From the IMG/VR virus record IMGVR_UViG_3300034683_000087, positions 1 through 41,001 of that record: a stretch of 41,001 bases of DNA. One strand, given 5' to 3'. Position numbers and translations under genes: made by a program. The notes below the pieces were generated by a model, which had not been told where the DNA came from, made no database searches, and saw only the letters and a list, made by a program, of their open reading frames with translations. Of this stretch, positions 1 through 41,001 are shown piece by piece (positions within the stretch are counted from its first letter, which is position 1; every line of letters begins with the position of its first letter). Origin of the DNA: a virus.

Positions 1-94
1 CTTCTTCAGCGACATTATCTTTAAGATTGGATTTTATGTTTCCAATAGGATATAAACCTTTAGTAGTAGGAATTAAGGTATCTGACACTAAACA
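1..94 (-). other. N-terminal end of an intein inside the DNA polymerase
   Basis: After the extein sequence ending NIVG, the translation continues CLVSDTLIPTTKGLYPIGNI. This fits intein block A: Cys1, then S/G-D-T, a hydrophobic residue, T, a G four positions later and an I-x-x-I/L ending. The insertion lies immediately before the expected TxTGRLS motif of family A polymerases, a conserved active-site region typical of intein sites. Only 31 residues are visible, so the splicing C-terminus and any homing endonuclease are unseen. Confidence 0.82.
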
Positions 95-1291
95 GCCAAC
101 AATATTGAAGTTAGGGTGTACTTTACCGTCATCATACATTTGTTCGGCTGAACCATCAATAAAAGCAGTCTTGAGTTTATTGATACCTGAATACTCGTAT
201 AACAGTTTGGCGAACTCTAAACCTTCTCTCTTGCGCTTGTCTCGTGGTTGCTTATTTCTGTAGCTTCGCAGTATCTTAAACAATACATCAGCATTCGCTT
301 GAGGTATACCAGTATCGGTATAAGTTAGTGGCTTAAATCCAAAGTTCAATGCAATCAAATCATGATTAGGATTAGCTTTCATCAACTTACCTTTTTTAGT
401 CATGTAGTCTTGCTTAACGAAACCAAACATTACTTCCGCTTTTTGTTGTGAACTGTTAGGATTAAACTCTTTACCAACCAGTTCAAACATTTGATACAGT
501 AAGTTATCACAATCTATAGTAATCTCTTTTTGGAGTGCTGTCAGTTTCTCTTGGTCAACTTCAACGCCCCGCTCTTCCATTACATAAAGACAGTCGAGAA
601 ACTTAGTGTATTTCTTGTAATAAATATCTTCCATACCTTCATCAGCCAATTCTTGTACGTAGCCAACATATAACTTCCATGTGTAATAAGCATCAGCTAG
701 AGCATATGGAGCACCATCTTTAATTAAAGTGAGGTCAAAAGTAGCTTTCTGATTCCCCTTTAATCCAAACTGCTTTTTAATCTCTTTATCAATTTTAATA
801 ACTTCATTAAACTCAACCATTTTGACAAGTAATCTGAATAATGCATTAGGCTTCAAACCTTTATCATTGTTCTCATTACATAACCATGAAGCAATTAAAG
901 TATCAAAAATATCTTCAGTGTTTATGTGAATGCCAATTCTTTCAAGGGCATGGCGGTCAAACTTATAGTTATGAGCTATAATTCTTACATCTTCACGGCC
1001 AAATACAGGTCTTAAATACTTAACCACTAATGGAAGTGGCGCATTATTTTTTCGGTCTTCAAAACGTCTGTGACCAACAGGAATATAGTAATTATTATAG
1101 TCACCCCAAGAAATAGAGATACCAACTAATCGGTACTCACTGTTCTCACCATTTACTCTTAAGGTATTAGTTTCAACGTCAAACGCAAATTCGTCTAACT
1201 GCATCATTTTATCCCGCAGTTTTTTAAGCTTTGACTCAGTATTAACAATCTGATATTGCTTCATCAGCGGTTTATTCTGAAAATTACTCAT
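1..1291 (-). CDS. Family A DNA polymerase, N-terminal part, interrupted by an intein (runs off the left edge)
   Basis: Phage replicative polymerase with 3'-5' proofreading. I translated 430 residues from the ATG at 1291, which follows the ribosome site GAGGTAACA; the frame stays open to base 1. There is no N-terminal 5'-3' exonuclease. The exonuclease domain starts at once, with Exo I FDVET (residues 37-41), Exo II AHNYKFD (about 106-112) and an Exo III-like YALAD. The polymerase domain begins around residue 300, and at residues 391-399 reads VHPNFNIVG, which in PolA enzymes is followed by TxTGRLS. Here a cysteine (residue 400) and an intein start follow instead. Polymerase motifs A, B and C lie outside the window. 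It is last in the visible replication cluster, downstream of the HU-like gene and its terminator. Confidence 0.9.
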   Translation of the reverse strand, partial: MSNFQNKPLMKQYQIVNTESKLKKLRDKMMQLDEFAFDVETNTLRVNGENSEYRLVGISISWGDYNNYYIPVGHRRFEDRKNNAPLPLVVKYLRPVFGREDVRIIAHNYKFDRHALERIGIHINTEDIFDTLIASWLCNENNDKGLKPNALFRLLVKMVEFNEVIKIDKEIKKQFGLKGNQKATFDLTLIKDGAPYALADAYYTWKLYVGYVQELADEGMEDIYYKKYTKFLDCLYVMEERGVEVDQEKLTALQKEITIDCDNLLYQMFELVGKEFNPNSSQQKAEVMFGFVKQDYMTKKGKLMKANPNHDLIALNFGFKPLTYTDTGIPQANADVLFKILRSYRNKQPRDKRKREGLEFAKLLYEYSGINKLKTAFIDGSAEQMYDDGKVHPNFNIVGCLVSDTLIPTTKGLYPIGNIKSNLKDNVAEE

Positions 1292-1305
1292 TGTTACCTC
1301 GCTGT

Positions 1306-1334
1306 AAAATAAAGCGTACAATTGCTTGTACGCT
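1306..1334 (-). terminator. Intrinsic terminator after the HU-like gene
   Basis: On the minus strand AGCGTACAA pairs perfectly with TTGTACGCT across a four-base loop (9 bp), followed by TTATTTT. It lies between the HU-like gene and the polymerase, so it may reduce polymerase expression relative to the upstream genes. Confidence 0.75.
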
Positions 1335-1347
1335 CTGCTATTGATGG

Positions 1348-1641
1348 TTAATTATTAAGATTTTCCATCAATGTTTTACCAGTTGTCACTTTAAGTCGTT
1401 TTTTAGATGAATAACTGACTAGATCGGGTTTTGTTGGAACTTTAACATTAGAACCTTTTCTTTCTGTTACACTCAATGAGAAGAGATTTAAAAACTGAAC
1501 AGTCATTCCATCTTCTAAACACTTAGCAATGACAGCAACGGTTTGTCGAATAGCTTTATCAGCTTCAGGTAGTGTTCCACCATACATCTGTTTGTAAACA
1601 GTAGGTAAACCTTGATAACCAATAACTTCTTTTTCTTCCAT
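1348..1641 (-). CDS. HU/IHF-like DNA-binding protein
   Basis: A 97-residue basic protein, close to the usual 90-100 for HU. The N-terminal 40 residues look helical. From about residue 46 the pattern TVQFLNLFSLSVTERKGSN resembles the HU arm region (short strands, then F-x-L-x-V-x-x-R), and the end KVTTGKTLMENLNN resembles the HU C-terminal P/T-x-x-GK-x-L-K-x-x-x-N. The canonical RNPxTG arm tip is replaced by KPDLVSYSSKK, so it is divergent. HU proteins bend and compact DNA. Its ribosome site overlaps the stop of the preceding gene at 1648, so the two are probably translationally coupled. Confidence 0.6.
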   Translation of the reverse strand: MEEKEVIGYQGLPTVYKQMYGGTLPEADKAIRQTVAVIAKCLEDGMTVQFLNLFSLSVTERKGSNVKVPTKPDLVSYSSKKRLKVTTGKTLMENLNN

Positions 1642-1647
1642 GTTGCA

Positions 1648-2433
1648 TTACCTCTTTTTTCTTCGTTTAGTTTTGACCTGATTCTCCTTGCGCTTTTTTC
1701 TGGAACTAAACATAGATTTAGGTGGTTCTTCGTCATCGACTCCAATTACATTTTCATCGTAATCTTCCTCTTCTTCGTCATCTGAACTAGGATCATAATC
1801 AACCTCATCTGGTTCATAATGCTTAAGTTGATCTCTAACAATAGCTTCAAGAATATCTTGACCTTCTTTAGAGTAGATATCTTCACCATCGTACTCTTCA
1901 AATTTCTTAATCAAAGCTTCGATAATCTCATCTGGAATTTCAGACTTATCATTGATATCAAATCGATAAGGAGCATTCTGTACACCAGTTTTTGAAACAG
2001 TAAAGTCCCTCTGTAATAAACTGCCATACTTAGAGTTTAATCGATCAAGTTGACTTAAATCTGTCTGGCCACGAACGAATAATCTCAGACCAACAACTTG
2101 AGTCTTCTTAGTCTTACTATCTTTGTAGGTAGTGTAATCATAAGCCAACATAGCGCCTTTGAAAGTTGCTTTACCAACATTGGAGTCTTTTGAACCACAG
2201 TAATCACAGGGCAAACCTTCATCAGCATGACAGATTACATTAGTATATCTGTTACCTTCTTTGATAGTATGTTCATAAATAATGATCGGCTCTGCGGTTA
2301 AGAAACGAATATCTGCTTCATCCGTATCTTTGGCCATGTACCATCTCCATAAAGCATGTTGAGCTTCTTCTCTTCGTTTCTCTGAACGAGCAACTTCTTC
2401 TCTTACATTACTGAAACCTCTTTTGTACGCCAT
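1648..2433 (-). CDS. Candidate single-stranded DNA-binding protein
   Basis: 261 residues from the ATG at 2433 (MAYKRGF), which has the ribosome site AGAGGAA. A longer frame to 2505 is unlikely because its first codon coincides with the predicted transcription start of the adjacent promoter. The protein has a possible zinc site (CHADEGLPCDYCG), a central domain with many aromatic and basic residues, an acidic stretch (DDEEEEDYDE) and a very basic tail (KTKRRKKR). Acidic tails are common in ssDNA-binding proteins, though the basic end is odd. The assignment rests mainly on position between primase and polymerase and on this architecture. An unknown replication accessory protein is the alternative. 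Confidence 0.45.
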   Translation of the reverse strand: MAYKRGFSNVREEVARSEKRREEAQHALWRWYMAKDTDEADIRFLTAEPIIIYEHTIKEGNRYTNVICHADEGLPCDYCGSKDSNVGKATFKGAMLAYDYTTYKDSKTKKTQVVGLRLFVRGQTDLSQLDRLNSKYGSLLQRDFTVSKTGVQNAPYRFDINDKSEIPDEIIEALIKKFEEYDGEDIYSKEGQDILEAIVRDQLKHYEPDEVDYDPSSDDEEEEDYDENVIGVDDEEPPKSMFSSRKKRKENQVKTKRRKKR

Positions 2434-2507
2434 TAGTTTAATTCCTCTTTTCTTTTGATTTCTTGTACGAGTTCTGATAATTTCTAGTTTTACAGGTCTA
2501 CTCATAC

Positions 2508-2536
2508 ATTATAGTTTATTTACAATAAGTTGTCAA
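2508..2536 (-). promoter_or_regulatory. Consensus sigma-A promoter for the ssDNA-binding/HU/polymerase unit
   Basis: TTGACA, a spacer of exactly 17 bp, then TATAAT: a perfect match at both hexamers. The -35 box overlaps the last codons of the primase gene. The predicted start is at about 2501, leaving a leader of roughly 70 nt before the ATG at 2433. Confidence 0.88.
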
Positions 2537-3543
2537 ACACGAATAATACTCTTGTGAGCAAGCATATAATGAATTTCTTCTTCTGTCCAATCTCTAGGGT
2601 CTTTACCATCTTCAGGGAATGGAACATACTTCCACAAGAACTTGTTTCCAAGCTTTTCTTTAATAACTTCATAACCTTCACGACCACGTTCATCATTATC
2701 AAGCATATCGACAATAGACTTAACTCCAAGGGACTTTAAAAGATCGATTTGTCTTTTAGTAATCTTATTAGTAAAAGTAGTTAAAGTATTATGGTAGCCA
2801 AGCATATGCATGTAAATAGCATCAAATAATCCCTCAACTAAAATAATCTCTCCATCATCAGTATAAAAATGGTCTAATGGAAAGAGCATATCACCAGTTT
2901 GGAAATCATAAATTTTAAAGCGGTCATTAGGAGGCCTATTAGGATTGATGTACCTGCCAATTATACCACCAAGAATACCATCTTGCCAGAATATAGGCAC
3001 AGTCACAGTCTTATTTTCTAAATCCCTACCAATCATAAAATCTTTTACGGCTTGTTTATCAAAACCACGGTCATAGAAGTACTTATATGTTTCTTTGCCA
3101 CTTTTAAACGGAGCGATTTTATAAAGAGGAAGTTCAGCACGAACGACCTCTTTATTTTTAATCTCTGAGTAGCTTTTTAAGCGGATATTTAATGAACCAT
3201 CATCATTATAGGTATTTCTACTTTCAAGGCTTATATCAACGTTGTATCGCTTATTAATGAACTGTATAGCTTGGAATATAGTTCTGAAGTCATCAGGCAT
3301 TGACAACATCAGAAATTTTGCTATTGAACCGCTCTCACCACAGCTAAAACAAGAGAAGACTTGGAGAATTTGACTTGATTTTTCTGGCATGTACTCTATA
3401 TTGATGCCACAGGAAGGATGGGTTTCACCATGAATGGGACAACAGAACTGAATCTTCTTTCCATTCTTCCAGACACCAATCTTATCCACGCCGATAAATT
3501 CAAGTAAGTCTTCAATTTCATCTTGAGTTAATAATGACCTCAT
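2533..3543 (-). CDS. DNA primase (DnaG type, zinc-binding and TOPRIM domains)
   Basis: A 336-residue primase that makes RNA primers at the fork. The N-terminal CHC2-type zinc ribbon is visible as FCCPIH (residues 33-38) and CFSC (65-68). The TOPRIM catalytic core has ILVEGLFDAIY (VEG plus acidic residue) and DMLDNDERGREG, the DxDxxG-type metal site. It is shorter than bacterial DnaG (about 600 residues) and lacks an obvious C-terminal helicase-interaction domain, which is usual in phages. The ATG overlaps the stop of the preceding small gene (ATGA), so translation is coupled. The DnaB-like helicase lies two genes upstream in the operon. Confidence 0.92.
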   Translation of the reverse strand: MRSLLTQDEIEDLLEFIGVDKIGVWKNGKKIQFCCPIHGETHPSCGINIEYMPEKSSQILQVFSCFSCGESGSIAKFLMLSMPDDFRTIFQAIQFINKRYNVDISLESRNTYNDDGSLNIRLKSYSEIKNKEVVRAELPLYKIAPFKSGKETYKYFYDRGFDKQAVKDFMIGRDLENKTVTVPIFWQDGILGGIIGRYINPNRPPNDRFKIYDFQTGDMLFPLDHFYTDDGEIILVEGLFDAIYMHMLGYHNTLTTFTNKITKRQIDLLKSLGVKSIVDMLDNDERGREGYEVIKEKLGNKFLWKYVPFPEDGKDPRDWTEEEIHYMLAHKSIIRV

Positions 3544-3794
3544 ATTCTTAGAAAAGTACTAAGGTAATATCTAACGCCACCAATAATAAAGTAGTGGTCA
3601 TCTTCAGAGTTATACACTTTAGTAATATGAATCTTTTCACCATTTCTCCTAACAATCGCCATTGTATCAATTCCATGAATGTAATCAATCAATTCAAAAT
3701 TGTCACCAATACCATCACTTCGATAAGCTACAGCAGGGCAACCAAGAAAATCTTTTTTCTTCATACCGGAATATAATTCACTATCATACAGCAT
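3540..3794 (-). CDS. Hypothetical protein between helicase and primase
   Basis: 84 residues. I chose the ATG at 3794 because the helicase 3' end supplies GGAG nine bases upstream and the stop TAA lies one base before the ATG. A TTG five codons earlier is also possible. The sequence is mixed alpha/beta, with an IGGVRYYL segment near the end. I recognise no family. Tight packing between helicase and primase suggests a replication accessory role, but this is positional inference only. Confidence 0.6.
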   Translation of the reverse strand: MLYDSELYSGMKKKDFLGCPAVAYRSDGIGDNFELIDYIHGIDTMAIVRRNGEKIHITKVYNSEDDHYFIIGGVRYYLSTFLRI

Positions 3795-3795
3795 C

Positions 3796-5091
3796 TTAAT
3801 CAACTCCAATCATCGGGGAATTATCGTAGCTTTCACTATCATCTTTAGTACCGGAACTAGTTTCACTGTAAATCTCACCAAAATGCAATGGACTAAAATT
3901 CCAGTCAAGCATTATAGAAGTCTGGACACCTTCACGGTTTTTTCGTGAAATAAGCTTTGCTTCATTATCAGTGAACATCGTATCTTCACGAATAAGTTCT
4001 AATACGGTATCACTGTCTTCATTAATAGCTTTAGAATAACGAACACCACCAAGACCGCCTTTTGAATTAATATCAGTCTGAGTATTAATGCATACAGGTA
4101 AATTAAAATCTTTACAAGCTCGTTTTAAATCCCTGGTAATATGTGCTATTCGCAACCAGTCATCTTTCGCTCCACGATCATCTTCCATCATGTAGACACC
4201 ATCAATCAATATAATATCAGGTTTAATATCTTCGATATCAGCTCTTAAATTAATAATGCCAGTAACATTTCGTAATAAAAGTGGTTCAAGAGAAGGTAAA
4301 TCTTCTTTTAAAAATTGGACAAATTGATTATATACGTCGGGAGGTAGTTTGCCTTGTTTGTACTGAGTATAATCAAGGCCACCATACATCATACTAAATA
4401 ACATAGCTTCATAACGGTCACGCATGATGGTAGTACTCATTTCAGTAACACCTTGAAGTACTTTATAACCATTAAGCATACAAAAAGCACCAATGTATGT
4501 TTGTAGCCAAGTCTTGCCCGACCCGGTTTTGGCGATAATAGTGGTCAATGTCTCATCACATAAACCGCCAGTAACTAAGTCGAGACTCTTAAAGCCAGTA
4601 CTAATACCTTCTACACCACCAGTAATACGTCTTTTATTGTAAGCTTCAACCCGATCTTCAGTGTCTTTAGTAATATCAACAATACTGGAAACTGATATCT
4701 CATTGTCTATATAAGCAAGCTGTTTTCTTAAATCAACAACCGCTTCTTCAGTTTCTAAACCATTAAGCTTATCGGCTGATTTTTGAATGGCATCACAGGC
4801 CAATCGATGTTTTGTCTCTTTTCTTAGTTCATTACACCAGAATAGTAAACCTTCTTCAGTACCAATTGAACCATCAGGATTCTTCATCAACTTGAGGTAG
4901 GGAAACTGGTCTTTAAGGACTCTCTCAGTAGGTACTTCTCCGTGTTCAAGAAAATTTTCTTGAATAAAGTCAAACACACTGGAATTATCACCAGTAAAAA
5001 AGCTAGGCTTTATTTGTTGATCCTTTACAGTACGGAAGTCTTTAGTTTCTACAAGTTTGGATATTAAACCCATTCCATAATCAATACTCAT
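3796..5091 (-). CDS. Replicative DNA helicase, DnaB-like (RecA fold)
   Basis: 431 residues, similar in length to DnaB (about 450-470). An N-terminal helical domain (residues 1 to about 110) contains GEVPTERVLKDQFP, typical of the DnaB N-domain. The RecA-like ATPase has Walker A AKTGSGKTWLQ (about 187-197), Walker B IILIDGVYMM and a sensor-like INTQTDINSKGG. It probably forms the ring helicase that unwinds DNA and recruits the primase encoded just downstream. A DnaC-like loader is two genes upstream. No intein is present in this gene although DnaB proteins often carry one. Confidence 0.93.
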   Translation of the reverse strand: MSIDYGMGLISKLVETKDFRTVKDQQIKPSFFTGDNSSVFDFIQENFLEHGEVPTERVLKDQFPYLKLMKNPDGSIGTEEGLLFWCNELRKETKHRLACDAIQKSADKLNGLETEEAVVDLRKQLAYIDNEISVSSIVDITKDTEDRVEAYNKRRITGGVEGISTGFKSLDLVTGGLCDETLTTIIAKTGSGKTWLQTYIGAFCMLNGYKVLQGVTEMSTTIMRDRYEAMLFSMMYGGLDYTQYKQGKLPPDVYNQFVQFLKEDLPSLEPLLLRNVTGIINLRADIEDIKPDIILIDGVYMMEDDRGAKDDWLRIAHITRDLKRACKDFNLPVCINTQTDINSKGGLGGVRYSKAINEDSDTVLELIREDTMFTDNEAKLISRKNREGVQTSIMLDWNFSPLHFGEIYSETSSGTKDDSESYDNSPMIGVD

Positions 5092-5549
5092 CTTCTCACC
5101 GACCTTATATTTAGTACCCTATCTAAATTCTGGACAGACATAGCATAGTCACTATTAGTAGAATTAATTCGATCAATATTTCCATCAATATAGTACGTTA
5201 TTTCACCTTTCAATAATAAATCATGAACATCTGACTGCTTTGTAATAACATAGATAGTGGAATGAAAAGGTATATACTCGTCAATCATATCTTGAATGTT
5301 CTCAGTTAAAAAATCACTGTGAACAATTAAAGGGGTAGAGTATTCAGTTCTTAAAGCAATTCTACCCATCATATAAATAGCTTCTCCATTGAATAGAATT
5401 TTGGGGTCTGGTCTAATAAGACTCTTCAAGAATGTTGGTATATCTGACAGTCTATTTATCTTGACCGCTTCTTCAGTACTAAACAAGAAATTATCTAGTC
5501 TGAAAGCAATACGAGGACTATAGTAATTAGAGATATCTCCATTTTTCAT
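5088..5549 (-). CDS. Hypothetical replication-cluster protein
   Basis: 153 residues with the ribosome site AGAGGTAAA before the ATG. It has alternating hydrophobic strands (IYMMGRIALRTEY, STIYVITKQSDV) and no cysteine cluster, signal peptide or membrane segment. The fold looks compact alpha/beta and I recognise no family. It overlaps the helicase start by four bases (ATGA) and follows the helicase loader in the same operon, so a fork-assembly role is plausible but unproven. Confidence 0.6.
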   Translation of the reverse strand: MKNGDISNYYSPRIAFRLDNFLFSTEEAVKINRLSDIPTFLKSLIRPDPKILFNGEAIYMMGRIALRTEYSTPLIVHSDFLTENIQDMIDEYIPFHSTIYVITKQSDVHDLLLKGEITYYIDGNIDRINSTNSDYAMSVQNLDRVLNIRSVRR

Positions 5550-6154
5550 GATAGTTTACCTCTAGCAAGCCGGTGGTCTGAACCAATTACTTTTACTGGA
5601 ATAGTATTACCTCTAACCAGTGAAGTTACACTACTGCCATAACGTTTTTCAAAATCTTTAGTACTGTAGTTAGTACATATAATAGTTGGTAAATTATGCT
5701 CTTCCCTAGTACGGAGAAGATCTTCAAAAATTGAATTAGAGTACTTAGTCTCAGTCTCTTTTCCGGCTTCATCAATAACAAGATATTCAGCTCTCATCAC
5801 AGTGCGCTCAAAAGTATCGAGATAATCACTTGCTTCGGCGTTCCAAGTGTTATGGTACATTTTTAAGTAACTGTGCAATGTTACACGCTTACAGGAAAAT
5901 CGATGAATATAAGCTTCTATCAAAATTAAAGAGGAAGCAAAGGTCTTTCCCTGTCCATTACTGCCAGAGATAAATAATCCAACATTTCGATCAAAATTGA
6001 CTTCAATGTTGGCCAGATAATCAACCAATGTGGCTTTAAACGCTTCATCACCAAAGGTGTCAAAATCGTCGATTGTTTTAGATATAAATTCTCGTGGAAT
6101 ACCAATAACTCTTAAGGAATCTTTATTAATTGAGGTTCTTAAAGGCCTACTCAC
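5546..6154 (-). CDS. DnaC-like helicase loader (AAA+ ATPase)
   Basis: About 202 residues from a GTG at 6154, which follows GGAG at a nine-base spacing and sits just after the stop of the upstream gene. A TTG five codons earlier is the alternative. Walker A is GSNGQGKT (about residues 64-71), Walker B is YLVIDEAGKE and a sensor 1-like element is TIICTN. An arginine-rich segment follows (LVRG, HRLARGKLS). This is the layout of DnaC/DnaI loaders, which open the DnaB ring and place it on DNA. Its neighbour downstream by one gene is the DnaB-like helicase. Confidence 0.88.
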   Translation of the reverse strand: MSRPLRTSINKDSLRVIGIPREFISKTIDDFDTFGDEAFKATLVDYLANIEVNFDRNVGLFISGSNGQGKTFASSLILIEAYIHRFSCKRVTLHSYLKMYHNTWNAEASDYLDTFERTVMRAEYLVIDEAGKETETKYSNSIFEDLLRTREEHNLPTIICTNYSTKDFEKRYGSSVTSLVRGNTIPVKVIGSDHRLARGKLS

Positions 6155-6155
6155 T

Positions 6156-6731
6156 TTACCACTCTCCAATCGTTACAGTTTCTTCAGAAATATCCCAAGT
6201 AGAACTGTTATGGTTGCGCTTATCAGCTCCGCTCTTCTTATCTTCAAGATTGTAATACTGGTCATCAACCCAAAGATTACTGTCTTCAAAAATCTTTTCG
6301 CACCATCCAGTCTTAAAAATTGTTGGCTTCATGGAAAATCTGGAAATATAGTCTTGAGGACTATTAAACAGAAATTCAATCATTAAACAAATATCTTCGG
6401 CTGAATAGTAGTTCAACAATTCCTTAAATACTGTTAAATCTCGCTGATAATTAGGCCTGAAAGATTTATGGATTCTCTTTTCATAACAGTACATGAAGTA
6501 GAACAGTAGATCTTGATTGTTAAACTCAGACACATACTTTTCTAAGTCATCCAACTTCAAGTTAAAATCTTTTATAGCTTTTTCTCTGCGTTTAGTACTT
6601 TGAGACTTAACGTCTTTATGCTTAAGAGTAGATTTCTTATTATTAACCACAGTCAACTCTTGGCCACGAGACTGTCTCAGTTCACTTTCAAATGCTGTAG
6701 CTGATTGTAATAATCTATTTTCCCCGCTCAT
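6156..6731 (-). CDS. Hypothetical protein, possible replication initiation partner
   Basis: 191 residues. A basic, disordered-looking N-terminus (about 70 residues) leads to a helical core with YCYEKRIHKSFRPNYQRDL and a conserved-looking segment around MIEFLFNSPQDYI, ending in an acidic tail. The core resembles small helical domains of phage replication proteins that sit beside helicase loaders, but I cannot name a family. The stop precedes the loader start by one base. Start at 6731 is supported by TAGGTGATG upstream. Confidence 0.6.
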   Translation of the reverse strand: MSGENRLLQSATAFESELRQSRGQELTVVNNKKSTLKHKDVKSQSTKRREKAIKDFNLKLDDLEKYVSEFNNQDLLFYFMYCYEKRIHKSFRPNYQRDLTVFKELLNYYSAEDICLMIEFLFNSPQDYISRFSMKPTIFKTGWCEKIFEDSNLWVDDQYYNLEDKKSGADKRNHNSSTWDISEETVTIGEW

Positions 6732-6739
6732 ATCATCAC

Positions 6740-7057
6740 CTACATATTTTCTTGAGTGTCTTTAACCATTCGTTCAAGTTCTTCTTGAAGAATTTCATTA
6801 ACACGATCAAAGGCTTCAGAAACAGTCTCACCTTTTTGGACTTCATCAGATAACCACACATCAACTCTCAAAGATTCAAAATCACCCATATTCAAGGTAA
6901 CACCTTTACTCAACCCAAAAGACTGATGTTTAGCAGTCTGTTTGTCATTATTAGACGGATGAACACCTTTTTTCTTTGTTTCAGTATGTCGATCTTTATC
7001 AGTAAAAGTAGCTTCTACATTCTGTCTAGCTTTTTTTCTTAAGTCATCAGTAGTCAT
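6740..7057 (-). CDS. Hypothetical protein with compact C-terminal helical domain
   Basis: 105 residues. The first 45 are charged and probably disordered. The second half, NMGDFESLRVDVWLSDEV then a long helix ending ERMVKDTQENM, looks like one folded unit. Similar short proteins occur in phage early regions, but I assign no function. GGAGGTTTAGTT precedes the ATG and overlaps the end of the MerR-like gene. Confidence 0.6.
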   Translation of the reverse strand: MTTDDLRKKARQNVEATFTDKDRHTETKKKGVHPSNNDKQTAKHQSFGLSKGVTLNMGDFESLRVDVWLSDEVQKGETVSEAFDRVNEILQEELERMVKDTQENM

Positions 7058-7059
7058 AA

Positions 7060-7389
7060 CTAAACCTCCGATATTTTATTTAAGTAACTTTCGGTCAAGA
7101 CTTCCAACTGCTTATATACATTGTTGGCAAAAGCAGAGTGAGTCAATTTTGAACCTTGCTTGATTTGTGCTTCTTCAGCACAAGAAACTATGGTATCAAT
7201 CTGTTCTTGTGAATACATTCGATTTCCAGAATTATCTTTAAAGATAGTCTTAGGAATAACACCAGAAATTTCCCAACTGCGAATTGTCTTAGTTTCCCTA
7301 CCTAACCGGTGAGCCAACTCACCAATGTAAAATAAATCTATGACCTCACCATCAGGGAAAGTAAATACTTTTTTACTCGGCACTGGCAT
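7060..7389 (-). CDS. MerR-like winged-helix DNA-binding protein
   Basis: 109 residues with a MerR-type HTH: IGELAHRLGRETKTIRSWE (helix-turn-helix, about residues 22-40), then GVIPKTIF and RMYSQEQIDTI (wing and following helix, with the R-x-Y element). It lacks the long dimerisation helix and any metal-binding cysteines of classical MerR activators, so it is closer to phage excisionase- or terminase-small-subunit-like MerR folds. It could regulate early transcription or act at the origin. It overlaps neither neighbour and is preceded by AGAGAGGTTAA. Confidence 0.75.
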   Translation of the reverse strand: MPVPSKKVFTFPDGEVIDLFYIGELAHRLGRETKTIRSWEISGVIPKTIFKDNSGNRMYSQEQIDTIVSCAEEAQIKQGSKLTHSAFANNVYKQLEVLTESYLNKISEV

Positions 7390-7391
7390 AA

Positions 7392-7868
7392 TTAACCTCT
7401 CTTTCGTTTTTTCTTCTTTTGTGCCACCATCTGTACAGTAGACTCTTGAACTTCAGCAAGTTCAGCTTTCTCAGTAACGGAAACAGAGTAAGTTACTTTA
7501 CGATCAGTAATACTCTCAAACTCATCCATTGTAACTTCGCCACATTTTATAGCTTCTTCCAACGAATCTTCATCGACTAATTCAGTAACTTTGATACAAT
7601 TAACTAGACCACGTTCTTTGATTAACTTCAATGCTCTTTCTTCATTCAACTTGACGGAAGTTTTAGCTTGTTTTCCCCATTCAGCAACATCGTTGCTAGT
7701 GTAAAATGAACCGTTATCAGTCTTGACACCATTCTTCTCGGCATCAGCTTTAATAATGTCGGCAAGATAAGATTTTCGCTCTTTAATGAAGGACTCTTGC
7801 TTTCTTAATTGAATGTACTCTTGAACGGCTTCATTGACAGTCATTGTCTGTTTTGTTGTTTGTTTCAT
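7392..7868 (-). CDS. Hypothetical coiled-coil, basic-tailed protein
   Basis: 158 residues, first gene after the promoter at 7919-7947. The first 50 residues form a long helix (VNEAVQEYIQLRKQESFIKE), residues 55 to 120 form a mixed domain with alternating charges, and the end is strongly basic (KKKKRKRG). This layout recalls phage-encoded nuclease-inhibitor and DNA-end-binding proteins, but I see no diagnostic motif and give no function. Start is supported by GGAGAATATGT. Confidence 0.6.
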   Translation of the reverse strand: MKQTTKQTMTVNEAVQEYIQLRKQESFIKERKSYLADIIKADAEKNGVKTDNGSFYTSNDVAEWGKQAKTSVKLNEERALKLIKERGLVNCIKVTELVDEDSLEEAIKCGEVTMDEFESITDRKVTYSVSVTEKAELAEVQESTVQMVAQKKKKRKRG

Positions 7869-7918
7869 ACATATTCTCCAATCTTAAATTTGGTACTTAT
7901 GGTAAGCATTACTATGAT

Positions 7919-7947
7919 AGTTTACAACACTTTACTGATTCTGTCAA
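7919..7947 (-). promoter_or_regulatory. Sigma-A type promoter for the main replication operon
   Basis: TTGACA, 17 bp, TAAACT on the minus strand, in the 104-bp gap between the SF2 helicase stop and the gene starting at 7868. It would drive the run of short-gap or overlapping genes from 7868 to the primase. Confidence 0.75.
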
Positions 7948-7972
7948 ATTTACAAATTATGGCTATATAAGT

Positions 7973-9523
7973 TCATTTCTTAACATTTCTTTTGCGTGGT
8001 TTATAAGTATTTAAAAACTTAATTTTAAAACCAAGCTTCTTATATCTAGTATTTCTAGTTATACCGTGACGATACATTAAAGGTACATTAGGATAACGAT
8101 AATCATAAACAATTACTGGGTTAATTTTGCCCTCTTTTTCTCGGCGTACTCTTCCAATAGCTTGTTCGACTCCAACACCATTATTGATTGATGAAACTAA
8201 AAATTCTACTTCCCAAGACTTGACATTAGTACCTTCAGTTCCTTTGGCTAGAGTGGTAATAGTGATTAGTACTTCTTTTTCTTCAGCTCTTCTCAACAGC
8301 TCTTCATTACTTTCTTTACTGTCACCATAGAAAAGCTGTACTTCATCACCAAACAATTCATAAAGGTTTTCATAATAAATTTCACAAACCTCTTTCTGTG
8401 AAATGAATAAAACCATACTGTGACCAAGATTATAATGATGCATTACGTCTAAAAGTACTTGATTACCAAGATGAGGGTCTAAACATATCTCTTTATCAAA
8501 ATGAGAATAGTGAAGTTTTGGACGTAGATGTGAAGGTAAGTAATCGTGTCTCATATCCTTATTAGTCTCAATCTCAGCAGGACTTTTATATTCAGCTTTA
8601 ATTGGTTTGCCACTTTTATTATAAGTTATGTCATAGTTAGGATTAAATCGAACTCCGTGAATATTACGAACTCGTACTTCAACAGGCAAAATTACATCGG
8701 ATTGCTTAGTTGAATCACTTTCGTAACAAGTTGCTCCAAAATAAAAATGAATTACTTCAGTCAAACCATCATTTCTCTCTGGGGTGGCGGTCAGTCCAAG
8801 TTTATATCTTGAGTTAAATCTGGATGAAATTGAAAAGTGAGTACTGGCACAATGATGTAGCTCATCATGTACTACCAGTGAGAAGGTATTAAACAGCTCT
8901 TCTTTTAAATCGTCAGGTAGGCGATTTAAAGTCTGGGGAGTGGCTATGGTTATAAAGTCACCAATCTTTCGTTTTCCCGCTTTAATTAGGCCAATATCGA
9001 TGTTTCCAAAGCATTTCTTGATATCTGATTTCCAACCAACCACTAAATCATCTTTATGAACAATAACCAGAGTCTTAGCTTTCAGTTCATGTGCGATTGC
9101 TAAAGCGGTGATCGTTTTACCTTCACCAGTCTTCAGACAAATAACTCCCTGCTGACAAAGTGGATTATCTTTGTGCAAGGAGATGAAGTTGGTCTTAGCT
9201 TGATTCTGAATTGGTCTTAATTTCAACGAGAATGGTGGTAATTTTGACAAAACAGTATCAACACGGGTATCGGTTAGGGTAACATCTTTAAAACGATTTA
9301 AAGTACCAAATTCGGCGTTATAACCAATTGGCACTTCAACGTATTCATGACAATCTTCAAAAAAGAAAAGCTTGTCAGGTATGGATACTTGGGAATAGGG
9401 ACTGTATTTCTCAGCCAATAAATACTTCGGATTAGGTAAAGTCAAATCTTCTCGGATACGCATTATTTCAGCTCTGGAACAGCCATACAAACGTTTAGAT
9501 GCGTTCAGCGCAATTTCTTTCAT
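7973..9523 (-). CDS. Superfamily 2 DNA/RNA helicase (UvsW/RadD-like)
   Basis: 516 residues with a complete SF2 set: Walker A KTGEGKT (about 131-137), motif Ia TLVIVHKDDLVVGW, DExH box DELHH, motif III LTATPERNDG, motif IV MVLFISQKEV, and motifs V/VI TTLAKGTEGTNV and GVGVEQAIGRVRR. It probably remodels branched DNA in replication or recombination, as UvsW-type phage helicases do. It is transcribed separately from the rest of the replication genes, directly from the promoter at 9560-9588. The ribosome site AAAGGGA is weaker than most in the window. Confidence 0.9.
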   Translation of the reverse strand: MKEIALNASKRLYGCSRAEIMRIREDLTLPNPKYLLAEKYSPYSQVSIPDKLFFFEDCHEYVEVPIGYNAEFGTLNRFKDVTLTDTRVDTVLSKLPPFSLKLRPIQNQAKTNFISLHKDNPLCQQGVICLKTGEGKTITALAIAHELKAKTLVIVHKDDLVVGWKSDIKKCFGNIDIGLIKAGKRKIGDFITIATPQTLNRLPDDLKEELFNTFSLVVHDELHHCASTHFSISSRFNSRYKLGLTATPERNDGLTEVIHFYFGATCYESDSTKQSDVILPVEVRVRNIHGVRFNPNYDITYNKSGKPIKAEYKSPAEIETNKDMRHDYLPSHLRPKLHYSHFDKEICLDPHLGNQVLLDVMHHYNLGHSMVLFISQKEVCEIYYENLYELFGDEVQLFYGDSKESNEELLRRAEEKEVLITITTLAKGTEGTNVKSWEVEFLVSSINNGVGVEQAIGRVRREKEGKINPVIVYDYRYPNVPLMYRHGITRNTRYKKLGFKIKFLNTYKPRKRNVKK

Positions 9524-9559
9524 GGTATTTCCCTTTCTTTGCTAATCAGCAACATCTTG

Positions 9560-9588
9560 ATTATATCACTACCCGCCAAACTAGTCAA
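9560..9588 (-). promoter_or_regulatory. Strong sigma-A promoter for the SF2 helicase
   Basis: TTGACT, 17 bp, TATAAT on the minus strand. The predicted start at about 9553 gives a 30-nt leader to the ATG at 9523. Confidence 0.85.
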
Positions 9589-10009
9589 ATTCAGGTTTCA
9601 GAAAAGTTTCTTCATTCAATGCGCGCCCGCGCGTATATGTGTAATATATTATAATTATATTATATATTATTAATTATTATAATAATTATATACCTACGGT
9701 ATATATTACGAGAACCTATGTGAAAACAGAAAACTTCTACGTTCATAGAATTTCAATAAATTTTTATTAATTTTATAAAAAATGAGAAATTTGAGAATTA
9801 ATTGGAATGAGAACAGCCTAACGGCTGTCCTATCCTCACTACGTTCGGCAAACTTCGCTTCGCTCGTTTGAACCCTCTCTAAACTACAGCTAAACGGTGC
9901 TGGCGGTGTTTTGTTAAGGAAAACGTAAGTAAGCTCACGAAGTTGCATTTAGTTAAACAAAGTTAGTAATTTGAAGATAATTTAAGTATATTTTAAGAGT
10001 TTATTTTAA
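9589..10009. other. Non-coding AT-rich region between late and replication modules; candidate origin
   Basis: No supported gene in this 421-bp gap. It holds a 13-base pure G+C run (GCGCGCCCGCGCG, 9621-9633) followed by about 60 bases of almost only A and T (9634-9692), which would melt easily. Beyond lie two hairpins and a GCGAAGCGAAG element on the minus strand. The place, between the last tail gene and the first replication gene, fits an origin or a module boundary. No DnaA-box cluster or iteron series was recognised. No clear intrinsic terminator for the late operon is visible here. Confidence 0.35.
9813..9873. repeat. Two adjacent hairpins in the non-coding region
   Basis: The first is ACAGCC-TAAC-GGCTGT (9813-9828, 6 bp perfect). 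The second spans 9843-9873, where GTTC and CAAAC pair with GTTTG and GAAC around a GCTTCGCTTCG-type core. Neither is followed by a T-run of terminator quality. Confidence 0.6.
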
Positions 10010-10630
10010 TTAAAGTATCTCGAACCAAAAGTTTCCCGCTAACATGTCAACAGGCATCGTTTCAGATAGTTCAATTCCTGATGCTTTATCTGCACTAAGT
10101 ACTCCTTCTTCATCAATACTTAAACGTTCACCTACTCTTATCCCGCCTAAATTTAATGCCGAAGCTATTGGCAAACTTGATTCATTTATATTAAATACTA
10201 TATTATCCTCTTGAGTATGTTGTATATACATTTTATATCTTAACCGAACAAATGTCTCTGATTCTGCAGGTATTAAGTCGGCTGGTATATTACACTGAGA
10301 TATCATATACAGGCATTCCGCTCCATTATTCACACTTGCTTGAGAAGCATATATGCCTACTTGGCACATAGGGAATGGAATCAATATACCTTCATTTGTT
10401 AGTTCGATACGGATTACCGAACCACTGCCATCATAAGACCTATCAAGGATGATAGGGTTTCCTACTGGTGAAGGTATAGCTAGTAAGGATGGTAATACTT
10501 CTAAGGTCGAGAAAGTTTTTCCAACCTCTGCCTTGGTAATAGTGATTCCTCCAAATCCCGATCTTGCTGAGTTAATCATCATCAACCCGTTATTAGTTAT
10601 TGTAGTTTTATTTAAAGGCCATGTTGCCAT
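10010..10630 (-). CDS. Tail fibre / baseplate-attached fibre protein
   Basis: 206 residues, last gene of the late block. The N-terminal half matches the general form of phage fibre attachment domains (NNGLMMINSARSGFGGITI, then a beta-rich section with VRLRYKMYI). The C-terminal portion has the fibre-type strand repeat LNLGGIRVGERLSIDEEGVL. The end (MLAGNFWFEIL) resembles short terminal tags of phage fibre proteins. It directly follows the P2 gpI-like gene, the usual place of the first fibre gene. At 206 residues it is too short to be a full receptor-binding fibre, and no further fibre genes follow here. Confidence 0.7.
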   Translation of the reverse strand: MATWPLNKTTITNNGLMMINSARSGFGGITITKAEVGKTFSTLEVLPSLLAIPSPVGNPIILDRSYDGSGSVIRIELTNEGILIPFPMCQVGIYASQASVNNGAECLYMISQCNIPADLIPAESETFVRLRYKMYIQHTQEDNIVFNINESSLPIASALNLGGIRVGERLSIDEEGVLSADKASGIELSETMPVDMLAGNFWFEIL

Positions 10631-10642
10631 AATAAATCCTCC

Positions 10643-11242
10643 TTAAATTAAGTTAAATCTTGGTAAATTAACATCTTCCTCTACAGTCATTAGCGCAAAA
10701 GAGACTGTAAATACATTTAAACCAGTTTCAGTTACTTCACTTATTATATTGACTGTGTGGATGTAGAACGGTATAAAATCTTTTATAAAAGAAGATATTA
10801 CACTTGTAGATACATCGATATCTAATACCTTATCTAGTGACTCGGCTGTAAGAGTAATCTCTAATATATGATCGTCATCGTTTTCCCTATCTATATCAAC
10901 CTCCAAACCAGTTAATACCCTACATAGATATTCCACACAATTAGTAGTACCCTTTCTAACTCGCAAATTACTGATATCACTCAGCAGTTTGCGGTAGTAA
11001 ACAAGAGGTATATCTCGGTAGTACGGAATATAAAAACAATCACACATTACAGGGATATAATCATCGGGGCATGTATAAGGGTTGACTACATTCACAAAGT
11101 CGTTAATAAGCTCCATTGTGGGCGAAAAACTGTCACCAATAGCACCAAGATAACGATACAGAACTAAGTCTGTGTCATAAGTACGGTAAATTTTAGGTAA
11201 TTTGCTATATAAAGTATTAGCAAATTCATCACCAGTCATCAT
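10643..11242 (-). CDS. Baseplate wedge protein, P2 gpI / tail-protein-I-like
   Basis: 199 residues. The N-terminal LYSKLPKIYRTYD and the central LRVRKGTTNCVEYLC (LR-x-RKGT, then a helix) are typical of the gpI/YmfQ-like proteins that follow baseplate J. It probably joins the wedge to the fibre. ATGA overlap with the upstream baseplate J gene and GGAGGTGATGC before its start indicate coupling. Start could also be the second Met. Confidence 0.78.
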   Translation of the reverse strand: MMTGDEFANTLYSKLPKIYRTYDTDLVLYRYLGAIGDSFSPTMELINDFVNVVNPYTCPDDYIPVMCDCFYIPYYRDIPLVYYRKLLSDISNLRVRKGTTNCVEYLCRVLTGLEVDIDRENDDDHILEITLTAESLDKVLDIDVSTSVISSFIKDFIPFYIHTVNIISEVTETGLNVFTVSFALMTVEEDVNLPRFNLI

Positions 11243-12723
11243 GCATCACCTCCATACATATTGATCGTTATAGTGTCGGCGGTAACAACTGCGTTTTCAG
11301 CAGGTGTAATAATATCTTCAACAGGAGAGATAAATTTAATAGATTTAACTCCCTCAATACTAGACTTCATCTCTGCGCTCAAATCACTAAGAATAACTTC
11401 TTCACCAAGTTTTCTGTTACCTACAGTAAAATAAGTGTAAATATAGTAATTGATCTGATTTTGAATAGTAGCTTGAGAGTAGGTATCACTGATTGTGGCA
11501 CTAACTTCAATCGTTAAAGCTTCAGTTAATGGCTCAAGTATATCGCATTCACCTTTAAGGATTAAATGCTCGTACAGAACAGGTAACACTTCTTCTCTGG
11601 TAGCATCAAAATCATAATAAGGATTGACTACTACATACACATTAGCAATATCATTTTCAACGTCATACACAGCGCAAGAGGATAAAATCTTGTCAGAGTA
11701 ATTGAGGGTGATAAAAGACTCAAAATCTTGTAATGTAACAATACCCCAACGAACAGAACTGTAGATAGGAGCATTCAATTTGATACTACTCAATGACTCA
11801 GCATTTTTACCATAGACAATTGGAGAAGAAGGATTAAATGTTGTTTTTACTACTGTCTGTAGTGAAGCATCAGTACATATAGTAATTGTGTTGGCAGAAA
11901 CATTACCAATTAACCCGCCACCAATTCTGTAAGTGGCATAAATAGGGTTAGAACTTGCAGGTGGAATTGCCCCTGTATTACCATCTCCAAATACTACGAA
12001 TGTAGTACCAACTTCACCAACAGTGGCTCGGAAATGCAAGGAATCAGGCAAAGAGTCAATGAATGAATCAACTTTAGTCCATTTTTCATATTCAGAACCG
12101 TTATACACTGAAAGCACGATAGAATCAGTGATAATATCTTTATGTTTAAGCATGTATTTAGCATTAGGATAACCTGCGGAAATTCCAACATAAACAAGAG
12201 AAACAGTGTAACCTTGTTTAACAGGTACTAAGTACTTGTACTTGCTAATTCCACCATCGTTAGCAATACTGCCACCAGAATACTCATCCCTAATTTCATC
12301 ACCAAGTTCACCTGCGGGAATAACAAGGTCTTCAGTGGTTTCAAAAATAGTTCCATCAAGAGTCTTAACAATAGTTCCGGCAGGTATAGTGGTATCTGTT
12401 TCAGAAGCAGAATAGAGAGTGAAGCATTGCATAACAGTAGAAGCGGTTGCGGAGTAAGGAGAGTAACCTAAAATTTCACACCATACTTCAGCACTTGATC
12501 TTAACTGACAAGTGGTAATAAAACATTCATTGGCCATTGAATCTTGGTAGTAACTAAGTACGTCAAGTCTTTCAGCTAGAGCTTCTATAATAGCAATTCC
12601 CGCATCACTTTGAGAAGTATCGGTATATTCAGGTATTCTAGTTTGCAGACCATTAATCATCTCAGTTCTAAATGCTTCATAGTCTTTACTAGTATAATCA
12701 ATAGTAAGTGTAGGTGTTCTCAT
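11239..12723 (-). CDS. Baseplate J-like wedge protein (T4 gp6 / P2 gpJ family)
   Basis: 494 residues. The N-terminus TIDYTSKDYEAFRTEMI and SDAGIAIIEALAERLDVLSYY are hallmarks of baseplate J-like proteins, and the middle GTIFETTEDLVIPAG followed by GGGLIGNVSANTI is the conserved J core. It forms the wedge ring that triggers sheath contraction. It lies between the gp25-like and gpI-like genes, the standard order for contractile baseplates. Confidence 0.92.
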   Translation of the reverse strand: MRTPTLTIDYTSKDYEAFRTEMINGLQTRIPEYTDTSQSDAGIAIIEALAERLDVLSYYQDSMANECFITTCQLRSSAEVWCEILGYSPYSATASTVMQCFTLYSASETDTTIPAGTIVKTLDGTIFETTEDLVIPAGELGDEIRDEYSGGSIANDGGISKYKYLVPVKQGYTVSLVYVGISAGYPNAKYMLKHKDIITDSIVLSVYNGSEYEKWTKVDSFIDSLPDSLHFRATVGEVGTTFVVFGDGNTGAIPPASSNPIYATYRIGGGLIGNVSANTITICTDASLQTVVKTTFNPSSPIVYGKNAESLSSIKLNAPIYSSVRWGIVTLQDFESFITLNYSDKILSSCAVYDVENDIANVYVVVNPYYDFDATREEVLPVLYEHLILKGECDILEPLTEALTIEVSATISDTYSQATIQNQINYYIYTYFTVGNRKLGEEVILSDLSAEMKSSIEGVKSIKFISPVEDIITPAENAVVTADTITINMYGGDA

Positions 12724-13124
12724 TAGTATTCTCCTCCTAACTCAAATCCAAAGGAAAAATCATGGTAAGTTCCAAAATCATTTAACAAATAGTGTATATC
12801 AAAAGAGAAAGAATTATTGTCTTGGTCAATAGTAACTGTAATATCTTCGTCTTTGACCGTAATACGAGTCTCAAGGTGAATGGCTTCTTTAACCAAATAC
12901 TTAACATAAGGAATATCTGAATCATCAATACTGTCAAAGATAACAGAATGAAGTCTTGAATAGATATGGAACTCCATTGTCCTTTCAAAACGTTTAGTCA
13001 ATATTCGCTGAAGAATAGCTTCATTTTGACGCGCCACGCTTGACTCACTCAAAGATGATAGCTGTACACCACCTTTAGAACTTAGGCGAAAGGGAAAACT
13101 TATTCCGGTATATTTAACAGCCAT
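12723..13124 (-). CDS. Baseplate wedge protein, gp25/gpW-like
   Basis: 133 residues, the usual length of T4 gp25-like proteins. It has ISFPFRLSSKGGVQ at the N-terminus, ILTKRFERTMEFHIYSR (the conserved R-x-M/F-x-P-like element, here without Pro) and a C-terminal beta domain. It initiates sheath polymerisation together with baseplate J. Stop and the next start overlap at 12723. Confidence 0.85.
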   Translation of the reverse strand: MAVKYTGISFPFRLSSKGGVQLSSLSESSVARQNEAILQRILTKRFERTMEFHIYSRLHSVIFDSIDDSDIPYVKYLVKEAIHLETRITVKDEDITVTIDQDNNSFSFDIHYLLNDFGTYHDFSFGFELGGEY

Positions 13125-13154
13125 TTATAATAACCTCCTTTAGTGAGTGTGTAA

Positions 13155-14309
13155 TTAATCTGTAAAAGCAACAGTTCTACCATTGATGGTCATTGAGCCA
13201 CCAGAACTTTGAATATTAGAACCACCTGCTATGATGCTAACACCAGAATTGCTAAGAGTAAGCATATTACCATTAGAATTAACCCTGAATTGATCTGCGC
13301 TCAATCGTATTACATGACCTTGAACATTAACCTCAAACTCAGTATTGTCAAACGATATAGTATCACCATTAAGATTAATCTCAAAAGTACCGTCATTGTT
13401 AAAATCCAAAGTTTTATCATCTAGGGTAATCTTAAACCCTGTTTCTTCTTTATATTCTAACAACTTTCCATTTAAGTCAATCTTAAAGTCATTTGTTTTG
13501 TCATAGGAAAACACTTTAGTTTCATCATTTGTAATAACGAAACCGTCTTCTTCGTGATATTTAAGGTGATTAGTTTCGTCTTGTTGTATGATGAATCCAT
13601 CAGTTATGTCATAATTTATAAATTTCGTTTCTTCCAGTTGTAAGCTAAAAGATAGAGTACCTTCTTGACCATTAGAGCCAAAAGTCATGTTAACGAACTC
13701 ATCTAATACTACAGTGAATCCACGAGTACTGTAAGTTTCAGAAAAAGTCATGTAATTATACTGACTATAACTAATGGTGAACTCACTTTCAATTAAACCA
13801 GTATTTCCATATCCAGAACCAATAAAGTCATTAGCAGAGCCATATTTAAGAAAATTGTAACCTTCTTTACCATCAAAGTGAATCATCATACCATCAATAG
13901 TCCATTCATAGAATACATTATCATCATTTCTAAAATCAAAAGTTAAAGAACTATCTTGAGGATTATAATGTTCTCTAAATCGACCATACTGTGTCAGTCT
14001 TTCACTAACATTTAAGTCACTAGGTATTTGATCGGTTATTACCCAACTACCAGAGTAAACAGGTTTATTAACATCTCCCCGCTCAAACTCTATCCATACT
14101 TGTGAGTCAACACTTGGTACTTGGAAGTCGATACGGTCTTCAGTGACAGTAGGCAAGCAAACTTCACACCAACCACTGATTGAAGTACCAAAAATAGCGG
14201 GACATTTAACTTTAATTCTACCACGCTTTTCGGGGTCGTTTATATCAACAACCAAAGCCCTATACTTTCCCCATTTTTCATTATTAGTATCTCGATTAGT
14301 TGACAGCAT
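13155..14309 (-). CDS. Baseplate central spike, gp5/gpV-like OB domain plus beta-helix needle
   Basis: 384 residues from the ATG at 14309 (MLSTNRDTNNE), which follows GAGG and overlaps the hub gene by 14 bases; a longer frame to 14372 has no ribosome site. The OB-fold is seen in YRALVVDINDPEKRGRIKV and VWIEFERGDVNKPVYSGSW, as in gp5 and VgrG-type spikes. From about residue 225 to the end there are eight to nine repeats of 16-18 residues (for example FKIDLNGKL, FEINLNGDT, FRVNSNGNM), as expected of a trimeric beta-helix. No lysozyme domain is present. It pierces the envelope at the tube tip. Confidence 0.82.
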   Translation of the reverse strand: MLSTNRDTNNEKWGKYRALVVDINDPEKRGRIKVKCPAIFGTSISGWCEVCLPTVTEDRIDFQVPSVDSQVWIEFERGDVNKPVYSGSWVITDQIPSDLNVSERLTQYGRFREHYNPQDSSLTFDFRNDDNVFYEWTIDGMMIHFDGKEGYNFLKYGSANDFIGSGYGNTGLIESEFTISYSQYNYMTFSETYSTRGFTVVLDEFVNMTFGSNGQEGTLSFSLQLEETKFINYDITDGFIIQQDETNHLKYHEEDGFVITNDETKVFSYDKTNDFKIDLNGKLLEYKEETGFKITLDDKTLDFNNDGTFEINLNGDTISFDNTEFEVNVQGHVIRLSADQFRVNSNGNMLTLSNSGVSIIAGGSNIQSSGGSMTINGRTVAFTD

Positions 14310-16224
14310 TGTTGTAGGCCTCGTTATAGTTTTCCCTTGGATATACGAGATAAGCTTCTTGCATTGATCCAAGTAATCTACTAGCTTTATAGTTCGTCAT
14401 TATCTGATCCCCATCAAACAACTCAAGTGAAATCCTAGTACCAATAGGTAATAGCCAATCTCTAGCATAATCAGTATGAAGGAATAGATTAAGGATATTC
14501 ATATTAACTGAATCAAGGACTAGATAAGTTCCGTCATCATAGTACTCAAAACCAATAATTCCAGAGAACAGCTCAACATTGTTCATTACAATAGCTTTCA
14601 TTAAACCAAATTGATTTAAGAACCTAGTGCCAGTCTCTAGGACGGCATTCTCTTCATTATGCCATTCACTGTTAATGTTTAAACGGTAAGCGAGATCAAA
14701 GATTGACATGTTAGGAACAGTATAAACATAGCCAATAGTGTAGGAACTATCCTCTAAATTGTTAGTATTAGCTTTGAAATTTCCACCAACTGAAGCAACA
14801 TAGGTGTTATTAGCATCTAGTTTTTCCATGTAATTTGCTAAAGCTTGTTCAGTAGCTTCGATAACTGAAAGTTCAGTCTGATAATTCATATTGCCACGTT
14901 CATAGTAGTAGGTATATTTATCAGCAAAATACTGTTCAGCCCACGCTTCAATAGCATCTCTTTGTTCAGATTCAGTCAATAAATCGGATTGTGATAGAGT
15001 GGTGATACCATTAGGGGTAATAGTAATTTCTTCACCAAACGCATCTGCAATAGTAACTGGTTCAGAAATAGTAACATCGTGAGTGGTAACAGTACCAGAA
15101 TCAGTACTTGTGGTAGCTTCACTAGATAAGTTAGCAAGACCACCAAAACCAGTTTTGGCCACAGAAAAATTTAAGGTGTACCCCGCAGAGCTAACATCTC
15201 TGGAAATATCAGTTACTAAATATCCACCAGTTAAGTTAATGCCAAGGCCGTATAAATTTATAACGTCACCAACGTAAGTATTATTAGTGTCAGGAGTAAC
15301 AAGCACTTCCATTTCACCAGTTAGTACCATTAACTCATTATTCATAATATAACGGTCAACCTTTGATTGTATATCAGCATCATTAACAAAATCACTTGAG
15401 TTCTCCACAATACCATTATAGCCAACATTAATTGGACTGGCAGAAGCAATTGCCTTTAAACCAGTGGTAATCGGGGAAGTAATATAAATATTAGTTGAGC
15501 CACCAATTACACTGTTGTCTTTAGTACTAATATCTGCATCTGTCTGAGCTTCAAGTAACTGATCTCGGTCAACTTGCATAGACAAATTAACTATTTCATA
15601 AGGATAAGAACGATAGGTTAAGCCAATGAAAGCATCTTTAGTGAAGTCCATTTTGTCATAAATAGCAGTCTCTAAGTCAACTATTTTAAAGTAACAAGGT
15701 ACATCTTCACTATCTAACATGGATAGAATAAAATCCAAATCTGTCTGACTGGATTGAGATACAGTCTCTTGTACTTGAAAATTGTCATAAGCAGGTGTTT
15801 GTAAAGAGATACCATAAGAAGATAGTATTTCATTTACGATATCGTATGAAGACACATTCTCCCAAGTATTCTCTTTCTTCTCCCGATCAAGCAAAAATGA
15901 GTTATCCATACAGGTAATTGTCATTTCAACAAACTCACTAAAATTTACATCAATTGAAGCAATGAAGCCATTAAATTGATGAACAACATTAGTAGCGGAG
16001 TCGGATAATTCTACTGTGATAGGTACATTCTCGACAAAAACATCATCATCAAGGTAAGCTCCCTCAGTATCATTAATTACTATAGTACATAAATCAGCTC
16101 CACTAATAGTCTCAGCAATACTAAGACTAACAATATTTCTGACTCGATAAGAGTCAACTTCATTCCCGCCAATGAAGATTTTGGCATAACAACTGGAATA
16201 GTTGCTGATATAATCACTTGCCAT
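14296..16224 (-). CDS. Baseplate hub protein, gp27/gpD (late control D)-like
   Basis: 642 residues. The N-terminal beta-rich domain (RVRNIVSLSIAETISGADL, then FNGFIASIDVNFSEFVEM) and YDIVNEILSSYGI match XkdQ/gpD-type hubs that cap the tube and hold the spike. It is longer than typical (300-400). The extra C-terminal half contains helical and beta segments with TYYYERGNMNYQ and a domain around VLDSVNMNILN. An enzymatic role for this extension is possible but no catalytic motif is evident. It overlaps the LysM-like gene at its start and the spike gene at its end. Confidence 0.82.
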   Translation of the reverse strand: MASDYISNYSSCYAKIFIGGNEVDSYRVRNIVSLSIAETISGADLCTIVINDTEGAYLDDDVFVENVPITVELSDSATNVVHQFNGFIASIDVNFSEFVEMTITCMDNSFLLDREKKENTWENVSSYDIVNEILSSYGISLQTPAYDNFQVQETVSQSSQTDLDFILSMLDSEDVPCYFKIVDLETAIYDKMDFTKDAFIGLTYRSYPYEIVNLSMQVDRDQLLEAQTDADISTKDNSVIGGSTNIYITSPITTGLKAIASASPINVGYNGIVENSSDFVNDADIQSKVDRYIMNNELMVLTGEMEVLVTPDTNNTYVGDVINLYGLGINLTGGYLVTDISRDVSSAGYTLNFSVAKTGFGGLANLSSEATTSTDSGTVTTHDVTISEPVTIADAFGEEITITPNGITTLSQSDLLTESEQRDAIEAWAEQYFADKYTYYYERGNMNYQTELSVIEATEQALANYMEKLDANNTYVASVGGNFKANTNNLEDSSYTIGYVYTVPNMSIFDLAYRLNINSEWHNEENAVLETGTRFLNQFGLMKAIVMNNVELFSGIIGFEYYDDGTYLVLDSVNMNILNLFLHTDYARDWLLPIGTRISLELFDGDQIMTNYKASRLLGSMQEAYLVYPRENYNEAYNNAVN

Positions 16225-16507
16225 AGAAAGACCTCACTTCGTCAATACTAGGTATTAAAATGGTGTCACCCTGAGTTATGTCAAATTCAGACAAATAGTG
16301 CGGGTTAGCATCAAGAATCGCCCATTTATAATCAACTGAACCAAGCTGTTTAAAGGCTATAACTTCTAGTGTGTCACTGGCTGTTACATAGTACTTTGTA
16401 CAGTTTGATTCAGTAAATTGCATTCTAGTACGGTTATACATGATAGTAGCTCCATTGCGGTCTATAAAGGTTTTTGTTTTAAGGTATCGTGAATTTGAGT
16501 GTATCAT
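16214..16507 (-). CDS. LysM-like tail/baseplate adaptor protein
   Basis: 97 residues. The central segment TASDTLEVIAFKQLG through WAILDANPHYLSEFDITQGDTILIP follows the LysM pattern (D-T-L/W-x-I-A, N-P, I-x-G-x-x-I-x-I-P). In contractile phages such small LysM proteins (XkdP/gp53-like) connect tube and hub and need not bind peptidoglycan. GGGAGAAG precedes the start. Confidence 0.75.
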   Translation of the reverse strand: MIHSNSRYLKTKTFIDRNGATIMYNRTRMQFTESNCTKYYVTASDTLEVIAFKQLGSVDYKWAILDANPHYLSEFDITQGDTILIPSIDEVRSFYGK

Positions 16508-16509
16508 GG

Positions 16510-18189
16510 TTAACTTCTCCCTTCTTCAATAGCTGTTTCTAATAATTCAGCAGTATCTACTTCAAGTTCTTTAGCGTGGATAATGACTCTAATACCTTCC
16601 ATTCTAAGGTTAAGACCTCTAGTACCCGCCCAAGCTCCATTAGACACATAATCCATAAATCCAATATTCTGAACGTAGGCCACATAGTAGACATTAAATC
16701 TCCAAGCATCAGTACCAACAAGTTTAATACTAACAGCTTCAAGACGTAAACCTTCACCAACAGTACCAACAAAAACATCGTCACCTGCTACCAGAGGGAA
16801 TACATTGGGAACACTGATTGATTCAAAATCACCAAAAGTTACTGCGGGCATATCACCATAATTTTCAACGTGAGCTTGAACTTCTAGTTGTAAGTCATCG
16901 TAACCGTCAAACTCATAAATGTACATCTGTAAAGCTTCAAGTCTTAAACTCTCATCAATAGTTCCAACGTAATCATTATCATAGGTAAAGCCAATTCTAT
17001 TAGCATTATCATTCTGATACCAAGATAAGTTTTGAACGTGTGCTCGGTAAGCAATACCAATATCTCCATAAGGATGTTTTTGCTTAGTAATTATTCTAAC
17101 TCTAAGAGCTTCAAGTCTTAAACCTGCTCCAACAGTTCCCGCAACTCGTCCATTTTCTTTCCAATCTTGCCAATCTTTATTTTGAACATGTGCCTGATAC
17201 TGTACATCGTACTTATCTGCATCTGTACCAGTCAACCAAATTTTAACGGCTTCTAGTCGCAAACCTTGACCAGTAGTTCCCGCCCACTCTCCATTAGAGA
17301 AAGCACTAGCACCAGAAGAATCACCAGTATTGGTAAGCCAACCAAGATTTTCACAATGGACTCGATAAGCAATACCAATATTGGCAGGTGTAGCTTTAAA
17401 GTATAATCTTAAGGATTCTAGTCTTAAACTTTGACCAGTAGTACCAATCTGTAGCCACTGACTTGAATCGACAGCTAAAGTCTTTAATACTTCACTAGGT
17501 TGATCTTCGGCATCTACAATTAAAGAACTTCTATCTTCTAAAGCTTGAATTTCATCTTCCGTCATATCACCAATATTTTGTACATGTGCTTGACCAACAA
17601 GAGTAAAACCTTCAGCCAAAGGTAGAGAAGGGTCAACAGGGTCGTATAAATCATTGCCCTCTTCAGGGTCTTGCTCTAGATTATCAGGAGTTTTAGGTAC
17701 TGTAATTGTAGGTCTTGTAGTCTGTCCATACTCAAAAATCTCACCAAGCTCAATAAACTCAAGAGTAATATTAGCTTGTCGTGGCATACCATCAGTATAA
17801 TATCTGATATATTCAGTGCTAACACTTTTTAGCACGCATTTTCGACTAAACATACCATAGAATAGCATTAACTCCCGTGGTTTAGGGTCAGCATCAATAA
17901 ATCCAGAAGTGTTTTTAAGGGGTAAAAACTCATCTAAAAAGTCAATAAACTCAGTGATATGATCTATTTGCTGATTAGGATTGTACATAGGTACAGTCAT
18001 TGTGATGATCGTCATATCACCTTTACCATAAGATATTAGTGGATAAGGAGAAGCGGGAGATGAAGTTTCATTAAAAGTAGTTGTTCTACCATAGGTAAAA
18101 GTCTCTGGATTAAACTGAAACTTCATCGATTGCTTTGTACTTATATTCTCTATTTTTGCTTTTGTTGTAGCTGTTATTTGAAAGCTCAT
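16510..18189 (-). CDS. Tube-initiator-like baseplate protein fused to ChW repeats
   Basis: 559 residues. The first 160 resemble the LysM-adjacent tube/tube-initiator protein of contractile systems (MKFQFNPETFTYGRTT near the start). From about residue 195 to 550 there are about six imperfect repeats of 45-60 residues with the signature AHVQNxGW, then an aGT-x-G-x-LRLEA core followed by a hydrophobic strand. These match the ChW (clostridial hydrophobic, conserved W) repeat family, usually found in secreted or surface proteins of Clostridia and other Bacillota. Here they probably decorate the baseplate and could bind the cell wall. The fusion is unusual; see findings. Confidence 0.82.
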   Translation of the reverse strand: MSFQITATTKAKIENISTKQSMKFQFNPETFTYGRTTTFNETSSPASPYPLISYGKGDMTIITMTVPMYNPNQQIDHITEFIDFLDEFLPLKNTSGFIDADPKPRELMLFYGMFSRKCVLKSVSTEYIRYYTDGMPRQANITLEFIELGEIFEYGQTTRPTITVPKTPDNLEQDPEEGNDLYDPVDPSLPLAEGFTLVGQAHVQNIGDMTEDEIQALEDRSSLIVDAEDQPSEVLKTLAVDSSQWLQIGTTGQSLRLESLRLYFKATPANIGIAYRVHCENLGWLTNTGDSSGASAFSNGEWAGTTGQGLRLEAVKIWLTGTDADKYDVQYQAHVQNKDWQDWKENGRVAGTVGAGLRLEALRVRIITKQKHPYGDIGIAYRAHVQNLSWYQNDNANRIGFTYDNDYVGTIDESLRLEALQMYIYEFDGYDDLQLEVQAHVENYGDMPAVTFGDFESISVPNVFPLVAGDDVFVGTVGEGLRLEAVSIKLVGTDAWRFNVYYVAYVQNIGFMDYVSNGAWAGTRGLNLRMEGIRVIIHAKELEVDTAELLETAIEEGRS

Positions 18190-18192
18190 AAC

Positions 18193-21100
18193 TTACACCT
18201 TCTTAAATAAAGAATTTCTTGAACCAATACTTTTCAAATATCGCAGTCTGTCTATTTTCTTCATAAGTGTTTCAGCAACATCGTCTAAGTCTCTATCAGT
18301 TGTACCATGTACATGGATAACAACACTTTCTTTTTCAAATACAAGACTATTATCGTCTTGTGAAATAACTTGTTTATTTCCACCCTGTTTAACCAATCTT
18401 TCATAAGCTTCAAGTCTACCTTGAGTCTTAGACAACTCAACAGTCTTATCATTAGGAATGACTTGACTACCATTAGGTAGATTAACAATTTCTCCACCTT
18501 GCTCGTTGATTAAAGCAAGGCCACCAACAAAACTGTTTACACCTTTAGCAAAACCTTGTAGCGGGTCGATGGCCACACCATCTTGATACAGACCAAAATG
18601 TAAATGTGCTCCTGTAGAGTTACCAGTAGAACCAACTAAACCAAGTATATCTCCCGCTTCAACAATTTGACCAATAGTTACAAGAATTGAGCTTAAATGT
18701 GCATATAGGCTTGATAAACCGTCACCATGATCGACAATAACTGAATTACCATATCCACCATACCAACCTGCATAGTCAACTTCACCATCTCCGGCAGAGC
18801 CAACAGGAAATCCCCAAGGAAGACCGTAGTCAACACCTTCATGGTATGAACTAGACCATTCACCAGAATCGGTTAAGAAAGGATCACGCCAACCAAAATC
18901 GGAAGTAATAGGGGCATTAGGAAGAACTAAGTCGCCATAAGTAGAACCAAACACAATACCGAGTTCTTTAAGTTTACTTTTTGCTTTTTCCCCAAGTACA
19001 GATAGTATCTCAGTAGCAGTCAACATACCATTAGTAAAAGCAGTAACAAGGGTATTAGTTAAGCTATTAGCAAAAGAAGCCAAATCACCAATACTCATCC
19101 CGTTAATTAAACCATAGATTAAGTTCTCTCCAATCCACTGTGTTTCACCAGAAGGAGAGTTAATGTCAAAACCCTTCTTAAAGGCGGTAATAACTAAATC
19201 AACTAGTCCCTGTGTAGGAGATATAACAGAAACAGCTTCCATCCCTCTAACTAAACCTTCAGTAACACTAGTACCAATAGGTTCACCTTCTTCCATAAGA
19301 GGTCTTAGAATAGTTAAGATGTTATCATACATAGTTCTGGAACTATTCTCAGTCTTATATCTGTTACTGTCTATTGAAAGCGCAAGGTTAGAAGTAGAAT
19401 CTCCACCAACTTCCCACGATTTATCAGGTAAAGGAGCATACTTATCAGTAACGCTTTGAATAGTCTGAGAAGCTTGATTTTCAACCTCTGATCGATTAGA
19501 CTCCATTCCAGCTACAATTTCATAGTTTATTCGATTCATTTCTGAAGCAAAATTGCTGAAAATACTGTTATTATAACTGTTGTCCTTTAACATTTGTTGA
19601 TTCTTTATATAAGAATCTTTAGTTCCACCGCCCAATAATCCAGTAAATGATTCACCTTCACCACTGAAATCAGTATTATTTGCATAAGCTAAGGAAACTT
19701 CAGGTTTATCTATAATAAAAGTACTCAAATTAGTCCCAAAAGATTCATTAATTACTTCAGCTATATCATTCCAAGTTTCTTTAAGAAAATCGACAAAATT
19801 TCTCCATCCATCTTTCAGGGCAACAATTCCATCTGCAACACCTTGTTGAGCAATTTCAGATGCATAGAATATTCCCGTCAATACTTCATAACCTTCCCCA
19901 AGATCGTCAAAATATTTAACTAATTCTCTATAAGTATCAAGTGACCTTTCAGGTACTCCAAAAATTTCAGTGTCCAATCTGCCACTAGCCAGCTCATACC
20001 ATTCTTTATTAAGTTCTTCCAAGGTTTTAGCTTCAATACCAAATAAACCTCTAAACCAATTACCTATTTTAGTAGTGGCAGGCAACTCGTCATACTGTTT
20101 TATCTCAGTCTCATATTGTTTGCCGTCATATTCTCGAATTAATGAATCCCATCTAGAAGTTCCCTCTTCATCAGCCGTTAGATACATTGTACCAACAAGT
20201 ATAACTCCAACAGTACCAACCGCACCTGCACCTACAGCTCCAAGACCTGAAATTAGTTCTGCTACATATTTTATAGACTTTAACTCGGCTATTGTTTTTA
20301 TCGCTTCATATACTTTGGTTATTCCAGTAGCTAAAGCAACAAAAATAGCGCCATCAATTATCCATTCATGGTTTGTAGACCAAAAATCCCATAATTGCCC
20401 GTTCATTTCTTTGAATCCTTCAATTATGCTAGTAAGACCCATTGCTTCAGCTGTTTGTATTTGTTCGGCATTCAAAGTCCCAAAAACACCTTGAATTAAA
20501 ATACCAATACCTTCAAATACTGGACTAGCTTTTTCTCGCAGGTAATCTACAAAAGTTTTGAATCCCATAAAGTTGTTATCATAAGCTTCTTTTAAAAGAT
20601 AGAAAGCTCCAATTACCCATCCAATAACAGGCAAAAATTTAGCAAAACCTCTTGAAAGCAATCCAATTGAACCCGCAGTTTTAGATGCAGTTGTTCCAGT
20701 AGTAGTAAGGAATAAACCAAATGTGGAAAATGCGGTAATAGCTGGCCCTAATATTTGGAATACAGTACCAATACCAAGCATTAAAGCACCAAATACAGCT
20801 ACAACTTTAAGTATACCTTGTACTAGTTCTGGATTAGCAATAGCAAAGTCAATAAACTTGTCTGTTAAATTGACCACCCATTCAGTCACGCCTTTTAATG
20901 GTTCAAGAATACTGGTAAAGGCATCAGATAATACTTGAGCTATAGCAAACAGTCTTTCTTCATTTTCGTCACTAGTCAAACTACCTAAATAATCTGCTAC
21001 AATACCAAGTATCTCTTTTGCTCCCGCAAATAAACCTGCATCAGAAATACGCAGAGCTAGAATAGTCCAAGCATCACCTATGTTAGTTAATTTCTGTTGC

Positions 21101-21798
21101 CAAGTACCTTCAAGGTTGGCCATCATACCTTCAACACCAAGAGCTTGTACTAATGCAGGTAAATCAGTTTCAATATTGTCAAAAGTCTTGCCAATCATAC
21201 CTTCAGAGTCAATATCTAAAATCATATCTAATGAACGGATATTTCCACCCATAGCGTTACGAACACCACGAATAATATAACTCATGTCAAGGTCTGGACG
21301 ATAGGCGTTTAAATCGCCCAAATAACCCATAAGAGACTGTGTTGCACCACTGGCCATCTGTAGCTCAGTACTAGCATCAACACCCATAGCTTTCATACTG
21401 ACAAAAGCGGAAGTAAGATTCTCTACATCAAAAGGTGTAGTCTTAGCAAAATTTAGTAGCCAATCAATCTTATCTTCCGCAATTGCATCACTTTGAAATA
21501 AGGTGGACAATGTAATTCTGGTTTGTTCAAAGTAACTTCCAACTTCAATGGTAGATTCAATAATTTTCTCGAAGGCATTGACCACCATATCACCAGTTGT
21601 TTCAGCTACATAACCAATAGAGGTAATTGACAAACCCGCAATTACCATTTCTTCAAAAGATTGTCTAGTCGTGTCGGTTGTTTTACCAACACGTTCTGCC
21701 ATAGTATTCAAACGCTGAAAAGAGCCAACGGCAAGGTTAATACCGCTAGTTGCTCTGTCAGTAAAGTTAAGTACTAAACCTAAACCAAAGTTATTCAA
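18193..21798 (-). CDS. Tape measure protein with M23 peptidase domain
   Basis: 1201 residues, setting a tail of roughly 180 nm if 1.5 angstrom per residue applies. It starts at a TTG codon preceded by AAGGAGG at 7 bp. The N-terminus has the tape-measure core (TTPFDVENLTSAFVSMKAMG), hydrophobic membrane-like segments follow (about residues 330-400 and 520-555), then coiled regions. A zinc endopeptidase of the LytM/M23 family lies at about 960-1085, with HEGVDYG (His and Asp ligands) and HLHFG plus SLYAHLS. It probably digests peptidoglycan locally during DNA entry. The tail chaperone genes lie immediately upstream. Confidence 0.93.
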   Translation of the reverse strand: MNNFGLGLVLNFTDRATSGINLAVGSFQRLNTMAERVGKTTDTTRQSFEEMVIAGLSITSIGYVAETTGDMVVNAFEKIIESTIEVGSYFEQTRITLSTLFQSDAIAEDKIDWLLNFAKTTPFDVENLTSAFVSMKAMGVDASTELQMASGATQSLMGYLGDLNAYRPDLDMSYIIRGVRNAMGGNIRSLDMILDIDSEGMIGKTFDNIETDLPALVQALGVEGMMANLEGTWQQKLTNIGDAWTILALRISDAGLFAGAKEILGIVADYLGSLTSDENEERLFAIAQVLSDAFTSILEPLKGVTEWVVNLTDKFIDFAIANPELVQGILKVVAVFGALMLGIGTVFQILGPAITAFSTFGLFLTTTGTTASKTAGSIGLLSRGFAKFLPVIGWVIGAFYLLKEAYDNNFMGFKTFVDYLREKASPVFEGIGILIQGVFGTLNAEQIQTAEAMGLTSIIEGFKEMNGQLWDFWSTNHEWIIDGAIFVALATGITKVYEAIKTIAELKSIKYVAELISGLGAVGAGAVGTVGVILVGTMYLTADEEGTSRWDSLIREYDGKQYETEIKQYDELPATTKIGNWFRGLFGIEAKTLEELNKEWYELASGRLDTEIFGVPERSLDTYRELVKYFDDLGEGYEVLTGIFYASEIAQQGVADGIVALKDGWRNFVDFLKETWNDIAEVINESFGTNLSTFIIDKPEVSLAYANNTDFSGEGESFTGLLGGGTKDSYIKNQQMLKDNSYNNSIFSNFASEMNRINYEIVAGMESNRSEVENQASQTIQSVTDKYAPLPDKSWEVGGDSTSNLALSIDSNRYKTENSSRTMYDNILTILRPLMEEGEPIGTSVTEGLVRGMEAVSVISPTQGLVDLVITAFKKGFDINSPSGETQWIGENLIYGLINGMSIGDLASFANSLTNTLVTAFTNGMLTATEILSVLGEKAKSKLKELGIVFGSTYGDLVLPNAPITSDFGWRDPFLTDSGEWSSSYHEGVDYGLPWGFPVGSAGDGEVDYAGWYGGYGNSVIVDHGDGLSSLYAHLSSILVTIGQIVEAGDILGLVGSTGNSTGAHLHFGLYQDGVAIDPLQGFAKGVNSFVGGLALINEQGGEIVNLPNGSQVIPNDKTVELSKTQGRLEAYERLVKQGGNKQVISQDDNSLVFEKESVVIHVHGTTDRDLDDVAETLMKKIDRLRYLKSIGSRNSLFKKV

Positions 21799-21813
21799 TT
21801 GACTACCTCCTTG

Positions 21814-22802
21814 TTATTTTCTCAAGAAATCGGGGTCAAATTCAGGTTCATTTGAGTTGGCTTTATTTTCAGCATCAATCTGATTTTTAACACATTCTAC
21901 CCACATTTTTCGTTCTTTAGTCGTTAATTGCCAAATAGTTTCTCTATCCCACTTATAAAAGTAAGCTAAAATATGCATTTCTTGTACTGTATTGCCAAAG
22001 TAGGTGTATACGAGAAGGTCATTGACAAGAAACGTTATTAGAAAAAACTTGTAGGATTAATAACAGTCCTAAAATCTTCTCCACATTCAGGACAGGTCAT
22101 GTCCATATGTGAATCATACCCAAAAGCGTTATCTCTTTGTAACTCTTGTAGATACTTGCGATCTCGTAGAGTTAATGAACTCATTACATCAGCCGTTACA
22201 GTCAGGCCAGAATCAAAAGTACATAGACGGGTAATCATCATAGTGTTACCTTTAGCAATATTCTTACTTGCAACTGGAAGTAAAATTTCACGGTCTAAAC
22301 CAGTAGGAACCCGCATAATTCCAGTCTTGTGAACTTCACCATCTTTGTCAGTATAACCTTTAGGAAGTTCAAAAGAAATTTCAAACTCACCGCTGAAAGG
22401 AGTAATTTCAATTTCATCAATATCAACGAAAGTAGTTAATTCTGCTTTACAGTGTGGACAGACTTGTTTTAACTCAAGTTCTTCGCCAACACTGATTTCT
22501 CGTAGCTTCATAATGATATAATCTTGATCTCCAACAGTTAAATCACGGATAACCTCTTTCCATTTGCTTTTGGCTGTTTCAGGGGTAATGTTACCAATTG
22601 AAGTAACACATCTTTCTAAAATAATGGAGGTCATTCTTCCCGCATTTGCTTTTTGAGTTGAATTATGAATTGCTTCTTCATCTTTACCATTCAACTCTCT
22701 TAGAGTGAAGGTAGTATGTTTGATACCATCTGAGTCAATATAACCTGCTAGTAAATTGTAAATTTCTGTGCTTTCTGCAAAATCTTTCGCTTCTTTTTTC
22801 AT
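21814..22802 (-). CDS. Tail assembly chaperone, -1 frameshift fusion product
   Basis: The zero-frame protein extended by about 75 residues in the -1 frame. After the slip at 22047-22041, the frame runs without a stop through 21814, reading LITFLVNDLLVYTYFGN and later WQLTTKERKMWVECVKNQI, a sequence typical of the second chaperone partner (W/Y-x-L-x-x-x-E-R-x-x-W). The -1 reading frame has no good start codon or ribosome site of its own at its beginning, so frameshifting is the likely route. This gene pair is usually hidden from simple ORF searches. Confidence 0.75.
22038..22802 (-). CDS. Tail assembly chaperone / gp26-like protein (zero-frame product)
   Basis: 254 residues. There are two cysteine pairs, CPHCKAEL (about residue 117) and CPECGEDF (about 237), consistent with a zinc site, and the end INPTSFF is typical of gp26-like baseplate and tail chaperone proteins in contractile phages. 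Located directly before the tape measure gene, where such chaperones bind the tape measure during tail assembly. The zero frame ends at TAA 22040-22038, directly after a slippery heptamer that opens a second frame. Confidence 0.75.
   Translation of the reverse strand: MKKEAKDFAESTEIYNLLAGYIDSDGIKHTTFTLRELNGKDEEAIHNSTQKANAGRMTSIILERCVTSIGNITPETAKSKWKEVIRDLTVGDQDYIIMKLREISVGEELELKQVCPHCKAELTTFVDIDEIEITPFSGEFEISFELPKGYTDKDGEVHKTGIMRVPTGLDREILLPVASKNIAKGNTMMITRLCTFDSGLTVTADVMSSLTLRDRKYLQELQRDNAFGYDSHMDMTCPECGEDFRTVINPTSFF
22041..22047 (-). other. Programmed -1 ribosomal frameshift site T TTT TTC
   Basis: In the zero frame the codons read AGT TTT TTC TAA, a canonical X XXY YYZ heptamer directly before the stop codon. 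After slipping, the next codons are CTA ATA ACG. No stimulatory pseudoknot was identified by eye. Confidence 0.72.
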
Positions 22803-22829
22803 TATAATTATATCTCCTTTAAAATTTTA

Positions 22830-22867
22830 TAAAAATAAAAGCCTAACTACTAAATGGAGTTAGGCTT
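22830..22867 (-). terminator. Intrinsic terminator after the tail tube gene
   Basis: AAGCCTAACT pairs perfectly with AGTTAGGCTT (10 bp) over a nine-base loop, followed by TTATTTTTAT. It would make tube and sheath transcripts more abundant than tape measure and baseplate transcripts. Confidence 0.85.
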
Positions 22868-22883
22868 AAATTCACAGCAATAA

Positions 22884-23366
22884 TTATACTTCTCGGATGT
22901 TCTCAAACTGGATTGTAGCTTTCTCAATAAGAACATCAGCACTAGTAGCATCTAAGTCGCCCGCCTCCCATTTAGAAGCCCAAGCTTCTTCCAGAATGTA
23001 TTGTCGTTGAACGACTCCTATTCTGTCCAAGTAGCTTAATGTAATAGTAGTACGACTTACAGAATCAGTCAATACTTTCTTGAATAAGTCTTCAAGAGTC
23101 GTATCAGCAAACATACCACGTTCTAATGTTAATTCAGAGAACTTTTCTCGTCCAGATAACTTATGTGCATGGTCAAACATACCTTCTAAGTATTCAATAA
23201 CTTCAATTTCACGACTTAAACCACTGATCTTCTGGAATCCAATTTCAGTAGGAAGTCCTTCAATTGAAAGACGGAACATGAATTTTTGTAAGGGGTCATC
23301 AGCTATTGTACGAGACATAGCTTTAGCAGTAATGAAGCCAAATAATCCCATTTTCTTTAATACCAT
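22884..23366 (-). CDS. Tail tube protein (gp19-like)
   Basis: 160 residues, the usual size of the contractile-tail inner tube subunit. It has FMFRLSIEGLPTEIGFQKISG, then EIEVIEYLEGMFDHAHKLSG and LTLERGM, the conserved sequence of T4-like gp19 tube proteins (IEG, F-x-x-V/I-S/T-G-L, E-x-x-x-Y, K-L-x-G, L-x-x-RG). It forms stacked hexameric rings inside the sheath. The gene is followed by a strong terminator, consistent with its high copy number. Confidence 0.93.
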   Translation of the reverse strand: MVLKKMGLFGFITAKAMSRTIADDPLQKFMFRLSIEGLPTEIGFQKISGLSREIEVIEYLEGMFDHAHKLSGREKFSELTLERGMFADTTLEDLFKKVLTDSVSRTTITLSYLDRIGVVQRQYILEEAWASKWEAGDLDATSADVLIEKATIQFENIREV

Positions 23367-23382
23367 TCTTCCAACCTCCTTA

Positions 23383-24822
23383 TTAATCTACTAAGTGACT
23401 AATAGTGAAGATAACAAAGTTAGCTGATACATTAGGTCGATATGCAACTTGACAGATTAGTTGTTTATCAGCAATTGTTTCCGCAGTATTATTCTCAGTA
23501 TCGCATTTAGTAAAGAAAGCTTCAGCAGAGGTTGCACCTCTTAAGCTACCTTCTTTCCAAAGATCACCCAGAATACCATCGACTTGTATTTTAACTTGTT
23601 CCATCAATAACTCATTGATAGACTTAAATACAACCCATTTAGTACTTCTGTAAATATATGTTTCAAGCCAATTTCCAAGTAACAGGTTAGCACCACGTTC
23701 AAAACGTGAATCTGCAGAAATACTAGTATCTCCCCAAATAACGATGCCATAGTCAGGGTCATTGACAATTGGATTAATTTGACCAGAGTATAAGTCAGTT
23801 AAGTCGTCTTCATCTAAATAATCAATATTGACGAATCCTTTAACTACAGCGTTTATACCGGAAGGAGATTGACCAATACCGTACTCTCCAACCATTCGGC
23901 AAATAACGCCCATAATATGACCACTAACAGGAACTTCTTTAGTAGAACCAAGAGGTGATAGTGGATCAATTACATCAGCAACTGGAGGGAAGTAAATCAT
24001 AGCATTACCTTCTAGTCCCGCAGTTCTCAGGCCAAGAGCTTCAGTAGCAGTAGTAGTAGGAGCAAGGTCTGGGAAGACAACCACTTTCTTAGTATCAGCA
24101 TAGGTGATAAGAGCGGTTCTAACAGTAGTAGAAGTTTGTCCGGGAATAGCAATCATACTCAGGTCTTGAAGAGCACTGAAAGATGTTAAAGCATCAGTAA
24201 AATCATCATCAGCAATATCGTCAATACCGTCAAGTCCACCAGTCATTGCAGTAACAGCTTGAGCTACAAGAGTACCTGTAGTAGAGGTAACGTATCGACT
24301 ACTATTATTAAGTACTTCTAAGAAGTAACGTTCATCAGTAGTAGTATTTGATACATTGGTAAAGGTTTCTACAGTAACAGCAGTTCCACTTGCAGTTGAT
24401 GAAACAACGATATCAAAGTTAGATACATTAACAGCATTGGCAGTAACAGTAACAGACAGTTTATTTCCCCAAGTACCTTCGTCTTTAGCAGAAATAATAG
24501 GCCCTGTTCCGACTTCACCAATCTGTACACTTGCTACATCACTAGTGTCGCTAGTTACACGAGTAACATAACATTTTCCACCACCATTCAGGAAATATCC
24601 ATAAACGGAATAAGCAAGAATACTGTTTAAGTAAAAAGGACTGGTCATACCTTTGGCAAATTTAGAAACAAATTCTGCCCAAGATCGAACTTCCTGTGCT
24701 ACACCAACAGTTCCACGTTCGGTGACACCAATGAAACCAGAAACAGTTCCACTCATAGTGGTATCAACTTTTTGTGAGTTTGGCTCTCTTTGTACGTAAA
24801 CGTCAGGAATAATGTAAGCCAT
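23383..24822 (-). CDS. Tail sheath protein
   Basis: 479 residues. The N-terminus MAYIIPDVYVQREPNSQKV and GTVSGFIGVTERGTVG are the typical phage sheath start (P-G/D-V-Y plus T-x-x-x-G-F-I/V-G), and the C-terminal domain has YIYRSTKWVVFKSINELL and QVAYRPNVSANFVIFTI, seen in sheath proteins. Domain arrangement is that of the compact Firmicutes-phage sheath. Its presence defines a contractile (myovirus) tail. Start overlaps the preceding small gene by TAATG. Confidence 0.95.
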   Translation of the reverse strand: MAYIIPDVYVQREPNSQKVDTTMSGTVSGFIGVTERGTVGVAQEVRSWAEFVSKFAKGMTSPFYLNSILAYSVYGYFLNGGGKCYVTRVTSDTSDVASVQIGEVGTGPIISAKDEGTWGNKLSVTVTANAVNVSNFDIVVSSTASGTAVTVETFTNVSNTTTDERYFLEVLNNSSRYVTSTTGTLVAQAVTAMTGGLDGIDDIADDDFTDALTSFSALQDLSMIAIPGQTSTTVRTALITYADTKKVVVFPDLAPTTTATEALGLRTAGLEGNAMIYFPPVADVIDPLSPLGSTKEVPVSGHIMGVICRMVGEYGIGQSPSGINAVVKGFVNIDYLDEDDLTDLYSGQINPIVNDPDYGIVIWGDTSISADSRFERGANLLLGNWLETYIYRSTKWVVFKSINELLMEQVKIQVDGILGDLWKEGSLRGATSAEAFFTKCDTENNTAETIADKQLICQVAYRPNVSANFVIFTISHLVD

Positions 24823-25046
24823 TAGTTAGTTTCCTCCTTAGTTACAGTACTTTTAGTACTGCTTGTATTTTTCTCCGGTTTAGGTTTCTCAATTAGTGTA
24901 ACATAACCTTGAGATACCCTTTTCTTAACTTCATCATTAACTTCTTTAGAAGCTATTTCTTTTACTTCATAAGGTAAAAGTCGGAGAGTAGAGTCTTTCA
25001 TGTCGAATACCTGTGGTATTCCTTTTATCTCTCTTATAATATACAT
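24822..25046 (-). CDS. Small neck-region protein, function unknown
   Basis: 74 residues with a folded-looking N-terminus (MYIIREIKGIPQVFDMKDST) and a hydrophilic Lys/Thr/Ser-rich tail. Small proteins of this form often precede the sheath gene in phages, but no function is known to me. The stop overlaps the sheath start (TAATG). Confidence 0.6.
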   Translation of the reverse strand: MYIIREIKGIPQVFDMKDSTLRLLPYEVKEIASKEVNDEVKKRVSQGYVTLIEKPKPEKNTSSTKSTVTKEETN

Positions 25047-25050
25047 TGAA

Positions 25051-25623
25051 TTATTCTCCTTCTAATAAATCTAAATCCACGACAACTTCTGCAACTGTAT
25101 CAGTAATTACAGGTACAGTTTGATCCAAATCTCCCCATACTTCATAAGTCATGGTGGAGTGATAAATTCTCTCCCGCTTCTCAAAATAATCATGCGGGGT
25201 AAAAGAATCTCTTCTCCGTACAAATAAAGTTCTCTCAACACCAGACTCATCTATAATAGGTAGATTGAAGAAACAGTAATACTTACTTAGCCACAAAGCA
25301 GACATTAAGTTCATATCTGTCTTATACTTCGCCCAAAAGTCTAGCTGATAATTAAGTTTAAAAGGTAATGAAACATCTTCTTCTGTGGTGAGATAATTAA
25401 CTTCATCACTACTCAATATATGCTTTTGAGTCGGATAGTGGCGTTTTTCGTCAAACCTTGTATATAAGCTATACACTGAAGCACAAGGATAAGTTTCAAT
25501 GTACAGGTCTTTTTCTGGATTTCGTACAAATATTTCGACCTCTGTATCTGGTAACACTAAAGTATTTTCTAGTAAAGTTACCAGAGCAGTATCAATTTGT
25601 TCTGACCATGCGGAAGTATTCAT
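25051..25623 (-). CDS. Neck/tail completion protein candidate
   Basis: 190 residues. The central FKLNYQLDFWAKYKTDMNLM and MTYEVWGDL pattern resembles the tail terminator/neck proteins found just before the sheath in myoviruses (strand L-x-Y-Q-L-D-x-W followed by a helix). I infer a tail terminator role from position and this pattern. Only moderate support. Confidence 0.6.
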   Translation of the reverse strand: MNTSAWSEQIDTALVTLLENTLVLPDTEVEIFVRNPEKDLYIETYPCASVYSLYTRFDEKRHYPTQKHILSSDEVNYLTTEEDVSLPFKLNYQLDFWAKYKTDMNLMSALWLSKYYCFFNLPIIDESGVERTLFVRRRDSFTPHDYFEKRERIYHSTMTYEVWGDLDQTVPVITDTVAEVVVDLDLLEGE

Positions 25624-25625
25624 AA

Positions 25626-26117
25626 TTAACCACCATTTACAATGTCATTGCCGAGTTTAACAACATCAGCGTACATTTCGCTTTCAACCTCATCAAACGT
25701 TGGTCGAATAAGTGGTCTAGGTGGTATAGCACCCCAACCATACTCAATAATGTTTGCAAGATGACTCATACTGATGCCTGCATATTCATGTTTTCTCCAA
25801 GGAGAAAACCCAACAAAGATAACAACATCAGCTTCAGGACTTTTAATTTTTCGTATTTCTACGTTGTTTCTAAGAGTACCAGTTTCATACCAAGCCATTT
25901 GAGCAACATTACTTTCTTTCTTTTGTCTGACAGTATCTTTAGTCAATGGAATCCATCTAATGTCTTGATTATCAATATGAGCTTCAAGTTTATCTTTAAA
26001 TTTATCAGCTTGTAATCTCAAGGCTTCTTCAGACAGCTTCTTTGATCGTGGAGCTAAATCTGCTAAAAAAGTACCTGCTCTCGCCCAATCACCATATTTA
26101 TAGAATGTAGCACTCAT
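25626..26117 (-). CDS. Neck protein, HK97 gp10-like
   Basis: 163 residues from the ATG at 26117 (MSATFYKYGD), which overlaps the upstream stop (ATGA) and has GGGAGG upstream; the longer frame to 26150 contains that ribosome site inside itself. The C-terminal IIEYGWGAIPPRPLIRPTFDE is the characteristic ending of the gp10-like tail-component/neck family (YG...IPPRP...F). It belongs to the connector between head and tail. Confidence 0.8.
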   Translation of the reverse strand: MSATFYKYGDWARAGTFLADLAPRSKKLSEEALRLQADKFKDKLEAHIDNQDIRWIPLTKDTVRQKKESNVAQMAWYETGTLRNNVEIRKIKSPEADVVIFVGFSPWRKHEYAGISMSHLANIIEYGWGAIPPRPLIRPTFDEVESEMYADVVKLGNDIVNGG

Positions 26118-26548
26118 ACTTCTAAGTACCTCCCATCTACTTCTCGGCACTCAAACTCAAAAGAGAGTGAAGTACTTTGAAAAACACCACCAGTAGGTGT
26201 AAATCCAACAGGAAGGTAATAATGACCATCAAAGCTTTTGAACATACCACGCTTTAATACTTCTAAACCATCATAGCTCAAATCAATCCCCGCCAACTCA
26301 AAAGACTTGCGGTTTACTTTAATGATTAAGTCGTGTTCTTCTTCATTTTCTTCTCGTCCCGGCCCTCTAGGTGAATAAGTAACTTTAGCATATACATTAA
26401 CAGGGTCTAAGAACGTTTTATCTTTGGTTTCACCATAAATGTTTGGAGTGTTACTAGGGTCATGAGGATAGAACTGAATTTCTTGAAAAAGAGTAGTATA
26501 AAGCTCGTGGAATCCTTCAACAAAAGCACCTGCAATATCTTCAACCAT
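26114..26548 (-). CDS. Head-closure or neck protein candidate
   Basis: 144 residues, beta-rich (NVYAKVTYSPRGPG, LIIKVNRKSFELAGI). Position between the connector and the gp10-like protein is where head-closure proteins are encoded. I see no diagnostic motif. ATGA overlap with the next gene. Confidence 0.55.
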   Translation of the reverse strand: MVEDIAGAFVEGFHELYTTLFQEIQFYPHDPSNTPNIYGETKDKTFLDPVNVYAKVTYSPRGPGREENEEEHDLIIKVNRKSFELAGIDLSYDGLEVLKRGMFKSFDGHYYLPVGFTPTGGVFQSTSLSFEFECREVDGRYLEV

Positions 26549-26566
26549 TTATTTCACCCCAATTCT

Positions 26567-27346
26567 TTATATGACAACTACTTCAGAATCCAAAGTAGTA
26601 AAACTTAACTCATTGTAGCCAGTTAATCCAGTCAAATCAGTTACAGCAATCGTCACCACATAATCAGTCAATTCAGTTAAGCCAGTAATTCTAGTCTTAT
26701 AAAAGTGCGGGTCTGTATAGGTAGCTATTAAATAGTCTTCCATTGAAACAGGATCGTACTCATCATAAATTGACTCATTACTCAGATATATCTTTATTGA
26801 ACTTAAGCTACCAGAGGTGATATAAAGCGATAACTCAATGTAGGTATCTGTGATAGCATCAGCAACAATTTCGGTACTAGGAACGGTAGATAGAGCGTAA
26901 TTTCGGTAAGTTCCATTTCTGGATTCGATAATCATATCGTAAGAGGTCAAAGTATTTTTACCAGTCCCGCCATCATCAACAAAATCATTATACAGGCTTC
27001 TTAGATAGGTCATCATATCAAGATAATGTCGATACTTTTGGTCACGATATAGAGAACCATCATCTGAAGAGAGGTTGTACTCCATTGCAACTGAAGTCGC
27101 TAACTGGAAATACAAATCTAATTTAGTTAATAGAGTAACTGGATAGGCACATTCATAAGGTAGCGTGTCAATAGTGTATTGTGAGTAGTCTCGACTAATT
27201 ACCACTTTTAGATAAAGCTCAACTTGCTCATCAGTTAAACTAATAAAATAGTCATCAGCATTATACTCGGAATCAGAAGGATTACCAACAAGCACACTAG
27301 TACGAATGAAGTTTATTAAATCTGTTTTTGCTATTAACTGTGCCAT
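26567..27346 (-). CDS. Head-tail connector (adaptor) protein with C-terminal fibronectin-III-like domain
   Basis: 259 residues. The first 130 are helical with YFISLTDEQVELYLKVVI and LDLYFQLATSVAMEYN, typical of adaptor proteins that follow the capsid gene. From about residue 155 the sequence becomes beta-rich and ends with GLTELTDYVVTIAVTDLTG then LSFTTL, the last strands of a fibronectin type III or related Ig-like fold. Ig-like domains decorate many phage structural proteins. The domain call is by eye. Confidence 0.65.
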   Translation of the reverse strand: MAQLIAKTDLINFIRTSVLVGNPSDSEYNADDYFISLTDEQVELYLKVVISRDYSQYTIDTLPYECAYPVTLLTKLDLYFQLATSVAMEYNLSSDDGSLYRDQKYRHYLDMMTYLRSLYNDFVDDGGTGKNTLTSYDMIIESRNGTYRNYALSTVPSTEIVADAITDTYIELSLYITSGSLSSIKIYLSNESIYDEYDPVSMEDYLIATYTDPHFYKTRITGLTELTDYVVTIAVTDLTGLTGYNELSFTTLDSEVVVI

Positions 27347-27361
27347 TATAAAACTCCTTTA

Positions 27362-27682
27362 TTACTGTGGTGCTAACATTCCACCTTCAAGCATGATACG
27401 TTTAACATTAGGTGGTACATCAACAGCCACACCTTTTTTAAAGTGGTAATACTGTCCACCAATGTTAGTAGTGTAAGTGGTGTTAGGTACTACTCGTTTG
27501 TTTGATTCTTTAACCGGAGCGGATTTCTGTTTTTCAACAACCACTTCTTCTGCTTTTACTTCTTTTGATTCTTCAACAGGTTTAACTTCTTCTGCAACAA
27601 CTTCGGGTGCAGTATCAACACTGACTTCTTCTACGTTTACAATTGCTTCTTCAGCAACTACTTTAGGTTTTCTTGTAGCCAT
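27362..27682 (-). CDS. Small protein downstream of capsid, low-complexity plus folded tail
   Basis: 106 residues. The first 60 are Val/Glu/Lys-rich (VAEEAIVNVEEVSVD and similar) and probably disordered. The last 40, including YYHFKKGVAVDVPPNV and MLEGGML, form a conserved-looking unit (Y/F-x-F-x-K-G-x-x-V-x-V-P). Small proteins of this type follow capsid genes in several phages. It may be a minor head protein. It lies after the capsid terminator, so lower expression is likely. Confidence 0.6.
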   Translation of the reverse strand: MATRKPKVVAEEAIVNVEEVSVDTAPEVVAEEVKPVEESKEVKAEEVVVEKQKSAPVKESNKRVVPNTTYTTNIGGQYYHFKKGVAVDVPPNVKRIMLEGGMLAPQ

Positions 27683-27726
27683 TTAATTCTTCCTTTCATC
27701 ATTAGTTATTCCTTTCTATTAATCCT

Positions 27727-27765
27727 ATAAAAATTGCGGTGACATTAAAAACAGCACCGCAATTT
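27727..27765 (-). terminator. Intrinsic terminator after the major capsid gene
   Basis: AAATTGCGGTG pairs with CACCGCAATTT (11 bp) over a 13-base loop and is followed by a T run. It lies 45 bases after the capsid stop and would boost the ratio of capsid to neck protein. Confidence 0.82.
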
Positions 27766-27809
27766 AGTTAGGAGGATATTAGCAGTATGAAACTACTAAT
27801 ACTCTAGTC

Positions 27810-28847
27810 TCACGCAGTTTCAATGATAACTCCATAATTCGCATGAAGTTTACCTGATCCAAAAATAGCGTACCATGCTAATGATCGTTTACGACCAAAG
27901 TCTTCAACGCCATTATCACGAAGCTCTACAGGTAAAGAAGTGGCCATACCATAATAAGCATCACCAAAAATAACTGCTTGATATACATCAGTTAAGTTTC
28001 CACTAGCACCTGCAACTAAATCGGCATCATAAGATGGAGAATCAACTTCCGCTGAACCGTTTAGCATAAGAGTAGTTTCAACAAATCGAACGTTATCGAT
28101 ACGACCAATTTCACCATAGAAAGGTAAAGTAGGAGCACCATAGTTAGAAGTGTTGATCCATGCAGGGTCATCTCGTAAGTCACGAGACTGGTGAGGGTGA
28201 ATAATACAAATCCAATCCTGTCCATTATACAGTGGAGCATTTTCGGTAGCCAGAATTTCCAGAGCATCTTTAACAGTAGATACTTTGAATTTACAGGTAG
28301 GAGTTAAAGTGGCACGAGTAGAAATAGCAGTACCATCTGCTTCATCGGCATAAACAACTGAAGTACCACCAGTGGTAGACAGTGCGGTATCTCGTAGCAT
28401 ACAGTCAACAACAAGAGCATAGTCACGAGCCAGTAAGGTAGTAGTAGTGTTCATGATATCATCAAAAGATGACTGAATTAACAGCTCAGAACTTGAAACA
28501 GCGTTACCATACTCAGTAACGGAAATTTGTTTTAAGCTACCGCTGATAGCCTGAGTAGTCATGTCAGTAAGCTCTGTTAAAGCTCCGCCCATTGACAGGT
28601 TATCATAGGTCAGCATACTAATAGTAAGACCGGGTTCAACACCAAGTTCGGTTTTAATGGTAGCAAACTGAAGGAATCTCATATTAGGCTGTGCCTTAAA
28701 TTCGATTTCTTTGGAGTATACCATTCGTACACCATCAGAGAACAATGAGTTTACACCCGCTTCTGTGGCTTTTACAGCAGTAGTGACTTCAGCCTTTGCA
28801 GTAATACTAAAAAGACTTAATAAGTTGAATTTCTTGATAGAGTCCAT
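27810..28847 (-). CDS. Major capsid protein, N4 gp56-like
   Basis: 345 residues. Segments such as MVYSKEIEFKAQPNMRFLQFA, LTISMLTYDNLSMGG and LTELTDMTTQAI, plus the end RSLAWYAIFGSGKLH, fit the N4 gp56 major capsid family (HK97 fold). The N-terminus MDSIKKFNLLSLFSITAKAE has the same SIK start and SITAKAE end as the scaffold protein encoded just upstream, indicating a shared processing or targeting signal. It follows the scaffold and precedes a strong terminator. Confidence 0.9.
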   Translation of the reverse strand: MDSIKKFNLLSLFSITAKAEVTTAVKATEAGVNSLFSDGVRMVYSKEIEFKAQPNMRFLQFATIKTELGVEPGLTISMLTYDNLSMGGALTELTDMTTQAISGSLKQISVTEYGNAVSSSELLIQSSFDDIMNTTTTLLARDYALVVDCMLRDTALSTTGGTSVVYADEADGTAISTRATLTPTCKFKVSTVKDALEILATENAPLYNGQDWICIIHPHQSRDLRDDPAWINTSNYGAPTLPFYGEIGRIDNVRFVETTLMLNGSAEVDSPSYDADLVAGASGNLTDVYQAVIFGDAYYGMATSLPVELRDNGVEDFGRKRSLAWYAIFGSGKLHANYGVIIETA

Positions 28848-28884
28848 TTAAAAATCTCCTTTTTAAAATAAATTTTTAATAAGT

Positions 28885-29652
28885 TTATTTAAGTCCAGTT
28901 TGATTCTTACGCCATTCAGCGTACTCGTCAAGACTCATATCTCTGACCTGCTGTGCATTGAACACTTCTGCAAGTTGTGTATTTGATGGATTCATTAAAG
29001 ATGGTTTTGAGGGTGGTGTTTCGGGATTAGCTTCCTTTTTAGTGATAGCATTCCCTTCTTCATCCACTAAACCTAACAGTTTCTTCGTTTCCAACGTCTT
29101 AGCAGTTGCAACTTCGATACTACTGTCGATTTCTTCAACGGTTTTTCCATCAACCAGATCAATGAAGGTTGGTAGAATAGAGTCTTTTAACTCGTTAAGT
29201 TTTTCGGACTTGTAAAACTTAACTTCATACTCTTTCTCAATTTCTGCTCTTAAATTTTCTTCGGTAGTAGATGCTTTCTCCGCTTTATCCAATTTCTTCT
29301 GTAGAGTCTCGACTTCTTTTTTCAGGTCAGTCATTACTTCACTCTCTTGGTCATTAAGTTGTTTCTCTAAAGTCGCAACTTTAAGAAGGTTAGCATTGTT
29401 GGATTTAGTCATGGCTTCAAGATCAGCTTCTAATTTATCGATACGAGGATAAAGTTTATCTTTTTCCTCTTTACGAGCTTTCGCCATCAAGTCTTCCATA
29501 TTGATAGTAGGTTCACTTGAAGGTTTAGATACTGGTGGTTCTTGATTTGCCACTGGCGGTTCAGATTCAGTTACCTGTTCTGCTTTGGCAGTAATTGAAG
29601 TGCAACTAATTAGCTTAAATATTTCTGATTTCAAACGATTTTTGATAGACAT
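28885..29652 (-). CDS. Capsid scaffold protein
   Basis: 255 residues, highly charged, with a long coiled coil from about residue 50 to 160 (MEDLMAKARKEEKDKLYP, LEADLEAMTKSNN) and a C-terminal helix ending MSLDEYAEWRKNQTGLK, the usual layout of phage scaffolds of the DUF4355/gp7 type. The N-terminus MSIKNRLKSEIFKLISC is followed by SITAKAE, matching the capsid leader. It guides procapsid assembly and leaves afterwards. No protease motif is evident in it. Confidence 0.85.
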   Translation of the reverse strand: MSIKNRLKSEIFKLISCTSITAKAEQVTESEPPVANQEPPVSKPSSEPTINMEDLMAKARKEEKDKLYPRIDKLEADLEAMTKSNNANLLKVATLEKQLNDQESEVMTDLKKEVETLQKKLDKAEKASTTEENLRAEIEKEYEVKFYKSEKLNELKDSILPTFIDLVDGKTVEEIDSSIEVATAKTLETKKLLGLVDEEGNAITKKEANPETPPSKPSLMNPSNTQLAEVFNAQQVRDMSLDEYAEWRKNQTGLK

Positions 29653-29698
29653 TGTTCTTTCTTCCTCCTAAAATGAGTATTATTTAATTTTCTACCCT

Positions 29699-29728
29699 AT
29701 ATTAGCACAATTTCTTTAGTACTGTAAA
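29699..29728 (-). promoter_or_regulatory. Weak promoter-like site upstream of scaffold and capsid
   Basis: TTTACA, 18 bp, TAATAT in the gap between the portal stop and the scaffold start. It is weaker than the early promoters and could be chance in AT-rich DNA. Confidence 0.3.
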
Positions 29729-29733
29729 TAGGG

Positions 29734-31332
29734 TTATCTGTGTCTGCGATCAATTTCATCAGCGGATTTAATGTTTAAAGGTATATCTTCGCCCAAATTA
29801 CTGGCTGATTTCTTCTTTACAAGTGGTTGTGTATCTTCACCATTAGTCATGCCACTATTAAGTTCAGGAGTTACTTCAAGACCATAAAGAGCAGGGTTTT
29901 TCTCCATGTCCTCATCGATCTCGTCTAGTTTGGCATCTATATTTTCACGACCAAGACGAGCCATAGCTCCTTTACGACTTTCAAGGCCAACGGCCATCTC
30001 AGCTTGAATCTGTTGCATCTCAATTAGCATATCTTTAGGTAAGGTATCAGGAATAGTAACCTCGTTGTAACAAAATTCTCTTAGGGGTACGTTATTAGGG
30101 TTAGTGATAAGTCCCTCTCGTAAAGAAATCAAAATAATAAGCTTATTGATTATTTCTAATGCATTTTCGGTACTGGCTTTCTTAATATTGGTCTTATCAA
30201 TGAGTGGAAGGTTGATATAGTGTAGGGCGATACCACTAGTATTACTGATATTCTGCTCTCCACCTAAACACGATTCAGGGATTCCCGCAACTTCACACAT
30301 TGCTTTCTTAATATTAGCCAAGTACACAGTACTAGCGGTTAAGTCAGACTTTAACTCCAAGTTTTCTACTCTGGCATCTTTAGGAATACCACCCCACATC
30401 TTATTAGCACCTTTTTCAATGCTACTCTGTTTAGCTCCAAACAGAATAGTAACAGGTGAAGCATGATAGTCGAGTATTTCAGATACGTCACTTGCTTTGA
30501 GGTTATATTCAACATTTAAAGGGATTAAATCTTCTAGGTCACTTTTACCATACTCTTTATTTGCGACTGAAATATTGCGAATCTGGATAAAAGGAATGGT
30601 ACTGTAAGGGTTAGGGTAGTTAGCAGTATTAATTGCACCACGAAACTCTTGAATCTTATCTTTAGTCCAAACTTGTTTAAAGATTACTTTAGTGGTAGAT
30701 TTTCGGCCACCATAAAAAGTCTTTTCTTCTTCCTCAATTGGGTACATAAGAGTTAATTTAACTAACTTATCTTTATCATGAGGATCGTACTCAGGAAAGA
30801 CATTACCAGTATTCTTTAATGACACTTTGATACGGCCATTAGGATACTCTTCAAAAGGATCATCAAGTTCATCAGGACTTTGATAAGTTACTTGTACCCA
30901 AGCTTCACCTGTAACACTCTTCATAATCCCCATTTCAGAGCAAAATAAGTTCTGTTTATTATCAATCCATACATCAGACAGGTACTCAAACAACGTTCTA
31001 CCACTGATTACCACTTTTTCATCATCTTTGTCTATGATATAAGGTTCATCAGTAACAATAACTTCTTCTTGAGTATCAAGCTTAATAGTAAAAGACTTTC
31101 CAAGTTCAAAACTGACAAACTTATCACAGAAAGCTCGACAATAATTAAACGTGATTTCAGGTTTACCAGTTGGTTGAACATCTTCCCAATGAAAACCTTC
31201 ATAGAAGTTCCAGTTATTGCGAATAGTTTTGATTCTTTCAAGCTGTTTATTGTCAAGTACCCCATCTGCACCAAGCAAACCAATACTATCTAGCTCAACT
31301 ACAGAGCTTCTTTTTCTTTCAAATCCAACCAT
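29734..31332 (-). CDS. Portal protein (SPP1 gp6-like)
   Basis: 532 residues, a common portal length. It has WNFYEGFHWEDVQPTGKPE at the N-terminus, TLFEYLSDVWIDNKQ, LIPLNVEYNLKASDVSEIL and a helical C-terminus with LGRENIDAKLDEIDED, matching the portal family that begins with a Y-x-G element. It forms the dodecameric ring at the head vertex to which the terminase docks. It starts two bases after the terminase stop region and belongs to the late block. Confidence 0.9.
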   Translation of the reverse strand: MVGFERKRSSVVELDSIGLLGADGVLDNKQLERIKTIRNNWNFYEGFHWEDVQPTGKPEITFNYCRAFCDKFVSFELGKSFTIKLDTQEEVIVTDEPYIIDKDDEKVVISGRTLFEYLSDVWIDNKQNLFCSEMGIMKSVTGEAWVQVTYQSPDELDDPFEEYPNGRIKVSLKNTGNVFPEYDPHDKDKLVKLTLMYPIEEEEKTFYGGRKSTTKVIFKQVWTKDKIQEFRGAINTANYPNPYSTIPFIQIRNISVANKEYGKSDLEDLIPLNVEYNLKASDVSEILDYHASPVTILFGAKQSSIEKGANKMWGGIPKDARVENLELKSDLTASTVYLANIKKAMCEVAGIPESCLGGEQNISNTSGIALHYINLPLIDKTNIKKASTENALEIINKLIILISLREGLITNPNNVPLREFCYNEVTIPDTLPKDMLIEMQQIQAEMAVGLESRKGAMARLGRENIDAKLDEIDEDMEKNPALYGLEVTPELNSGMTNGEDTQPLVKKKSASNLGEDIPLNIKSADEIDRRHR

Positions 31333-31334
31333 TT

Positions 31335-34034
31335 TTATCTCCTTCTACCAGTGAATTTGTTTCTATCAAGGTACATGTTTTGGGTTCTTCCACTAATAAA
31401 ACCTCTACGGTCATTAGTGGTAGTAATCTCATTAACGAAACCTTTATTCATACAACCTAAGATAGATAAAGCCATTGAATCTGGGTAATCATCTCTACCC
31501 TCTTTGGTAGGCGGATGAGCAACTACCATATAAGAACCTCTCCAACTCTTTTCAAGGTCTTGGAGTTGAGCCAAACATCTATTGTACTCACCAGTCTTTT
31601 TGGTTTCCTCACCTCCCGGAATATTGACACGACCACTATTTACTTCTCTTTCAAAATTTTTATATAAATCTGATTTGCTTTTACTGCTAAATACATACTG
31701 AACGACTTCATAAGCTGTATTGGCATTTATACGATCAGCTAACGCTCGTTCTTTAGTAGTGTCTATTACTACTCTGGCAATCTTATAGTTACTTAGAAAA
31801 TGCATGATTTCTGTGTACTGCTCTTCAAAATTAGGAGTATTAGATATCTCTTTCCACGCTTTAACATAGGTGTTATAGCACTGGTAAAAAACCTCTTCAC
31901 CAGTTTCTTCATCAGTACGACTTTCAAGAACTACAGGCATTTTCCAATCCACCTCAGTAACGGTGACTACAGTACTATCACTACCACCACCTACATCAAT
32001 ACCTACTACATGAGTGGCTGTTTTATCATAAGGTACTATGTCATAATCAGGATTAACGTTATTAGCTTCAAAATCGGCAATGTCAATAAACATACCACGC
32101 TGTAAGATCCATTCCAGACAATAAGAAAGACGAAATGCATCTGATTTTTCACCTAATCTTCGCTTCTCTTGTTCAACATATTTTCTGTACTTCTCATTGT
32201 ACTTTGAAACTATCAAATAATTATACTCAAAATGATTTTTGACCCTAATAACTTTATCTTCAAAATCTTTTTTATTTCTTTGAATAGAGTGATAAAAGTC
32301 ACCTTTCTTAGTAGAAGCAGTTCCAATTTTTATAAAAGTAGCATTATAGGCCGCTCCCATAGGGCTAATCGACTTTTGAATTTTAAAATCACTAATATCT
32401 TGACAATTGTGTACTAAAACAGAATCAGAAAAAAAGTTATGATTATCTTCAACAGTTAAATCGTATACTGTAATATTTTCATGCTCTTCTATTGATACCC
32501 CTGTTATAAAGACTTTTTCTGATCTAAGTATCCCTGTTTGTAGTATATTTTCTGTTGTTCTCTCTTGCACTCCTTTGAACAGACTAAGGAAGTGCTTCTG
32601 TAAGGTACAAAATCTTTTCCACAAATTACACATTTTTTTGACTCGTCGGTTATTTGTATCTTGTACATCATACTTTCGTGCATATAGGGTAGAACTAGTC
32701 TGTGAAATTTGTTTCTTTCTGAGGCGGAAAAAGTTATATGATAACATGAAATCTCCACATTTTGCAAGGTCTGCTCTAAAATAACCTTCATTATTTAAAA
32801 ATATTTTGTGGTTATCTGTGCATTTTAAAGTTTCACCATTACTAAGAGTTATAGTAACTATCTTTCTTTCATACAATTGTTGGTTAAAACTTCTTAAAAC
32901 TTTTTTATGTTCAATAATTTTTAAATCGTGGTTATAGGATAAAACATTATCTCCTACTTTTACATCTTCAACATTTACCAGACCCTTTGGGGTAGATATT
33001 TTAGAGCCTTTTACTAAACACTCCTCACAGATAATAATCTGAAATGACTCGCCTTCAATATTAGCTCCGTCACTAGCTGAAATAGCGGTTACAAAAGAAC
33101 CATTAGTTAAAGCCACAGTAGTACCATTACTTGTAGAAAAACCAATTTTAAAATCTGGATCGGATAATATTTCCAATCCTCTTTGTCCTTCTACTTTATT
33201 TCTTATCTTACCATAGGTAGTTTGTGCTTGTCTCTGACTGGGAGCAAAAATACCAATCATTACACCACGCTTGAACATTTGTAGTCTAGGGTCATCTGCA
33301 AACATAGGCATATTGGCTAACTTGGGTAGAATAACCATTAAACCTGCACTAACCATACTAACTGTCTCACTTTTGCCACTGTTGTGTACTTTTACACCGT
33401 TGCAAATAAACCAACCTTTATTAGGATAGGTGACATCATACACTCGATGAGTCCCTTCTAATTGAGCAATTGAAATAATATCAGACAGGCTTAACTCTTC
33501 ACCATCTTCACCAATTTCATATAAAGGAAAGTTATTAAAATGGCCAGTCTTCATTAGTACATTGTTAATAATAGATTCTGTTGAACATGACTTGTAATAC
33601 TCTGGATTCATATTATAGTTATGCTTATCCCATTTACTTAACACTACTATCTTGTCATTTAATCTTAGAAGACCTGCTTTAACCCAGCCATGATCTGTCA
33701 TAACAGGATGATTAGCTGTGCATTTTAGCACATAACCACCCTTAGCTTTGATCTCCAAAACTTTTGCATTTTCATTAGTCACCCAAGAATCTGGATGATC
33801 TTCAATTTTAACTAAGTCACCTTCTCTAGTATGTATCAACTCACCTTCCAAAATACATTGACGAGAGAATAAAGCAGTAATCTCATTACCATCATTAGTT
33901 AATACACTCCTAATAATACGTCTGGCAAATTGTTCTTGATAGGGATACATTTTTAACCCCGAAAAAAGTTCACAAAAAGCTATTACTACGTCAACTAGCT
34001 CTTTTGTTGATTTTCTGTTCTTGTTTTCACTCAT
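31335..34034 (-). CDS. Terminase large subunit (DNA packaging ATPase/nuclease) with two inteins
   Basis: 899 residues as translated, 535 after removing two inteins (residues 60-218 and 339-543). The ATPase domain has a P-loop split between SRQ and SGKSE by intein 1, and a Walker B IIICEE followed by C544 QDIS, split by intein 2. The Walker B aspartate is replaced by Glu. The C-terminal RNase H-type nuclease shows GIDVGGGSDSTVV (first acid), VVIDTTKERA (second) and DDYPDSMALSI (third). It drives DNA into the procapsid through the portal. Both inteins must splice for a working enzyme. It is the first gene of the late block; no small subunit is recognisable next to it. Confidence 0.95.
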   Translation of the reverse strand: MSENKNRKSTKELVDVVIAFCELFSGLKMYPYQEQFARRIIRSVLTNDGNEITALFSRQCILEGELIHTREGDLVKIEDHPDSWVTNENAKVLEIKAKGGYVLKCTANHPVMTDHGWVKAGLLRLNDKIVVLSKWDKHNYNMNPEYYKSCSTESIINNVLMKTGHFNNFPLYEIGEDGEELSLSDIISIAQLEGTHRVYDVTYPNKGWFICNGVKVHNSGKSETVSMVSAGLMVILPKLANMPMFADDPRLQMFKRGVMIGIFAPSQRQAQTTYGKIRNKVEGQRGLEILSDPDFKIGFSTSNGTTVALTNGSFVTAISASDGANIEGESFQIIICEECLVKGSKISTPKGLVNVEDVKVGDNVLSYNHDLKIIEHKKVLRSFNQQLYERKIVTITLSNGETLKCTDNHKIFLNNEGYFRADLAKCGDFMLSYNFFRLRKKQISQTSSTLYARKYDVQDTNNRRVKKMCNLWKRFCTLQKHFLSLFKGVQERTTENILQTGILRSEKVFITGVSIEEHENITVYDLTVEDNHNFFSDSVLVHNCQDISDFKIQKSISPMGAAYNATFIKIGTASTKKGDFYHSIQRNKKDFEDKVIRVKNHFEYNYLIVSKYNEKYRKYVEQEKRRLGEKSDAFRLSYCLEWILQRGMFIDIADFEANNVNPDYDIVPYDKTATHVVGIDVGGGSDSTVVTVTEVDWKMPVVLESRTDEETGEEVFYQCYNTYVKAWKEISNTPNFEEQYTEIMHFLSNYKIARVVIDTTKERALADRINANTAYEVVQYVFSSKSKSDLYKNFEREVNSGRVNIPGGEETKKTGEYNRCLAQLQDLEKSWRGSYMVVAHPPTKEGRDDYPDSMALSILGCMNKGFVNEITTTNDRRGFISGRTQNMYLDRNKFTGRRR
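32406..33020 (-). other. Intein 2 in terminase, inserted after the Walker B motif (205 aa)
   Basis: Starts with Cys339 (block A CLVKGSKISTPKGLVNVEDV), block B TLKCTDNHKIFL, followed by ADLAKCGDFML, block F VYDLTVEDNHNFF and the end LVHN before Cys544 as the +1 residue. The roughly 80 residues between GDFML and the second half are Lys/Arg-rich, contain no endonuclease motif in frame, and overlap an out-of-frame zinc-finger ORF (32504-32791). Confidence 0.93.
32504..32791 (-). pseudogene. Out-of-frame zinc-finger ORF inside intein 2 (probable displaced intein insert)
   Basis: 95 residues in a different frame from the terminase. It contains CVICGKDFVPYRSTSLVC then SKEC, a C-x2-C-x13-C-x3-C zinc-ribbon like those in phage homing endonucleases, plus KFHRLVLPYMHE earlier. 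The ATG lacks a ribosome binding site (AT-only upstream), so an independent gene is doubtful. Likely explanations are two compensating frameshifts that moved an old insert out of frame, or overlapping coding. See findings. Confidence 0.5.
33381..33857 (-). other. Intein 1 in terminase, inserted in the Walker A motif (159 aa mini-intein)
   Basis: Starts with Cys60 (CILEGELIHTREGDLVKIED, block A), has block B LKCTANHPVMTDHGW (T-x-x-H), block F VYDVTYPNKGWFI and ends KVHN before Ser219 as the +1 residue. No LAGLIDADG or HNH motif; at 159 residues it is close to the minimum for cis-splicing. The joined extein reads FSRQSGKSE, a good P-loop. Confidence 0.93.
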
Positions 34035-34054
34035 TCAATCACCTTCTTATAAAA

Positions 34055-34097
34055 TAAAAAAAAAAACACGCACTAGTAATTCCTAGTTCGTGTTTTA
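34055..34097 (-). terminator. Intrinsic terminator between ligase and terminase
   Basis: AACACGAACTAG pairs with CTAGTGCGTGTT (12 positions, one A-G mismatch) over GAATTA and is followed by eleven T residues. It ends the early ligase transcript. A TATAAT lies immediately upstream of the hairpin (34097-34102) but has no matching -35 box. The rest of the 171-bp gap holds no gene I can support. Confidence 0.85.
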
Positions 34098-34205
34098 TTA
34101 TAGCGCATTATTTAATTTTATTAAATAGGGTTATAAAGTATTAGATACGGATTGCTTCAAAATCATGCTCTTTTAGCACAATAAATTTAACTTTACATTT
34201 TTTTT

Positions 34206-35495
34206 TTATCCCTCCAAATGGTTTTCCCAAGTGCAATCAAGGTAGCACTTGTCATCTCTGAATTGCTTGAATCGTGGGTGACGTAACATACCAGTATCAT
34301 TGTAAACACCATTACATTCAACTTCCATGACTCGACCAATATTACCTGAAATATCCTTAGACAATAAAATGGCCACTTCTTCGGTGATACCTTTACACTC
34401 ACCACAATGTACAGTATTGTAAATATACTCATCATTCATCATAGGGTCACGAGTCTTGAAGATTCCTAGTTTCATTTTGTTATTGGTGCGGTTTGGTGAA
34501 ATAACATCAAATTTGATTGTACCAATCCAACCCATGTAATAAAACTTAGTAACAGGAGTCCAACCATTAGCTTTTAAATCTGAAGCAGACCATTCATTAC
34601 TATCCACTTCTTCAAGATCAACTTTCTTGCCTTTCTCATCTTCCCAGTACAACCAAAAGTCATTAGGAAATTTACCTTTATACTCTTTAGTAGGCAAGCC
34701 AAAACCAGTAATGATAACATCTCTAGTAATGACTTTTTTCATTTTCTGGAACTGTCTGCCTTTTTTACCAAGTACATAGTCACCATCTTTGTGCTTGAAC
34801 ATAACACCTTCGCCACCATTAGCTACAATATAATTATAGTACTCACGTTTGGTCATTGTGGAGGTAGTGTTATCAGCTTTAATCAAATTAATGCAGGTGT
34901 TAAAACAAGCTACAGGATGAATCCATTCACTACCAAGCTCCGCAACTACTTCATTAGCTAATTTTCTACGCTCAATCATTGGCAAGTGAGTAACGTCTGA
35001 ACCTTTATAACAGATAATGTCAAAGACAAATAGTTCAGCAAAACCGACTTCAAAATACTGTCTTCTAAATGATTCTTCAGCCAGACAGTTTAGAGTACCA
35101 GAGGTTACATTACATGGTTGATCGGGAATCATTAACTCGCCATCCAGAATAGTACCTTCAAGTTCAGATGAACCAATGTAGCTGAGATGAGGTACTTTAC
35201 TTGAGTAATTGCCTAACCAGTTTGATTTCTTTACTAAATTTCGGCTGAAAAGGAAGGACTCAAGGGTATTTATGTGCATAGTACATCTGCCACCATCTAA
35301 CTTCTCATCTACATAGTAATCGGGGTCATCAAAGAGCTTATCAATATCTTTCTCCATTACATCTTTAGCACCCATAGGCTCAATAAACCTTATCCCCGCC
35401 CAATCATAATCAGCTTCTTGCCAATCATCAAAAGCGGTAAAATCAATCTCACATCCATCATAGTAGTAATTTCCATCTTTATATTGAATACCCAT
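34206..35495 (-). CDS. ATP-dependent DNA ligase
   Basis: 429 residues from the ATG at 35495 (MGIQYKDG), because AAGGAGA lies seven bases upstream; an ATG six codons earlier contains that site. Motif I is EKLDGGR (nucleotidyl lysine K65), motif III is in AELFVFDIICYKG, motif IV is GEGVMFK, motif V is QKMKK, and the OB domain ends with RFKQFRDDK, motif VI. It seals nicks after Okazaki-fragment processing or repair. In-frame sense codons continue for about 20 residues after the stop, beyond a run of ten A residues. Confidence 0.92.
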   Translation of the reverse strand: MGIQYKDGNYYYDGCEIDFTAFDDWQEADYDWAGIRFIEPMGAKDVMEKDIDKLFDDPDYYVDEKLDGGRCTMHINTLESFLFSRNLVKKSNWLGNYSSKVPHLSYIGSSELEGTILDGELMIPDQPCNVTSGTLNCLAEESFRRQYFEVGFAELFVFDIICYKGSDVTHLPMIERRKLANEVVAELGSEWIHPVACFNTCINLIKADNTTSTMTKREYYNYIVANGGEGVMFKHKDGDYVLGKKGRQFQKMKKVITRDVIITGFGLPTKEYKGKFPNDFWLYWEDEKGKKVDLEEVDSNEWSASDLKANGWTPVTKFYYMGWIGTIKFDVISPNRTNNKMKLGIFKTRDPMMNDEYIYNTVHCGECKGITEEVAILLSKDISGNIGRVMEVECNGVYNDTGMLRHPRFKQFRDDKCYLDCTWENHLEG

Positions 35496-35510
35496 AATAG
35501 TTCTCCTTAA

Positions 35511-35541
35511 CAAAAAGAAAAGCTAGTATCTCTACTAGCTT
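35511..35541 (-). terminator. Intrinsic terminator between the SAP-protein unit and ligase
   Basis: AAGCTAGTA pairs with TACTAGCTT (9 bp) over GAGA and runs into TTCTTTTT. The stem overlaps the stop codon of the upstream gene. Ligase expression would therefore need read-through. Confidence 0.8.
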
Positions 35542-35833
35542 ATTTGCCATCATCATATTTGTAGCTTAGTAGCTCTTTTAATTGCTTTATGGTAAATCGG
35601 AATACTTTTCTCAAGTCAGAGTCGTTAGTCTCAACAATAAGGTCTTCATACCAAGAAATGACTTTTTCTGGTGTCATCATGTTAGGTACTGGAACACTTA
35701 AAGGAAGTGAAGGAGAAGGTTTAACTTCTCCCGCTTCACTAACTTGAGCAACTTCACTCTGCATACGGCGTGGTGGAGTTGTAACGTCTTCCACCTTTTT
35801 AATTAATTTGCTCGTGGTAGAAGTTATAGCCAT
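35540..35833 (-). CDS. Hypothetical protein, disordered plus helical domain
   Basis: 97 residues. The first 50 are Ser/Pro/Val-rich and probably disordered. The second half (VISWYEDLIVETNDSDLRKVF, then FTIKQLKELLSY) is a helical hairpin. TAATG overlap with the upstream SAP-domain gene suggests translational coupling and a joint role. No family recognised. Confidence 0.55.
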   Translation of the reverse strand: MAITSTTSKLIKKVEDVTTPPRRMQSEVAQVSEAGEVKPSPSLPLSVPVPNMMTPEKVISWYEDLIVETNDSDLRKVFRFTIKQLKELLSYKYDDGK

Positions 35834-36849
35834 TATTCATCATCCTCTTCCCAAGATGTATCACAGATTGCACAATAATCATTTTCGTCTAACGGGTGTC
35901 CACAGCAGAACCATTGTTCATCCGGCAACTGATAAGCTTCTCTAAATTCCATTGCATCACCTTCAAAGTCTGTCATTAACATACCAATATAGGCAACCAG
36001 TTCAAGAACTTCTTCAGTGTTGGCTTCAGCATCTTCGATGGTAATTTCAGCTTCAGGAGCAAACTGAGAAATAATTTCAACCGCTTCTTCTTCATCAACG
36101 TCAAAATCTTCAACACTCATATCTGCTTGTTCCATCAAATCAATAGCGAGGTCTTTTAGTTCATCAGAGATATAGGCTGACATATCAAAAGCACTCTTAG
36201 TAGTCTTTTTGCCACGGCCTTTTCTGGTAGTCTTCTTAGTAGGCTCTTCTTCAGGTATGGTAATATCACCAGATTCAATAGCACTGATAATGCGGTCAAT
36301 TAGTGATTGCTTTTTACCTTTAACAGATAAACCTGCTTCAGCAAGAATATCAGCTAGTTCGGTTTGTGTCTTAGCTTCTAATTTACTTACAAACTCAGGA
36401 ACTTCTTCTTCCTCTTCTGTGGACTCTTCCTCAAAAGGGACTTCATATTCCTCATCTTCTTCTTCTTTTTGAGCCTTTTCTCGTTTTAACTGACTCTTAG
36501 ATTTGAAGTCAATAACTTTGGACTCTTCTTCTGATTCTTCAATTGATAACAGACGTTCAATAATCTGGTTTCTAGTACCTTTACCATCAACGTCATGGTG
36601 AGAAGCCAGTTTTTTCAGGTCATTGTACTTAACGTCTGCCAAACCTTCTTCAGTTAAAGGAATACTGTCAAGATAATTGTCTTTTTCTTTAACAGCTTCT
36701 TTAACTTCTTCTTGTTTCTCCGCTTTAATTTCTGACTTCATTTCTTTAACATCTTGCATTCCACCACCATCTTCTTGGACAGCTTTTTTGAGGACAGCCA
36801 AACCTTCGATAATAGTGTCAATACTTGCCAATACTAAATCTTTGTTCAT
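35833..36849 (-). CDS. Acidic double-SAP-domain protein with C-terminal zinc ribbon
   Basis: 338 residues. SAP motifs (helix-extended loop-helix DNA-binding) are visible at about 74-102 (DVKYNDLKKLASHHDVDGKG) and 157-190 (TELADILAEAGLSVKGKKQ). Acidic linkers (EEESTEEEEEVPE) and a basic patch (RKGRGKKTTKS) lie between them and a helical domain, and the end CCGHPLDENDYCAICDTSW is a zinc ribbon candidate. SAP domains bind AT-rich or scaffold-attachment DNA. It may organise phage DNA or recruit repair proteins. It lies directly behind the promoter at 36918-36946. Confidence 0.75.
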   Translation of the reverse strand: MNKDLVLASIDTIIEGLAVLKKAVQEDGGGMQDVKEMKSEIKAEKQEEVKEAVKEKDNYLDSIPLTEEGLADVKYNDLKKLASHHDVDGKGTRNQIIERLLSIEESEEESKVIDFKSKSQLKREKAQKEEEDEEYEVPFEEESTEEEEEVPEFVSKLEAKTQTELADILAEAGLSVKGKKQSLIDRIISAIESGDITIPEEEPTKKTTRKGRGKKTTKSAFDMSAYISDELKDLAIDLMEQADMSVEDFDVDEEEAVEIISQFAPEAEITIEDAEANTEEVLELVAYIGMLMTDFEGDAMEFREAYQLPDEQWFCCGHPLDENDYCAICDTSWEEDDE

Positions 36850-36882
36850 AGTGCATTACTCCTTTTTATTATAATTTCTTCT

Positions 36883-36898
36883 ACAGTCAAAAGACTGT
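36883..36898 (-). repeat. Perfect inverted repeat in the SAP-gene leader
   Basis: ACAGTC-TTTT-GACTGT (6 bp, 4-nt loop) lies between the predicted transcription start and the ribosome site. It may act as an RNA-stabilising hairpin or as an operator near the promoter. Confidence 0.6.
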
Positions 36899-36917
36899 AT
36901 GTATAAGGTACATTGAC

Positions 36918-36946
36918 ATTATACTATGTAGTACGAGTTATGTCAA
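36918..36946 (-). promoter_or_regulatory. Consensus sigma-A promoter for the SAP-protein unit
   Basis: TTGACA, 17 bp, TATAAT: perfect hexamers. It sits directly after the stop of the gene at 36964-37323. Confidence 0.88.
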
Positions 36947-36963
36947 ACTCTAGGTTGATAGTC

Positions 36964-37323
36964 CTATTCGACTACTTCAACTTCTTCAGCAATCAATTCT
37001 TCGGTAGCCATTTCTATATCAATACGCTGTAACTCATTTACTAGAATAGTACAACGTTCTTCAATCGAATAAAGCAAAAAAGATAAGTCCATAAACAACC
37101 CTTTTTCATCTTCATTGTAATATGGTTTTTCATCCCTATCTTCTCGATCTTGTATGATTTTCTTAAGGTCGTTAAGAGCTTCTTCAGCGGTTGCATAATC
37201 AACTCGTAAAATGTTAAGCATACCAATTAGTTCGTCAAATGAAGCTTCTCGCATGATTTTGACAAATTCTGTGGTAGAGCAATCAATCAACTGTGATTGC
37301 ATTTCTCGTTCGACTGTTCTCAT
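36964..37323 (-). CDS. Hypothetical helical acidic protein
   Basis: 119 residues, mostly helix with coiled-coil character (LINDL-like heptads, LNDLKKIIQDREDR) and an acidic end (EELIAEEVEVVE). The ATG at 37323 has AGGAGATAAAC upstream, although its first 41 bases overlap the 3' end of the metalloprotease gene in another frame. No family recognised. Confidence 0.6.
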   Translation of the reverse strand: MRTVEREMQSQLIDCSTTEFVKIMREASFDELIGMLNILRVDYATAEEALNDLKKIIQDREDRDEKPYYNEDEKGLFMDLSFLLYSIEERCTILVNELQRIDIEMATEELIAEEVEVVE

Positions 37324-37648
37324 GTTTATCTCCTAAATAAATTTTTGAATACTGGTCATATAACTTCCAAAATTCAGCATCATGCATGACACCATGATAC
37401 CTAGTAAAAGAAGGGTTAGAATACTGTAAATGGTGAACATACTCATGTAAAGCGGTCAAAAATAAATCATCATAAGAGCGCATAAACTCTTTTGAAGGAC
37501 AGATAAAAGGGTACAACACAATTAACTTGCGGTCAGGGTGATAAATTCCCCAGACTGTTTTGCTGTACCCTCGTAGTTCAATATCAAAGTCGGTGTTATT
37601 ATTCAATTGATGTAAATCTGATTTTATCTTTTTAGATAACCGCTTCAT
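37283..37648 (-). CDS. SprT-like zinc metalloprotease
   Basis: 121 residues. The active site HEYVHHLQY is the HExxH zincin motif, and a downstream HDAEFWKLY may supply the third ligand, as in SprT/SPRTN-type and related small metallopeptidases. This family includes proteases that cut DNA-protein crosslinks. It is shorter than SprT (about 165), so it is a minimal form. It lies in an early operon with a DUF932-like gene. Membrane or signal segments are absent, so it is probably cytoplasmic. Confidence 0.75.
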   Translation of the reverse strand: MKRLSKKIKSDLHQLNNNTDFDIELRGYSKTVWGIYHPDRKLIVLYPFICPSKEFMRSYDDLFLTALHEYVHHLQYSNPSFTRYHGVMHDAEFWKLYDQYSKIYLGDKHENSRTRNAITVD

Positions 37649-37656
37649 CTATTAAT

Positions 37657-38667
37657 CTATGCGACTAATAGAAGATTACCCGCATACCTTTCTACATCTA
37701 ATCTTTTTTCTAGTGTATACTCTTGAGCCAGTTCTGTCAACGAGTTTATCAGACTCCATCGGGTGTCACCATACTTGCTCTTCATTAACTCAATAACTTT
37801 GTGTGAATCACTCTCACTGAGTTGAATATGATTCTTCATGTCATCGATAAAATCTTGTACGCCTTTTTCGGTAATAAACTCATAAGGAACGGCTTTTGAT
37901 TTAGCATAATTAATCTGTTTTGCTACTAAAGGAAGTACTTCAGGAATAATCTCCATACCTCGCTGTAATCCATCAACAAAATCTTCTTTGGAAATATTGA
38001 TATGTCTCTGTTTAAATAACTGACCTTCATCTTGAGCTAGCATCAGACCATTAGTACAAACTTGTTTCCAAACAAAAAAGGTCACAGATAAAGTACTTCG
38101 GCCAACATCTGAGCTATCAACTTGGAATCCGGCAAATATATCTTCATCACTACTCATTTGAGCTAAAATAGCTCTCATGTGAAATCTTTCTGGCGAAAGA
38201 TAGTACCCAACCACTTTAGCATTGGTCTTTAACATATGTGGTTGTAATACTTCCAAAATATCCGGAGTATCTAGTACACTATACTTTTGACTGACAATAC
38301 CACGGATATCTTCTTTATACTTTCGTACTAACAAGTTTTTATTCTTCATCTTCAGCCACTCATTAAGGTTGTAAGCAATCAATTCACTGTGTCCCACTTC
38401 TTTACATTTTTCCATATATCTAATGGGTATGCCTAGACGGGTACATAACTGAGAAAAAGAGTAAGGTGTGAACTTGCCTGAATGAATACTATCTCCATCT
38501 TCAACATACTTCACTAGGTCTTCATAAGGGTCATAGATAAAATTGGTTACTCCATCAGCTCTAGTTACTTTCTGGTCAGTACAACTTTCCTGTAAACTAT
38601 TGCTTAAATCTATTATTTCACCAAATGATTTAACCTGCAACATCTCTTCTGCAAACATAACGCTCAT
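37657..38667 (-). CDS. DUF932-like phage protein
   Basis: 336 residues. The pattern YKEDIRGIVSQKYSVLDTP (R-Y-x-x-I-x-S-x-x-Y-x-x-L-D) and FVWKQVCTNGLML (V-C-x-N-G) are hallmarks of the DUF932 family found in phages and plasmids. Its function is not established to my knowledge. It is the first gene of an early unit driven by the promoter at 38697-38725. Start is ATG 38667, with the second Met three codons later as an alternative. Confidence 0.75.
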   Translation of the reverse strand: MSVMFAEEMLQVKSFGEIIDLSNSLQESCTDQKVTRADGVTNFIYDPYEDLVKYVEDGDSIHSGKFTPYSFSQLCTRLGIPIRYMEKCKEVGHSELIAYNLNEWLKMKNKNLLVRKYKEDIRGIVSQKYSVLDTPDILEVLQPHMLKTNAKVVGYYLSPERFHMRAILAQMSSDEDIFAGFQVDSSDVGRSTLSVTFFVWKQVCTNGLMLAQDEGQLFKQRHINISKEDFVDGLQRGMEIIPEVLPLVAKQINYAKSKAVPYEFITEKGVQDFIDDMKNHIQLSESDSHKVIELMKSKYGDTRWSLINSLTELAQEYTLEKRLDVERYAGNLLLVA

Positions 38668-38696
38668 CTCACTTTCTAATTCAATTTTCTGAGTAC

Positions 38697-38725
38697 ATTA
38701 TATCGCAAAATAAAAAGATGGTCAA
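38697..38725 (-). promoter_or_regulatory. Sigma-A promoter for DUF932 unit, built into a terminator
   Basis: TTGACC, 17 bp, TATAAT. The -35 box lies within the 3' arm of the terminator hairpin that ends the upstream gene, so the two signals share bases. Confidence 0.8.
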
Positions 38726-38734
38726 ATGACCATC
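38707..38734 (-). terminator. Intrinsic terminator of the HTH/zinc-finger unit
   Basis: GATGGTCA-TT-TGACCATC (8 bp perfect) followed by TTTTTATTTT. It touches the stop codon of the gene at 38734-38973. Confidence 0.9.
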
Positions 38735-38973
38735 TACTCTTCTTTGGCACTATTCATCCCTATAAGAAAATCGGTAGCAAGAGGGGCAGTTTTATCAGCC
38801 ATGTACAAATGATCGTGCAAGTCTTGTACAAGTCTCTGAATGTGCGGTTTATTTAAAACCAATTCTAAGGATTCATCAATAAACTCATAAATTCCTTTCT
38901 GTAATGAGTCTATAACTCTTGCCTGTTCATTTTCTAACAATTTAATAATCGATTTCTTAGTTAAATATTTCAT
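38734..38973 (-). CDS. Hypothetical helical protein
   Basis: 79 residues, almost wholly helical (IIKLLENEQARVIDSLQKG and FIDESLELVLN). The ATG follows the upstream stop with only one base between them (TGA-A-ATG), so translation is probably coupled to the HTH/zinc-finger protein. No family recognised. Confidence 0.55.
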   Translation of the reverse strand: MKYLTKKSIIKLLENEQARVIDSLQKGIYEFIDESLELVLNKPHIQRLVQDLHDHLYMADKTAPLATDFLIGMNSAKEE

Positions 38974-38974
38974 T

Positions 38975-39427
38975 TCAGCACTTTAATCCTTTACATAAAA
39001 ATTCTTTCTGCAATTCTCCGTATGACTTGTTTGACTTCTTGGCCATACCATTAAATTCGCCAATACTGACAGTAGGTTGTTTGGGAGTCCATTTTTTATC
39101 TACTGCTCTTTCCCACGCTTCTCCACTACCCTTGTGCTTGTTACCATACGCATTCATGTGAATACATTCAGGGTCACTACAAGTAACTGAAGCTTTAGTA
39201 TTAGGTATAAACATTTCACCACATACAGTGCAAAAGCGGTACTCAAGGAACTGTTTAAACTCATCACCATAAACTTCAACTAACCTTTGTACGGTAAACA
39301 TAGTGTAGTCATTCTTATTAGTCAATCTAGTCACAACGGCGGGGTTAAGCTTGGTCTGTTCAGTAAACTCTTTCTTGGACAAGTTACGCTTCTCCATAAA
39401 AGCTTTTAAATACACAGATAAGTCCAT
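38975..39427 (-). CDS. HTH and zinc-finger DNA-binding protein, likely early regulator
   Basis: About 150 residues from the ATG at 39427, which has GGAGGTTAAAG upstream and follows the promoter at 39450-39478; a longer frame to 39478 would begin before transcription. Residues 1-55 read as a Cro/C1-like HTH (MEKRNLSKKEFTEQTKLNPA, then VTRLTN). Residues about 72-94 form a zinc ribbon, CTVCGEMFIPNTKASVTC then SDPEC. The rest is basic. It may repress or activate phage early promoters, or act with homing-type elements. The zinc ribbon resembles the out-of-frame one in terminase intein 2. Confidence 0.7.
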   Translation of the reverse strand: MDLSVYLKAFMEKRNLSKKEFTEQTKLNPAVVTRLTNKNDYTMFTVQRLVEVYGDEFKQFLEYRFCTVCGEMFIPNTKASVTCSDPECIHMNAYGNKHKGSGEAWERAVDKKWTPKQPTVSIGEFNGMAKKSNKSYGELQKEFLCKGLKC

Positions 39428-39449
39428 CTTTAACCTCCGTTTTTGTTTC

Positions 39450-39478
39450 ATAATATCACAGAACTTGGAGATTGACAA
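39450..39478 (-). promoter_or_regulatory. Sigma-A promoter for the HTH/zinc-finger unit
   Basis: TTGTCA, 17 bp, TATTAT on the minus strand, 23 bases before the chosen ATG. It lies just after the stop of the gene at 39490-39768. Confidence 0.7.
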
Positions 39479-39489
39479 ATCATTAACAA

Positions 39490-39768
39490 TTATTGAATAT
39501 TATTGTAAGTCAAATCAGCTACAGTCAAGTGGTCAGCAATTACTTCAATTTTAACCTCTAATGATTCAGCAAGCTTTCTAATGATAATATCGGAAGGAAA
39601 ATCATTAACTATCTCACCAGTATAGCGGTCAATAAAAGTATCGACAAAAAGAGTATCTGGAACTGAAAACAGTACTCGTACTTTCTGGAACTCTAAAGAC
39701 GAGATTGGTCTAAAAGCAAACTTCTCATGAATAGGGAAACGTTCAAGTCTAAGTTCTTTCTTGGCCAT
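39490..39768 (-). CDS. Hypothetical protein downstream of the RNA array
   Basis: 92 residues with AAAGGAG before the ATG. Mixed alpha/beta, with VRVLFSVPDTLFVDTFIDRY and a C-terminal helix. No family recognised. It follows the terminator of the RNA array by 26 bases, so it may depend on read-through; no separate promoter was seen. Confidence 0.55.
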   Translation of the reverse strand: MAKKELRLERFPIHEKFAFRPISSLEFQKVRVLFSVPDTLFVDTFIDRYTGEIVNDFPSDIIIRKLAESLEVKIEVIADHLTVADLTYNNIQ

Positions 39769-39793
39769 AATACTAAACTCCTTTCTCTAACAG

Positions 39794-39815
39794 AAAAACC
39801 TCCGTAATGGAGGTT
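39794..39815 (-). terminator. Intrinsic terminator of the tRNA/ncRNA array
   Basis: AACCTCC-ATTAC-GGAGGTT (7 bp perfect) running into TTTTT. The preceding AGATTAACCTCC also occurs near the start of the array transcript (40672-40683). Confidence 0.85.
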
Positions 39816-39858
39816 AATCTGCTTCTAAAACATGTTTACGGCGTGGGTAGTACTCACA

Positions 39859-39911
39859 TGGAGCATAGAACAGGAATCGAACCTTCGGACGTATCACCGC
39901 TTACACCGACT
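39859..39911 (-). pseudogene. tRNA remnant lacking the anticodon arm
   Basis: 53 nt. It starts with AGTCGGT (as in the interrupted tRNA at 40299-40425; 11 identical bases there), and ends with a T-arm sharing AGGTTCGATTCCTGT (15 identical bases) and then TCTATGCTCCA. The acceptor strands do not pair and no anticodon arm fits, so this is probably a deleted copy. Confidence 0.45.
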
Positions 39912-39944
39912 CATGAATCTGCATATAAACGGATCAACTTTATA

Positions 39945-40002
39945 GAGCGATCACCAGTTATTGTTAAGAAAGCACTCATGAATACTTTAATAACTCACGC
40001 TC
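39945..40002 (-). repeat. Nested stem-loop in the RNA array
   Basis: Outer GAGCG pairs with CGCTC (5 bp) and inner AGTTATT with AATAACT (7 bp), with an AAAG/CTTT pair inside. Such nested pairing over 58 nt suggests a structured RNA element or spacer between tRNA-Ile and the remnant tRNA. Confidence 0.5.
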
Positions 40003-40015
40003 ACACAGCCATAAT

Positions 40016-40091
40016 TGGTAGGGCATCTGTGACTTGAACACAGGACTTTACGGATATAAGCCGTAATCTCTAACCGCTGAGTTAATGCCCT
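40016..40091 (-). tRNA. tRNA-Ile (anticodon TAT), CCA encoded
   Basis: 76 nt, all arms present: acceptor AGGGCAT/ATGCCCT, D-arm CTC/GAG, anticodon stem TACGG/CCGTA with loop CTTATAT, T-arm CTGTG-TTCAAGT-CACAG, discriminator A and CCA. The TAT anticodon would read the ATA codon, rare in some hosts. Confidence 0.92.
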
Positions 40092-40109
40092 AAAATTTTG
40101 GGTGGTAGA

Positions 40110-40133
40110 GAAGTAACTCTTTACTACACTACC
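40110..40133 (-). repeat. 24-nt array repeat, copy 1
   Basis: Minus strand contains GTAGTGTAGTAAAGAGTTAC. It lies between tRNA-Ile and the tRNA-like element at 40174 and can fold with AGTAA-AGAG-TTACT, flanked by GGTAG and CTACC. It differs from copy 3 at one of 24 bases. Confidence 0.7.
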
Positions 40134-40173
40134 GAAATATTTTATAAAAGAATTAGGAGTAAATCGTTAGTAG

Positions 40174-40235
40174 TATTGGATAGTGGATTTGAACCACCTT
40201 CTTCACTTATTAGTGACGTTTTAACCTACATAAAC
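40174..40235 (-). other. tRNA-like 3' portion, Leu-type, degenerate
   Basis: A T-arm (GGTGG-TTCAAAT-CCACT), a class II type variable hairpin (TCACT-AATA-AGTGA) and an anticodon-arm-like TTTA-TGTAGGT-TAAA are present. The loop would give anticodon TAG (Leu) but position 33 is G instead of T. No 5' strand pairs with the acceptor sequence ATCCAAT, and CTA replaces CCA. Probably a decayed or 5'-truncated tRNA-Leu. Confidence 0.4.
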
Positions 40236-40258
40236 TAATCGTCATATATATGGTTGAC

Positions 40259-40282
40259 GAAGTAACCACTAACTACACTGCC
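40259..40282 (-). repeat. 24-nt array repeat, copy 2
   Basis: Minus strand contains GTAGTTAGTGGTTACTTC. It differs from copy 3 at four of 24 bases. It directly precedes the tRNA-like element, in the place where a 5' half would be expected, and TGGTT can pair with AACCA just downstream. Confidence 0.7.
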
Positions 40283-40298
40283 TAATTATTAACTTGTT

Positions 40299-40425
40299 TG
40301 GGAGTCGGTACAGGAATCGAACCTGTGCCCCGTCTTAGTCATTAGAAGTAACTCTTAACTACACTACCTTATAGGAGAAAAACGTAAAGAGAAATTTTCG
40401 TGCTCTGCCACTAAGCTAACCGACT
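40299..40425 (-). tRNA. Interrupted tRNA with about 50-nt insertion between D-arm and T-arm
   Basis: 127 nt. Acceptor AGTCGGT/ACCGACT pairs perfectly (8 bp with the extra G-1:C73), a D-arm GCT-TAGTGGCAG-AGC and a T-arm ACAGG-TTCGATT-CCTGT are canonical, and CCA is encoded. Between D- and T-arms lie 74 nt instead of about 22, including array repeat copy 3. The best anticodon arm in it is AGTTA-CTTCTAA-TGACT (anticodon TCT, Arg), within the repeat, but the identity is uncertain. It may be spliced, non-functional, or a tRNA-like RNA. Confidence 0.55.
40345..40368 (-). repeat. 24-nt array repeat, copy 3, inside the interrupted tRNA
   Basis: Minus strand contains GTAGTGTAGTTAAGAGTTAC. It forms part of the extra sequence in the interrupted tRNA and overlaps the possible TCT anticodon arm. 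Confidence 0.7.
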
Positions 40426-40427
40426 CA

Positions 40428-40513
40428 TGGTACAGGTGAAGGGACTCGAACCCTCAATCCTTTTCAGGCATTAGGGCTTAAACCTAATGTGTATACCATT
40501 CCACCACACCTGT
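40428..40513 (-). tRNA. tRNA-Leu (anticodon TAA), CCA encoded
   Basis: 86 nt, class II. Acceptor ACAGGTG/CACCTGT, anticodon stem TTAGG/CCTAA with loop TTTAAGC, a long variable arm (TGCCTGAAAAGGATT), T-arm GAGGG-TTCGAGT-CCCTT, discriminator A and CCA. Complete and well formed. Confidence 0.93.
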
Positions 40514-40514
40514 A

Positions 40515-40701
40515 TAAGCCCGCACTAATGATTATAGTGGTTGTGCGGTCACACTATTTCGATAAACTCCTCAATTTAGCGAAAGTCTTCCAGAGAGTCG
40601 AACTCTAGTTAAACCACAAAGACCATATTAATATAGGGTGGGTAGAGTGAGGTAACTACCCACCACGGAAAGGAGGTTAATCTTATGAATAAAATTAACT
40701 T
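40515..40701 (-). ncRNA. Structured leader RNA with tRNA-like minihelix, candidate Y RNA
   Basis: Between the promoter and tRNA-Leu. It contains a 9-bp hairpin GGTGGGTAG/CTACCCACC (40637-40664); a minihelix (40584-40624) whose GGTCTTT and GAAGACT ends pair over 7 bp around a canonical T-arm TAGAG-TTCGACT-CTCTG, joined by ten bases; a hairpin with CTTTCG pairing to CGAAA (40554-40585); and a CCGCAC/GTGCGG stem (40520-40548). Near the 5' end ACCTCCTTTC resembles the 3' end of 16S rRNA. D- and anticodon arms are absent, so it is not a tRNA. It lies next to a Ro60-like gene, as Y RNAs do. Confidence 0.4.
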
Positions 40702-40707
40702 GTGAAC

Positions 40708-40736
40708 ATTCTAGCATAGGTTACTAAAGTTGTCAA
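40708..40736 (-). promoter_or_regulatory. Strong sigma-A promoter of the RNA array
   Basis: TTGACA, 17 bp, TAGAAT on the minus strand, in the gap after the TROVE-like gene. The predicted start is at about 40701. Confidence 0.87.
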
Positions 40737-40744
40737 ATTCGTAC

Positions 40745-41001
40745 TTAGTACTTCTCAATGGCAGTTACTAGAGTGCCAATACCTTCTTCAGCTAAATGGA
40801 TGAAGTCTAATACTTTCTCACTCCATCCCGCAATAATGTTATTTTTATCATTACCAACAAACTGCTGAGTACCGTAACCTTGCAGGTCAATAGCGTGGAC
40901 AAACAGATTAGGATTGATTTTCTTGCGGTATTTATCAGCGTACTGCTGACAGGTAGTACCGTCATCGTCATAATACCATCTACTAGAATGACTGAAGCCA
41001 T
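40745..41001 (-). CDS. TROVE/Ro60-like protein, C-terminal von Willebrand A part (runs off the right edge)
   Basis: 84 residues visible, frame starting at base 40999, ending at TAA 40747-40745. Another frame is open over the same stretch but has low-complexity composition. The visible part reads INPNLFVHAIDLQGYGTQQF and AGWSEKVLDFIHLAEEG. The strand plus D-L-x-G-Y-G-T and the AGWS-x-x-V-x-x-F/Y-I ending match the C-terminal vWA domain of TROVE (Ro60/Rsr) proteins, which bind Y RNAs and take part in RNA quality control. The RNA-binding HEAT-repeat part would lie outside the window. Other vWA proteins are possible. Confidence 0.65.
   Translation of the reverse strand, partial: GFSHSSRWYYDDDGTTCQQYADKYRKKINPNLFVHAIDLQGYGTQQFVGNDKNNIIAGWSEKVLDFIHLAEEGIGTLVTAIEKY

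Follow-up and report, generated by a model that had tools for sequence, protein, structure and literature searches.

Ala-x-Ala leaders on structural and packaging proteins of a phage clade suggest processing by a phage signal peptidase-type protease

Where tailed phages are known to mature by proteolysis, the proteases sit inside the prohead and act there on head proteins. In SPN3US and similar phages, such a prohead protease cuts head proteins after AXE (PMC10052503), the pre-coat of the filamentous phage f1 is cut by the signal peptidase of the host (PMC3185693), and the preprotein of nickel superoxide dismutase (NiSOD) has a protease of its own that cleaves it during maturation (PMC8346466). 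Our literature search for phage signal peptidases and capsid maturation returned no tailed-phage precedent for capsid, tail or packaging proteins.

We analysed a stretch of DNA (the window) of 41 kb (41,001 nucleotides) that forms part of a virus record. Its head genes encode a terminase with intein insertions, a portal, a scaffold and a capsid protein of the N4-gp56 family; its tail genes, for sheath, tube, tape measure and baseplate, are those of a contractile-tailed phage, and replication genes follow. Of annotated phages, Streptomyces phage BRock and its relatives come closest; they share these genes yet lack the leader, and their scaffold, capsid and tube begin where the window leader ends. 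Judging from sequence comparisons, we consider it probable that the phages described below process structural and packaging proteins with a signal peptidase-type protease of their own.

Leaders on capsid, scaffold and tail tube

The first-pass annotation had noticed that the major capsid protein (MCP, 27810-28847, minus strand) and the scaffold (28885-29652, minus strand) are both headed by SITAKAE, and direct reading of the two N-termini (MDSIKKFNLLSLFSITAKAE and MSIKNRLKSEIFKLISCTSITAKAE, respectively) bears this out. Synonymous codons differ between MCP and scaffold just as it had claimed, namely for Ser (AGT/TCA), for the Ala residues (GCA/GCC and GCT/GCA) and for Lys (AAG/AAA), those for Ile, Thr and Glu being identical. 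What had been noticed is genuine but not the whole: another copy, ITAKA, had been overlooked and heads the tail tube (22884-23366, minus strand), where it forms residues 12-16 (codons ATT ACT GCT AAA GCT) of an N-terminus that reads MVLKKMGLFGFITAKA/MSRTIADDP (the slash marking the predicted junction) and runs on as MSRTIADDPLQ. In all six frames of the window ITAKA occurs three times only, each time at the N-terminus of a structural protein, and among the 46 predicted window proteins it is the only 5-mer common to three N-termini, a result that shuffled N-termini gave in 4 of 5000 trials. The ATGs of MCP and scaffold both follow good Shine-Dalgarno sites, and a strong ribosome-binding site precedes the leader ATG in all three genes, while the internal ATG of the tube, behind its leader, has none in front.

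Within the MCP, the predicted leader (MDSIKKFNLLSLFSITAKA) spans 28791-28847 (minus strand) and would be cut behind its last Ala to leave a mature part (27810-28790, minus strand; N4-gp56 family, TIGR04387; PHROG 1357) with which leaderless MCP orthologues align only from about residue 30; an AF2 model of the MCP (pLDDT 33) was left out of our argument. The scaffold leader (MSIKNRLKSEIFKLISCTSITAKA; 29581-29652, minus strand) precedes a mature part (28885-29580, minus strand) homologous to Streptomyces phage scaffolds from residue 30 onward. That of the tail tube (23319-23366, minus strand) stands before the retained Met-Ser-Arg-Thr start of a T4 gp19-like protein (22884-23318, minus strand; PF06841, TIGR02241). 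Portal (29734-31332, minus strand) and tail sheath (23383-24822, minus strand) served as negative comparisons, neither having a leader in the window or in its relatives. The terminase large subunit (31335-34034, minus strand) has no leader in the window but has one in six distinct relatives. Two stretches of the window terminase match Pfam Intein_splicing, as expected of two intein-like insertions, and the terminase of a related genome (G002) is unusually long (1792 aa) and also appears interrupted; both proteins are leaderless.

The leader in related phages and its predicted cut site

A clade of relatives emerged from MCP profile searches; single-protein scans of viral contigs with the MCP, tube and polymerase of the window gave no matches. 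The first-pass annotation had proposed to look for the leader in relatives, and more than 25 related contigs carry the same design, so the motif is not absent from them. These contigs are metagenomic and their hosts uncertain, one lying in a metagenome-assembled genome (MAG) labelled Thermosipho and another in a Bacillota MAG. The leaders are 6-34 residues long, basic or hydrophobic, and diverge in sequence from phage to phage, and what is kept is the end, (A/V)-(F/Y/H/K)-A, after which a normal protein start follows.

MCP, scaffold and tube carry the leader almost always and the terminase often, as does a small basic protein. Counted over distinct N-termini, the motif lies near the start of 25/27 scaffolds, 25/28 MCPs and 12/16 tubes, which makes these the three large families that stand out for it among the 73 of the clade. 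A loose form of it occurs in 25 of 26 MCP N-termini from the clade versus 5 of 38 from the leaderless outgroup, the latter being chance matches, and the MCP N-termini of leaderless relatives outside the clade are shorter by ~12 residues. Two families with loose-motif scores, HU-like and SpoVS, were rejected as they have no N-terminal extension. No single leader is indispensable, for the window and G002 have terminases without one, and G004-G006 and L132 have tubes without one.

The small protein is rich in Arg and Gly, is encoded between the QueC and FolE genes and has leaders of only 6-9 residues (MMKAYA, MFTVHA, MFIKVFA, MFKLREAFA). Small Arg/Gly/Ser-rich proteins of ~55-64 aa with such short A-x-A leaders were seen at L178 12722-12901 (G006:C1:50722-50904), G001:C10:25333-25500, G008:C1:10730-10903, G002:C40:24193-24387 and near 11647 of G007:C1; the one scanned against families, from G006, had no match. 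Capsid proteins of the same family from Bacteroides phages (L003 11887-12882, L004 11881-12876) begin with a long hydrophobic segment (MNTLLFIVVAFVLPFLSGLFFG...). We did not count these, because the hydrophobic N-terminus comes without an S26 (signal peptidase) gene, none having been found in the two records.

The junction was defined by lining up, at the presumed cut, 77 distinct leaders that represent five protein families. Position -1 is Ala in 76/77, the exception being Cys in a terminase; Ala or Val occupies -3 in 72/77, Phe, Tyr or His -2 in 62/77, and Lys, Arg, Asn or Thr -4 in 63/77. At +1 we see Asp or Glu in 47 of the 77, within a range of D/E/A/V/S/G/M/Q/N. Taken together, 75/77 leaders obey the -3,-1 small-residue rule of type I signal peptidase, and elsewhere within the same leaders A/V-x-A is found at 14 of 1448 positions. 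MCP junctions were placed by eye, whereas in tube and scaffold the position at which the mature protein begins sets them; the latter alone have Ala at -1 in 39/39 and give the same profile.

The tubes provide an independent view of this junction. Leaderless ones (G004-G006, L132) begin with MARTIANDPLQ or MARTFSNDPLL, that is at the predicted cut point of leader-bearing tubes (KAFA/SRTI, KAYA/ARTF, NAHA/ARTA, LKVHA/MART, ITAKA/MSRT), and minus their Met they start like the predicted mature N-terminus of relatives (KAYA/ARTFSSDPLQ). The old Met is retained behind the junction in the tubes of the window and of L125. The residue at this place, Glu in the MCP and scaffold of the window, gives way to Met in its tube, and relatives have D, A, V, S, G or Q instead. 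Since the rule for -1 and -3 and the starts of leaderless tubes fix the junction, this Glu would be the residue behind the cut and merely a common one there; a prohead-protease site at Glu was rejected as the residue is not conserved. The earlier suggestion of a maturation site shared by both proteins and served by an enzyme encoded elsewhere is well supported, in contrast to the enzyme type (T4-like) and the bond (after Glu) that came with it.

Leader ends also resemble each other within a genome, across non-homologous proteins: ITAKA occurs three times in the window, -THA and -VHA in G008, and -NVYA, -SVFA and -KVFA in G001. Identity over four positions averages 1.57 within genomes versus 1.13 after shuffling genomes within families (permutation p = 5e-5). 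Such likeness is expected if one protease co-evolves with all of its substrates, although copying of leaders between genes would raise it, too.

A signal peptidase-like gene of the relatives

The first-pass annotation stated that no protease gene is recognisable between terminase and capsid and that the enzyme would have to be elsewhere. This agrees with our data in that the window has none and the candidate gene of the relatives, a signal peptidase of MEROPS family S26, lies at a distance. It came to light in the full contig of L086 as a 112 aa protein that starts with a hydrophobic helix and has the full set of signal peptidase I motifs. Every record of the leader clade that is long enough (G001, G005, G006, G007, G008) has the gene, and among independent genomes with enough sequence the count is 5/5, the near-identical G005 and G006 being taken as one. 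In the G002 MAG, a short phage-like copy sits on a second contig beside the same neighbours, and the MAG has a separate, ordinary host LepB of 187 aa as well. By comparison, 0/18 leaderless related records carry the gene, 14 of them being phage records of at least 70 kb, and leader and S26 gene thus co-occur with a Fisher p = 9e-5 (five species versus the 14 leaderless records >= 70 kb).

The phage proteins (112-140 aa) are encoded at a fixed locus which in most genomes runs nuclease, peptidase, SpoVS, QueD/QueE/QueC, small leader protein and FolE; SpoVS-like, QueD, QueE, QueC (queuosine-type) and FolE were identified by eye from sequence. The SpoVS-like gene adjoining the phage signal peptidase is found at L102 2631-2900 (G001:C10:21631-21900), with equivalents in G005, G006, G008 and G002. 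In relatives, the S26 locus lies ~7 kb beyond the point that matches the end of the window. The gene is missing from the 41 kb window fragment and from other short clade contigs, all of which end before the locus; the sequence of the window stops inside the DNA polymerase gene, upstream of it. Its own protease is for this reason predicted rather than seen, and we infer that the phage of the window has an S26 enzyme beyond the sequenced end.

The catalytic Ser (SMxP), the Lys (KR) and GDN...DSR are invariant in 5/5 aligned phage proteins. Four of the five pass the cut-off that TIGR02227, the model for signal peptidase I, sets (>47 bits) and that of G008 reaches 36.8 bits; the G001 protein also matches PF10502 (55.6 bits). 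Among NCBIfam models, signal peptidase I comes out for 4/5, with the model of the NiSOD maturation protease (TIGR02754, SodX) next or close behind. The latter, a member of the signal peptidase superfamily in line with the model scores, gives 31-57 bits (E 1e-7 to 1e-15) for the phage enzymes, under its cut-off of 63.25; bacterial signal peptidase I is nearer to the phage proteins than SodX is. A good AF2 model of the phage protease (pLDDT 84.7) found signal peptidases as its best Foldseek matches and LexA-type relatives after them, at borderline E-values. No match to the relatives' protease was obtained in a tblastn search of 50,697 phage records. S26-like proteins were noted on other viral contigs (L199 9989-10453, L201 9983-10447, L202 9980-10438), one of which is 300 kb long; in L199 and L201 these genes adjoin trypsin-like, subtilisin-like and DnaJ/DnaK-like genes.

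Leader processing, its alternatives and known systems

Together, leaders and S26 gene suggest a way of maturing the virus particle that has not been described. We propose that proteins which polymerise or load DNA (capsid, scaffold and tail tube, joined in many relatives by terminase and the small basic protein) would be synthesised behind a short leader, basic or hydrophobic in character, that has Ala-x-Ala at its end, and that a phage-encoded, membrane-anchored serine protease of the signal peptidase I type would cut behind the last Ala, at ITAKA/E in capsid and scaffold and at ITAKA/M in the tube. That the leaders are cut, and cut by the phage S26 enzyme, is what we infer from the junction profile and from co-occurrence.

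An alternative sees the leader as a tag for docking or membrane targeting that stays on the protein, the phage peptidase then serving other exported proteins. Leaders that are basic and partly hydrophobic would suit such a tag, as would the targeting role which the first-pass annotation had considered, and cleavage is itself a prediction. Yet a leader body that diverges while only the small residues at -3 and -1 persist is what one expects of a cleavage site and not of a docking element, and the junction coincides with the start of leaderless orthologues, so that we regard an uncut tag as unlikely. A role in capsid targeting alone is at odds with the leaders of tail tube and terminase.

Quite unlikely, to our minds, is a scenario in which the leaders are classical Sec signal peptides, removed by the host signal peptidase from proteins that truly cross or enter the membrane as the f1 coat does (PMC3185693). 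In its favour are the A-x-A rule, the basic N-terminus and the hydrophobic core seen in several MCP leaders (for example MKKFLAMILSFMSTIFHLTAYA), but a core long enough to enter the membrane is present in only some MCP leaders (family means of the best 8-residue hydropathy, 0.15-1.9), Lys or Arg is common at -4, and MMKAYA, MFTVHA and MLKVHA are too short to span a membrane. Moreover, the phage brings its own enzyme, terminase and capsid must act in the cytoplasm, and the known functions of capsid, tube and terminase argue against export.

A T4- or phiKZ-type protease cutting behind Glu within the prohead is very unlikely. MCP and scaffold would be classic substrates for it, Glu follows ITAKA in both of these window proteins and gp245 of SPN3US cuts after AXE (PMC10052503), but Glu is not conserved, is absent from the window tube and would not be the P1 residue, which is Ala in 76/77, and the leader-bearing proteins include tube and terminase, which are not inside the prohead. 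Nor did the search for a prohead protease that had been recommended recover one: no S78 or ClpP-type match was found in the window and its relatives (7 clade records), with positive controls that responded, whereas a search for S77, likewise without match, left its positive controls silent as well. Chance similarity or wrongly chosen start codons are hardly credible, for although the motif is short and made of common residues, it recurs in 77 leaders, strong ribosome sites precede the leader ATGs and for the window alone shuffling gave the result in 4 of 5000 trials.

Returning to cleavage by the phage enzyme, one point against it is that signal peptidases normally cut on the outside of the membrane, while the cytoplasm is where capsid, tube and terminase function. 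Since these proteins act there and leaders can be as short as six residues, ordinary export seems unlikely and we would expect the active site to face the cytoplasm. Seven phage enzymes have 0-1 Lys/Arg before the membrane helix as compared with several in the host LepB (MSEKKSELMEW), and so few positive charges may weakly allow an inverted orientation. One could thus envisage, tentatively and with more doubt than confidence, a private, inverted signal-peptide system in which the leaders of capsid, scaffold, tube and packaging proteins would direct them to the membrane on its cytoplasmic side and an inward-facing phage peptidase would free them, one enzyme gating head and tail assembly in space and time. 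Our most speculative conjecture is that the leader, as long as it is in place, keeps subunits that polymerise separate from one another or bound to the membrane, or prevents them from assembling too early.

If cleavage by the phage enzyme holds true, a virus signal peptidase I would be a second, unrelated solution to maturation, extending to tail and packaging motor, and a secretion enzyme could be turned to virus assembly; the A-x-A rule is simple and testable in one expression experiment.

How does this compare with described systems? Its likeness to the prohead proteases of T4, phiKZ and SPN3US would lie in N-terminal propeptides being taken off capsid and internal head proteins as the particle assembles, but these are proteases of another type which cut after Glu and act inside the prohead, whereas the clade studied here also marks tail tube and terminase, and its motif is A-x-A. 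The f1 pre-coat is likewise a viral coat protein with a signal peptidase-type leader; it is, however, inserted into the membrane and cut by a host enzyme. Phage f1 is not a tailed phage and is not known to carry a signal peptidase gene. Type I signal peptidase itself (MEROPS S26, TIGR02227/PF10502) has the same Ser/Lys motifs, an N-terminal membrane helix and the A-x-A rule; the enzymes described here differ in being phage-encoded and shorter (112-140 aa versus 187 aa for the host enzyme of G002), in presumed substrates that are cytoplasmic structural proteins and in leaders of down to six residues. Among SPN3US, the filamentous coat and NiSOD, it is NiSOD maturation that the phage system would, by analogy, most resemble in how it works: in both, a dedicated protease would cut the leader of a preprotein, albeit from a single enzyme in a cell in the case of SodX, and from a whole set of virion proteins in that of the phage.
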